Shown one piece after another: positions 1 to 64,000 of a stretch of DNA of 64,000 nt (position 1 is the first letter of the stretch; each line of letters opens with the position of its first letter). The position numbers and the translations under genes were made by a program. The notes beneath the pieces were generated by a model that saw only the letters and a list, made by a program, of their open reading frames with translations, did not search any database and was not told where the DNA came from. Origin of the DNA: Arenicola marina (lineage: Eukaryota > Annelida > Polychaeta > Arenicolidae); the NCBI GenBank assembly GCA_964019135.1, contig OZ025255.1, forward strand, positions 8,246,001 through 8,310,000, read 5' to 3'.

Positions 1-1630
1 CGAAACACGTGCGTTCGTTGCTTCTCCAGTATCGGTGAACCGTGGTCACACCTACGCTAGTCAAATACAGCCTTTGGATACAGTGAAATGTGTCGGCATC
101 TCTCAAGGGGGGTATCGTATATTTATATAATTATTGCATAAATTAGCGATGGCCCATTCGTCAAGCAGTCGATAGTATCATGAACTTTGGACCAACAGGC
201 CAGGGTGTGAGCCTGGACCACGCTCAAATGTGAAACAGGGGCCTGTTTTCTAATTCATGTAAATTCACCGTCTATTGATCCCAGTATGTGGATTGACTCC
301 AGCCCACGAAGTGTGCACAGATGCGGTCTAAATATAGTACAGACATCCATCCGCTATTGAGTCAGTAGATACGGACTTTGACGAAACACTAAAAGCCAAG
401 CTGTTAACAGTATTCTGGGTAGTGTGGGATACAAAACTATACCACGGAAATGACCGTCAAAACATGAGTATTTTTGTCGTCTTGCGCTGTTTAAGGTCGG
501 AGATGGTTGGCATGCGTCCGTCTGCGAAAGACGATGGATTTGTAGCTTGTGTTAATGTGCTATTTATAAATTTATAAATGAGATACTGCCTGCATTTTGT
601 AAAGTATTACCGCTTAGACAACGTAAGATAAACACATCCCGCAACTTTCTAAAATTACCAGGCAAAACTTGCCCCTCCTTAATGGAGAATGGTTATTCAG
701 CTCGGAACTGAATGAAGGGACGCACTGTGTGACGTTTTAAGCCATCTTATTGGACACATGGGATAAAACCAAGAAACCTCCCGGTTTTGTTTGTGGAACA
801 AGGGAGGCTCAAGCTCTGGGGGTTGTCGATCAAAAACCGAGGGCGCCCTCTACAGTGAGCTTGGTTTCCTCGTTTTACTCGTAGCGGCAAGTCCTAGTGT
901 ACGGTGATCTAATCGTTGTTAGACCAGAGCACCCGCCGTAAGGGAGTTGCGGCGGCTTTAAAAACGCCTCCGGGAGGCGTAGAATGCGTGCGGATACCCC
1001 ATGTACCACCGCCATACACTCCACGCACCGCCGCCTTGGGGTGGGGAGCGCCATGACGTAAGCGGCGGCCCGGGACAGGTCACGGGGGGTGAGGCGGCTT
1101 GAGGCAATGCAGACAATAGCCCACTATATAGCCGCTTATCGCTAAACAAGGAAAACTCACAGCCGTCAGTGGTGGCACAGCCCCCGTCAATGGTAAGCCA
1201 TAGACGAGCTAGCGCGCGTACAATGGGCGGGTTTACAAATAGAATCGGTAAGAGTGCGGCAAGGGCGGGCGGAGGCAAAACGAAGCCACTCATGTGAATT
1301 ACGACGTAAGAGGTCCCTTCGACTTGGCGATGGTTATAAGTAGTGACACTTCGCCTGTAACAATAGCCAACATGGGGAGAAAACATAACAATTTTTTACT
1401 GCTAAAAAATCAATGTCTATTCACCGACGAGATATTTAACACTATAGCTAATATTTTAGTTTTACGCGCAGGGTTTCCTGCGGGATACATATAGTTTCAA
1501 ACCGGTTACGTTTATCAGGTCAACACGTTTCGTCGTGAGTGAACACAGCCTGAAGGACGTGCCACCCAGAGGCGTCAGCGGGTGTCCGCTCGCTCCACCC
1601 TCCCAGATTGATATACTGAGGGTCCTGACA
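1..1630. other. No recognisable feature
   Basis: Unique-looking sequence of mixed composition. The 142-codon minus-strand frame at 958-1386 has no recognisable motif and no convincing splice context. Confidence 0.5.
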
Positions 1631-1635
1631 TATCG

Positions 1636-1665
1636 TTGACGGTGACGGTGACGGTGACGGTGACG
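1636..1665 (+). repeat. (GGTGAC)n hexamer repeat
   Basis: Four to five GACGGT hexamers in tandem. Confidence 0.85.
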
Positions 1666-2233
1666 CGCTGCCGTGCCAGTCAACCCGTATTACCAGGCCG
1701 TGGAGAGACGTGCCTTGTTCACAGCGTCAAGCGACGGACCACTTGATTACCAGGGAAGGGGAGAGGGCGAGAGTTCAGAGTGTAGAGAGCTTAAAGCTGC
1801 TCATACCACAACTTTCCACCTACAGTATGGTGGCCACGATCTATTGCAGAACGTCCTGGACACAGAATGTTATCTCTGTACGACATCATATATGTTAAAA
1901 GGCAAACACGGCAGCTCTCAGTTTTGATGGCGTAGTACACAAGATAGACACACGAGAAGCACCATTTTGTCAAAAGCAAGGGTGTATTACCAAATTGCCC
2001 TGTTCTTTATTTATTCCATACCATATATTTTTTGCACGTAGATGAACTCTGAACATGAAGACATTATTTCCATTTAAAACATGTTCAAATTTCGCGGCAA
2101 AGATGGCGCTGTGTGAGTACCTTTAACCGCTCCCGGAGCAGGCCGCGGTAACAACGCAGAATGTTTTCGAGTAATCCTCGAAACCGGAAACGCTTCAGGT
2201 CAAACACGATGGTGACCCAAGCTCCCCGGACGG

Positions 2234-2577
2234 TGGCGCTAGGCAAGCTCCGTTTTTACCGCTGCTGTCGACCGGGGGCAAATTCCAAGACGGTCAAATC
2301 AGCTGTAATTTCTTGCAACATTATCATTTTCAAGAATAAAACATAAAAATAACTAGCTTTGTGTATTTAATACAGCAAAATACATCTTGTACCCTTTCGA
2401 AAAAGTTATAATTGTGACTGAAGTCCCCCAAGACTATTTTGTAGAAATGCGCGGCGCATTTTTCCAATCAATTTGCGCAGCGCCGCCCTGGCGAGCGAGT
2501 GTGAAAATGCATTGAGGAAGTAGGCGACAACAGAGATATAATGGAGCGCTAGCGGAGTGAGTCGAAGACAGAGAGTG
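2234..2577 (+). repeat. Dispersed repeat, copy 1
   Basis: About 340 bp sharing long matches with 3815-4217, including CGGTCAAATCAGCTGTAATT, ACCCTTTCGAAAAAGTTATA and ATATAATGGAGCGCTAGCGG. The copies are diverged by substitutions and indels. No coding capacity is seen. It may be a non-autonomous transposable element or an old segmental duplication. Confidence 0.85.
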
Positions 2578-3814
2578 GATTGTGACAACCCAAAACTGCA
2601 GCTTGCTGAAGCGGCGGGTTTTGCGTCCTTGAGCGTTCAGGGCGGCTGCGCGTCACTGAGTACATGTCACTTTGAATCTTGCCTTGACAGCGAGGTGGGA
2701 GGTGGGAGGTGGGGGGGGGGGGGGGCAGGCGCCCACATCGTGATAAACCCGGGATGAAGGTGGTAGTTATTATGCGCATTCGTCATCGGTAACTACGACC
2801 CGCTAAATATATAAATCCCACAATACGAAACGTAAGAAAAACGCAGAATTCTAAATCCGGGGTTCGTTAAAAGCGAGTGAAACGAGCTTCTATAGCAACA
2901 TAAATGTACGGTAAATGAGTATGTGTAGCGAATCTGAAATACCCATGCGATTGAAACGTCGTAGGCACACAAGCTATATTTTTCACACAGTTCATGGTGT
3001 TGGGGGTACTCAATATTTTAGCTTGCTTTTCTTCGCCAGCGGTAGGTGGACAAAAAAACTGATGAGAAGATCGATTTATCGTACAGTGTGACGATGTTTC
3101 CTCGCGTGAGTGGTCTTTTGGCCGCAGCGCGGCGCCACTGATGAAGTAGTGACCCGCAGGTGGTAACCCGTGACTGACCCGCTGGCAGCGACTTCAAAGC
3201 CTATGCCTCCATGCCATCTGACAGGCGCCGCGGGGGATCACTTGGCCTAAATCTGGCTCCAAGCTGCCCGTGAAATGAGGGATCTAGTCGCGGATTTACT
3301 TAACATACGTCTCTGAGCGATAATCAGGGCCAGATGACAAGGCCGAGTACCTCTCAAGCGGGTTTGTATGTACATATTGGATGGAGGATGCAGCCCGGAC
3401 CCGGACATTTTGTTGTTTATAACCATTGGAGACTGCAATGCTGGAACTTATAACAAATTGAGCCACAAAGGAACTTATAAACGAAAGCACAAGGCAAAGT
3501 TAAAGGAAAAAATCCCCATCGCAATGATAAGAAACGTTCCATTTGAAAAAGATAAGAAACAAAAATGTGGCTGATTCAATGCCTAATTGACGATTGGTTG
3601 GATTTACCCCTTTTTCCCGCCAAGACGTGTGTTTGTGGTTAATACAATTAATCATGAAATATGAATCTCGTGAGACGGGTGAAACGCGGCCTGCTTGCCT
3701 ACCTCACGCGACATGTCGTATGTGGCTTATAGCCACAGGTGACATGTCATATGTGGCACACCCTACGAGAGTCACTCCGGGCTGCACTTTACGAAGGCGG
3801 CAGCGACGGCGGGT

Positions 3815-4217
3815 TTGGCGCTACGCAAGCTCCGCTGTCACCGCTGCTGTCGGCCGGGGGCAAATTTCAAGATTCTTGAAAAACGGTCAAATCAGCTGTA
3901 ATTTCTTGCCAGATTATAATTTTCAAGAATAAAACATCAAAATAACGAGCTTTGAATATTTAATACAGCAAAAAATATCTTGTACCCTTTCGAAAAAGTT
4001 ATAATTGTGACAGAACTCTTTCATTTCATCACCTGATTTCATGTGTTATTAGGCTTAGGCTGGGTCCCAGCACTAATTTGTAGAAATGCGCGACGCATTT
4101 TTCCTATCGATTTGCGCAGCGCCGCCTTGGCGAGCGAGTGTACCAATGCATTCAGGACGTAGGCAACAACAAAGATATAATGGAGCGCTAGCGGAGTGAG
4201 TCGAAGGCAGAGAGTGC
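3815..4217 (+). repeat. Dispersed repeat, copy 2
   Basis: Same orientation and order of matching blocks as copy 1 at 2234-2577, but about 60 bp longer, with extra sequence mainly before the TTTGTAGAAATGCGCG block. Confidence 0.85.
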
Positions 4218-7200
4218 GGGTTTGTAAAGCTTTCGATAACCTCACGCCGTACGGGGGCAAACACTGCCGCCACACCCACCGTAAAGCTAGGATCATCACC
4301 ATCGGCTGAGGATTACTTCTGATCTCCCCAGACCGCTCTAGCGGCTGTCATGCCGTGTAATCACTCAGTGGGGGGGGAGAAAAAAAACACTTTCCGTAGA
4401 TCCGTCACGATATAAACCCTGCAGCACCCCCCGCCCCCACCCCCCCCCCGAGCCCCCGCTCACAGCCTCTTCAACTCAAGCTCTATATAGCTACATGAAA
4501 AGCAAAACATAAAAAAATACATGATCAGTGGGAACGCAATGTTAACGCCGATCCAAATTAATCGTTATGGGGGAATACATGCCTGTCTATAACCCTCCTC
4601 CATGCCCAGTACCCTGCCCCCCACCCCCTCCGCCCCATCTGCATCGGGCGTGTCCCGGGGGCCATCCCCGCTTGGCACTCCCAGCACAAATACCAGGACC
4701 CCGTGGTACATGTGATTCCGGTCTCAGAACGAAGACGTCAACGGATGACTCCAGAGAGGGGAGAGGGGGGGGGGGAGGGAGGGAGGGAGGACATCCATCT
4801 CCCCGGAGACATCGTCACCGGGGAAGTTGTAATTACGACGAGCCTCATGGTCAGGGGCAGTGGCAGGGGTCTGGGTGTGTGGGGGGTGGCGTGGGGGGAG
4901 GGGGGTGGGGGGTATAAGCTATTCACTGCAGACGTCGACCACTCTGAGCCTACCTCACCCACCATTGGTGACAACACACCCAGTCACACAAAAACTACAA
5001 AAAACGTTATAAAACACCAAACTACGGAACAACACTCGCCGAAAAAACCCGTGTGAACCAGCGTAAGAGATAACAGAGATACAGCGTAAGAGATAACGTG
5101 ATTTCTGGTCGGTTTGGGGCCGGGGCGACAGGCGATATTAGGGGACGGACGGACACCAACAGCCTTCTGAGGCGATATCCCTCCACCCCGTCACCACAAC
5201 GTGACAATGATGATGACCGTGTCTGTTCACACGCAGCACGTGGTCCCTGCAGCTCTGGACCGCTCCCAGAGGCTATCAATGGGTGGGGCTTTTCTGACTT
5301 GCAAGGAATCAATTAGTGTTCTCAATCTGCGGGTAATGTCCTTGGTTTCCGCCGTCGTCGGGGTCTCGTCCAACGAGTGCCTACGTGGATGGCAGAGATC
5401 AAAGGGAGTGACCGTCGGCTTCCAGCGAGGACAATTTTTATACACCCCCATTGTATCGGCCACCAGCTGCCCGCTGCTGCACTGACCGGCAAAGGATTCA
5501 CCGATCAATGCCAACGACGCCCACAACACGTTGTTGGAACTTCCTAAACCAAGCTACTACAGTTACCCTGTGTCTGTACTGAGTTATACAACACACCAGG
5601 GAATAAGCGGGAGATGAGCTGTCTTCACCCAGAGCGAGGCTTGTCTTCACCAAGCCGAGCCTCCTCTAGACGGGCCAAGAGCTGTCTTCACCGGTAGGGG
5701 GCGCTCGCTGCTGTTTGTCTGTTTACTGTTGATCCAGGTAATCCGGCCATTCGGTGCACTTCTCGGGATGAGGGCGACGGCAGGAGGAACAACAGCAGGA
5801 TGTCTCCAGGGGGCCGCTAGGGGGCACTCCACCTCCGCCGCATCCACCCACTTGGCCCTCCCTCTCCCCCGCCCTTGCCCCACCCCCACCCCACTGACCG
5901 TGTTACCGACCGATCGACCACTGTATAGGTGGGCCGTCTGGAAGGGTCTGGATCTCGTGGATTCAGGATCTCTCAGCGCCTCTCAAGCATCCTGTTAGCG
6001 GGTCCGTCCTCGGCTCCAGAGAGTCAGACCCACACCACGGGGAAGGGATGAGGAGGGGGGGGGGGTGGGTCCGTATTGTGACAGCGTGTCGTTGTGCAAG
6101 TTCTCATCACCTGCCCCTTCCCTCCCCACCTCCCCACATACAAGACAATGTCACAACACTGCGCCCCCCCCCACCCAACCAAGCCAGACCAGACTGTCAC
6201 AGGAAATACTCCCCACCCCACCACCACCACGCCTGACTGTAGCATCCCCACGCTGATGGCGGCCGCTCCACCGCTCCACACGGGCCAGACAGGGTCCGCA
6301 TGCACGTCCTTCATGGCATGATGACCCGGACACCAACGGGGGGGGGGGGAGATCTGTCAGCCTCCAGAGGGACCCGGGGGTGCGGTCGCGGTGGGGGGGG
6401 GGGGGGGGTTGCAGGTCTGTGTGTGTGTTTGCGTGGGGGGGGGGGCAGGTTCCAATCCCCGCGGCGGCCGTAAGCAATGACCCGGCGAACACCCCACGGC
6501 GGTGTTTTCCAATAATAAGGTTGGCTCCGGCAGAGCGATGCCAATTTCCTGGGTGTCCCGCCCGACAATGGGATGTCCTGGGGTTAATTTGCCGCGCCAC
6601 AAGTCCTGCTGGGACCGTCGCGGGGTGGCCTTGAGCGGGGGCGCCCCAGACGCCAGTCGCTACAGTGGTGGGGGGGGGGGCGGTCAGGCTGTGTTGGTGG
6701 GTGGGTGGGAGGGGAAGGGAATAGGGTCCCTGCTTGACCTCTACCCCCTCCCCCCTCTTTGAAGTAAGACTCCATTATTCAAAGTCGCCCGGGACCCGAC
6801 CTATCCCCATATCGCGACAGTAGTAGTGCCACCTCGGCCACTACGGGCCGCCACGCCCAGCGTCCCCTACCTCACACCCCTCCCGCCACCCCACTACGGG
6901 CCGCCACGCCCAGCGTTTCCTACCTCACACCCCTCCCACCGCCTTCCCTGCCGCTTCCCGGCGTCCCTACCCCGTCGGGCCACTGCCCCTTCTTCCACCC
7001 CTATCCCTGCCCCCATCTCCCTATTTTTTTCGCCATGCCCTCCCTCCAATCGCCCTGCCACCCCCCCCCCCCCTACTCCCTGTCCCTTTCCCTCCCTCCC
7101 CATTCTCGTCTCCTTGCCTCTCCTCTCCCTCTGCCGTCCGACATGCCCCCTCCCACGGCCGCCACCCCCGTCCTCCTTCCGTCCCGCGTCGTCTCCCTAT

Positions 7201-7490
7201 CGGGGGAGAGATGGGTCAATAATCAATTAACACCCGCCCTGGGTGAATTGTTCCGGCCAGCAGCCTTCAATGCCTAATGGAGGGCGACAAGAACAGCTGA
7301 TACCTCCAACATCAACAGACTCCGTGTGTGCCCAGGGCCACTCGAATTCCGCGCAGACCCACACCGTCAGCGGCAACGGCAGAAAAACGTCCTTCAATCC
7401 TCACGACAAGCTACGACTGAGCCTTCTGTGAAGCCAGATAATTCAGCTTAACGCCGTGGCTAATAACGGTAAAACGGGTACATGATCTAG
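4218..7490. other. GC-rich sequence with G/C runs, no gene seen
   Basis: Contains G or C runs (for example near 4440, 4766, 6055, 6340, 6400, 6668 and 7062) and pyrimidine-rich stretches at 6830-7200. Open frames are low-complexity Pro/Gly/Arg translations. Confidence 0.5.
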
Positions 7491-7815
7491 GCAAGGCAAG
7501 GCAAGGCAATTATGGAACAAAAAGCACGATTAAATAATCCATTCCACAGAGTCACTTATCGACCCAGAATTTGTGTACAATTTCAATCGAATTCCTTGGG
7601 TTAAGATTCCGTTGTTTTTACAAAAGAAACACGTCAAAATGGCGTATCAACGCGTGAAAAAATGTATGCCCCCAAGCTGGCTCAGAAAAGGGTGCAGCCC
7701 CCACCCCCAGCCTCGGCTAGCGGCTAGGTTGTTGCAGCCCCCACCCCCCAGCCTCGGCTAGCGGCTAGGTTGTTGCAGCCCCCACCCCCCAGCCTCGGCT
7801 AGCGGCTAGGTTGCT
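7491..7815 (+). repeat. GCAAG pentamer run and 41-bp tandem triplet
   Basis: 7491-7514 has four GGCAA pentamers. 7692-7813 has three copies of a 41-bp unit containing CCAGCCTCGGCTAGCGGCTA and GGTTGTTGCAGCCCCCACC. Confidence 0.85.
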
Positions 7816-8039
7816 TTGCCCACGCTGACACATATCAATATAGACAAATAGTTCATGGATGATAAAATATAGGTGCGATAAGAAAAATGGTGGCACATTT
7901 TAAACCCGAACAGAACATCATGAAACTGAGTGCCACAGACCAGTGGGTATGGTAACAGGCCTCTGTCCTGGATCGCGTTTATCAACCCCCTGATAAGTAT
8001 CCTATATACTGCCGGGCCGCCGCCGCCCGTGACCCGGAC

Positions 8040-8600
8040 CCCCCCCCCCCCCCCCCCCCCACCCCGCCTCTCCTACAACCTGGCGTATGGTTAGTTATCA
8101 CGGGTGCCAGCTGAGGCGGGCACAGACACCACCTGGTCCCCCCATAAGGTCCCCAACGCCCTCTATGACAGATTGTCGCTATGTTTATCGATACTTCCAC
8201 ATAGTAAAGCGCTTCGATCTTTCTACATTGTATATACATATATATATACACGTCCATACGGAATAAGCAACATTGACATGTGATCCTACCATCGCACCCC
8301 CCCCCCCCCCCCCCGCCCCTACTGGCTCCTATACTGCGAATACGCAGTCACGTCTTATCTGGAAACGTTATAAATAACGTATTTTGAGCCGGTTAAAAAC
8401 GACTGGTCTGAGAGTAAAAACCGACCACGGACAGTGAGCGATAATAGAGAGCCATGCCGCAGCGGTTGGTGTCCGCGATTGTTTATGAGAAGTATTTCCC
8501 GGGTCTCCTCAGCTCCCAAATAACGGGATTTCTCATGGGCCGCGTTATCTTGCCAGCTGCAGGTCCTACCACGACCCCCCCCCCCCCCCCCCCCCCCCCA
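8040..8600. repeat. Cluster of poly-C tracts
   Basis: Runs of roughly 17-20 C at about 8041-8060, 8297-8314 and 8575-8600 in a 560-bp stretch. Similar tracts recur across the window. Confidence 0.9.
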
Positions 8601-9166
8601 CCAAGCTGCAACCCACCTCCCCCCACCCTTTTACCAACAAGTACCCCCCTCCACCTTCCCCCACCCCCACCAAGAAGGAACACACCCCCTCCCCCCATCA
8701 AATCCAGCGAGAAAGCATGACCCAATGTATACATCACAATTATAACTGCGTTTACTCATTAGGACTGAAAATCGATAAGCGTGGAAATTGCATATTAACC
8801 CCCGGCAGACATTGTGTAACTATCCGTTCCATCAATTTCAACCTTTATATCGCTGGTAATTAGAATACCAATACCAGAGCCCAGCGGCGGGTGAAAAGGC
8901 GAGTCCACCCACGGGCACCTGTCTCTGTGTGTCTGGGCTCCTGGGGCAGGGGACCGGGTCGGGGACGGGGACGGGGACAGGGATGGGGACGGGGAGATGG
9001 CAGTTCCATGGTGACAGGCCAGTGAAGCCGGTCTGCAGACATCTGTCAACGGAACACGATTCGGGTCATGGGCCAGCATGAGGGCCGGGGAAGAGACCAA
9101 TCGGAGAACACAACTGGGGAAATCGACTGAAGAGATAGAAGAAACAACCAAAGAGACTGGCACAAG

Positions 9167-9612
9167 AGACTGAGCAAAGGGACTAGCACAAGAGACCGGG
9201 CAAAGGGACTGGCACAAGAGACTGAGCAAAGGGACTGGCACAAGAGACTGAGCAAAGGGACTAGCACAAGAGACCGGGCAAAGGGACTGGCACAAGAGAC
9301 TGAGCAAAGGGACTGGCACAAGAGACTGAGCAAAGGGACTAGCACAAGAGACCGGCCAAAGAGACTGGCACAAGAGACTGAGCAAAGGGACTGGCACAAG
9401 AGACCGGGCAAAGGGACTGGCACAAGAGACTGAGCAAAGGGACTGGCACAAGAGACCGGGAAAAGAGACTGGCACAAGAGACCGGGCAAAGGGACTAGCA
9501 CAAGAGACCGGGCAAAGAGACTGGCACAAGAGACCGGGCAAAGGGACTGGCACAAGAGACCGGGCAAAGGGACTGGCACAAGAGACCGGGCAAAGAGACT
9601 GGGCAAAGAGAC
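9167..9612 (+). repeat. 26-bp minisatellite, about 17 copies
   Basis: Unit contains GGCACAAGAGACCGGGCAAA followed by GGGACT, with a TGAGC variant of CGGGC. Minus-strand frames of up to 342 residues are repeat artefacts. Confidence 0.92.
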
Positions 9613-9621
9613 TGGTCAAGA

Positions 9622-9756
9622 TTGGGCCAAAAAAACTCCCGGTACAATGAAATGGGGTAGAACGAACGAAACTTGCCCCAGATGCCGGTGCCAGGGTTCG
9701 AACCCACGACCCTGAAGATCTGCAACCCAGCCTGCTTACCAACTGAGCTAGCTTAA
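9622..9756 (-). mobile_element. tRNA-derived SINE, copy 1
   Basis: Read on the minus strand it begins GCTAGCTCAGTTGGTAAGC (tRNA A-box), has GTGGGTTCGAACCC (B-box) about 35 bases later, then GGCATCTGGGGCAAGTTTCG and a tail ending GGTTTTTTTGGCCC-like sequence. Head and body shared with 12190-12314 and 62978-63045 define a SINE family. A poly-C run follows at 9757-9781. Confidence 0.85.
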
Positions 9757-10689
9757 CCCCCCCCCCCCCCCCCCCCCCCCACCAGGGTAAAGATGGTATC
9801 GAAGATCTCCATCCACCAAGCATGTACCAAGAGAAGTGTGTGGCTTGAGAGGAAGGGCATGGGGGAGAGGACTGGTGGATGGGTGGGTGGACGGTATAAG
9901 TTAAGTCGCCTTAATCTGCCACCAGCATAAGACGTCCATACGGCTCCTGCAGTCCCCTGATGGGCGGTTCCAGTGACGGTCAGGTGCAGTCAACAGCTGA
10001 CAACTGCCGGCGGCAATCCGGGCAATCCAGACCAGGGCCGTAATTGGCACGATAATAGAAAGCCAGTATCCATAACGACACCGGCGACCTGGCCGCTCAA
10101 CCAAACGGGGATTGGGTTCAAGTGGGAGGGGGTGGCGGGGCCAGGGGGTGGTAGGGGGTGGTAGGGGAGGGAAGTGAGGGGGAGGGGGTCCAGGGGCGGG
10201 GGTTCAGGGACGGGTGCCCCCCCGGGGGGGGGGGGGGGGGTGGAGTGGTGGCAGGGAGAGGTCTTAGCGCGGACGGGAAATGGAAGATGTGCTGATAATG
10301 ATGATATCTTTCCGCAGCCGGAATGCAAACTCCGGATCCCCGGGTTGTTCCACTCTCAGCTGGGAAGGATTTTAAGCCAAGGATCGCCGAGAGGCATTCC
10401 AGACGCCTATGGAGATCGGCGAGCTGAGCTTGGCTGGCTGGGCTGTGCAACCACAGTGAGCCTGCCTGCAGGGCGTGGAGGAGAGGAGAGACAGAGGGAG
10501 GGAGACCGTGCAATGAGCAGTCCGCCAAGCCATGGAACGGCTTATAGGAAGGAGGCTTGGAAGAGGGTATGCAGACCCCCATCAAGCAACTTGTATTGGA
10601 TTCTAATGGCCTACAGGAGGCACCAGACTGCCATCGACTGGCCTAGGTTTAAACTGCATAGCTCTACCATCTTAGAAATGTTTGCAGAC

Positions 10690-11240
10690 TACCAGACGAC
10701 CATTGGGAAGCCTGTATTATTGGCATCAAATGGCATCTACTGGCTTGGGAAGGCTTGCAGAACGGCAGACTGCCATTGGGAAGCCTGTGTTATTGGCAAG
10801 AGAGTGCCTCTACTGGCTTGGGAAGGTTTGCCGAACGGCAGACTGCCATTTGGAAGCCTGTGTTATTGGCAAGATATTGCCTCTACTGGCTTAGGAAGGC
10901 TTGCAGAACGGCAGACTGCCATTGGAAGCCTGTGTTATTGGCAAGAGAGTGCCTCTACTGGCTTGGGAAGGCTTGCAGAACGGCAGACTGCCATTGGGAA
11001 GCCTGTGTTATTGGCAAGAGAGTGCCTCTACTGGCTTCGGAAGGCTTGCAGAACGGCAGACTGCCATTGGGAAGCCTGTGTTATTGGCAAGAGATGGCCC
11101 GAACTGGCTTGGGCCTCTACTGACTTGGAAAGGCTTGCCATGGAATAGCCAGTATGGGCTTGCCATGGAATAGCCAGTATGGGCTTGCCATGGAATAGCC
11201 AGTATGGGCTTGCCATGGAATAGCCAGTATGGGTTGCCAT
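10690..11240 (+). repeat. 73-bp array followed by 25-bp array
   Basis: 10690-11110: about six copies of a 73-bp unit containing CTTGCAGAACGGCAGACTGC and GAAGCCTGTGTTATTGGCAA. 11129-11240: four to five copies of a 25-bp unit containing TGCCATGGAATAGCCAGTAT. Open frames are repeat artefacts. Confidence 0.9.
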
Positions 11241-12189
11241 GGCGTCCATCTGCTAATAGAAGATGAAATGAGGGCATGCTGCCATCGAAATGTCTGCATT
11301 GGCATTCCCTGACCTCTTCTGGCTTAGAGAAGCGTTCAGGAGTGCGGACTGCCATGGAATAGCCGGCCTGGTATGGCCGATAGGTAGCGTCCATCTGCTT
11401 ATAGAAGATGGCATGAAGGCATGCTGCCACCCAGTGGCTGGCGTTGGCTTGAAATAACACCGCCATCTTAGAAAGCTTGCGGAAGGGAAGACTGTCGACG
11501 AGTAGCATGTAGCAGATGATAACGACCGAAGACATGCAGACACGCGGGCGAAGTCCTATAAGACCGAACATCGACACACTGCAAAACGTATTACCACCTC
11601 TTCTGTATATTTATACGACGCTGGAAACCCAAGACACGTAGGCCTACAAGATGAATGATATGCCATGAACAATTCAAACTACGACAACAAAAGAAGGTAT
11701 GCATGTCGCATTGGTTCGACAGCGAGATGGGTTTATCTCGGCACGTCCCCATATCCTGTCAGAGCCCTTAGGCGAGGGTGGGGTAGGAGATTTGTGCCGC
11801 ATGAGAAGCAATTTGGCACGAGACGCAATGTCATATGCATTGTCTCGCACGAACCGTAGTCCAAATCCACCCTGCGAGGCGACAAATCGAACCCTTTCGA
11901 CAGGACCCAGTCGGAGATTACGAGATGGGTTTACCGAGATCTGGTATCACACTTGGCCGCAGCCAAGTGAGTGCGAAAAACAGACCTACATTAATCCCAG
12001 GCTCCGTAGCGTGGGCTGTTACACAATTTGCATAGACGCATGAGCGATTGGCATATTTAAGCAGTACACAGTCGGGATTCATCAGATCGGGTTGCCGTGG
12101 CGCATACCAGGACATGGTGTGACTGAGTGGTGACTGTCCTATATATAAATTAAGTTGTGTCTAAACCTGTGTGCACGCCAAGGTAAACT

Positions 12190-12314
12190 TTGGGCCAAAA
12201 AACGCCCGGGGTAAGGCACTTGAAAAGACGAAACAGGTCCAAGATGCACGTGCCAGGGTTCGAACCCACGACCTGTTGGCCAGCAGCTCAGATCGTGTAC
12301 CGATTGCGGTTGGG
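12190..12314 (-). mobile_element. tRNA-derived SINE, copy 2
   Basis: Same family as copy 1: B-box GTCGTGGGTTCGAACCCTGG, then GCATCTTGGACCTGTTTCG and an end GCGTTTTTTGGCCC on the minus strand. The A-box is degraded (ATCTGAGCTGCTGGCC). Confidence 0.8.
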
Positions 12315-12704
12315 AGACTCACACTGTCGCCAGTGGTAGATGTGATATTTGGTTGGATCAATTTACTACGACTGCCAAGAAAACATGACGACCAACAATG
12401 GAGTTAGAGAAGTAATATTTGTAGTGATCAACATCAATGACTTTATGTTCAATATCTTACATCGGTGAGAGGCAAGTGACCATTTGTCCCAGGTGCTTGA
12501 GAGAAAAAGCGGTTGCACTTGAGAAAAGTTGGCAAACGTATTTCATGGACCATTATGACATCAGCCTAGACATGTTTTGTTACAATACAAAAGACACGCG
12601 CTTGTCAGGATAGCAATTTACGAGTTACCAAACTACGTGTTTCAGGAAAGAAGCCAAGCGGAATGTTCGCATAAGGATGCGAATCACGGTCGGCCAGCGG
12701 TCCC

Positions 12705-12880
12705 TGGCCATACGTCCCCAGCCCCCCGTCCCTGGTCGCCAGTCCCCAGCCGCCCGTCCCCGGCCGCCCGTCCCCAGCCGCCCGTCCCTGCACGCCCGTC
12801 CCCAGCCGTCCGTCCCCAGCCGCCCGTCCCTGCCCGCCCGTCCCCAGCCGTCCGTCCCCAGCCGCCCGACCCTGCCTGGG
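12705..12880 (+). repeat. 13-bp C-rich tandem repeat
   Basis: CGTCCCCAGCCGCC and close variants, about 13 copies. Confidence 0.85.
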
Positions 12881-13612
12881 CTCAGGACATGCCTACCAAG
12901 CCGGGAGCGGGGATCTCGGAGAGGGAGTGGTAGAAGGGTGTGGGGCGTAGGATGGGGGTGAGGATTGGTGGAGGGGTGGGATAACCTCTCAGTAGACAAT
13001 ACACCCGCTCCTTCGCATCCCCCTCCCCCCCCCCCCCCCCCACCCGTTCATCAGATAGTGTAATGGCTGATTAGCGGCCTCGCCGACCCTGACGACGGCG
13101 GCCTGCCCCCCAGCCTCCCTGACCCGGTCCCACCCCCCCCCCCCCCCCCCCCCGCCACCTGGCCACCCCTGACCCCCCAGTCTGGCGGCCGTCCCCACAG
13201 GCATGTGTGCGCTCCCCATGAACCAATCAAGTGATAATAGCCACTGGTGCCGGGTCCGCGCGCCGATCAATACCCTGGGGAGACCCCCGACCCCTGCCGC
13301 CTCCCCCTCCCGCCACCCCCAATCCTTCGCCGCCGTAACACCCGCCCCCCCCCCCCCCTAACGCGACAAAGCCTTCACCCCTACTCCTACCTCCACCGGC
13401 CGATACCCATAGCGGCCCACATTTAGCCCACCCCGCATTGCCCACCCCCCCTCCCCCCTCAAACCCTCTCTCAAATTCCACACCAAACTCTCTTCCCCGG
13501 CGGGAATCTGGAATGGTGACCGCCCCAGTTGTCACCATTGGCCAATCTGTTTCCCTCAAACGGGGTCTGCCCTCTGCCTACCGACCCGGGGGCGGGGGCG
13601 GCACAGCTCAGG

Positions 13613-15172
13613 CTAGGGTAGACCCACCCCACGTAAAAGTGGGGCATATCTCAGAATAGGGTAGACCCACCCCACGCTAAAGATGGGACACATCTCAGGC
13701 TAGGGTAGACCAACCCCACTTTAAACGTGGGGCATATCTCAGAATAGGGTAGACCATCTCACGCTAAAGGTGGGACACATTTGAGGCTAGGGTAGACCAT
13801 CCCACGCTAAAGGTGGGACACATCTCAGGCTAGGGTAGACCATCTCACGCTAAAGGTGGGACATATCTCACGCTAAGGTAGACCATCCCACGCTAAAGGT
13901 GAGACATATCTCACGCTAGGGTAGACCATCCCACGCTAAAGGTGGGACACATCTCAGGCTAGGGTAGACCCACCCCACGCTAAAGGTGGGACACATCTCA
14001 GGCTAGGGTAGACCCACCCCACATTAAAGGTGGGAGATATCTCACGCTGGGGTAGACCATCTCACGCTAAAGGTGGAACATATCTCACGCTAGGGTAGAC
14101 CATCTCACGCTAAAGGTGGGACATATCTCACACTAGGGTAGACCATCTCACGCTAAAGGTGGGACATATCTCACGCTAGGGTAGACCATCTGACGCTAGG
14201 GTAGACCATCTCAACCTAAAGGTGGGACATATCTCACGCTAGGGTAGACCATCTGACGCTAAAGGTGGGACATATCTCACGCTAGGGTAGACCATCTGAC
14301 GCTAAAGGTGGGACATATCTCACGCTAGGGTAGACCATCTCACGCTAAAGGTGGGACATATCTCACGCTAGGGTAGACCTTCTCACGCTAAAGGTGGAAC
14401 ATATCTCACGCTAGGGTAGACCATCTCACGCTGAAGGTGGGACATATCTCACGCTAAGGTAGACCTTCTCACCCTAAAGGTGGGACATATCTCACGCTAG
14501 GGTAGACCATCTCACGCTAAAGGTGGGACATATCTCACGCTAGGGTAGACCATCTCACGCTAAAGGTGGGACATATCTCACGCTAGGGTAGACCCCCTTA
14601 CGCTAAATGTGGGACATATCTGACGCTAGGGTAGACCATCTGACGCTAGGGTAGACCATCTCACGCTAAAGGTGGGACATATCTCACGCCAGGGTAGACC
14701 ATCTGACGCTAAAGGTGGGACATATCTCACGCTAGGGCAGACCATCTCACGCTGAAGGTGGGACATATCTCACGCTAGAGTAGACCATCTCACGCTAAAG
14801 GTGGGACATATCTCACGCTAGGGTAGACCATCTGACGCTAAAGGTGGGACATATCTCAGGCTAGGGTAGACCTTCTCACGCTAATAGTGTGACATATCTC
14901 ACGCTAGGGTAGAGCATCTCACGCTAAAGGTGGGACATATCTCACGCTAGGGTAGACCATCTGACGCTAAAGGTGTGACATATCTCACGCTAGGGTAGAC
15001 CATCTCACGCTAAAGGTGGGGCATATCTCACGCTAGGGTAGACCATCTGACGCTAAAGGTGGGACATATCTCACGCTAGGGTAGACCTTCTCAACGCTAA
15101 AGGTGGGACATATCTCACGCTAGGGTAGACCATCTGACGCTAGGGTAGACCATCTCACGCTAAAGGTGGGGA
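13613..15172 (+). repeat. 43-bp minisatellite, about 36 copies
   Basis: Unit contains TCTCACGCTAAAGGTGGGAC and ATATCTCACGCTAGGGTAGA. Internally it is two related halves, each carrying TCACGCTA, so it arose from a shorter unit. Edge copies at 13613-13800 are more diverged. Confidence 0.95.
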
Positions 15173-15544
15173 CATTGACCGGTGCAAGCGAAGCCGCCAA
15201 GACTTACGACTCCTAGATTTACGAGACACATGTACATGGGGTTCAGAGGATCTCCACCGCACCCACCCCCCCCCCACCCCTACCATCTCACCCCGTACGA
15301 CACACCCCAGTCGGCCAGCTTGCTGGGTCAACCCACCGCTTTGAACCAGCCATCGGGTGGGTGAGTGGGGACTCGCCGGCTGAGTCATCGTTGGAGAGGT
15401 CAGGGTGGAATGTCTTGCTGTACCATCGCCGCAATCACGGGTCCTGATTCTGAAGGGTTTGGGGGGACAGTGTGACGTCACAGAGGGCCTGGACGGGGGG
15501 ATCTACGGTCTTGTTTTTGCCGCAGTTTTTTCTCTAGCGGAGGG

Positions 15545-16800
15545 TGAGGCCTGTCTGGTGGAGAGGGGGGCTGTCTGGTGGAGGGGGAGGTCTGTCTGGT
15601 GGAGGGGGAGGCCTGTCTGGTGGAGAGGGGGCTGTCTGGTGGAGGGGGAGGTCTGTCTGGTGGAGGGGGAGGCCTGTCTGGTGGGGAGGGGGGCTGTTTG
15701 GCGGAGGGGCAGGTCTGTCTGGTGGAGGGAAGGCCTGTTTGGTGGAGGGAGGCCTGTCTGGTGGTGGGGAGGCCTGTCTGGTGGAGGGGGAGGCCTGTCT
15801 GGTGGAGGGGGAGGCCTGTCTAGTGGAGGGGGAGGCCTGTCTGGCGGAGGGGGCCTGCTTGGTGGATGGGGGGGGGGGGGCTGTCTGGTGGAGGGGAGGC
15901 CTGTCTGGTGGAGGGGGAGGCCTGTCTGGTGAAGGGGGAGGCCTGTCTGGTGGAGGGGGGCCTGTCTGGTGGAGGGGGAGGCCTGTCTGGTGGAGGGAGG
16001 CCTGTCTGGTGGAGGGAAGGCCTGTCTGGTGGAGGGGGGCCTGTCTGGTGAAGGGGAGGCCTGTCTGGTGGAGGGAGGCCTGTCTGGTGGAGGGAAGGCC
16101 TGTCTGGTGGAGGGGAAGGCCTGTCTGGTGGAGGGGGAGGCCTGTCTGGTGAAGGGGGAGGCCTGTCTGGTGGAGGGGGGCCTGTCTGGTGGAGGGGAGG
16201 CCTGTCTGGTAGAGGGGGGCCTGTCTGGTGGAGGGGAGGCCTGCCTGGCGGAGGGGGCCTGCTTGGTGGATGGGGGGGGGGGGCTGTCTGGTGGAGGGGA
16301 GGCCTGTCTGGTGAGGGGGGAGGCTTGTCTGGTGGAGGGGGAGGCCTGTCTGGTGAAGGGGGAGGCCTGTCTGGTGGAGGGGGGGGGGGCTGTCTGGTAG
16401 AGGAGAGGGCGGGCTGTCTGGTGGAGGGGGAGGCCTGTCTGGTGGAGGGGGAGGCCTGTCTGGTGGTGGGGGAGGCCTTTCTGGTGGAGGGGGAGGCCTG
16501 TCTGATGGAGGGGGAGGCCTGTCTGGTGGAGGGGGGCCTGTCTAGTGGATGGGGGGGGGGCTGTCTAGTGGAGGGGGGGGGGGCTGTCTGGTGTGAGGGG
16601 GAGGCCTGTCTGGGGGGGGGGGCTGTCTAGAGGAGGGGGGAGCCCTGTCTGGGGGAGGGAGAGGTCTGTCTGGTGGAGGGGGAGGTCTGTCTGGTGAGGG
16701 GAAGGCCTGGTGAGGGGGAGGCCAGGTGAGGGCAAGGCCTGGTGAGGGGAGGCCAGGTGAGGGCAAGGCCTGGTGAGGGTAGGCCTGGTGGGGGCCTGTC
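15545..16800 (+). repeat. About 22-bp G-rich minisatellite
   Basis: Unit GGCCTGTCTGGTGGAGGGGG with A/G-length variation, more than 50 copies. It grades into GGCCTGGTGAGGGGA-type units after 16700. Strong G/C strand asymmetry. Confidence 0.93.
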
Positions 16801-19800
16801 TGGGTGTTCGAGGCCTATCCATCGCCATGACGCCCGATACCCCGGGGCGGTGGACACACCACGTGCGGATTGCTTCCGTACCCTCGGGCCATGGTGAAGG
16901 CCGCCACTGTGGGGCGGGAGGCGGAGGCGGGGGCGGGGGCGGGTGAGGGGGCGGGGGCTGTGCCAACCCCAGTCGTCATATACACATACAAGTATACAAC
17001 CCACGCTGAGCAAGGAAAGTGAAGGCAGACATAACGGAGGGGACGGACAGCATTCCGGAAGTGCAGATGAAATGGGTAAAGACAGATGGGATGACGACGC
17101 CTGGCCGGGGGGAAAGGAGGGGGGAGGTGGGAAGGGGGGGGAGGCAGTGGGCTGAGGTGGGTTGGGGCCTGAGCGGTGGGGGGTGGGGGGGCAGTTAAAA
17201 TCTACAGCACTGTATAGTATAGTTCCCTTAATTCCCCACTCATCACAAGTACACCTGTACCATTCCTACGCCATGGTACCAGGCACAGCGGAGGAGAGGG
17301 GCCTTATCAATGGGCCCTGAGGCCACCAGACCACCGTCACAACCACCCGCCATGACCAGCCCCCCCCCCCCTCCCTCCCTCCCCCCCACCGCCATGCCTC
17401 ATTCATCCCCACCCCACCATGCCCCACTCACCCCCCGGGGCCACGTGCTCGGTCAGCTGCCCAGGTGGGCTCTACGGTCCACCAAGCGTGCGATAGGGGG
17501 CGCCACACGTCACGGAACACACAGGTGGAAGGGGCTCCTTAGCCCTCAGTTCAGGTGTCCCTTCTTTCGCAAAGAGCAATTCAGACATGGCTCCTTACTG
17601 TATTCAACTCTGACACCTTGGACCACAAGGGTCGCATTGAGCTGCAAATAGTGACATTGAAAAAAAAAATGTTTGAAAAAGACGCGAACTCGTAACCGAT
17701 GGTTCACTGCAGAACTAAAGCCGAGCCCGCTAAACACCAGACCATCCGGGTGCCCCCCTTCCCGGGGATATCGAAACCGAGTTACAAGGCTGACCTCCCA
17801 TAGACATCACGTCAGGGCTATCGAATGGGTCATTTTACGGTTGCCTGCAACGCTACGGCCCTTGGCGCTGCCATATAGCTGTGAGGCGGTGGCACATTGA
17901 TGGCCTGGTGGGAGGAGGATGGAGGGCAGACGAGGAAGGATTGGGGGGAGGGGGAAGAGGCGGGAGAGGTTCTGAAGGGTTGTGTTTTTTACGGGTATGA
18001 AGTTAGTGCCGTCGACAGAGTTATACCCTGAAGGCCCCGCCTGCCAGCCCAACGGATGACCGGTCACTCATCGGCCAACACCCCCCTGGGCTGGCCGTCC
18101 AACCACAACACCCTGTGGCAGCTCATCTCCCCTCCCCCTGCCTCCCCCGCCCCCCACACTCACACACACGCACGCCCGCCAGACCCTCAGCTGACCGCAA
18201 TGGCCGGACGGTACGGCGTCCCTGGCCCCTACGCCCTACCCCCGCCTATCTGGATCAGCAGCAGGCCGCCCTCCACCCGATCCGGATTCCACCACCCCGT
18301 TCCGGATCCGCCAACGAAGACGGATCGCCAGGTCGGCCGGCGTAAACAGGGCCCCGGGGCGATCGGACTGACGGCGGCTGTGTTTAATTGACTCGTGATC
18401 CCTGCGATGCAGCCAGAAGGCCCAAATCCCGATCCCGATCCCGTCCCCTCCCGCTTCCTCTGTCGTCGGTCAATGGCGGAGTTCCGGCAATCAAACGTTC
18501 GTGAACCCGGAATGTTAATGTCCGGATAGCGGCGGCGGTGGGCGGCGGCGGCGCTCCAGATAACCCACGGACGAGATCAGGAACCGGAAGTGGAGACATG
18601 ACCGGAAGTTGGCCGGACACCGCCAAGGGCCGGATGTCCTTGGGGCGATGTGATGGATGCGGACCTGCTGCACTCAGAGCACAGACATGCGGCGCTGCAA
18701 GTCAAGTCCCAGACTCCTGATTAAAGCCCTAACCCCCCCCCCCCAGGTACATGTCAAGGGAAATCTTAGGGCGATCCCCCCGTCCCTCCACCCCCCTCCC
18801 CACCCCCTCTCAAGGAAAGACAACTCTCGTTAGATTACTGAAACCAATCCACTGCAATCGCGTACAAGTCCACTGACCAGGCCCGGAGATTGGAGCCGAG
18901 AGGCACGTGTGCTGTAGGCTTGCACTATCCATTGGGTTGTGGCGACGGCGGTTGGTGGTGGTGTCTGTGGGGGATGTACCGAGACGTGGTGCTGGCTGTG
19001 GTGGTGGTGGAGAGTGTGTGCAAGAGAGAGGGTGGGGGTGGGGCTGGGGGGTAGGAGAGGAGGGTGGGGGGGGGGGTAGAGCGGAGGGGTTAGTGGGGGT
19101 ACAGATCCCAAGGGTCCATTGTTTCGGACACGCCAAAATCAGAATACATGAACACGAGCTGTAGGGGCTTTGGCCCGACCGACACAACCAGGGGGTAGAC
19201 AATGGCTGGCGAGGGGTTGGGGGTGATGGGGCAAGGGGTGTGGTGCTGGGCGGAGGGTGCGGCGCCGGTGGCGGCGGAGGGGAACATATGCTTTGTGGTC
19301 GGAGGTCAATATTGGGCAGCGGGTGGCAGGGGGGCGCGGGGGAGGGAGGGAGGGAGGGGGGGGGGGGTGGCGAGCGACCTGGCAAACAGAGCATCAGCCC
19401 CCGGCGGGTCACGTCTCCACACACGAAGGGGGTAGCGTACGGGGGTACACAGGCTGGCCAATTAGACCGATGAGTTCTGCACACCACGGGCCGTGACCTG
19501 GACTCATCCCCACGAAGTCCAGGTCTAATCCAAGCCCCCCGTCACATATCCCGTCCGATATCTCATCCGAAATCTCGTCCATAATACGCGATTTCGGTCC
19601 GGGGTGAACGGACGTCCAGCGTGCTCGGCGTCTCTGCGCGGTCACGTGCAAAGGACGCGCGACAATGGCGGGACAGGAAACCGGAAGTGGACCGTTACGC
19701 CGAAGATGCCGACCTCCCATCGCCGCGTCACATCTCTCGTTCTATTGGGTTATAACGCGTTTGGCGGTTTGGGGTGGGGGTGGAGGGTGGGGAGGGATGG

Positions 19801-19989
19801 CTGGAGGGTGGGGGTGGGGCAGGGAGGGAGGGGGGTGGGGAGGTCAAGCGCCACTCCACGCTTTTACCGACCCCTCCCCCATCCCATCCAACGGGAAACG
19901 AAAGGGTCATCTCTACCCCCGTCTGCCATTGTCAAATATGACAGAGGCCGTAATACAAAGTTTGAACAGTAGTGGCCACCATCGCCTCG
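16801..19989. other. No gene seen; GC-rich with homopolymers
   Basis: Low-complexity G- or C-rich stretches (17100-17200, 17360-17430, 19000-19090, 19330-19370). A weak tRNA-like string on the minus strand lies at about 17690-17760. No domain-like translation. Confidence 0.45.
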
Positions 19990-20096
19990 CCCCCTTTAAC
20001 CCAAGAACCCCACCCCGCCTCTCCCCTTTCACCCACCAACCCCACCCCGCCTCGCCCCCTTTCACCCACCAACCCCACCCCGCCTCTCCCCTTTCC
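19990..20096 (+). repeat. About 30-bp C-rich repeat, 3-4 copies
   Basis: CCTTTCACCCACCAACCCCA plus CCCCGCCT units. Confidence 0.8.
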
Positions 20097-20099
20097 CAT

Positions 20100-23000
20100 A
20101 CACACCTCCACCTGTCACAGACATTTATTGCGTCATTCATCCTCGCTGATTTCTCCGTATTGTTGCCTGAAAGGTGAGGTGATGACCCCAGCAGGTCCAT
20201 CACCTTCTCCACACACCCAACCTCCCCATCCAGCACAATGCCAGCGGCTGTATCGCGTCACACATACAATGGAGAACTATAATCCCAAAGCAATCTAGTC
20301 GCGCTGAGCACCTCAATCATTTTATAGATTTGCTTCGTATCAATTTAACGACAAGAAAACATCACCCCGAAAGAGAGAGACGATACGACCCTAAAAGGTA
20401 AATTGGAGACTTTTTCAGCCAGACGTACAGACATTTCACATGGAGGCTAGCGCCAAGGGTTGGAAGTAGGTCGCGTTAAGGGTTGAGCACACATTGGGAA
20501 CGACAGAGGCTACCAGTGTGTCGGCCCAGGTTAAGGTACAAAGAGGCCATGTGAGGGACGCCAACCAACCCCGTATTGCATAGAATAGGCACAAAAACCC
20601 GATCAAACAAATTCCTTGCGGATTCACGGACGTAATTCCAGGGCGTTCTTCCATGTTAGGGGAGATCATTGCTCGGCAGAGCTCACGTCTTACTCACGCC
20701 TACAATTTCGTGGCCTCTGACGTGGAATACGAGACCGAATTCACACCCACCGACTTTTCTATAATACAACTTTTGGTTCTACTATAATTGCCGCTGTTAC
20801 TGTACAGCGGTTACTGAGTTGAGGCGGGGGGTTGCCTACTGCTACTACTAATACTAGTACCACTACTACTGTTACTACTGCTACTATATTAATATTTAGT
20901 GAAAGTACTTCAAACCATGTAGTAGTCAAGAGGAGCCTTCGCAGACCACAACGTCGTCAGCAGAACCTACAACCGCCCGCCCTCCCAACCACCCACTTCT
21001 GCACCCAGGTAACGGGGAGATACCTCCACCGAAAGACCTCTGAGGTTAGCACATCGTTCCCCATCCCCCCACCCCTTGTTGCCCCCGGCCCCGCCTCCGC
21101 CTCCTTCTTCTCCCTCTCTCCCACCATCCCCCCACACCCGCCTTCGCCCCCACCTCCGCCTCCCTCCTCCCCCTCCCTCTCTGCCACCACCCACACCAAC
21201 AACTCGAGACCAAGGCTGTGAATTCTACACCAGCCTGCATTGAAAGCGGCTTGGAAAAACACGGATTAAATGCGATTTCCTACGAAAAACTATCGGCGTT
21301 AGATTTACTTTCCCTCCCAAGCGGGCATGCGTGCCAGTCTTTACCGCTTCCCCCTCCTTCCCCCAGACTCACGTTCCGTGTGACCGCCACTTCGGCCAGC
21401 AGGTCGGTTTTTCTTCCCCACCATTGGCTCTCTCGGCTTCCCTCCCTCACTCACTTAAAGGTGGTGAACGGAAACAGGTGCGCGATCGGCCCGAGCGGTA
21501 ACATTCAGCAACGTGGCATTTCCGCAAGGTAAGAACAAACAAATAATCACAGTTAAGTTAGAAAGTTAAGAAATCAGTTGGTGGCCACCAAAATATATAC
21601 AAAAAATACATCTTGTATTTCGCCAATTAGTTTTTGAATTTTTATAATGCGTTCGATTTGCTATAGTATTTAGTTCCAATCTGATTCCAATTTGCGGCGG
21701 CACTGTGTCTATACTACTACCGATCTTACGTGATCTGTTCACAGTTCACATTCACAGTTTCAATCCCAATGGGATTTGAGGAGGCACTGGTCTCCTTAAC
21801 CCTCAGCAGGGCCGGCCCGATAGCTCCGCGGGTTACCTGAGAGCCTAACTGCACAGGGACATGGCTCTACTCTCCCTTCCTTCTCCCACTGATGCGATAT
21901 GACCAAACGTGGTTAAAGCGTCCTAAATATACAACCAACCTTACCATTCAGATTAGCCTAGTAGTCATTCGGGTAATTCGTGCATAGATCACAAAACGTG
22001 TCCTGCACCACTGTATCTGGTGCATGTTCAAAGGTGAACCCCGTTGACAGATGAAACGTTGATTTCTTAGGCAACTTTTGTCCCCGTGAAACATGGGTCA
22101 ACAAATGGCCAGGGACAAGGGAAATGGGGTTGGACGAAAGTCGTTGGTTCGGTCTGCGGCTCACCCCGCTTACCAGCGGAGATGTGGAGCCACCCCCCCC
22201 CCCACCCCCCCCCCCCCCCCGCACCCCCTAGGCGCCGTTGATATTGCATACCCCGAGCCCTAATCTAACAATCCTGAGCTGAGGTATGCGGGGCTTCGCA
22301 GCAAGCGCCCACCCAGCATTGAATGGCCGCCGCACTCGACCAACAACCACCAACAAACAAAGGGACCCCTTTCAAGTTCATCCTGGGAGCTGCCATGAAT
22401 ACGCAAGGCGTATAAAACCGCATTTAAACCCAGAAAAATGTCGCGAAACCACGCATTACGGGGCGTAAACACTCGACAGAGCGTCCCTACCCCAGTCCAA
22501 AGGGTCCGTCCACCTGTATTCACCTAAGGGGTGCACCATTTCATATCAGGGGGTGGGGGGGAGCCTAGAAAATATTTGAAAAAATGGTTTGTTGTGACTA
22601 TTTGGGGAAAAAAAAAGTTTGCTTTTCAGATGTTACAAAAAAAATAACTTGCTTTCATAATTAAAAAAAAATAATTTTTAGACCCTGTATAAATAAATTT
22701 CGAATGGAATTACCAGGCTATCAATAATTTGATGACGAAGATACAACAAAAAAATATGTCAATAAATTTGTGAAAACTAACAAAATTGCATGGTAATTTA
22801 TTTTCTAGCCCCCCCCCCCTCCCCCGCCCCACCTGATATGCAATGGTGCGCCCCTAATACATTTACACGTGTGTGTAATACAAGCAAGAGTTGGCATCGG
22901 AGTGCGCGCAACGAACGAGGAACTCAATAGATCTCTCAGAGCGGGAGAGGCACGCGTTGTCACTTGCGGAACACTTCTACACATACTCGCGGCCCGTGTT

Positions 23001-23320
23001 GAAAGAACGAAAGAGACTTCGCTGAATACGCTTTAGCTGCTCGCTGCTCCACGCTGGGGCAGAGGGGTTGCGAGGGTGAGGGCAAGGATGTCATTCAAAT
23101 CCCATTTAACCGACCCAGGTGTGTCTTGGCTAATTTGAGCCATGTTTAGCCATGTATATGTTTAACACGAACATGTTATTTCCACGACAAGGAGGCGTTG
23201 GTAACAGAGAGGAGGCGCCGCAGGTCAATCTGGGGAGCGGTAGATGCTAAGCTCGATGCACTACCACTCGGCCAATGAGTCCATCAAGGCACCGTGGACA
23301 CGTGGTCTCATACCCGAAAC
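20100..23320. other. No gene seen
   Basis: Mixed AT-rich (22560-22800) and C-rich (21070-21190, 22190-22220) sequence. CTACTA trinucleotide-like run at 20837-20888. No supported coding region. Confidence 0.45.
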
Positions 23321-23470
23321 GTGGTGTGATGACGTCATGACGTAAAGGCGTCAGGGATGATGGTGGTCATGGCGTAATGGCGTGAACGGAACACACACTG
23401 GTGGAGTGACATGAACGGCGACCGGATAAATAATGACGCGACTGACGAAAAAGAGATACAGCGACATGGG

Positions 23471-23810
23471 TGACGACGGAAGAGATAGCGCAAGAGATAA
23501 TGACGTTACTGGCGACGGAAGGGATAATGACGTCACTGGCGACGGCAGGGATAATGACGTCACTGGCGACGGAAGGAATAATGACGTCCCTGGCGACGGA
23601 AGGGATAATGACGTCATTGGCGACGAAAGGGATAATGACGTCACTGGCGATGGAATGGATAATGACGTCACTGGCGACGGAAGGGATAATGACGTCCCTG
23701 GCGACGGAAGGGATAATGACGTCACTGGCGATGGAAGGGATAATGACGTCCCTGGCCGACGGAAAGGATAATGACGTCCCTGGCGACGGAAGGGATAATG
23801 ACGTCACCAG
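23471..23810 (+). repeat. 27-bp minisatellite carrying CRE octamers
   Basis: About 12 units of GGCGACGGAAGGGATAATGA followed by CGTCACT. Seven units contain the perfect palindrome TGACGTCA (the CREB/ATF consensus), four contain TGACGTCC and one TGACGTTA. An isolated TGACGTCA lies at 23330-23337. Open frames are repeat artefacts, as 27 is a multiple of 3. Confidence 0.92.
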
Positions 23811-25180
23811 AATCCAATTTCTACGTTCTGACCTTATTCAAAGGGAATGAGCCACGTCTAACCATCAAACCGCGGGAAGGGCCAGGTCAGAATAGATAGA
23901 TGAATACCGCTGCAGATATTTTTAGACATTTTACAGCCGCAATAACAAAAAACTCCAGCCGTATTGACATTTAGAAAAATAATCACGGAAATACAACCAA
24001 GTTTATTACAAGGGCAAGCGCGGTCATCGCACACAACACACTACAGTATCATCGGCTAACCTTGGCCGGTCCCTGGTCACGACAGACCCAGCGCGTGTGA
24101 CCCAACGATACTTATGGGTCTGAGACTATAAAGGGTAAATAAGCAAAAAGTTCGGCGGTGACAAGCCAGTAAAAAGGAAAACATCCTTAGAGGACAATGA
24201 TAGGCGGGCCATGCCGCCCCATCGATTTGCCTTCCCTATAATCTAAGGAGCGCCTTTGTCCCATTCTGTTGGAGCACGAGGACGAGGGGGAAAAAACGAG
24301 AAGAGATGGCGTGACTGGGGCGGCCGGGGCAGACCCGGTCACGTGAGGAAAATGTCTTCCAGAATAGAAGCCACGTCGTTTGGGGTATTTTTGGAGTCGA
24401 GGAGCCGACTTTGACAAAAAGTGATGTGTCCCCCGGCAGGGTGTGAAAACTGGACGGACGGGGGGGCACGCGCTGGGGAGTGGTTGGTTAGGGGAGGGGG
24501 CACGGCTTGGGTACAGGTTGCCAAGGGGTGGGGCGGCGGGGGAGTGGGAGGCAAAGGTAGGCGCAGGTAAGGGAGGGCAGGGGGTATAGAGCAGGTGGAG
24601 GCAGTCCGCTTGTACAGTGCCTGTACCGAAAGTCATTGTGCCAGCGGTGAAGTCCCGGAGCGCCGAGGAAGAGACCGCGAGACATAAAGGGGGACTCGGG
24701 TACATGCAGCCAGTCAGCGCGGGGCATTGATTCCCTTAAGCAGGTCACCCAACAGGCATCATAGCAGTAGCAGAGTTCAGTTACGTCAATAACAAGGTAG
24801 ATGGCCTATACACGAGGGTTGACCCGAACGCACGCGCACAATGAAGGTAGAGTAAAACTGGACATCAAATTAAAATAAAAAGTTAACCTTGGTCAAATGA
24901 TGAGGTAAGACAATAAAACAAGCTAAGGTACCGTCCGTGGTAGGATAATCAGACAAACTTATTTATATATAATATATACAATATAATATATAAAATGTAT
25001 ATATGAAATACATTCTCAGTTTCTCGTATAGCCGGATGGGATTAGAACCATGCACCGATCCATTTGAAGCCATACGCGCTGCGTCTCGACCCCATAGCAC
25101 TCCCCTCCCCCCCGTCCTCTCCCCCCCCCCCCCATTTCTCACACCGCTATTATCACCGAGACATGAGAAATGTCGGAAAA
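23811..25180. other. No gene seen
   Basis: Unique sequence; AT dinucleotide-rich patch at 24960-25010. The frame at 24187-24705 (minus) is Pro/Ser-rich low complexity. Confidence 0.45.
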
Positions 25181-25189
25181 AAGGCTGGG

Positions 25190-26270
25190 AGGAGGTCAGG
25201 AGGGGGCCAGGATGGGAGGAGGCCGGGTGGAGGCCGGGGGGAGGCCGGGGGGAGGCCGGGAGGAGGCCGTGGGGAGGTCGAAAGGAGGCCGGGGGTAGGC
25301 CGGGAGGAGGCCGGGGAGAGGCCGGGGGGAGGCCGGGGGGAGACCGGGAGGAGGCCGTGGGGAGGTCGGGAGGAGGCCGGGAGGAGGCCAGGGGCGGTCG
25401 GGGGGAGGCTGGGAGGAGGTCGGGAGGGGGCCAGGTGGAGGCCGGAGGGAGGCTGGGAGGAGGTCGGGGGGAGGCCGGGGGAGGCTTGGAGGAGGCTGGG
25501 AGGAGGCCGTGGGGAGGCCGGGAGGAGGCCGGGGGGAGGCTGGGAGGAGGCCGTGGGGAGGTCGGGAGGATGCCGTGGGGAGGCCGGGAGGGGACCAGGA
25601 GAAGGCCGGAGGGAGGCTGGGAGGAGGTCAGGAGGGGGCCGGGAGGAGGCTAGGACGAGGTCGGGAGAAGGCCGTGGGGAGGTCGGGAGGAGGCCGTGGG
25701 TAGGCCGGGAGGAGGCCGGGAGGGGGCCGGGGGGAGGCCGGGAGGAGGCCGGGGGGAGGTCGGGAGGGGGCTGTGGGGAGGCCGGGAGGAGGCCGGGGGG
25801 AGGTCGGGAGGAGGCCGTGGGGAGGCCGGGGGGAGGCTGGGAGGAGGCCGTGGGGAGGCCAGGGGAAGGCTGGGAGGAGGCCGGGGGGAGGCCGGGGGGA
25901 GGTCGGGAGGAGGCCGTGAGGAGGCCGGGGGGAGGCCGGGGGGGCCGGGAGGAGGCCGGGGGGAGGTCGGGAGGAGGCCGTGGGGAGGCCGGGGGGAGGC
26001 TGGGAGGAGGCCGTGGGGAGGCCAGGGGAAGGCTGGGAGGAGGCCGGGGGGAGGCCGGGGGGAGGTCGGGAGGAGGCCGTGGGGAGGCCGGGGGGAGGCT
26101 GGGAGGAGGCCGTGGGGAGGCCAGGGGAAGGCTGGGAGGAGGCCGGGGGGAGGCCGGGGGGAGGTCGGGAGGAGGCCGTGAGGAGGCCGGGGGGAGGCCG
26201 GGAGGAGGCCGGGAGGAGGCCGGGGGGGCCGGGAGGAGGCCAGGGGGAGGCTGGGAGGTCGGGAGGGGCC
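25190..26270 (+). repeat. 12-bp purine-rich minisatellite, about 90 units
   Basis: GGGAGGAGGCCG and variants (GGGGGGAGGCCG, CGTGGGGAGGTC). Larger blocks repeat, for example 25780-25920, 25960-26070 and 26075-26180. Minus-strand ORFs of up to 439 residues are artefacts. Confidence 0.95.
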
Positions 26271-26654
26271 TGACCGGGCGCACGGCAGCGAGGCCGGGGG
26301 CGCCCGGGCAGCACGCATTGAGCGTAGGGCCATGCAGACGGACAAACCGCAGCCCCGCCGCACCGAGCGCGAGACGAACCGATCCATCGACCGCATGAAC
26401 AGCACCGTCAAAGGTTACCAGCGGCGTCGGCGAGGAAGTGCAACACCCGTTCCCCTGTTTACACAGGCTCACGCCAATGTAAGCAGGGCTCTCCTCACCT
26501 TCTCTCTCTATTTCCCCCTCTCGATCTCTCTCTCTGTCTCACCTCTCCCAGGGACACGGTGGGCCGCCCTGCAGCTAACGCAGGCAGCACCCCAGGCTAT
26601 TGCACCCTAGGCTATTGCCAGAATAACCCACCCCCGGTGGGCCACAGACATTGT

Positions 26655-28682
26655 TAGGCAAGAGATCCCTGTAGGCAATAGACATCGGTAGGTTAGAGAT
26701 CCCGGTAGGCCAGAGATCCGGTATGCTAGGGATCTCGGTAGGCCAGAGATCCCGGCAGGCGGGAGATCCCGGTAGGCGGGAGATCCCGGTAGGCGGGAGA
26801 TCCCGGTAGGCCAGAGATCCCGGTAGGCCAGAGATCCCGGTAGGCCAGAGATCCCGGTAGGCCAGAGATTTCGGTAGGCCAGAGATCCCGGTAGGCCAGA
26901 GATCCCGGCAGGCAGGAGATCCCGGTAGGCCAGAGATCCCGGTAGGCCAGAGATCCCGGTAGGCCAGAGATCCCGGTATGCTAGAGATCCCGGTAGGCCA
27001 GAGATCCCGGTAGGCCAGAGATCCCGGTAGGCCAGAGATCCCGGTATGCTAGAGATCCCGGTAGGCCATAGATCCCGGTAGGCGGGAGATCCCGGTAGGC
27101 CAGAGATCTCGGTTGGCGGGAGATCCCGGTAGGCCAGAGATCCCGGTAGGCCAGAGATCCCGGTAGGCCAGAGACCTCGGTAGGCAGGAGATCCCGGTAG
27201 GCGGGAGATCCCGGTAGGCCAGAGATCCCGGTAGGCCAGAGACCTCGGTAGGCAGGAGATCCCGGTAGGCGGGAGATCCCGGTAGGCCAGAGATCTCGGT
27301 TGGCGGGAGATCCCGGTAGGCCATAGATCCCAGTAGGCCAGAGATCCCGGTAGGCGGGAGATCCCGGTAGGCCAGAGATCCCGGTAGGCGGGAGATCCCG
27401 GTAGGCCAGAGACCTCGGTAGGCAGGAGATCCCGGTAAGCGGGAGATCCCGGTAGGCCAGAGACCTCGGTAGGCGGGAGATCCCGGTAGGCCAGAGATCC
27501 CGGCAGGCGGGAGATCCCGGTAGGCGGGAGATCCCGGTAGGCCAGAGATCCCGGTAGGCCAGAGATCCCGGTAGGCCAGAGATTTCGGTAGGCCAGAGAT
27601 CCCGGTAGGCCAGAGATCCCGGTAGGCCAGAGATCCCGGTAGGCCAGAGATCCCGGTAGGCCAGAGATCCCGGTAGGCCAGAGATCCCGGCAGGCAGGAG
27701 ATCCCGGTAGGCCAGAGATCCCGGTAGGCCAGAGATCCCGGTAGGCCAGAGATCCCGGTATGCTAGAGATCCCGGTAGGCCAGAGATCCCGGTAGGCCAG
27801 AGATTTCGGTAGGCCAGAGATCCCGGTAGGCCAGAGATCCCGGCAGGCAGGAGATCCCGGTAGGCCAGAGATCCCGGTAGGCCAGAGATCCCGGTAGGCC
27901 AGAGATCCCGGTATGCTAGAGATCCCGGTAGGCCAGAGATCCCGGTAGGCCAGAGATCCCGGTAGGCCAGAGATCCCGGTAGGCGGGAGATCCCGGTAGG
28001 CCAGAGACCTCGGTAGGCAGGAGATCCCGGTAGGCGGGAGATCCCGGTAGGCGGGAGATCCCGGTAGGCGGGAGATCCCGGTAGGCCATAGATCCCGGTA
28101 GGCGGGAGATCCCGGTAGGCCAGAGATCTCGGTTGGCGGGAGATCCCGGTAGGCCATAGATCCCAGTAGGCCAGAGATCCCGGTAGGCGGGAGATCCCGG
28201 TAGGCCAGAGATCCCGGTAGGCGGGAGATCCCGGTAGGCCAGAGACCTCGGTAGGCAGGAGATCCCGGTAGGCGGGAGATCCCGGTAGGCCAGAGACCTC
28301 GGTAGGCGGGAGATCCCGGTAGGCCAGAGATCCCGGCAGGCGGGAGATCCCGGTAGGCGGGAGATCCCGGTAGGCCAGAGATCCCGGTAGGCGGGAGATC
28401 CCGGTAGGCCAGAGATCCCGGTAGGCAGGAGATCCCGGTAGGCCATAGATCCCGGTAGGCGGGAGATCCCGGTAGGCCAGAGATCCCGGTAGGCGGGAGA
28501 TCCCGGTAGGCCAGAGACCTCGGTAGGCAGGAGATCCCGGTAGGCCATAGATCCCGGTAGGCCAGAGATCCCGGTAGGCCAGAGATCCCGGTAGGCCAGA
28601 GATCCCGGTAGGCGGGAGATCCCGGTAGGCCAGAGACCTCGGTAGGCAGGAGATCCCGGTAAGCGGGAGATCCCGGTAGGTC
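26655..28682 (+). repeat. 17-bp minisatellite, about 118 copies
   Basis: Unit GGTAGGCCAGAGATCCC, with GGCGGG, GACCTC and TATGCTAG variants. Line-length blocks recur, for example 27061-27120 equals 28081-28140 (1,020 bp, 60 units apart). Since 17 is not a multiple of 3, one 51-nt period reads all frames without stops, giving 591- and 735-residue spurious minus-strand ORFs. Confidence 0.95.
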
Positions 28683-29034
28683 TCCACCAGGAAAATCTCC
28701 GCCACGGCCGGAAGGACTTTCAGGATCTCGGCGACTTTCCTCTGGTTCCGCTCCAAGGTTTACTTTGCTTTGATGCCTTCCACTGCCCCCACCCCCCCAA
28801 CCCACGCGGGCCATTGGCTGAGGCCGGTACCGCCTTCATCAAGGATCCACGGCCTGACAACTACCCCACCAACGAACATCTGGCAGCATAGACAAACCAA
28901 ACCAACTGGTATTTGGCCATTCTCCCATCCTATCCCTCGATTGGTTCTACATGGTAATTACGCAATATGAACGGGCGAGCATCCGACAGTGATGACCTGA
29001 GTGATGACGCCAGTGCACACATCCTGGTATCGGT

Positions 29035-29170
29035 CGGTGGCAGGCGTGGCTCTGGGTAACACACGCCTTGACAGGCGTAGCTCCGGGTAACACACGTCTT
29101 GACAGGCGTAGCTCTGGGTACCACACGCCTTGACAGGCGTAGCTCTGGGTAACACACGCCTTGACAGGCA
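29035..29170 (+). repeat. 31-bp tandem repeat, about 4 copies
   Basis: Unit contains TTGACAGGCGTAGCTCTGGG then TAACACACGCC. It grades into related ACACTTTGACA units up to about 29310. Confidence 0.85.
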
Positions 29171-29309
29171 AATGTACACCTGGTTAACACACAAGCCGAT
29201 ATGCACCTTGTAAACACACTTTGACAGGAAGGTGTACACCGGGTGTACAAGTGCTAACACACACTTTGACACGAAGGTGTACATCGTGTGTCCAAGTGGT
29301 AACACGCAT

Positions 29310-30700
29310 TGTGTCAATACACCATGGCAGGCAGATGTACACGAGTGTCAATACACCATGGCAGGCAGATGTACACGAGTGTCAATACACCATGGCAGGC
29401 AGAGGTACACGAGTGTCAATACACCATGGCAGGCAGATGTACGCGAGTGTCAATACACCATGGCAGGCAGAGGTACACGAGTGTCAATACACCATGGCAG
29501 GCAGAGGTACACGAGTGTCAATACACCATGGCAGGCAGATGTACGCGAGTGTCAATACACCATGGCAGGCAGAGGTACACGAGTGTCAATACACCATGGC
29601 AGGCAGAGGTACACGAGTGTCAATACACCATGGCAGGCAGATGTACGCGAGTGTCAATACACCATGGCAGGCAGAGGTACACGAGTGTCAATACACCATG
29701 GCAGGCAGAGGTACACGAGTGTCAATACACCATGGCAGGCAGATGTACACGAGTGTCAATACACCATGGCAGGCAGATGTACACGAGTGTCAATACACCA
29801 TGGCAGGCAGATGTACACGAGTGTCAATACACCATGGCAGGCAGATGTACACGGGTGTCAATACACCATGACAGGCAGATGTACACGAGTGTCAATACAC
29901 CATGGCAGGCAGATGTACACGAGTGTCAATACACCATGACAGGCAGATGTACACGAGTGTCAATACACCATGGCAGGCAGATGTACACGAGTGTCAATAC
30001 ACCATGACAGGCAGATGTACACGAGTGTCAATACACCATGGCAGGCAGATGTACACGAGTGTCAATACACCATGGCAGGCAGATGTACACGAGTGTCAAT
30101 ACACCATGGCAGGCAGATGTACACGAGTGTCAATACACCATGGCAAGCAGATGTACGCGAGTGTCAATACACCATGGCAGGCAGAGGTACACGAGTGTCA
30201 ATACACCATGGCAGGCAGAGGTACACGAGTGTCAATACACCATGGCAGGCAGATGTACACGAGTGTCAATACACCATGGCAGGCAGATGTACACGAGTGT
30301 CAATACACCATGGCAGGCAGATGTACACGAGTGTCAATACACCATGGCAGGCAGATGTACACGGGTGTCAATACACCATGACAGGCAGATGTACACGAGT
30401 GTCAATACACCATGGCAGGCAGATGTACACGAGTGTCAATACACCATGACAGGCAGATGTACACGAGTGTCAATACACCATGGCAGGCAGATGTACACGA
30501 GTGTCAATACACCATGACAGGCAGATGTACACGAGTGTCAATACACCATGGCAGGCAGATGTACACGAGTGTCAATACACCATGACAGGCAGATGTACAC
30601 GAGTGTCAATACACCATGGCAGGCAGATGTACACGAGTGTCAATACACCATGGCAGGCAGATGTACACGAATGTCAATATGCCATGACAGGCAGATGTGG
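29310..30700 (+). repeat. 34-bp minisatellite, about 41 copies, runs to the gap
   Basis: Unit contains CAATACACCATGGCAGGCAG then ATGTACACGAGTGT. A three-unit (102-bp) higher-order pattern is seen at 29410-29700 (ATGTACGCG, AGGTACACG, AGGTACACG). The array stops 12 bases before the 200-N gap. Confidence 0.95.
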
Positions 30701-30711
30701 TAAACAACCGG

Positions 30712-30911
30712 NNNNNNNNNNNNNNNNNNNNNNNNNNNNNNNNNNNNNNNNNNNNNNNNNNNNNNNNNNNNNNNNNNNNNNNNNNNNNNNNNNNNNNNNN
30801 NNNNNNNNNNNNNNNNNNNNNNNNNNNNNNNNNNNNNNNNNNNNNNNNNNNNNNNNNNNNNNNNNNNNNNNNNNNNNNNNNNNNNNNNNNNNNNNNNNNN
30901 NNNNNNNNNNN
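30712..30911. other. Assembly gap, 200 N
   Basis: Exactly 200 N directly after the 34-bp array. The round size suggests a scaffolding placeholder, so the true distance is unknown. Upstream convertase exons or more e1 copies could be missing here. Confidence 0.98.
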
Positions 30912-31113
30912 CCTCACCCCAAACCCACCCACTGGGCCTGTTCTTTTCTATGAATTCCCATACCAGATATATCTGTTTGCTGCGTATATATGTCGGTACG
31001 TTATGCTAGGTCGTCATCCCGTGCTTGAGCAGTGGTGCCCCCTTTTGGACAGCGGAGAAGTTGGTAAACAAATCGTATTAGGAGAGGGTTATTGGGGAGG
31101 GGGGTGGGGGAGA

Positions 31114-31246
31114 AGATTATTGTTGATGCATGACTGGGCACGTGACTCAGACCAGAAGTGGGGGGAGAGGTTGGTCGGCAGGGGGGGAGAGAGAGAGAGA
31201 GAGATTATTGTTGATGCATGACTGGTGACGTGTCTCAGAACCAGGA
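31114..31246 (+). repeat. Duplicated e1a acceptor region (two copies, 88 bp apart)
   Basis: 31114-31158 and 31202-31246 share AGATTATTGTTGATGCATGA, then a CTCAG and the first bases of exon e1a (ACCAG). The upstream copy is a decoy 3' splice site lacking the rest of the exon. A purine-rich GAGA run separates them. Confidence 0.8.
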
Positions 31247-31315
31247 AGCCAGCTACGACTACAACGATATGGATCCTGACCCCACCCCTCGCTATGACAT
31301 CACCGACTTCAACAG
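31239..31315 (+). CDS. furin: Convertase alternative exon e1a
   Basis: 77-nt exon, acceptor TCTCAG, donor GTAGGT, phase 0 in and phase 2 out. It encodes N-Q-E-A-S-Y-D... through [14 protein letters not shown] plus two bases of an Arg codon completed by e2 (AG+A, then CAC for the catalytic His). It corresponds to human furin residues 168-193. The three Asp of the third calcium site (174, 179, 181) are present. Position 191, an S2-pocket Asp in human furin, is Phe here. It is the first of three tandem homologous exons. Confidence 0.85.
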
Positions 31316-34300
31316 GTAGGTTACCCCCCCCCCGCCCCCCTCCCCAGCCACCCGTCTCTCTCTCCAGCACCCCCCCCCCCCTACCACACACCCCACATCC
31401 TCACTGCCTTTTTCCTTTTGCAGCGGTTCTTTTGCAGCCCCGTGCGGTGGTGGTGTGATAAGGATTCACATAGTATCAGTGAACCATGCCCCCCACCCCC
31501 TTCCCCCATCGGTGGGGAGGGGGCGGGGGCGGGGGCGGGCATGTGGTTGTATGTAAGGCATGCTGTACACGTGGTAATACAGTAAGTATTAAGGAGTCTG
31601 TGGGTTTTTCGTTAGTATATAAGTTGTCGGTTGGTCCACTGTGCTTCCTGTTTTTAGGACGACAACGCTAGTTACGACGTGAACAATCGCGACCCGGACC
31701 CCACTCCCGTTATGACTACTCCAACGAGAACAGGTTGGTGACGGGAGTGGGGGCGTGCGGCCACCCCTTTGGGCCGGTCAGCCGCCCTGGCGCACCTTAC
31801 CCCACCCCACCCCGCTTCCCCACCCTACCCTGCCTTCCCGGCCTGCCCAAACCCCACCCCGCTTCCCCACCCCACCCTACCCTACCTATACCCTGCCTTC
31901 CCGCGGTGCCACGGCGAGATCGAATGTGCGACCCCTGCATCCCACCCTATCCACCCCGGCATCCCAACAACCCTCGCTCCCCCCCCCCCACACCTTCTAT
32001 GCGTCCTGGGCGTGGCACTAACGTCTTTTACGCGCGATGACTCCTCTTTTTGTTCACCCACTTTGTTTGTGTTCTGATTGTAGGATCCCCATGCCAGTTA
32101 TGATATAAACAGCCGTGATTCCGACCCGACCCCTAGATACGAGTACACGAATGAGAACAAGTGGTGACACCTATGGCCTTTCTCCCTCTACAATCGTAGT
32201 ATCGCGACAAAACACAAACCTCTGCCGCCGTAGACGCCGTAGTTGCCTTGGCTACCAGTACTAACTAACCCTGACGCCGCGTGCGTCGCTCTGACTTCGT
32301 TACTTGGAAACCGGGGGGGTGAGGTTTTACAGCCCGTGATTCACGATCCGCGGGTTTAGTGTGGCACTGGGCTGTAGCGTACTCACTGACTGTGCTGCCT
32401 GCCTTCCACCAGAAGCTGGTCCCCTGGTCCAGGGTAATTAACTAATGGTTTCCGTGCTGACACCAATCCTCACACCAATGCGCGTATAGTGTCGGCAGGC
32501 AATTAACAAGGGACATGGCAATATTGCCAAGTTACCAAGAGCAACACTTCTCGGGAGCCCCATTATATTATCAATAGATAATGAACAGGAGCTAATGCCT
32601 ATAGTACAACTCACTATCTAAGTACGTAGTTACCCTACCTACATTATCGCCCACGTTGTTACTATATGCGCACATTGAGCTGTTGATACGTAAATAAACT
32701 GCGCCATAAATCGTGAAATAAACATTGTATTATTCGCCTCGTGGCACTATAGATAATAATCACTGTTATTGTTACTCATGTCCAATGTAAGTAAACACGG
32801 AAACAACAGCGGAGTCAAGTTTTATGAATTCGGCGGAATCTGATTATAGTTTTGCCAACTCGGCGAGCGGATGAATATGTTATGCCGTACGTAGTGACGT
32901 CTTTGGCTTACATATTTTAACGGCGTGTGTTATTCTATTTGTGCGGCAGTCGTAGCTACATTATATAGTAGGGAGAGGGGCCTTCACCAATAACCACCTA
33001 ATTAACGCACGCTTATACATGTACTTACACCACTTACGGCTAAGGTGTTACATATAACGCACTATGGGGGGTCCCCTATCTTACATATAGCATGGCGTAG
33101 CCTACACCGGTAAGTGACACCGGTAGCTGGGGATACTTTTGTGGTTGGTCCTGGTATAAAAGATTCCTTTTCATGGAATTATCCTTTTCCTACTTGCTTT
33201 TGATTTTTATCCTGAGCTTTTTATTATCCCGGAATATCAGTAAATAAAACAGCCGCGTAAACATAATTTTTTTCCTTATTTTATAGTTGATAAAAAAAAT
33301 GAACTTTATGAGTTTGAACTTTGACCTGAACCCTCTCGGCTCCAGATACGGTTCTAGTGGCAGTTTCCCGCCCGCCACGCTTATCCATGGCGCGGTGGAG
33401 AGACGGAGAGGTTGAGGAGAGCCACGTGGTCGTGAGATGGCGGTTGCCGGTGCGGCGGCCGCTCTGCGAGTACCGCAAATCGCCGGCTACGACTGCCACG
33501 CCCCCTCCCGGGTCCGAGGCCTCTCCACCCCCGTCTCCACCTTTCCCCCCTCTCGTAGTTTATCATGTTTACCTTGTAAGCTGTCAGTCGGAACATGACA
33601 CAAAAGTAATACTAACTGCGGAATGTGTGTGATGGGGTCAAGGTCACGCCGTAAATCTCCGCGCCCTGGTCTCCCCCCCCCCCTCCCCCCCCGCCCCCTT
33701 CTGGAGGTGTTGCTCCTCACCTGGCGCTTGTAGCTGAAGGGCCTCTTTCCTCAACTATGCATCAGTTCTCACTTCCGCCACTGTTCCTTGGTAACTCCGA
33801 AGTAAATAGAAATAACTTTAATATATTTTAGATGTATTTGTTTTTGCGCTACATACCGACTCACATTCTCGGCTCTGGTGCAACAGCTATGAAAACAAAT
33901 TTTTAAATTTAATTAATACATTTGAATGTTATTACATGTAAAACAAAGAGCAAACTACGCGGAGTGAAGATCGACATATTATAGTGAAATTGACAGTTTT
34001 GATGCATTGTTGTTAATTATTTATTCCTTCAATTGTACCGCTATAATAAATTAAATTAATTGAATTATTGAATCACTACTTTAACAATTTAATAGTATTA
34101 TTATATCTATGATTTGACGTACATACTCTCTTCACCTTGTATCACAGTCGTTATCGTTGATGTCGTTAAATCGCTGATTATTATTATTATATTCAATAAT
34201 TATTTAAGTCTGATATGGACTTACATGTCTGCCCTGTTTTGACACTGACGCTGTCCCCTTGTCCCGCAGACACGGTACCCGGTGCGCGGGGGAGGTGGCC

Positions 34301-37300
34301 GCTGCCGCCGACAACCAGATATGTAGCGTCGGCGTCGCCTTCAGGGCCAGCATAGGAGGTGAGGTGTCGTGTCCTCAGCTACCCAGGCCCCCACCCCCAG
34401 CCCCACCCCCCACCCCCAGCCCCCACCCCCAGCCCCCACCCCCAGCCCCCCCCCCAGCCCCCAGAGGCAGCATAGGAGGTGAGTGTCCCCAACCCCCCAG
34501 ACCCCCAGCCTCCCCGCCCCCACCTGATAAATGGTACGCGTGAGTTTGACGTCCGCTATGGTGAAGCAATGTTTCGCCGTGGAAGAATGACCGTTCCACT
34601 GATGGTCGTTCTTCCATGTTAGCATGCACCGGTGTTTCCTAATAGCTCACGTATGACTCGCTCAGTGCCCTTCCTGCAGTTAACGATTTCGTGCCATGGA
34701 CGAGGAAGGAGCAAGGTGAGGTTCACACTCCCGATATTATTATGGGAAATGAGATGAGATTTTACGTTCATACAGCATCTCGCCACTCTTTTGTATTATA
34801 TGACGTGATTCTCGGGTCGTACCGAAGGGTAAGATCCTGTAGTGGCTAATATTCCTTTGTGAACCTTTGTCCCGTAATTCACTTGTTGGTACTTGTTATG
34901 CAGTCGATATTCAAGTGCCAATCCATCAGATTGATGGCGTTCTTGAGAGCCCCTTGAGAGTTTTAATTCATAAACCATGCCGCTAGGGATGCCTCAAGCA
35001 GACCCCTAAAGATGACTTAGTTATAAAAAAGGGACATTTAATATTGGAGGCAAAAAATCACGGGTTGAGTTTGGCAAGCGATATGTACTAAACAGTCGAC
35101 GATGTCGACGATTAGAATGCGTGTTACGCCGGTACCCCATGTTAGGAATGAGGGTTCGGGGAGAGAGGTTTGAAACTTGTAAACATGCGTACTTTGTATT
35201 GTAGACCGCGAAGTGAGTGGGTTAAGCAGGGGTGGGTAGATGGTGATAAGGCCTAAGCTGAGTGGAGAGGGAGGAGGAGGAAGAGTGGATGGGGGGGGGG
35301 GGGGGGGTGGGAGGGAGGGGCGGGCGGGCGTTAACGCGTGTGTCTCTGGGGGGGGGGGGAACCCCGCTTGGGGAGGTTCTAAAGTGAGATGGCAATAAAC
35401 AGCAGACGGTAGTAGAACGTTTTGTTCCTTCCGCCACCCCGCTCGCAAGCGCTGTGTTGAATACCGTCGGCTAAGGCGATAACCGAGCCCTGGGATACTT
35501 TCTAGCTAGTTGACTAAAACTATCGGTGAAAGGGGTGAGTGACCTTGAATTCCAGGAATCGCCTGTGCTTTCGAACCTCTCTGGTAATATTTTCAGCTCA
35601 CGTTAGGTTTTTTTTTGTTTTACGGGGCGAGCATCTTCTGGGAAGGCGAGTGCCGCTAAGGGTCTGCCCCGCTGCGGTTTTAACGGCCGAGGTTTATCCC
35701 GAGGCATGCTTTATTGTTATGCTTTATAGTTAACACGCTTTGAAGCTATGAGACGAACTGTGTACATTATTACGCCCGTCTGTGACGTCTAACAACGTCC
35801 GAGAGTTGGGAGGGTTGTGAAATATTACTACTCTTTAGTACTACCGTCTTTGACGTGTAACAACTTCCGAGAGTTATGAGGGTTGTGAAATATTACTACT
35901 CTTTGTTACTACCGTCTTTGACGTGTAACAACTTCCGAGAGTTAGGAGGGTTGTCAAATATTACTACTCTTTGTTACTACCGTCTTGGACGTCTAACAAC
36001 TTCCGAGAGTTAGGAGGGTTGTAAAATATTACTACATTGATTTGTTCGCCTTGAGGTAGATGCCTAGATATTGATGGATAAGAAAAACAACATGACTTTA
36101 TGGCCTGTTTCTCATGAAGCTTTTATTGTTTGTTTCTCGTAAAACCTTTTATGGTTTATATTTGGCAAGCCTTTTATGGTATAAACCGAAGGGATTTGGG
36201 GTTTGTTTGTTGGTTTAACGTTCGATCATTCTACTCATTAACTGGTTCCCTGTGTCTCTAGATGTTCGTGCTACTCATTAACTGGTTCCCTGTCTCTACA
36301 GTTGTTCGTACTTCTCATTAACTGGTTCCCTGTGTCTGTATCGCTAGGTGTTCGGGCTACCCATTAACTGGTTCCCTGTGTCTGTGTCGCTAGGTGTTCG
36401 GGCTACCCATTAACTGGTTTCCTGTGTCTGTGTCTCCAGGTGTTCGGGCTACCCATTAACTGGTTCCCTGTGTCTGTGTCGCTAGGTGTTCGGGCTACCC
36501 ATTAACTGGTTCCCTGTGTCTGTGTCGCTAGGTGTTCGGGCTACCCATTAACTGGTTCCCTGTGTCTGTGTCTCCAGGTGTTCGGGCTACCCATTAACTG
36601 GTTCCCTGTGTCTGTGTCGCTAGGTGTTCGGGCTACCCATTAACTGGTTCCCTGTGTCTGTGTCTCCAGGTGTTCGGATGCTGGACGGTGAGGTGACTGA
36701 CGCGGTGGAGGCCCGCTCCCTCAGCCTCAACCCGCAGCACATAGACATCTACAGCGCCTCGTGGGGGCCCGACGACGACGGCCGCACCGTGGATGGTCCC
36801 GCCCCACTGGCCAGGAGGGCCTTCTCTGACGGCATCACCAAGGTAAGTCCCACCCATTGGCCCCACCCACTGGCCCCGCCCACTGGATCGGCGGGCCTTC
36901 TCAGACGGCATCACAAGGGTAAGTCCCGCCCACTGGCCCCGCCCACTGGCCCCGCCCACTGGCCCCGACCACTGGCCCCGCCCACTGGCCCCGCCCACTG
37001 GCCGCGACCACTGGCCCCGCCCACTGGCCCCGACCACTGGCCCCGCCCACTGGCCCCGACCACTGGCCCCGACCACTGGCCCCGACCACTGGCCCCGCCC
37101 ACTGGCCCCGACCACTGGCCCCGCCCACTGGCCCCGACCACTGGCCCCGACCACCGACCCCGCCCACTGGCCCCGCCCACTGGCCCCGCCCACTGGCCCC
37201 GCCCACTGGCCCCGCCCACTGGCCCCGCTCCCTGACCCCGCCCACTGGCTCCGCCCCACTGGCCAGGAAAGGAGGGCCTTTTCAGACGGCATCACCAAGG

Positions 37301-40300
37301 TTACTCCCGCCCACTGGCCCCATCCTCTGGCCCCGGCCCACTGGCCAGGAGGGCCTTCTCTGACGGCATCACCAAGGTAAGTCCCGCCCATTGGCCCCCG
37401 CCCACTGCCCCCCACGCCCCCCCACAGGATAGGCGGGCCTTCTCAGACGGCATCACCAGGGTAAGTCCCGCCCACTGTCCCCGCCCCACTGGATAGGCGA
37501 GTCTTCTCAGACGGCATCACCAAGCTAAGTCCCGCCCACTGGCCCCGCCCACTGGCCCCGCCCACTGGCCCCGCCCACTGGCCCCGACCACTGGCCCCGA
37601 CCACTGGCCCCGCCCACTGGCCCCGCTCACTGGCCCCGCTCACTGGCTCCGCCCCACTGGCCAGGAAAGGAGGGCCTTTTCAGACGGCATCATCAAGGTA
37701 AGTCCCGCCCACTGGCCCCATCCTCTGGCCCCGCCTCACTAGCCAAGAGAGCCTTCTCAGACGGCATCACCAAGGTAAGTCCCGCCCACTGGCCCTACCC
37801 ACTGGCCGCGTCCCACTGGCTAGGAGGGCCTTCTCAGACGGCATCACCAAGGTAAGTCCCGCCCATTGGCCCCGCCCACTAGCCCCGCCCACTGGCCCCG
37901 CCCCACTGGCCAGGAGGGCCTTCTCAGACGGCATCAGCAAGGTAAGTCCCGCCCACTAGCCCCACTCACTGGCCCTTTCGACTGGACCCGCCCCACTGGC
38001 CAGGAAGGCCTTCTCAGACGGAATCACCAACGTAAGCCGCGCCCTTTGGCCCCGCCCACTGGCCTTTCCCACTGGCCCCGCCCCACTGGCCCCGCCTCTC
38101 TGGCCAGAAAGACTTTCTAAGACGGCATCACCAGGGTAAGCCCCGCTCACGGGCCCCGCCCGCTGGCCGCGCCCCTCTGGCCAAGAGTGTATTCTCCTTG
38201 CCCTACCCTCTCAGTCTCAGATCTCAAAATGTCAATTGTCTCTGAATTCTTGGGTGTATTCGCTCATTGGTTTGAAACTCCTCAGCGAGCGACACCAGCC
38301 TGGCATGCTTCAGCAATAATGTTTGGACACACAAAAAAACGTCTACATAATGATATCATATGCACTTGTGTCTACCTCGTAGTCTGACATCCAGTCCATG
38401 GCATGTCTCCCGCTGTGCCTCGTCCCTGGTGTGTGTCATTTGGCTGCCTGTAGACCCTGGATTCCTAGACAGTTTTACACACATAACTGCCGCCTGCAAT
38501 TAGGGGGGGGGGGCTGTGTTTTAAAAGTAGGCATCATTCATCCCATCCGGCTGTTCGCCCCCCCCCGTACCTTCCTCTCCTCCTCTCACATAGCCGTCCC
38601 CTCACAGCACAATCCCCCAGACCCCCTCTCTCCAGCCAACCCTGCCCAGCCAGACATAGACAGGCTCAGACATACCCCAGCCGATCCCCACCGACTGGTG
38701 CTATGTTGTACCCCGGCCCACACACCCCCTGCCACCCCGCACCCCCTGCAACCCCGCACCCCCTGCCACCCCACACCCCCCTGCCACCCCACACCCCCCT
38801 GCCACCCCACACCCCCCTGCCACCCCACACCCCCCTGCCACCCCACACCCCCCTGCAACCCGGCACGATTTACTTAATCCTGGCTGTCCCGTTACCTTAA
38901 AAGAACAAAAAATACCCTCCCCCCCCCCCCCCCCCTTTCACTCATTCGTCATTACCCTGACTGCGCCAAGTGGTAGGGGGTCGCCGACTTCTTGGCCGAG
39001 GCCGTCTATCTATAGACCGACACTCCACGGCGCACCCCCTGGGTCCTGTCCCGCCGCTAGGTGGCGCTAGTAGCCACGTGGTTCACGCGAAAAGACGAAG
39101 AACGGGAACAAAAGAAGGGGGCTGGGAAGGAGGGTCAGCTGGGAAAGCTGGGGAAGTCGGTCGTTCGAGTCCCCTTTGCGCAGGGCCGATGTCTAGAAGG
39201 GTACACAACATGCCTAGCGGTATCGGTGTCGTGCATATGAAGAGGGAAGTGTTACATGGTTACATGATGACCTCGTTACATGATGGAACTCCAATAGAAG
39301 CCCAGTCTGTGCTGCCCTGTTCTATGGGAACTAGAAGCCCAGCCTGTGCTGCCCTGTTCTATGGGAACTCCCTCCAATAAAAGCCCAGTCTGTGCTGCCC
39401 TGTTCTATGGGAACTCCGTCCAATAGAAGCCCAGTCTGTGCTGCTCTGTTCTATGGGAACTCCGTCCAATAGAAGCCCAGTCTGTGCTGCCCTGTTCTAT
39501 GGGAACTCCCTCCAATAGAAGCCCAGTCTGTGCTGCCCTGTTCTATGGGAACTCTCTCCAATAGAAGCCCAGTCTGTGCTGCCCTGTTCTATGGGAACTC
39601 CCTCCAATAGAAGCCCAGTCTGTGTTGCCCTGTTCTATGGGAACTCCCTCCAATGGAAGCCCAGTCTGTGCTGCCCTGTTCTATGGGAACTCCCTCCAAT
39701 AGAAGCCCAGTCTAAGTTGCCCTGTTCTATGGGAACTCCCTCCAATAGAAGCCCAGTCTGTGCTGCCCTGTTCTATGGGAACTCCGTCCAATAGAAGCCC
39801 AGTCTGTGCTGCCCTGTTCTATGGGAACTCCGTCCAATAGAAGCCCAGTCTGTGCTGCACTGTGCTATGGGAACTCCATCCAATAGAAGCCCAGTCTGTG
39901 CTGCCCTGTTCTATGAGAACTCCGTCCAACAGAAGCCCAGTCTGTGCTGCCCTGTTCTATGGGAACTCCCTCCAATAAAAGCCCAGTCTGTGCTGCCCTG
40001 TTCTATGGGAACTCCCTCCAATAGAAGCCCAGTCTGTGCTGCCCTGTTCTATGGAAACTCCCTCCAATAGAAGCCCAGTCTGTGCTGCCCTGTTCTATGG
40101 GAACTCCCTCCAATAGAAGCCCGGTCTGTGCTGCCCTGTTCTATGGGAACTCCCTCCAATAGAAGCCCAGTCTATGCTGCCCTGTTCTATGGGAACTTCC
40201 TCCAATAGAAGCCCAGTCTGTGCTGCCCTGTTCTATGGGAACTCCGTCCAATAGAAGCCCAGTCTGTGCTGCCCTGTTCTCTGGGAACTCCGTCCAATAG

Positions 40301-43300
40301 AATCCCAGTCTGTGCTGCCCTGTTCTATGGGAACTCCCTCCAATAGAAGCTCAGTCTGTGCTGCCCTGTTCTCTGGGAACTCCCTCCAATAGAAGCCCAG
40401 TCTGTGCTGCCCTGTTCTCTGGGAACTCCCTCCAATAGAAGCCCAGTCTGTGCTGCCCTGTTCTATGGGAACTCCGTCCAATAGAAGCCCAGTCTGTGCT
40501 GCCCTGTGCTATGGGAACTCCCTCCAATAGAAGCCCAGTTTGTGCTGCCCTGTTCTATGGGAACTCCGTCCAATAGAAGCCCAGTCTGTGCTGCCCTGTT
40601 CTATGGGAACTCCCTCCAATAGAAGCCCAGTCTGTGCTGCCCTGTTCTATGGGAACTCCGTCCAATAGAAGCCCAGTCTGTGCTGCACTGTTCTATGGGA
40701 ACTTTATCCAATAGAAGCCCAGTCTGTGCTGCCCTGTTCTATGGGAACTCCGTCCAATAGAAGCCTAGTCTGTGCTGCCCTGTTCTATGGAAACTTCATC
40801 CAATAGAATCCCAGTCTTACTGCCCGTTCTATGAGAACTCCGTCCAATAGAAGCCCAGTCTGTGCTGCCCTGTTCTATGGGAACTAGAAGCCCAGTCTGT
40901 GCTGCCCTGTTCTATGGGAACTCCCTCCAATAGAAGCCCAGTCTGTGCTGCCCTGTTGTATGGGAACTCCCTCCAATAGAAGCCCCGTCTATGTTGCCCT
41001 GTTCTATGGGAACTTCCTCCAATAGAAGCCCAGTCTGTGCTGCCCTGTTCTATGGGAACTCCCTCCAATAGAAGCTCAGTCTGTGCTGCCCTGTTCTCTG
41101 GGAACTCCCTCCAATAGAAGCCCAGTCTGTGCTGCCCTGTTCTCTGGGAACTCCCTCCAATAGAAGCCCAGTCTGTGCTGCCCTGTTCTATGGGAACTCC
41201 GTCCAATAGAAGCCCAGTCTGTGCTGCCCTGTGCTATGGGAACTCCCTCCAATAGAAGCCCAGTTTGTGCTGCCCTGTTCTATGGGAACTCCGTCCAATA
41301 GAAGCCCAGTCTGTGCCGCCCTGTTTAATGGGAACTCCCTCCAATAGAAACCCAGTCTGTGCTGCCCTGTTCTATGGGAACTCCCTCCAATAGAAGCCCA
41401 GTCTGTGCTGCCCTATTCTATGGGAACTCCCTCCAATAGAAGCCCAGTTTGTGCTGCCCTGTTCTATGGGAACTCCATCCAATATAAGCCCAGTCTGTGC
41501 TGCCCTGTTCTATGGGAACTCCCTCCAATAGAAGCCCAGTCTGTGCTGCCCTGTTCTATAAAGGAACTCTTATGGGAATTTCGTGGCTTATAAAAGCGCC
41601 GCTTGGAGCGCCACCGTTTTGTCTGTGAAGTCCGTGCCTGGTCTTTGATGTCTCTCCACGGGCCCCGACCCCGGCCTTGTTAGCGGGGTCCTGCCCTGCC
41701 CTCTGAGGAACCATTGGTCTGCCATTGTCTGCCGCTTACGCCCTGCCCCCCCCCCTCACACAGCCCCATCCTCCAGCCCCCCCCCCCCCACCCCCGCCAG
41801 ACAAAACCACCCTTCTCTCCGGCACAAAAAACCCTACCTGGTCGACATCTGAGTGAAAATCAATCGATCGAATTGTGGCAAATTAGTGCCGTCTGCTCTC
41901 TGCGATCTATAAAGACAGTCTGTCCGCGGTCTGGTCATTATGTGGGTGTGGGGTTGGGGGTGGGGGGGGGGGGTAAGGTGGGGGAGGAGGGAGGGCGGAA
42001 GGGGCGTGGTACCGGCTTCATTCACCGGTCAATGTGACCCCGAGGGATGGCGTTATGGGCGGTTGATGGGAGGAGGCGGAAGGCGCTGTCCGCCCATGTT
42101 GAGAGGTGTGCCTCGTATCGGTGATGTCCTGGGGTGAGACAGGACAAGACAGGACGGGGCGGGACGGTGCGTGCGGGAAGGGGCGGGCGGGGCGGGACGG
42201 TGCGTGCGGGAAGGGGTGGGCGGGGCGGGACGGTGCGTGCGGGAAGGGGTGGGCGAAGCGGGACGGTGCGTGCGGGAAGGGGCGGGCGGGGCGGGACGGT
42301 GCGTGCGGGAAGGGGTGGGCGGGGCGGGACGGTGCGTGCGGGAAGGGGTGGGCGGGGCGGGACGGTGCGTGCGGGAAGGGGTGGGCGGGGCGGGACGGTG
42401 CGTGCGGAAAGGGGTGGGCGGGGCGGGACGGCGCGTGTGGGAAGGGGTGGGCGGGGCGGGACGGTGCGTGCGGGAAGGGGTGGGCGGGGCGGGACGGTGC
42501 GTGCGGGAAGGGGTGGGCGGGGCGGGACGGTGCGTGCGGGAAGGGGTGGGCGGGGCGGGACGGTGCGTGCGGGAAGGGATGGGCGGGGCGGGACGGTGCG
42601 TGTGGGAAGGGGTGGGCGGGGCGGGACGGTGGGTGCGGAAAGGGGCGGGCGGGGCGGGACGGTGCTGGCGTGACGGGCGGGGAGACCGCGGTGTGACAGG
42701 ACAAGACAAGCGGGGCGGGCGGGATGGGTGGTGCGGGACAGGACAAGACAGGCGGGGCGGGCGGGATGGGTGGTGCGGGACAGAACAAGACAAGCGGGGC
42801 GGGCGGTGGTGCGGGACAGGACAAGACAAGCGGGGCGGGCGGTGGTGCGGGACAGGACAGGACAAGACAAGCGGGGCGGGCGGTGGTGCGGGACAGGACA
42901 AGACAAGCGGGGCGGGCGGGATGGGTGGTGCGGGACAGGACAAGACAGGCGGGGCGGGCGGGATGGGTGGTGCGGGACAGAACAAGACAAGCGGGGCGGG
43001 CGGTGGTGCGGGACAGGACAAGACAAGCGGGGCGGGCGGTGGTGCGGGACAGGACAAGACAAGCGGGGCGGGCGGTGGTGCGGGACAGGACAAGACAAGC
43101 GGGGCGGGCGGTGGTGCGGGACAGGACAAGACAAGCGGGGCGGGCGGGATGGGTGGTGCGGGACAGGGATTGGCCGTGCCGTTGCCGGACCTCCACGACC
43201 GTGGCTGGCCCTCCCGCCCCTGCCGCCCAGGGTCTCGTCTTCATACACTCCGGCAAAATCCCCTTTCCGGTGATTTCCGGTGTTTTTATCGGCGTCACAA

Positions 43301-46300
43301 GCTTGATTTTCAATACCTTATTCCACCATATATTTATCTCACCTTATCTCGATTTGGAAATACATGTAAAGGAATTCAAGAGCGCTGGACCGCATCCTGG
43401 ATCGGATACAAGGCTGTAGTATTTTTATGAAGACTGCTGTACGTCTTACAGCACGGCCCCAATGCCAGCTTGACGTTCATAACCCGTCGTCCTCTATAGG
43501 CTGGACACCGCCCGTCACGGCCACAGTACCCGAAGGTCGGGCAGGGGGATAAAACCCCGGGGGTGGGGAGGGAGTGCGGCGCGGGGTGGGGACGTGGAGG
43601 GCGGAGACGACATATGTTTGGTGGGCGGAAGTGACGTGATCCCCGTGATCCCCCCCCCACCAGGTGAGAGGGGGCGGGGACCCTCGTTTATTGCATATTT
43701 TTCGGTGTTTGCCGCGAGCCCTGCCCTTTTGTCTGTCCGCTAGGCTGCGCGCTATGTACTGCCGACTGCCTGCTTCCGGTGGATTACCGGCTTAAGCGCC
43801 TCCCCCCCCCCCTTACCCTCCCTTCACCCTCCGACTGCCCAGGGCTTTCTTACAACCGGCTGCCGTCACCTTGCCCCACCCCCCAGGGCCGAACCCACCC
43901 CGTTGGGTGGTATCCACCCCATCCCCCCCGCCCCCCGCCCCTCACGCCCAGGTGAACTTGTATGGCTTCCCCATAGTCCGGCTCCTGCGTGGCACTCACG
44001 GTGTGAGCGGAGTGGGGGGGGGGCGGGGTGGGGTGGGGGGGGGCACACACGATGGGCTTGCTCGATGTCCATGCCCCCTCTTAATCCCCCATCCCCCTCC
44101 TGCCTCTGGTTGACTGCGACGGCCGGCGAATCCCTTCCAGCTATAACTTCATTCCACTTGACACTCCAATCCAGAGCTGTCATCCATTGCAGCGGTCTTG
44201 CTATCCGACCGGAGACACTGCACCCCCACACTGCACCCCCACACTGCACCCCCACACTGCATCCCCACACTACACCCCCACGCTAGACCCCTACGATCAA
44301 CCCCCACACTGCACCCCTACACTGCACCTCCGCACTGCACACTCACACCCTCACGCTGACAGTCCCCTCACCCTGACAGTCCCCTCACCCTGACAGTCCC
44401 CTCACCCTTACAGTTCCCTCAAGCTGACAGTCACCTTAGGCTGAGTCTCATCACGCTGACAGTTCCGTCACTCTGACAGTCCCCTCCCCCTGACACTTCC
44501 CTCACGCTGACAGTTCCGTCACGCTGACAGTTCGTCACCCTGACAGTCCCCTCACTCTGACAGTCCCCTCACCCTGACAGTCCCCTCACCCTGACAGTTC
44601 CCTCACGCTGACAGTTCCCTCCCGCCGACAATTCCCTCGTTCTGACAGTCCGCTTGGCCTGGCCGCTTGCTTCATGGCCTCGTTAAGCCCCGCGGGGGCC
44701 GGGCCCAGCAGGACCATTCAATCTAATATTAAGGGGTCTTAGGCTGGATTGCCCGGGCGTTCCCTGTGCCTTTAGCGGCCCTCCATCACGGAGCTGCCCC
44801 CCCCCCCCCCGCGCCGGCCGACTGCAGGCTCCTCACCTCCCCTTGGTGACACCACGACACTTGTGCCGCCCCTGTAATAACCAGAGCCTTCACATCGCAG
44901 TACGAGACCCCATGGATACATTGACATGTATATATAGCGTGTTTGTTACCAGGAATCGGTGCTCACTTCATTCAGGTCGGCATCATACGTTAAGCATGCC
45001 ATAATAACGTCTGTATTGCTATCGAAGTGATTATTTGTAATGGTTATTAAAATTACACGCGGCGATGCCGCCATATTGTGTTTAGATCATTTTTTGTAAA
45101 TATCTTTCTGTTTTAAATATGTTTCTTTATCATGGTTGATCATCGTAGAAGGATGTTTTCCAATGACAGGACGGTCCATTTATAGACATCATATCGCATA
45201 ATGTCGCAATCCGTATCCTCCATTACACCGCAGTTCCGGTCTCTGTCGCTAGAGGGGGTGTGTAACGCTGTTTAGCTTTGACGTGCTTGAAAGCGAGCCT
45301 AAAACACCCAGTATTTCGCTGGATTGATTTCTGTCGTTGCCCGCATACTGTCGCCAGGATGCGAACCAAAAATACTACCTAAAACAACCGCAACGTTGTC
45401 ATTGGATGTCATTTTTTTAAATTTCTGTCGCTAGGGGCGCGGCGGTCTGGGCTCGGTGTACGTCTGGGCGTCGGGGAACGGCGGCCGGGACGGCGACAGC
45501 TGCAACTGCGACGGCTACACGAACAGCATCTACACGCTGTCCATCAGCAGCGCCACGGAGAACGGCCGCATCCCCTGGTACTCCGAGGCCTGCTCCTCCA
45601 CGCTCGCCACCACCTACAGCAGCGGCTCCGGTGCCGAACGACAAATCGTGAGTGCCAGTCACACACCCTCCCCACGTCCCCCCGCCACCTTCCTCACCGC
45701 GCGGTCGGGTCAAGGTCATAGCGACGCCCGGTCTTTTAGATTTGAGTTACGACATTGGTCAATGATGGGAAACTTATATTTTACTAAATTTTACAAGGTC
45801 GTGGATGTTGAATTAGCGCGAATCATTCTTTCCGTAGGACTCACGTATTACTCAGGCATTGCGTTTACTAATCGATCTCGTGGGTCTTACTTAACATTGA
45901 AGATAACGCAAATCAACGATGATGACAACTTAATGATTTTGTGTAAGGACGTAGAGAAGTGGGGCAAAATGGGGACGCTAAGCTTTTTAGGTACTGGGAT
46001 CAGTAAAACAGTGGCAAGAGTTACCACACTTTGTTGAAACATTAAACATTGTAATTTGACCTTAGAGGCCGACTGGCATGCCTAACCAACGACAAATTAC
46101 AAAATTATAATAAAAACTAAATTAAGCCTTAATTGCCCCGTTTTACCCCATATATGAGGCAATTTGGGGTCAGATTTGGGCAACATGGGACCATTGTTTA
46201 ACGTGAATCAATTAAAATAGGAGTTAATGGGCCATTCGGTCGTCGCTAGGTTCAGTTAGTGAATAAAAATGTTTCCCATGTCCTTGGGACTTCAAGATCA

Positions 46301-49300
46301 AGTTGCAAGCATGTTTTGTCATATGCCATCGAGACGAGCTGAGAAATTAGATCAAAACTGAGAAAAATAACAAATCCTGGTTTATACTCGCATGTTGTCT
46401 CCTACCGATTCCCGTTTAGTGTCGCGAGTGCCAAATGACGTAAGTTGCTGGTATGCAAGTATTGTGCCAGGCCAGGCCACGTAACTATGGAGATATCACC
46501 CCACCCCGTTATGCTTTGCCCCCACGTCCCCTACGTGTATATTGTATTATAATAAAATTGAATCCCGCAAGACACACGTTTATATCCGTTCCTTTATAAA
46601 TACTGATATTTGTGTGTATCTTGAAATGTGCTTGTTGCAGGTAACCACTGACCTGAGAAAAGGATGCACTGAGACACATACGGGTACCTCAGCCAGCGCG
46701 CCCCTAGCGGCAGGAATCTGTGCCTTAGCGCTGCAGGCCAAGTAGGTCATCCGGTTTGGGCACATTTCACGAGAGACTCGCGCTTTTCATTGGTGTCATG
46801 AAAACGGGACTAATATCCACTGATCATTTGTTCTCAATATAGAAAACTAAAACAAATTGGGGTTACTTTCGTCCTAGTCCAATCGTAACGTCTAGGTATA
46901 TATCGATGTACAGTATTTGATCTCCTCAATTTTTCAATATTTAAGGACTGATTCGGTCTACTTACGTATTTATGCGATGACGACTTGCCACTAGCAATTC
47001 TTTTCATGATCTGTCGATGGTAAACCTCACCTATTATCGCCCTCTGGTTACCACGTGCCACTTTATTTATGGTCACCTCACCTTTTATCGCCCCTTGGTT
47101 TGTCGCTTGCCAGTCTTGGATATTCTACTGATGGTAATTTCACCTTTTATCGCCCCACCTGGTTGCCACGTGCTATTCTTTGCCACTGTTTTGATTACAC
47201 GTGTTGTCTTGGGCAGGCCGCAGTTGACGTGGCGCGACATGCAGCATATCGTGGTGGAGACTGCGCGACCCGCCAACCTCATAGCATCAGACTGGGTCGT
47301 CAATGGCAACGGACGCAAAGGTATGTACAGCGGTGTGGTAAACGTCATCAAAAAGGCCTCGTCAACGCTATCTGGTGTTCTACCGCATCGATGTAACATT
47401 CATGACTTGACGACACTGCTTTGGACAAAAGCCGTTTCATCTCCTGAAGAAATTCAACGTAACAGAAAGCGACTGGCCATTCAATTATATTGGTTGTGTA
47501 TAATGATTGTCTGTGTGGGTCCTCTCTCTGTGGGTTCCCTCTGGGGGTCCTCTGTGACTTCCTCTTTGTGGGAGTCCTCTCTGTAGGGGTCCTCTCTTTT
47601 GCTCTTTAGGTGGAGTGGGTCCTTGCGGGTCCTCCCTGTGGGGTTCCTCCCTGTGGGGTTCCTCCCTGTGGGGTTCCTCCCTGTGAGGTTCCTCCCCTGT
47701 GGGGTTCCTCCCTGTGGGGGTTCCTCCCTGTGAGGTTCCTCCCTGTGGGGTTCCTCCCCTGTGGGTTCCTCCCTGTGGGGTTCCTCCCTGTGGGGTTCCT
47801 CCCTGTGGGGTTCCTCCCTGTGAGGTTCCTCCCTGTGGGGTTCCTCCCTGTGGGGTTCCTCCTTGTGGGGTTCCTCCCTGTGGGGTTCCTCCCTGTGGGG
47901 TTTCTCCCTGTGGGGTTCCTCCCCGTGGGGTTCCTCCTTGTGGGGTTCCTCCTTGTGGGGTTCCTCCCTGTGGGGTTCCTCCCTGTGGGGTTCCTCCCTG
48001 TGGGGTTCCTCCCCGTGGGGTTCCTCCTTGTGGGGTTCCTCCCTGTGGGGTTCCTCCTATTGACTGGTGTAGTGGATAGCGCACTAGACCGCAGATCAAT
48101 CGGCTCGAGAATCCAGCCCATCCATTCATCATTCCTTGGGCCCATGTTAGCCCTTGTGTGCCTACACGCGGCCTGACACACGCACTTCCTTTCAGTGAGC
48201 CATCCACTTCGGCTTCGGGTTGATGGACGCGGCCGCCATGACAGACCTGGCCAAAAACTGGTCTACGGTCCCCGAGCAACGCAGTTGTCAGATCCACGCC
48301 GCGGGGCGTCCAAAGGTAGGTCACGTGGCCAATGGCGCGAGACCCCGCCCCCCCCCCCCTCTGGATCCGCCCCTGCTACCAATTTATAAAAAAAAAATAA
48401 AAAAATAAAAAAACGGGTCGCTTATTATTGGTTTATTTATTATTAGACGCATCTATATTAATATTTTATTTATGTATTATTATATTATTAATGTATTATT
48501 CTTTATATTTGAACGTATAAATGCGTGACGTGAAACACCCGGGCGATGCAGTAACATGAACCCGTCTCGAGAATCTTAAATCACGCTATTGAGTCACGAT
48601 GGGTCGGAAATTATAATATTAAGTGGCATTAGCACTAACAGCACTTTATCTGAAACATTATAAAGAAAACGATCCGTATTTAATATATTATAATGATCAA
48701 TCTTGCTTCATATCAAACTGAAAAAAAAATATATATCATTGTTATTATACTTATCATTATATATATCATTATTCCAAAGAAATATCATCTGCTCTGCATC
48801 CCCCCCACACCTCTCACACCTACTCCCGCACCCCTCTCCCCCCGCCTTCCAGGAAGATCGGCTCCAACCAGGAGGTGAAGGTGGAGTTGCTAAGCGACGG
48901 TTGCCGGGGGTCGACGGACGAGGTGCTGTACCTGGAGCACGTGCAGGCCGTGCTCACGCTGTCGGCCTCGCGGCGTGGCGAGGTCGAGATCTTCCTAATA
49001 TCGCCCGCCGGCACGCGGTCCACGCTGCTCGCCCGGCGCGTCCGCGACAGCTCGGCGGACGGCTTCAACAACTGGGCCTTCATGACGACCCACAACTGGG
49101 GCGAGCTCGCCATGGGCACGTGGACGCTGCAGATCAAGAACGGCGCCAGTTCCTGTGAGTATATATAAAGGAAGGTGGGGGCTGGGTGACTCCCGTTGTA
49201 TTGGAGGGCGGGAGTGACCACCCTTTCCGGGGCTCGGGGTGACCGTTCTATCGGGGGTGGTGGGGTGGGTGGGGGGGGGGTGCAGTTGGGTGGGAAGCGC

Positions 49301-52300
49301 CAGGAGGGCGATAGGTTGGGGGGTGGGGCTGTTTCATGTTTGTGAGGGTGCTAGGAGGGTGAGAATAGGTGGGATGGGGGTGTTTCATTGTGAGGGCGCC
49401 AGGAGGGTGAGGGTAGGTGGTGTGGGGGTGATTCATTGTGAGGGTGCTAGGAGGGTGAGGGTAGGTGGGATGGGGGTGTTTCATTGTGAGGCCGCCAGGA
49501 GGGTGAGGGTAGGTGGTGTGGGGGTGACTCATTGTGAGGGTGCTAGGAGGGTGAGGGTATGTGGGATGGGGGTGTTTCATTGTGAGGCCCGCCAGGAGGG
49601 TGAGGGTAGGTGGTGTGGGGGTGATTTATTGTGAGGGTGCTAGGAGGGTGAGGGTATGTGGAATGGGGGTGTTTCATTGTGAGGCCGCCAGGAGGGTGAG
49701 GGTAGGTGGGATGGGGGTGTTTTATTGTGAGGCCGCCAGGAGGGTGAGGGTAGGTGGGATCGGGGTGTTTCATTGTGAGGCAGCCAGGAGGGTGAGGGTA
49801 GATGGTGTGGGGGGTGATTTATTGTGAGGGCGGCAGGAGGGTGGAGGGGGTGGATCAGTGCGAGGGCTTTAGAGCCCCAGGGTTCATGGGGAGTGCAGGA
49901 TGGTGGTTACTTTTAGGTGGGGGGGAGAGGAGTAGGAACGCATGGGCGGTGGCTGGGGGGGCGGGTGTTGGCATTGACCGCCCACGGGTGTTGTATATAG
50001 CTTTGGTGGGTGTATCATTATCACTTACCCTCAAGGGAAAACCCTCAACGCATTCTTGCGCATTTTGGATTTCTAAAAAGTACTTTTAGTAGTTATGGAA
50101 ATTGTTAAGATACAGGGCGAATGCTGGATGCTGGTTTTTTTCGTCCTTCTTGTCTGTGTTTTTTGAAGCGCCACCTGGTGGCAGAATATTCTGAGAGAAT
50201 GGTATTTCAGACCTCACCCTCACCTATTAATCCTACTGAACGTCTTGCATGGGATGTCTTACCAACCGCAAGAGAAAGGAACTAGCGACGCTCAACTGTT
50301 TTTGCGGGTTCTTCCGAAATCCGCTAATGGGTCCCAACATGTGATATACTGTGAACTGTGTGTAATGTAAGGTCAACGTTTACTGCGACACTGTCGGTTT
50401 AAACACTGTACAGCATCTTTTTTCAACGTAAGTTTTAAATGAGTTTCTTACCAGGTCATGGCTTGGGATTGTGTGAAGACGGAAAGTCGCTTTTTTATGT
50501 AATTATTGTATGGACGTGTATGGCCCGGATCTATCCTGGGTATGATCTGGATCTGTTCAGGATCTGTTCGGGATCTGTCCTGTTCATCGGCGGCGCTGAT
50601 TTTATTTCTGTTTCCCGCACGGCTGGCTGCCCGGGGACCGCAGCCAACTCTGTCCGGCTCGTCTCCTGGACCCTGGTGCTGTATGGCACGGAGCGCCACC
50701 CCTACCGCGCCACCACCACCACACCAGCACCACCCCGGCCACGCCGCCCCCCCACCCCGCCTTCCAAGAACCCGCGCCACTCCTCCGTCTACAACCCGCC
50801 TAACATGCACCAGTTTATCGGCATCTCGCGCACGCGCGACGAGGCCTGGGGACGCCAGGACCACGTGGTCAAAGTGGGGCCCTGCAAGAAGCCCAAGGCG
50901 CCCAGCCTGCAGCAGCTGTACGCCCCCACCCCCGGCCCCGCCCCTGCCCCGCGCCCCGCCCACCCGCCGCCCCCACCGCCGCCGCCACCCCCGCCCGTCA
51001 TTAACTTCCAACAGCCGGACGCGGGCGACGACAGCGACGCACGGAAAGGCAAGCAACCCACGCTGTTATGTACCACTCCATCCCCCATCCCCCTCCCCTG
51101 CCCTCACCCGTACCATCGGCATCGAGCGCCGTTGCATACTGGTTGCATCGCGTTGTCTTATGGCTGACCCACCCCCGCCCACGCAACCACCCACCGCCGT
51201 GAATGTTACTTAAGCGTATAGTATTTTTTACCTTTCTAATTGATTTCCAGGCATGCCTTTTTAGTCCGCCCAACCCGTACGGCCTGCCTGCCAGTGGTCT
51301 GGCGCTAGATGTTGGAATGAGTGTCCCACTTTTGATTTCTTTCTTTTTTAAGGGAGGGGGGGTTTCCATTTCAGGTTTGTGCTGTATGTGTTCGTGTCTA
51401 TGTCCACTAGGCGTCTGTAGCACACATGTACCCATGGCTAGCCTGTGTGGTCTCGTCCAGTGCATGTTGTACGGGGATAGAAGACTCGCCACTCCAGAAC
51501 TCATGCCACAACAGACGCCATGTTGAAATTAACATTGAAAATAACAATTTGAAATCGGTCATGCGGCAGGTTAATTTGGGATTTTATACAGTACTTACGA
51601 TGTACGCCTCCTATGTCAAAGTGATTCGCCGAAATAAGTCGTCCGTTAGCTTGTGTTGAAATGAAACTTCCGTTAACTTGTGTTGCCACGAAATGACTCG
51701 TCCGTTAGCTTATGTTGAAATGACTCGTCCGTTAGCTTATGTCGCTACAAAATGAATCGTCCGTTAACTTGTTTTGACACGAAATGAATCGTGCGTTTGC
51801 TTGTTTTCACACGAAATTGATACGAAATGAACCGTCCGTTAGTTAGTGTTGCCACGAAATGAATGGTCTGTTAGATTGTATTACCACGAAATAAACCGTC
51901 TCTTAGCTAATGTTGTAATCGTCCGTTAGATTGTGTTGCCACGAAATGAATCGTCCGTTAGCTTATAGTGACACGAAATGAATCGTCCGTTAGCTATAGT
52001 GACACGAAATGAGTCGTCCGTTAGCTTGTTTTGGCACGAAATGAATCGTCCGTTTGCTTATAGTGACACAAAATGAATCGTCCGTTAGCTTGTAGTGACA
52101 CGAAATGAGTCGTCCGTTAGCTCACATTGGCACGAAATGAATCGTTCGTTAGCTTGTAGTGACACGAAATGAAGCGCCGGTTAGCCTGCATTGACACGAA
52201 ATGAAGCGTCCGTTAGCTTGTTATCATCCTATTTATGACTCCGAAAATGACTGGAAAAGACATTTCGTGACGTGAGACATTCAGTTTATAAGCCAGTCCA

Positions 52301-55300
52301 TCGTTAATACGGCTTTATTGTAATCAAAAGGCGCGGTCGTGAACTGTTTTGTACTCTATGGTATGGCTATTATGGGCTTTGCATCGTGTGGGTGACTATT
52401 CATATAACATTTCTTCCTATTTTCTTGTAGGTTGATTCCATGCTAAGCTAAGGAATGTCTTTCTATTGTTTTGCCGGACGAATGACCAGCAAAGAAAGTG
52501 CTTCTGTGCTGGCGCATATATGGGATTTTGCTGGTGTGAATGCGCTAATACTAGGCCAATCGCTTATGAATATCATCTAAAAACACATCGCTAGCTGCCG
52601 ATGTATGCTGTGACTGACTCACATTTCATTAATGCAAATGGACAGGTGGCTGGCTTATATCAGCATTTTGTGCATTTCTCTACCGACGTGCTTAGATTCA
52701 CGTTTCACAATACATATATTCTAGACATCGAAGTTTGGTTGAATGTTAACGCAAGAGCGCCTTGATCTTTGTATGAAGGTGACTATAATATCAGTCTGTT
52801 GTCCGTGGTCTCATAGGGCCCTGCGAGGATTGTTGTTCAAGTCAAGGGATATGCCGTCCATCCATCGCCGTTCCCGACATGAAAACACGTTAATTTATTA
52901 TTTTTCGCATTTATATTTTGCCCTCAGCTTCCTACAACCATCAATTTCGAACCAGCGAAGGTACTGCTACAACTCTCCTTTTGTCTCTCACTTCTGTCCT
53001 CACGTCACGTAGATCGTGTGTTGAGGCTAAGCCGTTGACACTCTCCGCCGCTGGGTGGCGCTGGTATATGATCTCTCCCGCGCTGTGTCGCTGCTCTCCC
53101 TCTCCGTGGCTTCCAGTGTCCTGTTTTCTGGTCGTTGCCGCAGACTCACACCATTGACTAACCTATTGTCCGATCGGCGATGATCATTTGCCTTCAAGTG
53201 GTGGCCATTATACTTACCAACTGGGTTCGGAATGTCACCTATGGTCGATGTATTGCTCCTCTCCTACTAACCTTGGACTAAACCGTAGTGCTGTTCTAGG
53301 CATCTCAGCGACGCATTTCTCCTCTGAACTTCTCTTATCGTGTTGGATACTTCTCTTTTATCGTGTTGGACTTTTAATATCGCTTTAACAGATCTCGGCG
53401 TTATTGTCTTTTTTTTCATCGGTCGTTGGCTATCTCTGCCTTTGGTGGTACAACCCTGTGGGACAGCGGTCCTATAGTAACACTCCTTAACCTTCCATTG
53501 GTTGTACTGCCTTGCTGTGTGCCCTCCCCTACTCTCCTCACACTCACATCTCTTGGCTGCCATCGCACATTTCACCTCTAAATCACCCCCCTTGATGACA
53601 CCGGAAGTGACGGCGACGNNNNNNNNNNNNNNNNNNNNNNNNNNNNNNNNNNNNNNNNNNNNNNNNNNNNNNNNNNNNNNNNNNNNNNNNNNNNNNNNNN
53701 NNNNNNNNNNNNNNNNNNNNNNNNNNNNNNNNNNNNNNNNNNNNNNNNNNNNNNNNNNNNNNNNNNNNNNNNNNNNNNNNNNNNNNNNNNNNNNNNNNNN
53801 NNNNNNNNNNNNNNNNNNAGGCTGGGCGACAGAGAAGCCCCCCCCCCCCCCTTGTTGTAAATACTCGTCGCGGTCTATTATTACGGAGGGTCCCTCGGAT
53901 TTCGGATGTGTGACTACCCTACGTTTCCGTGGTGACACGGGAAGGCCAACACCGCATCCGTCATCACGTGCCTCCCCCCCCCCCCTCCATTTCTGGACCC
54001 CAACCACCCGCACCACCTCCACCCCCCTCCCCCTCTTTTTCTCAGGCGCCACCCCCCCCCCTCCCCCCCCCCCCGCTCGTTTGCTCTTCGTGCTGGGGAG
54101 TCCTACGAGCCCACTCAGCGCCCGCCTCTGTGCTAGCAGAACGACGATCACAAAACCTCGGACAGCAGACTTAAGATGTAGAAGCATCAGATAGATGGTG
54201 TGTTGTTATCACTGGGTCGCTGAGAAAGCCTGTCGCTAGCAGGAGTCCCCCCACCCATACCAGTCACGATTGGGACTCGTCGTGTTAAAACACCCAGCTG
54301 ATAACAGTATGAATAATGGCAAACATTTGTCGGTGCAAATTTTTGTGATGTTCGTGTTTCGAAAGAAATTTGTTGGGCAGAAATAATGCATAGCGTCTTT
54401 TGGTTTTTGCCTTTTGTAACCATGGAGTGTTTGTTTGTTTACTCTCGTAAATAATTGTTACGTAAAGCGACGTCCACTTGACGTTGACTTCAGGAAAAAA
54501 TGTGAAAAATAGCAAATAGTGTCAATCATGTCACCGCCGTGACTTGAATGGAGTCCTGCATCGAGGATAATCAAACCTTTTAACTGTAGTCCCTAGTCTC
54601 ACGTCATTCACTTTTTGGGAGATTAATTAACACGTGCGTGAACGCTTCTACAACGCTGTAGTTGACACTCAATGGACAGTTTTATATGTGTGTACATGCG
54701 AGAAGAAACCAGGTGATGTAGGAAGGCAATGTATATATATATATATATACCACATGTGAAACCTCACCCGTACCCCTATGGGGTGTAATTATTGAAGTGT
54801 TATATGGGGGTGACAGAACGCGAACTTCATCACCGGCCTGAATGCCGGAAAGGGGGTTCACGGCTGAATGCCCTCTCCCCGAGTAGGGGGCGTCTTGTGT
54901 GCAAACTGTTTTGTTCCTGTTTGTCCGCTGTGATACAAAGTGCAATAGGATGACTTCTGGTCCCGCCGTTTAGTTGTAGTCTTAACCTAGAATCCATGAT
55001 CTCAGTACGAGTAGAGATTACGGGAGTGCCGGAAGGAATTCTTTTAACTGAAATTAAGTAATTTTCCTGTAATTCTGTACGTAGTTTCTGCGCGGGTTTA
55101 GTGGTTATTTTATGTTGTGTAAATCTTTGGTTTTTAGAACTCGGATTAAAAAAAAATAAATTGCGAGTCGAAGCCAAAATTATATTGTCTCCATTTATTT
55201 TAATGACCCAAATCGGTCAATTATCGATAATAATGTTTACCTGTGCTAACTATTTTTTATTTATTGCAATAGTTAAGTATCTTTCTAAAGTGAACATGGT

Positions 55301-58300
55301 TTTAGTTGAGCGTTCTTTACGCCAATGTATGGCAGTTTTAGAGTACGAATTGCTTTCAATTGTCGACCAGGAGATTAGCCTTGTATTCTTTGACAATTGC
55401 TTTTCTGTAATCACTGATGAGAGTCCGTTTTGAGCTCTTGTTTGAGTTGATATGTTGTGTAACGCTGCCGTGTGTATGTCATCACCTGCCGTGTGTATGT
55501 CATCACCTGCCGTGTGTATGTCATCACCTGCCGTGTGTATGTCATCACCTGCCGTGTGTATGTCATCACCTGCCGTGTGTATGTCATCACCTGCCGTGTG
55601 TATGTCATCACCTGCCGTGTGTATGTCATCACTCCCGTTGTCTGCATCTCGTCCATTCAGGGGTTATTATTCTTTATATTAGTAATATTATTATCTGGGT
55701 TACGCGCATTCTACGTTATTCACATCACAACTCGTGTTTCTGTTACTAGTATTAGACATATGCCAAAGTAAAGTGATCGCTAACGCACTTGTTCTTTCAC
55801 CTTTTTTGTAATTGTACATGAAGCCAGAATTTATATGAAGGTCTAGGGCGGGTGACTAGCACGTCGACTTGGCCTTAATGCTTTTATAAGTAGGAAGTAG
55901 GAAGTCGTGTACCAAAAGTGTCTAGTAGGCGCGCTCCTCGTAACTTATTGTGACAATAACCCCGCGAAGTTAGACAGGTTTTAATATTGCCATTTCTATA
56001 GAGCACTACGCCACCACTGTGGTGGAGTGACAGCGGTATGGTACGCACAGTCTTGCCTCTCATCTTTCCCAGAAGGGATCTGGACGTCCCCCTATCTACT
56101 CCTACAGGAGGAGCTAGGACCTGAGTTTATATTAGCACCGTTAGCAGTTATAATATAGGCAAGTTCACCTGCGTGATCACTTTATGCAACGTCGCCGTCA
56201 TCGTATCGACGAACTTCGTGAGACGACGAAGTTGGAAGTTGGGGACCGACACGGTTGGTGTTATTCGCTCTCCTCTCATCAACAGTCCTTGACCTTTTTG
56301 TAAATAGACAAGAGTAAGTTAATCCCTTATTTATACATAGTGAAATTATATTGTCCTGAAGAATGAGCCAGAGCGGGTTATCTATCGCCGTGATGAAGCT
56401 ACCGGGAGACCACAGAACTACTAGTAACCTTGGAAATATCAAATGTGCCAAAGAAAGATGCTTTACTGTACACTGGGGCCAGGGTGTAATATCTGGATCC
56501 TCGGTGTTCTCCGTTGCGCTTGTTTTCATGATTTCAAGTGGCATTTCTTGCTTCGCTACCTCACCGTGACCTAACATTGGCGTCAATCAAACAAGAATGA
56601 CAGTTTTGACCTTTTTTGTTTTTGAGAAACTGTTTTCGTCTGAAAAGGCAGGGAATTCATGTAAAATTATAACTTAAACCAATGCGCAAATTGATTTTTT
56701 GGCTTTATTCGTTACCTTGGGGCACATAAACAGAGTCTGACTGCCGCTGTTGAGTGTTATTATTGTATGACTTGATGAGATAACGTTGGAAACCAGTTTA
56801 TTTTATATACTGGTAGCCGACACTTCATGCTGTTGCCGAGTATTGGTGATTTGTATTTGTATACGCTATTGGATGTTTGAATTGCACAGAAGCCGTAATT
56901 CTGCCTAAAGGCGTGTAAGCTCTATCAGTTCGTGTTTGAAATTACTTGTAGGGTGGCAGGTTTATGTTTCACTTTACGCTTTGGGCGGTTTGCCAGCAAA
57001 ACCTGAGGTGGAGCGGTCGCTCGGAAACTTACAGAATCATCTAACGTGTGGGAGTGTAATTCGGATGGTGAATTGTTCGTGTTATTTGTTGTATATCAAA
57101 TCGCACTGCAAATCTGTGTACATGACGGAGAGCTGGAGAGGGCACTTGTATCTTGGCGTGAAGTTGTGAGTCCTGTTTGTATATATAGGATATGTACACA
57201 CTTCTACTGCTATAGGAATCGTGTTACATGTCAGAGAATGCGAGAAGATGAATACATTTTTATAAAGAGGATTAAAAGTTATTTGTACGAAACGATCCCT
57301 CTTTGTTTTTTTTCTTAATTATGTTCCCCATCCACCCTCGGCGCTTCCTATAAACAAACTACCGACCCAAGTAACTTCGCTTCCGTACTATAGGACCGGT
57401 TACATTTTTACGATTTTTGATTCGAATGGCACATTTGGTTATGTTTTTTTAACCCGGATGGAAATTATTATCATTCAGTGGCTAGTATAAAACGGTGTGA
57501 TTAGCCACATAATTTGCATCTGTACAGTGGTTAACGTTGCTGTATGGTCCGATTTTGCTTTATCTCTTGTGTGACGCTTCGTAATATAACTTACAACGAG
57601 AAATCCCGTCACAATTTGCATATAACTTGATATTTAATATTTGATGACCGAATGACGCAGACTTTCTTTAAATTTGGAAGTCGGTATTTCTATTCTCCAA
57701 GAGGCACGATGTCCCTTTAGCACGTGGCGCGTCTGCTACATGTCTACCGTATCGTAGATAAGGCCCATGAACATTACATGATTTTGGTCTGCGATAGTGT
57801 TTTCTTCTTCAGCCTGTCTGTCATTTCTTGTCGCTCTATAAACGATTCAACATGTGTACAAACAACTGCGAGACTCAACCCCTTACTGGTGGTGCTGGTT
57901 GACCTAAGTTACCCTAGAAACAACACCCATGAAAATGTTGTTGTCATGGGCACGAAAGCCTGTGCAGGTGAGGGCCCATCCAACTTTTAGCCACAACCAG
58001 TTTGATATTTTCCGCTTTCTTTGTAGGTTTCCTTCCGCATGGTAGTTTTCTTACGTATTTCTGTCCACCTTTCGTATTTTAACGGTACACCGCTTCGTGT
58101 TGCCAAGGCGGAAAACTGGGTTGCCAATGGTTAAGCCGTTAGTGACGGACATAATTGGATTTCAAAATCATCCAGTCTTGTCCAATTTACTTTACGCTTA
58201 TTCATAGGATACTTGTGAATCACTGGTGTCTGTCCGGGCAAAAACAACAGGAGTCCGAATATTCCATGCCGCAATTGGTTTTATCAAATCCCGTAAGGAC

Positions 58301-60448
58301 TGTTATACATTATATTGTCAAGCTATGGGTGAACTGTTGGCAGCTCAGGACTTTTTCTCTGGCTTCTCTGGCACGTCGGTAGCAATCCCTGCATGTTCAT
58401 TGGTTTGCAGTGACGTCATTGGGGCGGACTCACTGTTGGTTTACATTAGAGTAAAAGTCGTTGATTAATAAACTCTTACTTAGTTAATGTTCTTACTGAT
58501 CGGTTAATGGGTGATTCCAGCCAGGCTGTTCCATCTCCTGGGTATGGTTAGCAACAGGATGGTGATTTGTTAAGCTATTTAAGTCTCCTGTTACAGCTAT
58601 ACACCCTGTGGTGAAACTATTGTACCTTCGGCCTTGTCTGTAGAAACGGATGTTCTGTTTGCGCCAATGTGCAGTCGTAGGATCCGGTACAGATGAGAGT
58701 TGTATTGTCACTAGTGCATGCGAACCTGTTACCCCCCCCCCCCTCTCTCTGTGTCCCGATAGCGTCATGGTGGATGTCTGTCTGAAGTACGACGTATGCA
58801 TAAAGCGAACACCGGTAGTTCCATGTTACATAATCTTCATGCTTCAGATGATTGTTGTTTTTTTTATACCATGAATCAGGTATTGCTTGTGTGCGCAAGG
58901 GTTAATCAAGCTGTCTTGGTGTCCGTAATATAATTGATTACTGTGAAGGTTAGGGCACTTTTGTGGAAATATCTGCCCGTGATGCCCTTGTAATCAACGA
59001 CCACTCTCAGTGTCTATACGGTGACTGCCCCGCAAGCAAGGATAAGCATTGCGCAAGCACAACAGTCCACTAACCCACACTGTCTCTAAAGACACTCCTC
59101 CATTATTTTCTGTGTGTCCTCTCTAATATAGATGCCGTCATCACTAACATATCCGTTTCCGACGATGTAGAAACTGCGGCTGAGTCCCTAGCGTTAATAG
59201 TCTGACCGGGATATAGCTGGTTCACATACTGTGCCAACTAATGCTTGCCCCCTGTGGCTGCTTCTCTCCTCCTGTTATCAAATGCTGCTTAGGCGCTCCT
59301 TTCTCAATCCCGCTTTCACTCTAGATGGCTTCTGACACTAATACTGATTGGTCTTCCCATATATATATCACTTTCATTGTATTGTATGAAAATCCATGTG
59401 TATGATAATCTCAATATGCATTGATACGAGATATGGATAAGATATGCCTTGATACGAGATATGGATAAAGTATGCATTGATAAGAGATATCAATATGATA
59501 TGAATGGACATAAATTTTGATCTTCTTTGTGATATGTTTGATAAGTTAATATCACTTAATTAATGCAATTTCAATGGCATGTTTTTAGTTTTTGCTTACT
59601 TAAGATCTACATGGATATTCTAAGGAAGAATGTTCGATATTTACTTTAAAAGACTTCTATATGTTATGTATACAATCGTCGTATATTTAGAAATATTTAT
59701 TGACGGGTTTGGCTGTGGTTATCTACTTTCAGGCTGCCCAACTGGTGAGTTCTACCTCAACGGCTTCTGTCACGACCACTGCCCGGACACCTACTTCGCC
59801 TCCAACCATTCCTTCAGCGGCGCCGTCTCCTTCGCGGACATCCGCCTGCACACCGACGCCAGCGCCTCCAACGGGACCAAGGCGAACGAGACGTCGCCAG
59901 ACTGGTGGATGTTGGTATGCGAGCCCTGCGACCGGAGCTGCTTCACGTGCGTGGGGCCCACGGACTGGGACTGCGTCTCCTGTGCCACGCCTTACACCTT
60001 CGACGCCAACCACACGTGCGCCCGGGTGGGCGGGGGCTCTCCGGGGGGGGACACCTTCACCGGGTACCTGGACTTCCTCAGCCACCACCGCGTGTACGCC
60101 GTCTTGGCTGTGCTCGTCCTCTGCGCCCTGTGCGCGCTCGTGGTCTTCGGGGGGTTCTACGTGACGGTGCATTCCGGTCTCTGCGAGTCGTGGTCCTGCT
60201 GCTCCGGGGGGTCAGGCCCGGGGGGGCGGCACGGGGCCCGCCTCGGGGCCGCCTACAGCCGCGTGGGGGGCTCTGGGGCGAGGTTGCTGGACGGCGCCGG
60301 GCCCGAGCTGCGGGACCAACATCACCCGTTGCTGAGCGACCGGGACGGTGAGCTGGACGACTTCGATGGCAAAGCGGACGACGATATTTTCAGTGAAGTC
60401 ATCCATTATGACAAGTATAGCGGTAATATAACACGGACTCCTATATAA
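31239..60448 (+). CDS. furin: Furin-like proprotein convertase, 5'-partial, 10 visible exons
   Basis: Ca2+-dependent subtilisin-like endoprotease (S8B) of the secretory pathway, expected to cleave precursors after paired basic residues. Exons: e1 (one of 31239-31315, 31658-31733 or 32084-32160), then 34270-34358, 36670-36842, 45435-45647, 46641-46741, 47217-47320, 48200-48315, 48857-49154, 50644-51048, 59733-60448. Using e1a they total 2,292 nt, exactly 764 codons including the stop. Visible signatures are HGTRCAGE (catalytic His), [30 protein letters not shown] (oxyanion Asn), [18 protein letters not shown] (catalytic Ser), the P domain with [11 protein letters not shown] and WTLVLYGT, a Cys-rich repeat, one TM helix and an acidic tail. 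The signal peptide, prodomain and catalytic Asp exon are not in the window. A single short Cys-rich region plus TM resembles furin/Fur1, but some residues (NENKHGT in e1c, VDGPAPL) recall PCSK5/6, so orthology within furin/PCSK5/PCSK6 is unsettled. Confidence 0.95.
31658..31733 (+). CDS. furin: Convertase alternative exon e1b, apparent 1-nt deletion
   Basis: Homologous to e1a and e1c: acceptor TTTTAG, donor GTTGGT, phase 0 start ([17 protein letters not shown]). It is 76 nt rather than 77. One C appears to be missing from a C-run near 31707, so the frame shifts before what would read R-Y-D-Y-S-N-E-N-R. As written, the exon cannot join e2 in frame. It may be an assembly homopolymer error, an allelic variant or a decaying exon. 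The rest of the exon and its splice sites look intact. Confidence 0.7.
32084..32160 (+). CDS. furin: Convertase alternative exon e1c
   Basis: 77 nt, acceptor TTGTAG, donor GTGGTG (weak), phase 0 to phase 2. It encodes [20 protein letters not shown], then YTNEN and two bases of a Lys codon (AA + A of e2). The three calcium-site Asp are conserved. The S2 position is Glu and the residue before the catalytic His is Lys, as in PCSK1/5-type convertases. Without splicing the frame hits TGA within two codons, which supports a real donor here. Confidence 0.85.
32161..34269 (+). other. Convertase intron 1 (after e1c)
   Basis: About 2.1 kb, largely AT-rich and free of long minisatellites, unlike the other introns. 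No further homologous copy of exon e1 is seen in it. Confidence 0.6.
34270..34358 (+). CDS. furin: Convertase exon e2 (catalytic His)
   Basis: 89 nt, acceptor CCCGCAG, donor GTGAGG, phase 2 in and phase 1 out. It encodes [20 protein letters not shown] then GVAFRASIG. The first complete codon is the catalytic His (194 in human furin), and the following stretch carries ligands of calcium site 1. A second copy of the exon tail with a GTGAGT donor lies 120 nt downstream (ends 34478). Confidence 0.95.
34359..34478 (+). repeat. C-rich minisatellite ending in a copied e2 donor
   Basis: About 100 bp of CCCACCCCCAG-type repeats followed by GCAGCATAGGAG and GTGAGT, copying the e2 tail and donor. The 120-nt segment is open in the e2 frame. 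Confidence 0.8.
35776..36035 (+). repeat. 68-bp tandem repeat, about 4 copies
   Basis: Units contain GTGTAACAACTTCCGAGAGT and AATATTACTACTCTTTGTTA. Located in intron 2 just upstream of the acceptor minisatellite. Confidence 0.85.
36236..36669 (+). repeat. 46-bp minisatellite carrying copies of the e3 acceptor
   Basis: Tandem units contain CATTAACTGGTTCCCTGTGT, a pyrimidine/GT stretch ending CTAG or CCAG, and then GTGTTCGG, the first eight bases of exon e3. Ten acceptor-bearing units can be counted; the last is the authentic e3 acceptor. Early units are more diverged (CTCTAG, CTACAG). Confidence 0.92.
36670..36842 (+). CDS. furin: Convertase exon e3 (S1/S4/S6 pocket residues)
   Basis: 173 nt, acceptor TCTCCAG, donor GTAAGT, phase 1 in and phase 0 out. 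It encodes [20 protein letters not shown] then [20 protein letters not shown] and a tail ending AFSDGITK. The acidic residues matching human furin Glu230, Asp233, Glu236, Asp258 and Asp264 are present; Glu257 is Asp. Both ends of this exon are embedded in minisatellites made of its own splice junctions (see findings). Confidence 0.97.
36843..38180 (+). repeat. Minisatellite with copies of the e3 tail and donor
   Basis: A 13-bp CCCACTGGCCCCG array is interspersed with 11 degenerate copies of the e3 3' end (GGGCCTTCTCAGACGGCATC then ACCAAG) and its GTAAGT donor. Five copies keep AAG followed by GTAAGT exactly (near 37378, 37697, 37773, 37852 and 37941). Confidence 0.92.
38722..38866 (+). repeat. 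17-bp C-rich tandem repeat, about 8 copies
   Basis: Unit CCCCCTGCCACCCCACA in intron 3. The open frames here are repeat artefacts. Confidence 0.85.
39287..41562 (+). repeat. 46-bp minisatellite, about 49 copies
   Basis: Unit contains CTGTGCTGCCCTGTTCTATG and GGAACTCCCTCCAATAGAAG. A block of more than 200 bp starting near 40341 recurs nearly unchanged near 41066, indicating recent higher-order duplication. Intron 3. Confidence 0.93.
42134..42667 (+). repeat. 33-bp GC-rich minisatellite, about 16 copies
   Basis: Unit contains GGGCGGGGCGGGACGGTGCG followed by TGCGGGAAGGGGT. Because 33 is a multiple of 3, all frames stay open, giving spurious 180-430 residue ORFs on both strands. Confidence 0.92.
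42700..43168 (+). repeat. 36/45-bp GC-rich minisatellite, about 12 copies
   Basis: Units contain GGACAGGACAAGACAAGCGG and GGCGGGCGGTGGTGCG, with a longer variant carrying GGGATGGGTGG. Adjacent to the 33-bp array in intron 3. Confidence 0.9.
44215..44640 (+). repeat. Two short tandem arrays (15-bp and 17-bp units)
   Basis: 44215-44345 is built of CACTGCACCCCCACA. 44352-44640 is built of CTGACAGTCCCCTCACC, about 17 copies with drift. Intron 3, about 800 bp before e4. Confidence 0.85.
45435..45647 (+). CDS. furin: Convertase exon e4 (oxyanion Asn)
   Basis: 213 nt (71 codons), acceptor TCGCTAG, donor GTGAGT, phase 0 on both sides. It encodes [40 protein letters not shown] and [20 protein letters not shown], ending ERQI. 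The oxyanion-hole Asn (WASGNGG), calcium/S1 Asp in DSCNCDG and the Glu of YSEACSS are all conserved. About 8.6 kb of repeat-rich intron precedes it. Confidence 0.97.
46641..46741 (+). CDS. furin: Convertase exon e5 (catalytic Ser)
   Basis: 101 nt, acceptor TTGCAG, donor GTAGGT, phase 0 in and phase 2 out. It encodes [20 protein letters not shown] then [13 protein letters not shown]. The nucleophile is the Ser in GTSASAP. Frame and homology fit furin-family proteins without gaps. Confidence 0.96.
47217..47320 (+). CDS. furin: Convertase exon e6 (end of catalytic domain)
   Basis: 104 nt, acceptor GGGCAG, donor GTATGT, phase 2 in and phase 1 out. It encodes (K)[20 protein letters not shown] then [22 protein letters not shown] and NGxGRK are typical of the C-terminal part of the S8B catalytic domain. 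Confidence 0.95.
47631..48058 (+). repeat. 15-bp minisatellite, about 28 copies
   Basis: Unit CCTCCCTGTGGGGTT with variants, in the intron between e6 and e7. Open frames on both strands are repeat artefacts. Confidence 0.92.
48061..48124 (+). mobile_element. Possible tRNA-like SINE fragment
   Basis: GTAGTGGATAGCGCACTAGA resembles a tRNA D-arm/A-box, and CGGCTCGAGAATCCAG about 35 bases later resembles a disrupted B-box. It is too short and diverged to assign to a family. Confidence 0.35.
48200..48315 (+). CDS. furin: Convertase exon e7 (catalytic/P-domain junction)
   Basis: Phase 1 in and phase 0 out, donor GTAGGT. It encodes [20 protein letters not shown] then [16 protein letters not shown]. 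The start is ambiguous. The first AG (exon from 48196) would read V-S-H as in the family, but then shifts the frame. The AG four bases downstream (exon from 48200) gives A-I-H-FGFG and keeps the whole gene in frame. Either the second AG is used or there is an extra base near 48204-48207. Confidence 0.85.
48857..49154 (+). CDS. furin: Convertase exon e8 (P domain core)
   Basis: 298 nt, donor GTGAGT, phase 0 in and phase 1 out. It encodes [50 protein letters not shown] and [20 protein letters not shown]. This is the beta-rich P (Homo B) domain needed for folding of convertases. The usual RRGD is RRGE here. The first AG (48852) would leave a stray G; the AG ending at 48856 keeps frame. Confidence 0.88.
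49330..49860 (+). repeat. 48-bp G-rich minisatellite, about 10 copies
   Basis: Unit contains TTTCATTGTGAGGCCGCCAG and GAGGGTGAGGGTAGGTGGGA, in the intron after e8. Confidence 0.9.
50644..51048 (+). CDS. furin: Convertase exon e9 (P domain end, proline-rich linker)
   Basis: 405 nt, acceptor ACCGCAG, phase 1 on both sides. It begins [20 protein letters not shown], the last P-domain strand, then enters a linker of roughly 115 residues rich in Pro, Thr, Ser, Lys and Arg, with a run of 11 prolines before [17 protein letters not shown]. The exon ends at AAAG followed by GCAAGC. The next exon needs exactly this phase, so I infer a GC-AG intron. Confidence 0.88.
51630..52222 (+). repeat. About 32-bp minisatellite, about 17 copies
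   Basis: Unit contains CACGAAATGAATCGTCCGTT followed by AGCTTGTAGTG, with length variation between copies. Intron 9. It is AT-richer than the upstream arrays. Confidence 0.88.
53619..53818. other. Assembly gap, 200 N
   Basis: Exactly 200 N inside intron 9 of the convertase gene, flanked by C-rich runs. True size unknown. Confidence 0.98.
54727..54749. repeat. (TA)n microsatellite
   Basis: About 11 TA dinucleotides in intron 9. Confidence 0.85.
55462..55640 (+). repeat. 21-bp minisatellite, about 8-9 near-identical copies
   Basis: Unit GCCGTGTGTATGTCATCACC plus T. The copies are almost identical, implying recent expansion. The length is a multiple of 3, so frames stay open. Confidence 0.92.
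59425..59500 (+). repeat. Short tandem repeat of GATACGAGATATGGATAA type, about 3 copies
   Basis: Three diverging copies of a roughly 27-28-bp AT-rich unit shortly before the terminal exon. Confidence 0.6.
59733..60448 (+). CDS. furin: Convertase terminal exon e10 (Cys-rich, TM, cytosolic tail)
   Basis: Acceptor ACTTTCAG, phase 1 in, TAA at 60446-60448. It starts [20 protein letters not shown]. The lumenal part has ten Cys in a single furin-like repeat and four N-glycosylation sequons (NHS, NGT, NET, NHT). A hydrophobic segment [20 protein letters not shown] follows (about 60092-60151), then juxtamembrane Cys (ESWSCC) that could be palmitoylated, Gly/Arg-rich sequence and an acidic tail ([20 protein letters not shown], then DDIF). 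The acidic cluster next to a Ser-Asp-Arg-Asp CK2-type site and a Leu-Leu pair resembles TGN/endosome sorting signals in furin. The open frame extends upstream of the acceptor into intron. Confidence 0.93.
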
Positions 60449-60548
60449 CGTATACCCCCCCCCCCCCCAACCAATCCTGTTATACAAAGCAAAAGTCCCC
60501 GGGAAACCATGACGACACTTACAGTCGTCATCCAGTTTTCCTTCCATT

Positions 60549-60579
60549 GATGATGATGATGATGATGATGATAATGATA

Positions 60580-60614
<35 letters not shown>

Positions 60615-60621
60615 AATGATT
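60549..60621 (+). repeat. (GAT)n microsatellite
   Basis: About 24 GAT/AAT triplets with a few interruptions, about 100 nt after the convertase stop codon, probably in its 3' UTR. Confidence 0.9.
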
Positions 60622-60650
60622 AGGATGACCAATCGATCGTCCTTGTATAG

Positions 60651-60656
60651 AATAAA
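60651..60656 (+). promoter_or_regulatory. furin: Candidate polyadenylation signal AATAAA
   Basis: First AATAAA after the convertase stop codon, about 200 nt downstream. It gives a short 3' UTR that includes the GAT repeat. Another AATAAA lies near 61565, so a longer UTR is possible. Confidence 0.45.
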
Positions 60657-60659
60657 GCA

Positions 60660-62975
60660 ATTGTGAGACGTTGCGATGTTTGCATATCAGAGACTTCGCT
60701 TAATTCCGGAATGGTGTGTATAACTATAAGGGGGAAGCGTTCCCTTTACCTTTTGCCACCGCACCCCCCCCCCCCCCCGCCCCCACTTTAATGTTTCAAC
60801 CGTATTGTGATGAAGATAAAAACCAGGCAGTCAATGGTATGTGGTATGGTCTCTTATCATATTCATTGGAGAATAGCGCGTGTTATGATGGTGAACATGG
60901 CTTTGTTGTACATACAGATGGGCTTTGTTTCGCCTGAGTTGCATTCTGGTAGCGTATGACGGTGAGAACTATGCAAGAACCGGGCCCATGCCGGATGTCG
61001 TTCATGCCGTCTTCTCTGCGCGTGCGCAGTCGGCAACTATGCCATATTGTAGTCTAAGAATAGCTTTTGCGGCACTGCACAAGGAACTTGACAATGGAGC
61101 TAATGTGACTGGGAGGCTGACCTTATATTTATACTTCATGTTACATAATCGAATGCTCAAACAAGGAGAACAAATTGTCTAAATTGTGTATTTTTGTCTT
61201 AGTGTAAGGTCGAATCGCTCTTTTAATGTGTTTGTAAATCTTTGAATTGACATTGATGGATTCGACTTGTTTTACCCCGGCACTGTGATTTATACGTAAG
61301 AAATAATGGATGAAGTGAACCCGTTTTTGTTTTTTTTTCCTAATTATGGTATCTGGGTAGTTCGTGTGAATTGTGTGTCGGTTTTGCTCACATGGGAGTT
61401 GGTATCTGTGATAAGGTGTTTCGTCATCTGTGCATTCCGACATCATCGCACATGGGGAGCGTAGTGGAGTAATATCTGTCCCGGCTTAGGGTGGAGGGTA
61501 CCATGGCCTAACCTCCTTCTCCGCGGGGGTCATCATACCACACTGGCCACCAAAGGTAACCTTACAATAAACGCTCGCTGTGTAGTCTTCCTTGGGAGTG
61601 GGGCACCCGAAAGGTCTGTCTGTTTGCGCGATCGGCATTGTCGAGTGCGCTCTGGAGACTCAGCCATCGTGCGAGCCACACATTAGGATTACATTTATCT
61701 ATTTGCGTGCAGTCCCATCCCATGTCCTTCTTTGTAACAGGCTAAGAGACACGGATCCAGGTAGTGTTCTTTTCCAACCAACAAAATCATCTTTGTGGTC
61801 CTGCGATTTGTGGATGGTAGATTTTGTAAAGCGCAAGAACCTCCGTACTATCGCGGTGAACGTTCACCAAATGATTGCGCAATACCGCCAAGGTGCAGCC
61901 CAGCGTGTGTGTCGCGATTCATTGGTCAGTGTTGGATCACGTGTATTCAAGCGGGGTTGGAATGTCCATTTATAATACCAATTTTGTCCATTTTGGATAT
62001 GTTGTACTTGCGGGGCCACCTCATGGACTGGCAAATCATTTCAACCGCACTTGAAAGTATTTTATAATCACCACGCCGTTGTTATATATAAAGCATATTC
62101 GCATCACTATATTAAGTTAGCTCAAGTATTCTTCGCTTGTGTTTCCTACACATATATATATTCAAGTATATATATATATATATATATATATGTTTATGCA
62201 ACCCTATCCACAACTTATTTATTAATTTCCCATGCAACCATGTTTATAACAATAATTTATATCACTTTATGGAATTCAGTGCATGATTTTTAAAGGGAAG
62301 AGACAGGTACATTTTGGGACCCGAGACTGATGAAGTGAAGCTGACTAGCACCAAAGTATACACCATTGATGTTATTGCATCTGTCGTCTCGTTCGCGCTT
62401 GTATCATTACTTGCAGCTTGTGTGAACTTTTTGTGACCACGTGTGTAATGCAATCAGTCTGATCTATGCAAGCACTCTGTGGATGAAGCCGGTTACCATT
62501 ATAAACTTGTCAGTGATATTATCTCAATACACAGTGCTTAGGCCAACAGACGAGGACCGTTAAGAAACGTGAAAGTTGTTCCGTTCCCACTAGAGGACAA
62601 ACTTGATGAAACAAAAATAGGCGGAGTCTAGACTATAGAGTGGTCATGGAAAATGTTCGTGAGAGTTCGTGTCAAGTGTTTGATCCGATATTGTGCCTAA
62701 TTGAAGCCGCAACTATACATACACGAAACTCTCAGTGTAGATCCTAATCCGGTAGGCGGTCCCCCATTTGTACGATGGTAAGAGCAAGTCTGGCAGACGG
62801 CGTTTGATATTGTTAGCGTCTCATGCCAACGGAGTTCCTGACCAGTCCTACGTTGTCCTGCTATTTCTGTGCATCTTTCACACGTGTACCATAGATGGAA
62901 GAAGGAATAAAGGTCTTCTTAAATATAGTCTACGATTTTTTCAATGTGACCAAAAGTGTATTGACGATAAAAATC
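60660..62975. other. Downstream flank, no gene seen
   Basis: AT-rich sequence with a poly-C run at about 60765-60778. Short open frames (for example 61592-61975) have no recognisable motif. Confidence 0.45.
62154..62192. repeat. (TA)n microsatellite
   Basis: Interrupted TA run of about 36 bp in the downstream flank. Confidence 0.85.
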
Positions 62976-62977
62976 CC

Positions 62978-63045
62978 GGCTAACTCAGCTGCAGATCAAC
63001 AGGTCGTGGGTTCGAATCCTGGTGCCTGCATCTGGGGTAAGTTTT
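62978..63045 (+). mobile_element. tRNA-derived SINE, copy 3 (truncated)
   Basis: GGCTAACTCAGCTGCAGATC is the A-box side, GTCGTGGGTTCGAATCCTGG the B-box, followed by TGCATCTGGGGTAAGTTTTA, matching the body of copy 1. The 3' part is absent or diverged. Confidence 0.78.
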
Positions 63046-63746
63046 ATAGGTGAGCTGTACAAGAAGAAACTCAGTCTTCTACAACCATTATTTATTTCTA
63101 AGATTGTGGATACATAGAATATTATCAATGTGAAAGATTGCGTAGCCGTATCTCTTTATTCGATGGATAAAATAGATCACAGAATTTTGTATCACATTGG
63201 TTGACATTTAATATTTAGATGTAAAATAAAAGACTGAGGACTACAAATTTAGGTGGCGCTCGATTACAAAGCTGCATTGTAGTTGAAACACCACACATTT
63301 TCTCGTTACACACCAACAAACTGCTTCCAAAACCCGTCACCGGCGATCACATATCTCGCCATAGAGGACTCCTCATGACACTGCCGACATTCTGTTTAGT
63401 TTGGGTCTCCCTGCATGCATGCATACCTGTATATTTACTATTTTCCGTTTTCCGTATCGAGTGTTTCGTTCTGCGATCCACGACCATTAGCAACGACACT
63501 TAAAAACTCGTTGCCATAGCGACTGGAATGGAATATTCTATTAATGTATAACCCAGTCAGTTCTACCGACCAATGGAGACAATCATTTTGGAACCAGAAA
63601 TTCTTTAACATCAAGCTCAGCATTTGCTGGATATATCACCTGGATAAGAAAAATCCTTTATCGCTTGCCGTTGGACGAATAAATACATTCAGAAGAGATG
63701 GATGCCGTATTAAACCTACGGCTGCTGCGATTCCAAATACAAAGTA

Positions 63747-64000
63747 TCTGGATGTACAAAATAAATTACAATTCAACCAGTAATGCAAACAATTAAATAG
63801 ACAGAAGTTTCAAGCTGCACTGTTAACTTAACGAAGATGTAAAACAGATCGAACATCGGTACCTGTGGAAGTTACGGCAATAAACACCCGAATACAATAC
63901 TTGGATTAACGCGATTATACACTAATCTGGATGTACAAAATAAATTACAATTCAAGAAGTACCGCAAACAATTGAATGGACGGAAGTTTCAAACTGCACT
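63747..64000 (+). repeat. Direct repeat with 179-bp period at the window edge
   Basis: 63747-63822 and 63926-64000 match closely, both starting TCTGGATGTACAAAATAAAT and ending in AAACTGCACT-like sequence. It may be the start of a satellite or tandem array continuing past the window. Confidence 0.8.

Follow-up and report, generated by a model that had tools for sequence, protein, structure and literature searches.

A furin-type convertase gene of Arenicola marina with tandem versions of one catalytic-domain exon, a candidate mutually exclusive cassette

A furin-type gene and its scaffold

The window, by which we mean the whole stretch of 64,000 nucleotides that was analysed, lies on a 44.4-Mb contig (C8) of the Arenicola marina genome (867 Mb in 762 contigs), whose mitochondrial COX1 is open under the invertebrate code and appears lophotrochozoan. 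A tblastn search with human furin recovered exons D, E, F, F2, F3, G and H, the end of the P domain and a last exon, all collinear and on the plus strand (Table 1). The joined frame holds HGTRC, WASGNGG and GTSASAP, which we take to be the motifs of the catalytic His, the oxyanion Asn and the catalytic Ser. It also shows the order of domains of a furin-like convertase, with an S8 catalytic domain (PF00082, E = 1.1e-47 when exon copy e1a is included and 3.6e-47 with e1c) followed by a P domain (PF01483, E = 6.8e-24). Identity to human furin is 78-82% in exons E, F and F2; among solved structures, human furin (E about 6e-85) is closest by sequence, followed by kexin (E about 1e-44). The last exon is Cys-rich, with a hydrophobic stretch recognised by eye, and has no Pfam match. 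Prodomain-like exons were located at about -29.0 and -22.7 kb in window coordinates.

Exon E is flanked by tandem arrays (36250-36677 and 36794-38000) that represent many potential decoy splice sites, with acceptor copies in a 46-nt unit present about eight times and copies of the donor end in units of 64-90 nt. A paralogous gene on the same contig likewise carries repeats of the end of its own exon E (29329151-29330643).

The exon preceding the e1 copies is absent from the window. Its first part, DMNVEMAWLKGYTGEGVV, was found on the minus strand at -15916 to -15996, about 16 kb to the left of window base 1, where it abuts a 200-N gap; a search of 124 kb did not recover the remainder, in which the catalytic Asp is expected. 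Because a furin exon thus sits in minus orientation at the left edge of the piece -15997..30711 of contig C8, this piece has probably been scaffolded backwards. Turning it round between its two bordering gaps (-16197..-15998 and 30712..30911) would place the DMNVEMAWLKGYTGEGVV exon just to the left of the gap before e1a.

Table 1. Features of the furin-type gene, in window coordinates
Feature	Position	Strand	Remarks
200-N gap	30712..30911	.	with the left piece turned round, would contain the remainder of the exon preceding e1a
Partial tandem copy of the e1a acceptor and first e1a bases	31110..31158	+	other copy 31197-31248
Exon copy e1a	31239..31315	+	77 nt, phase 0 to 2; 25 amino acid codons + AG
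Exon copy e1b	31658..31733	+	76 nt as assembled; single base missing after DPTP; frameshift
Exon copy e1c	32084..32160	+	77 nt, phase 0 to 2; 25 amino acid codons + AA
Exon D, HGTRC, catalytic His	34270..34358	+	tblastn, joined frame
Exon E	36670..36842	+	tblastn, joined frame
Exon F, oxyanion Asn region	45435..45647	+	tblastn, joined frame
Exon F2, GTSASAP, catalytic Ser	46641..46741	+	tblastn, joined frame
Exon F3	47217..47320	+	tblastn, joined frame
Exon G	48196..48315	+	extra base near start, off-phase end relative to the furin-2-like paralogue
Exon H, P domain	48853..49154	+	start 48853, or 48857 by a second acceptor; PF01483 on 48857-49156
Exon with P-domain end (...SWTLVLYGT)	50644..50780	+	tblastn; end is the limit of the stretch read
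Open frame holding the last exon (Cys-rich, hydrophobic stretch, tail)	59630..60448	+	frame bounds, not exon bounds

Three exon copies and the frame they allow

Upstream of exon D lie three homologous exon-like blocks, as a sequence-only reading of this DNA had proposed; their borders (AG before and GT after each of e1a, e1b and e1c) and a first codon common to all three bear the proposal out. With human furin as tblastn query, the three copies were recovered at E = 0.003 or better, both in the window and in the window plus 60 kb upstream, and the next-best matches to this segment of furin were chance-like (E = 0.9 or worse). Searched as DNA against the whole genome, e1a and e1b each matched nothing but themselves, with no second near-identical locus; near-identical copies are all that such searches reach, since neither query recovered its sister copies. 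The introns between the copies, calculated from the exon coordinates, measure 342 and 350 nt.

Two of the copies, e1a and e1c, have the length of 77 nt and the phase 2 end that had been claimed for them. Exon D opens with A/CAC GGT (the slash marking the codon border), and the join yields ...FNR HGTRC with e1a and ...ENK HGTRC with e1c. The further claim that all three copies end in phase 2 is wrong for e1b, which ends in phase 1 in the assembly: a base is missing between DPTP and RYDYSNENR, and the latter part is read in another frame. Because the two halves of e1b lie in different frames, no alternative splice site rescuing its frame was seen by eye. The acceptor of e1a has the poorest pyrimidine tract (8 of 16 positions) among those of e1a, e1b, e1c, D, F, F2 and H, the others having 9-15 (12/16 for e1b, 11/16 for e1c), and the donor of e1c is weak (AA/gtggtg). 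A short tandem duplication upstream of e1a has duplicated its acceptor together with its first exon bases (Table 1).

All eight combinations of the three copies were joined in silico to the next five exons. Either e1a alone or e1c alone gives a frame that is open throughout 252 amino acids. The remaining six combinations (no copy, e1b, the three pairs and the triple) run into a stop after 18-53 amino acids, that of e1b spliced to exon D coming after 53. The frame therefore allows single use only, of e1a or of e1c. The earlier argument that joining any two copies shifts the frame, leaving one usable at a time, thus stands for e1a and e1c and does not extend to e1b, which is frameshifted by itself as assembled.

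Sequence criteria for mutually exclusive exons (MXE) are similar length, homology, conserved splice sites and the same frame (PMC3923563, in excerpt). The e1a/e1c pair displays them all, with 77 nt each, 14 of 25 amino acids identical, AG..GT borders and the same phases. As for e1b, its length class (76 nt), its homology (14/24 amino acids identical to e1a, 17/24 to e1c) and its splice sites agree, but it is one nucleotide short of the reading frame and is not counted as a member of the cluster on this assembly. Lengths not divisible by three are common in such clusters, being found in 60% of the human ones according to an excerpt of PMC5740500. As introns of 342 and 350 nt are presumably too long for simple steric exclusion, exclusivity would have to come from the frame together with RNA surveillance, or from regulators. 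Looping out of each copy by complementary flanks was also considered and the pairing mechanism was rejected: the duplex energies are ordinary for the window, with 9.6%, 39% and 46% of 386 random places equalling those of e1a, e1b and e1c, respectively.

Divergence, paralogues and the lesion of e1b

The copies are 59-66% identical in pairwise DNA comparisons (51/77, 46/78 and 50/77). The introns between them are not alike: six comparisons of 100-nt flanks gave 42-51% identity, every value lying slightly above the mean (39-47%) and below the maximum (46-56%) of 200 shuffles. Differences at codon positions 1, 2 and 3 number 10, 6 and 17 (of 25) for e1a-e1c, 5, 2 and 17 (of 24 each) for e1b-e1c, and 10, 4 and 11 (of 24) for e1a-e1b, the counts with e1b leaving out one e1b codon; in the first two pairs the changes are thus concentrated at third positions. 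Nei-Gojobori pS/pN values are 0.945/0.327, 1.148/0.145 and 0.586/0.296 for the same pairs in that order, and dS is saturated in two of the three. In neutral simulations (substitutions only, 20,000 runs per setting), a survivor being an open exon that keeps the three Asp, Asn192 and at least 14 of 25 residues, survival was 2.1-2.6% at 0.3 substitutions per site, 0.02-0.035% at 0.55 and zero at 0.8 and 1.1. Strong synonymous divergence under constraint on the protein, as the sequence-only reading had suggested, is therefore supported for e1a and e1c by pS/pN, third positions and simulations alike. The dN/dS check that it had called for put pN below pS in all pairs. Compared with the homologous exon of a furin-2-like paralogue (C8b, see below), e1a and e1b lack a strong third-position excess (7, 9 and 13 of 25; 10, 6 and 9 of 24), so that selection stands out less clearly for e1a and e1b taken singly than for the pairs, 25 codons having little power for such tests.

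A scan of the genome for the S8 domain gave 41 matches, among which three further convertase genes were recognised by their motifs: C5, C8b (contig C8, 29.36 Mb) and C1, presumably PC2-like, furin-2-like and PC7-like, respectively. In each, one homologous exon was found at the corresponding position, running from phase 0 to phase 2 and ending AACAG/GTAA (slash at the exon border), its length being 77 nt in C5, 77 nt in C8b and, by our own count, 83 nt in C1. When further copies were sought by tblastn with e1a and e1c over 30 kb at C5 and 80 kb at C8b, all other matches had E values of 0.28 or worse. The C1 exon was itself missed by tblastn over 20 kb and came to light only when its intron (44412515-44415500) was scanned for the motif; a second C1 copy, if diverged, could therefore escape detection. 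Among the four convertase genes examined, the triplet was detected only in the furin gene of the window.

The copies e1a and e1c and the C8b exon are about equidistant (14, 14 and 15 of 25 residues identical). At the position corresponding to residue 191 of human furin, Phe is common to e1a and the PC2-like exon, and Glu to e1b, e1c and the furin-2-like exon. The shared Phe might suggest that e1a was grafted in from the PC2-like gene; this found no support, e1a being 14/25 identical to e1c, C8b and C5 alike. Two observations from the same survey are a second partial copy of the end of its own exon D in C5, and a locus elsewhere in the genome (G000 C20:13901626-14123567) where S8 subtilase matches cluster on both strands, several lying in long open frames.

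The missing base of e1b is not the only anomaly of its kind in the gene. Near its start, exon G carries a base that the rest of the family lacks, and its end is in phase 1 instead of the phase 2 of C8b; second acceptors four bases on (gtgag/CC and ggaag/AT) could mask these anomalies. Both exons fall in a single 22,707-nt piece bounded by N gaps (30912-53618). Frames elsewhere in the genome are mostly sound: two HSP70 genes read through 651 and 694 amino acids, and 45 of the 53 HSP70 matches are free of stops and eight have one, a count in which introns, ends and errors are pooled. Among the tblastn matches to the three paralogous convertase genes, no exon split by a one-base shift was seen. 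Since exon G has one-base anomalies of its own within this piece, the missing base of e1b is probably an assembly error rather than a real break. The HSP70 search also revealed three adjacent gene copies of similar score (G000 C19:22565451-22587513).

A candidate cassette, its alternatives and its possible effects

An alignment with human furin anchored on the catalytic His, presumably His194 of the human enzyme, puts e1 residue 24 at position 191. Asp174, Asp179 and Asp181 are kept in all three copies, and the differences previously read at residue 191 (Phe, Glu and Glu in e1a, e1b and e1c) and residue 193 (Arg, Arg and Lys) were likewise recovered, those of e1b in its shifted frame only; e1c also has Ser for Pro at residue 180. 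The three Asp constitute the Ca(III) site of furin (PMC12649860, in excerpt) and residue 191 is one of two that delineate S2 (PMC11859198, in excerpt), so the e1 exon codes for all three Ca(III) ligands plus a residue at the S2 edge. In the excerpts of two structural studies, the contacts of Asp191 with inhibitors, where named, are made by its main chain (PMC12703725; PMC11859198), and a swap of Phe and Glu side chains need therefore not shift specificity much. A change of substrate preference through the swapped exon is possible, and altered calcium binding or stability would be equally so.

Taken together, these data point, with rather more weight for than against, to a furin-type gene with a mutually exclusive exon cassette in which at least e1a and e1c are in use and exclusivity is enforced by the frame. 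We favour an e1a/e1c cassette because of their same length and phase, the frame that permits single use, the saturated divergence accompanied by constraint, and the one copy found in each paralogue. At least e1a and e1c would each be spliced into some transcripts, and transcripts with two copies or none would be frameshifted and removed. The resulting isoforms would differ around the third calcium site and at the edge formed by S2 and the catalytic His, which may affect calcium dependence, stability or substrate choice. Most likely, e1b would be a third functional version, its missing base being an assembly error. More tentatively, one furin gene might give rise to three enzymes by swapping its Ca(III)/191 exon, the copies being about as distant from one another as members of the convertase family, and exon duplication would be doing the work of gene duplication.

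A narrower cassette of e1a and e1c only, with e1b as the relic of a recent break, skipped or else serving as a poison exon lowering furin output, strikes us as rather unlikely. The 76 nt of e1b and the stop that its use entails speak for it, and any break would have to be recent, given the still good acceptor, donor and remaining codons; exon G, which belongs to the conserved core of the gene and likewise lies in the 22,707-nt piece, has its own extra base and off-phase end, and this, with HSP70 frames intact elsewhere, argues instead for local consensus errors. The same one-base length anomalies, three in all with the two in or beside exon G, could be read as decay of the whole furin copy into a pseudogene whose exon triplet has no present use. 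This we regard as very improbable, in view of the 78-82% identity of E, F and F2 to human furin, the 252 open amino acids with His, Asn and Ser motifs intact, the S8 and P domains far above cut-off, and the lack of a near-identical second copy of e1a or e1b in the genome. Between these two in probability, and still improbable, is a gene in which one copy is constitutive and the others are dead, left over from an ancient local duplication at a locus rich in repeats. Such an origin would suit the weak acceptor of e1a, which lies partly inside a local repeat, the wealth of tandem copies of exon ends in the furin gene and in its C8 paralogue, and the comparisons of e1a and e1b with C8b, where a strong third-position excess is lacking. 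Against it, a dead exon at saturated synonymous distance should have lost its frame, its motif or its splice sites; frame and motif were retained in at most 0.035% of simulated cases at 0.55 substitutions per site, but in 2.1-2.6% at 0.3.

The cassette that we favour resembles known MXE clusters (Mhc, Dscam, OGDH 4a/4b and the human set) in its tandem homologous internal exons encoding the same piece of a domain, and in that e1a and e1c have equal lengths and phases, are not multiples of three and break the frame when used jointly. Unlike in those clusters, exclusive use is here predicted from the frame, e1b is out of frame as assembled, and neither a steric nor an RNA-pairing mechanism was found. 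A calcium-related precedent exists in OGDH, whose mutually exclusive exons 4a and 4b switch the calcium sensitivity of the enzyme (PMC7969005, in excerpt). In its S8 and P domains and its catalytic motifs the gene is like the furin/kexin-like S8 convertases, and it differs from other convertases in having three versions of the Ca(III)/191 exon instead of one. To our knowledge, splice isoforms of convertases vary at the C-terminal end and not in this exon. No cassette of mutually exclusive exons in furin or another proprotein convertase was apparent in the titles and abstract openings of the open-licence papers retrieved. On these grounds the e1a/e1c pair is likely a new case of the known MXE type, in a gene where it was unexpected, furin specificity being usually regarded, as far as we know, as fixed per gene. 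If this is true, one lugworm convertase would naturally come in a matched set of active-site variants, allowing direct tests of what the third calcium site and residue 191 do.
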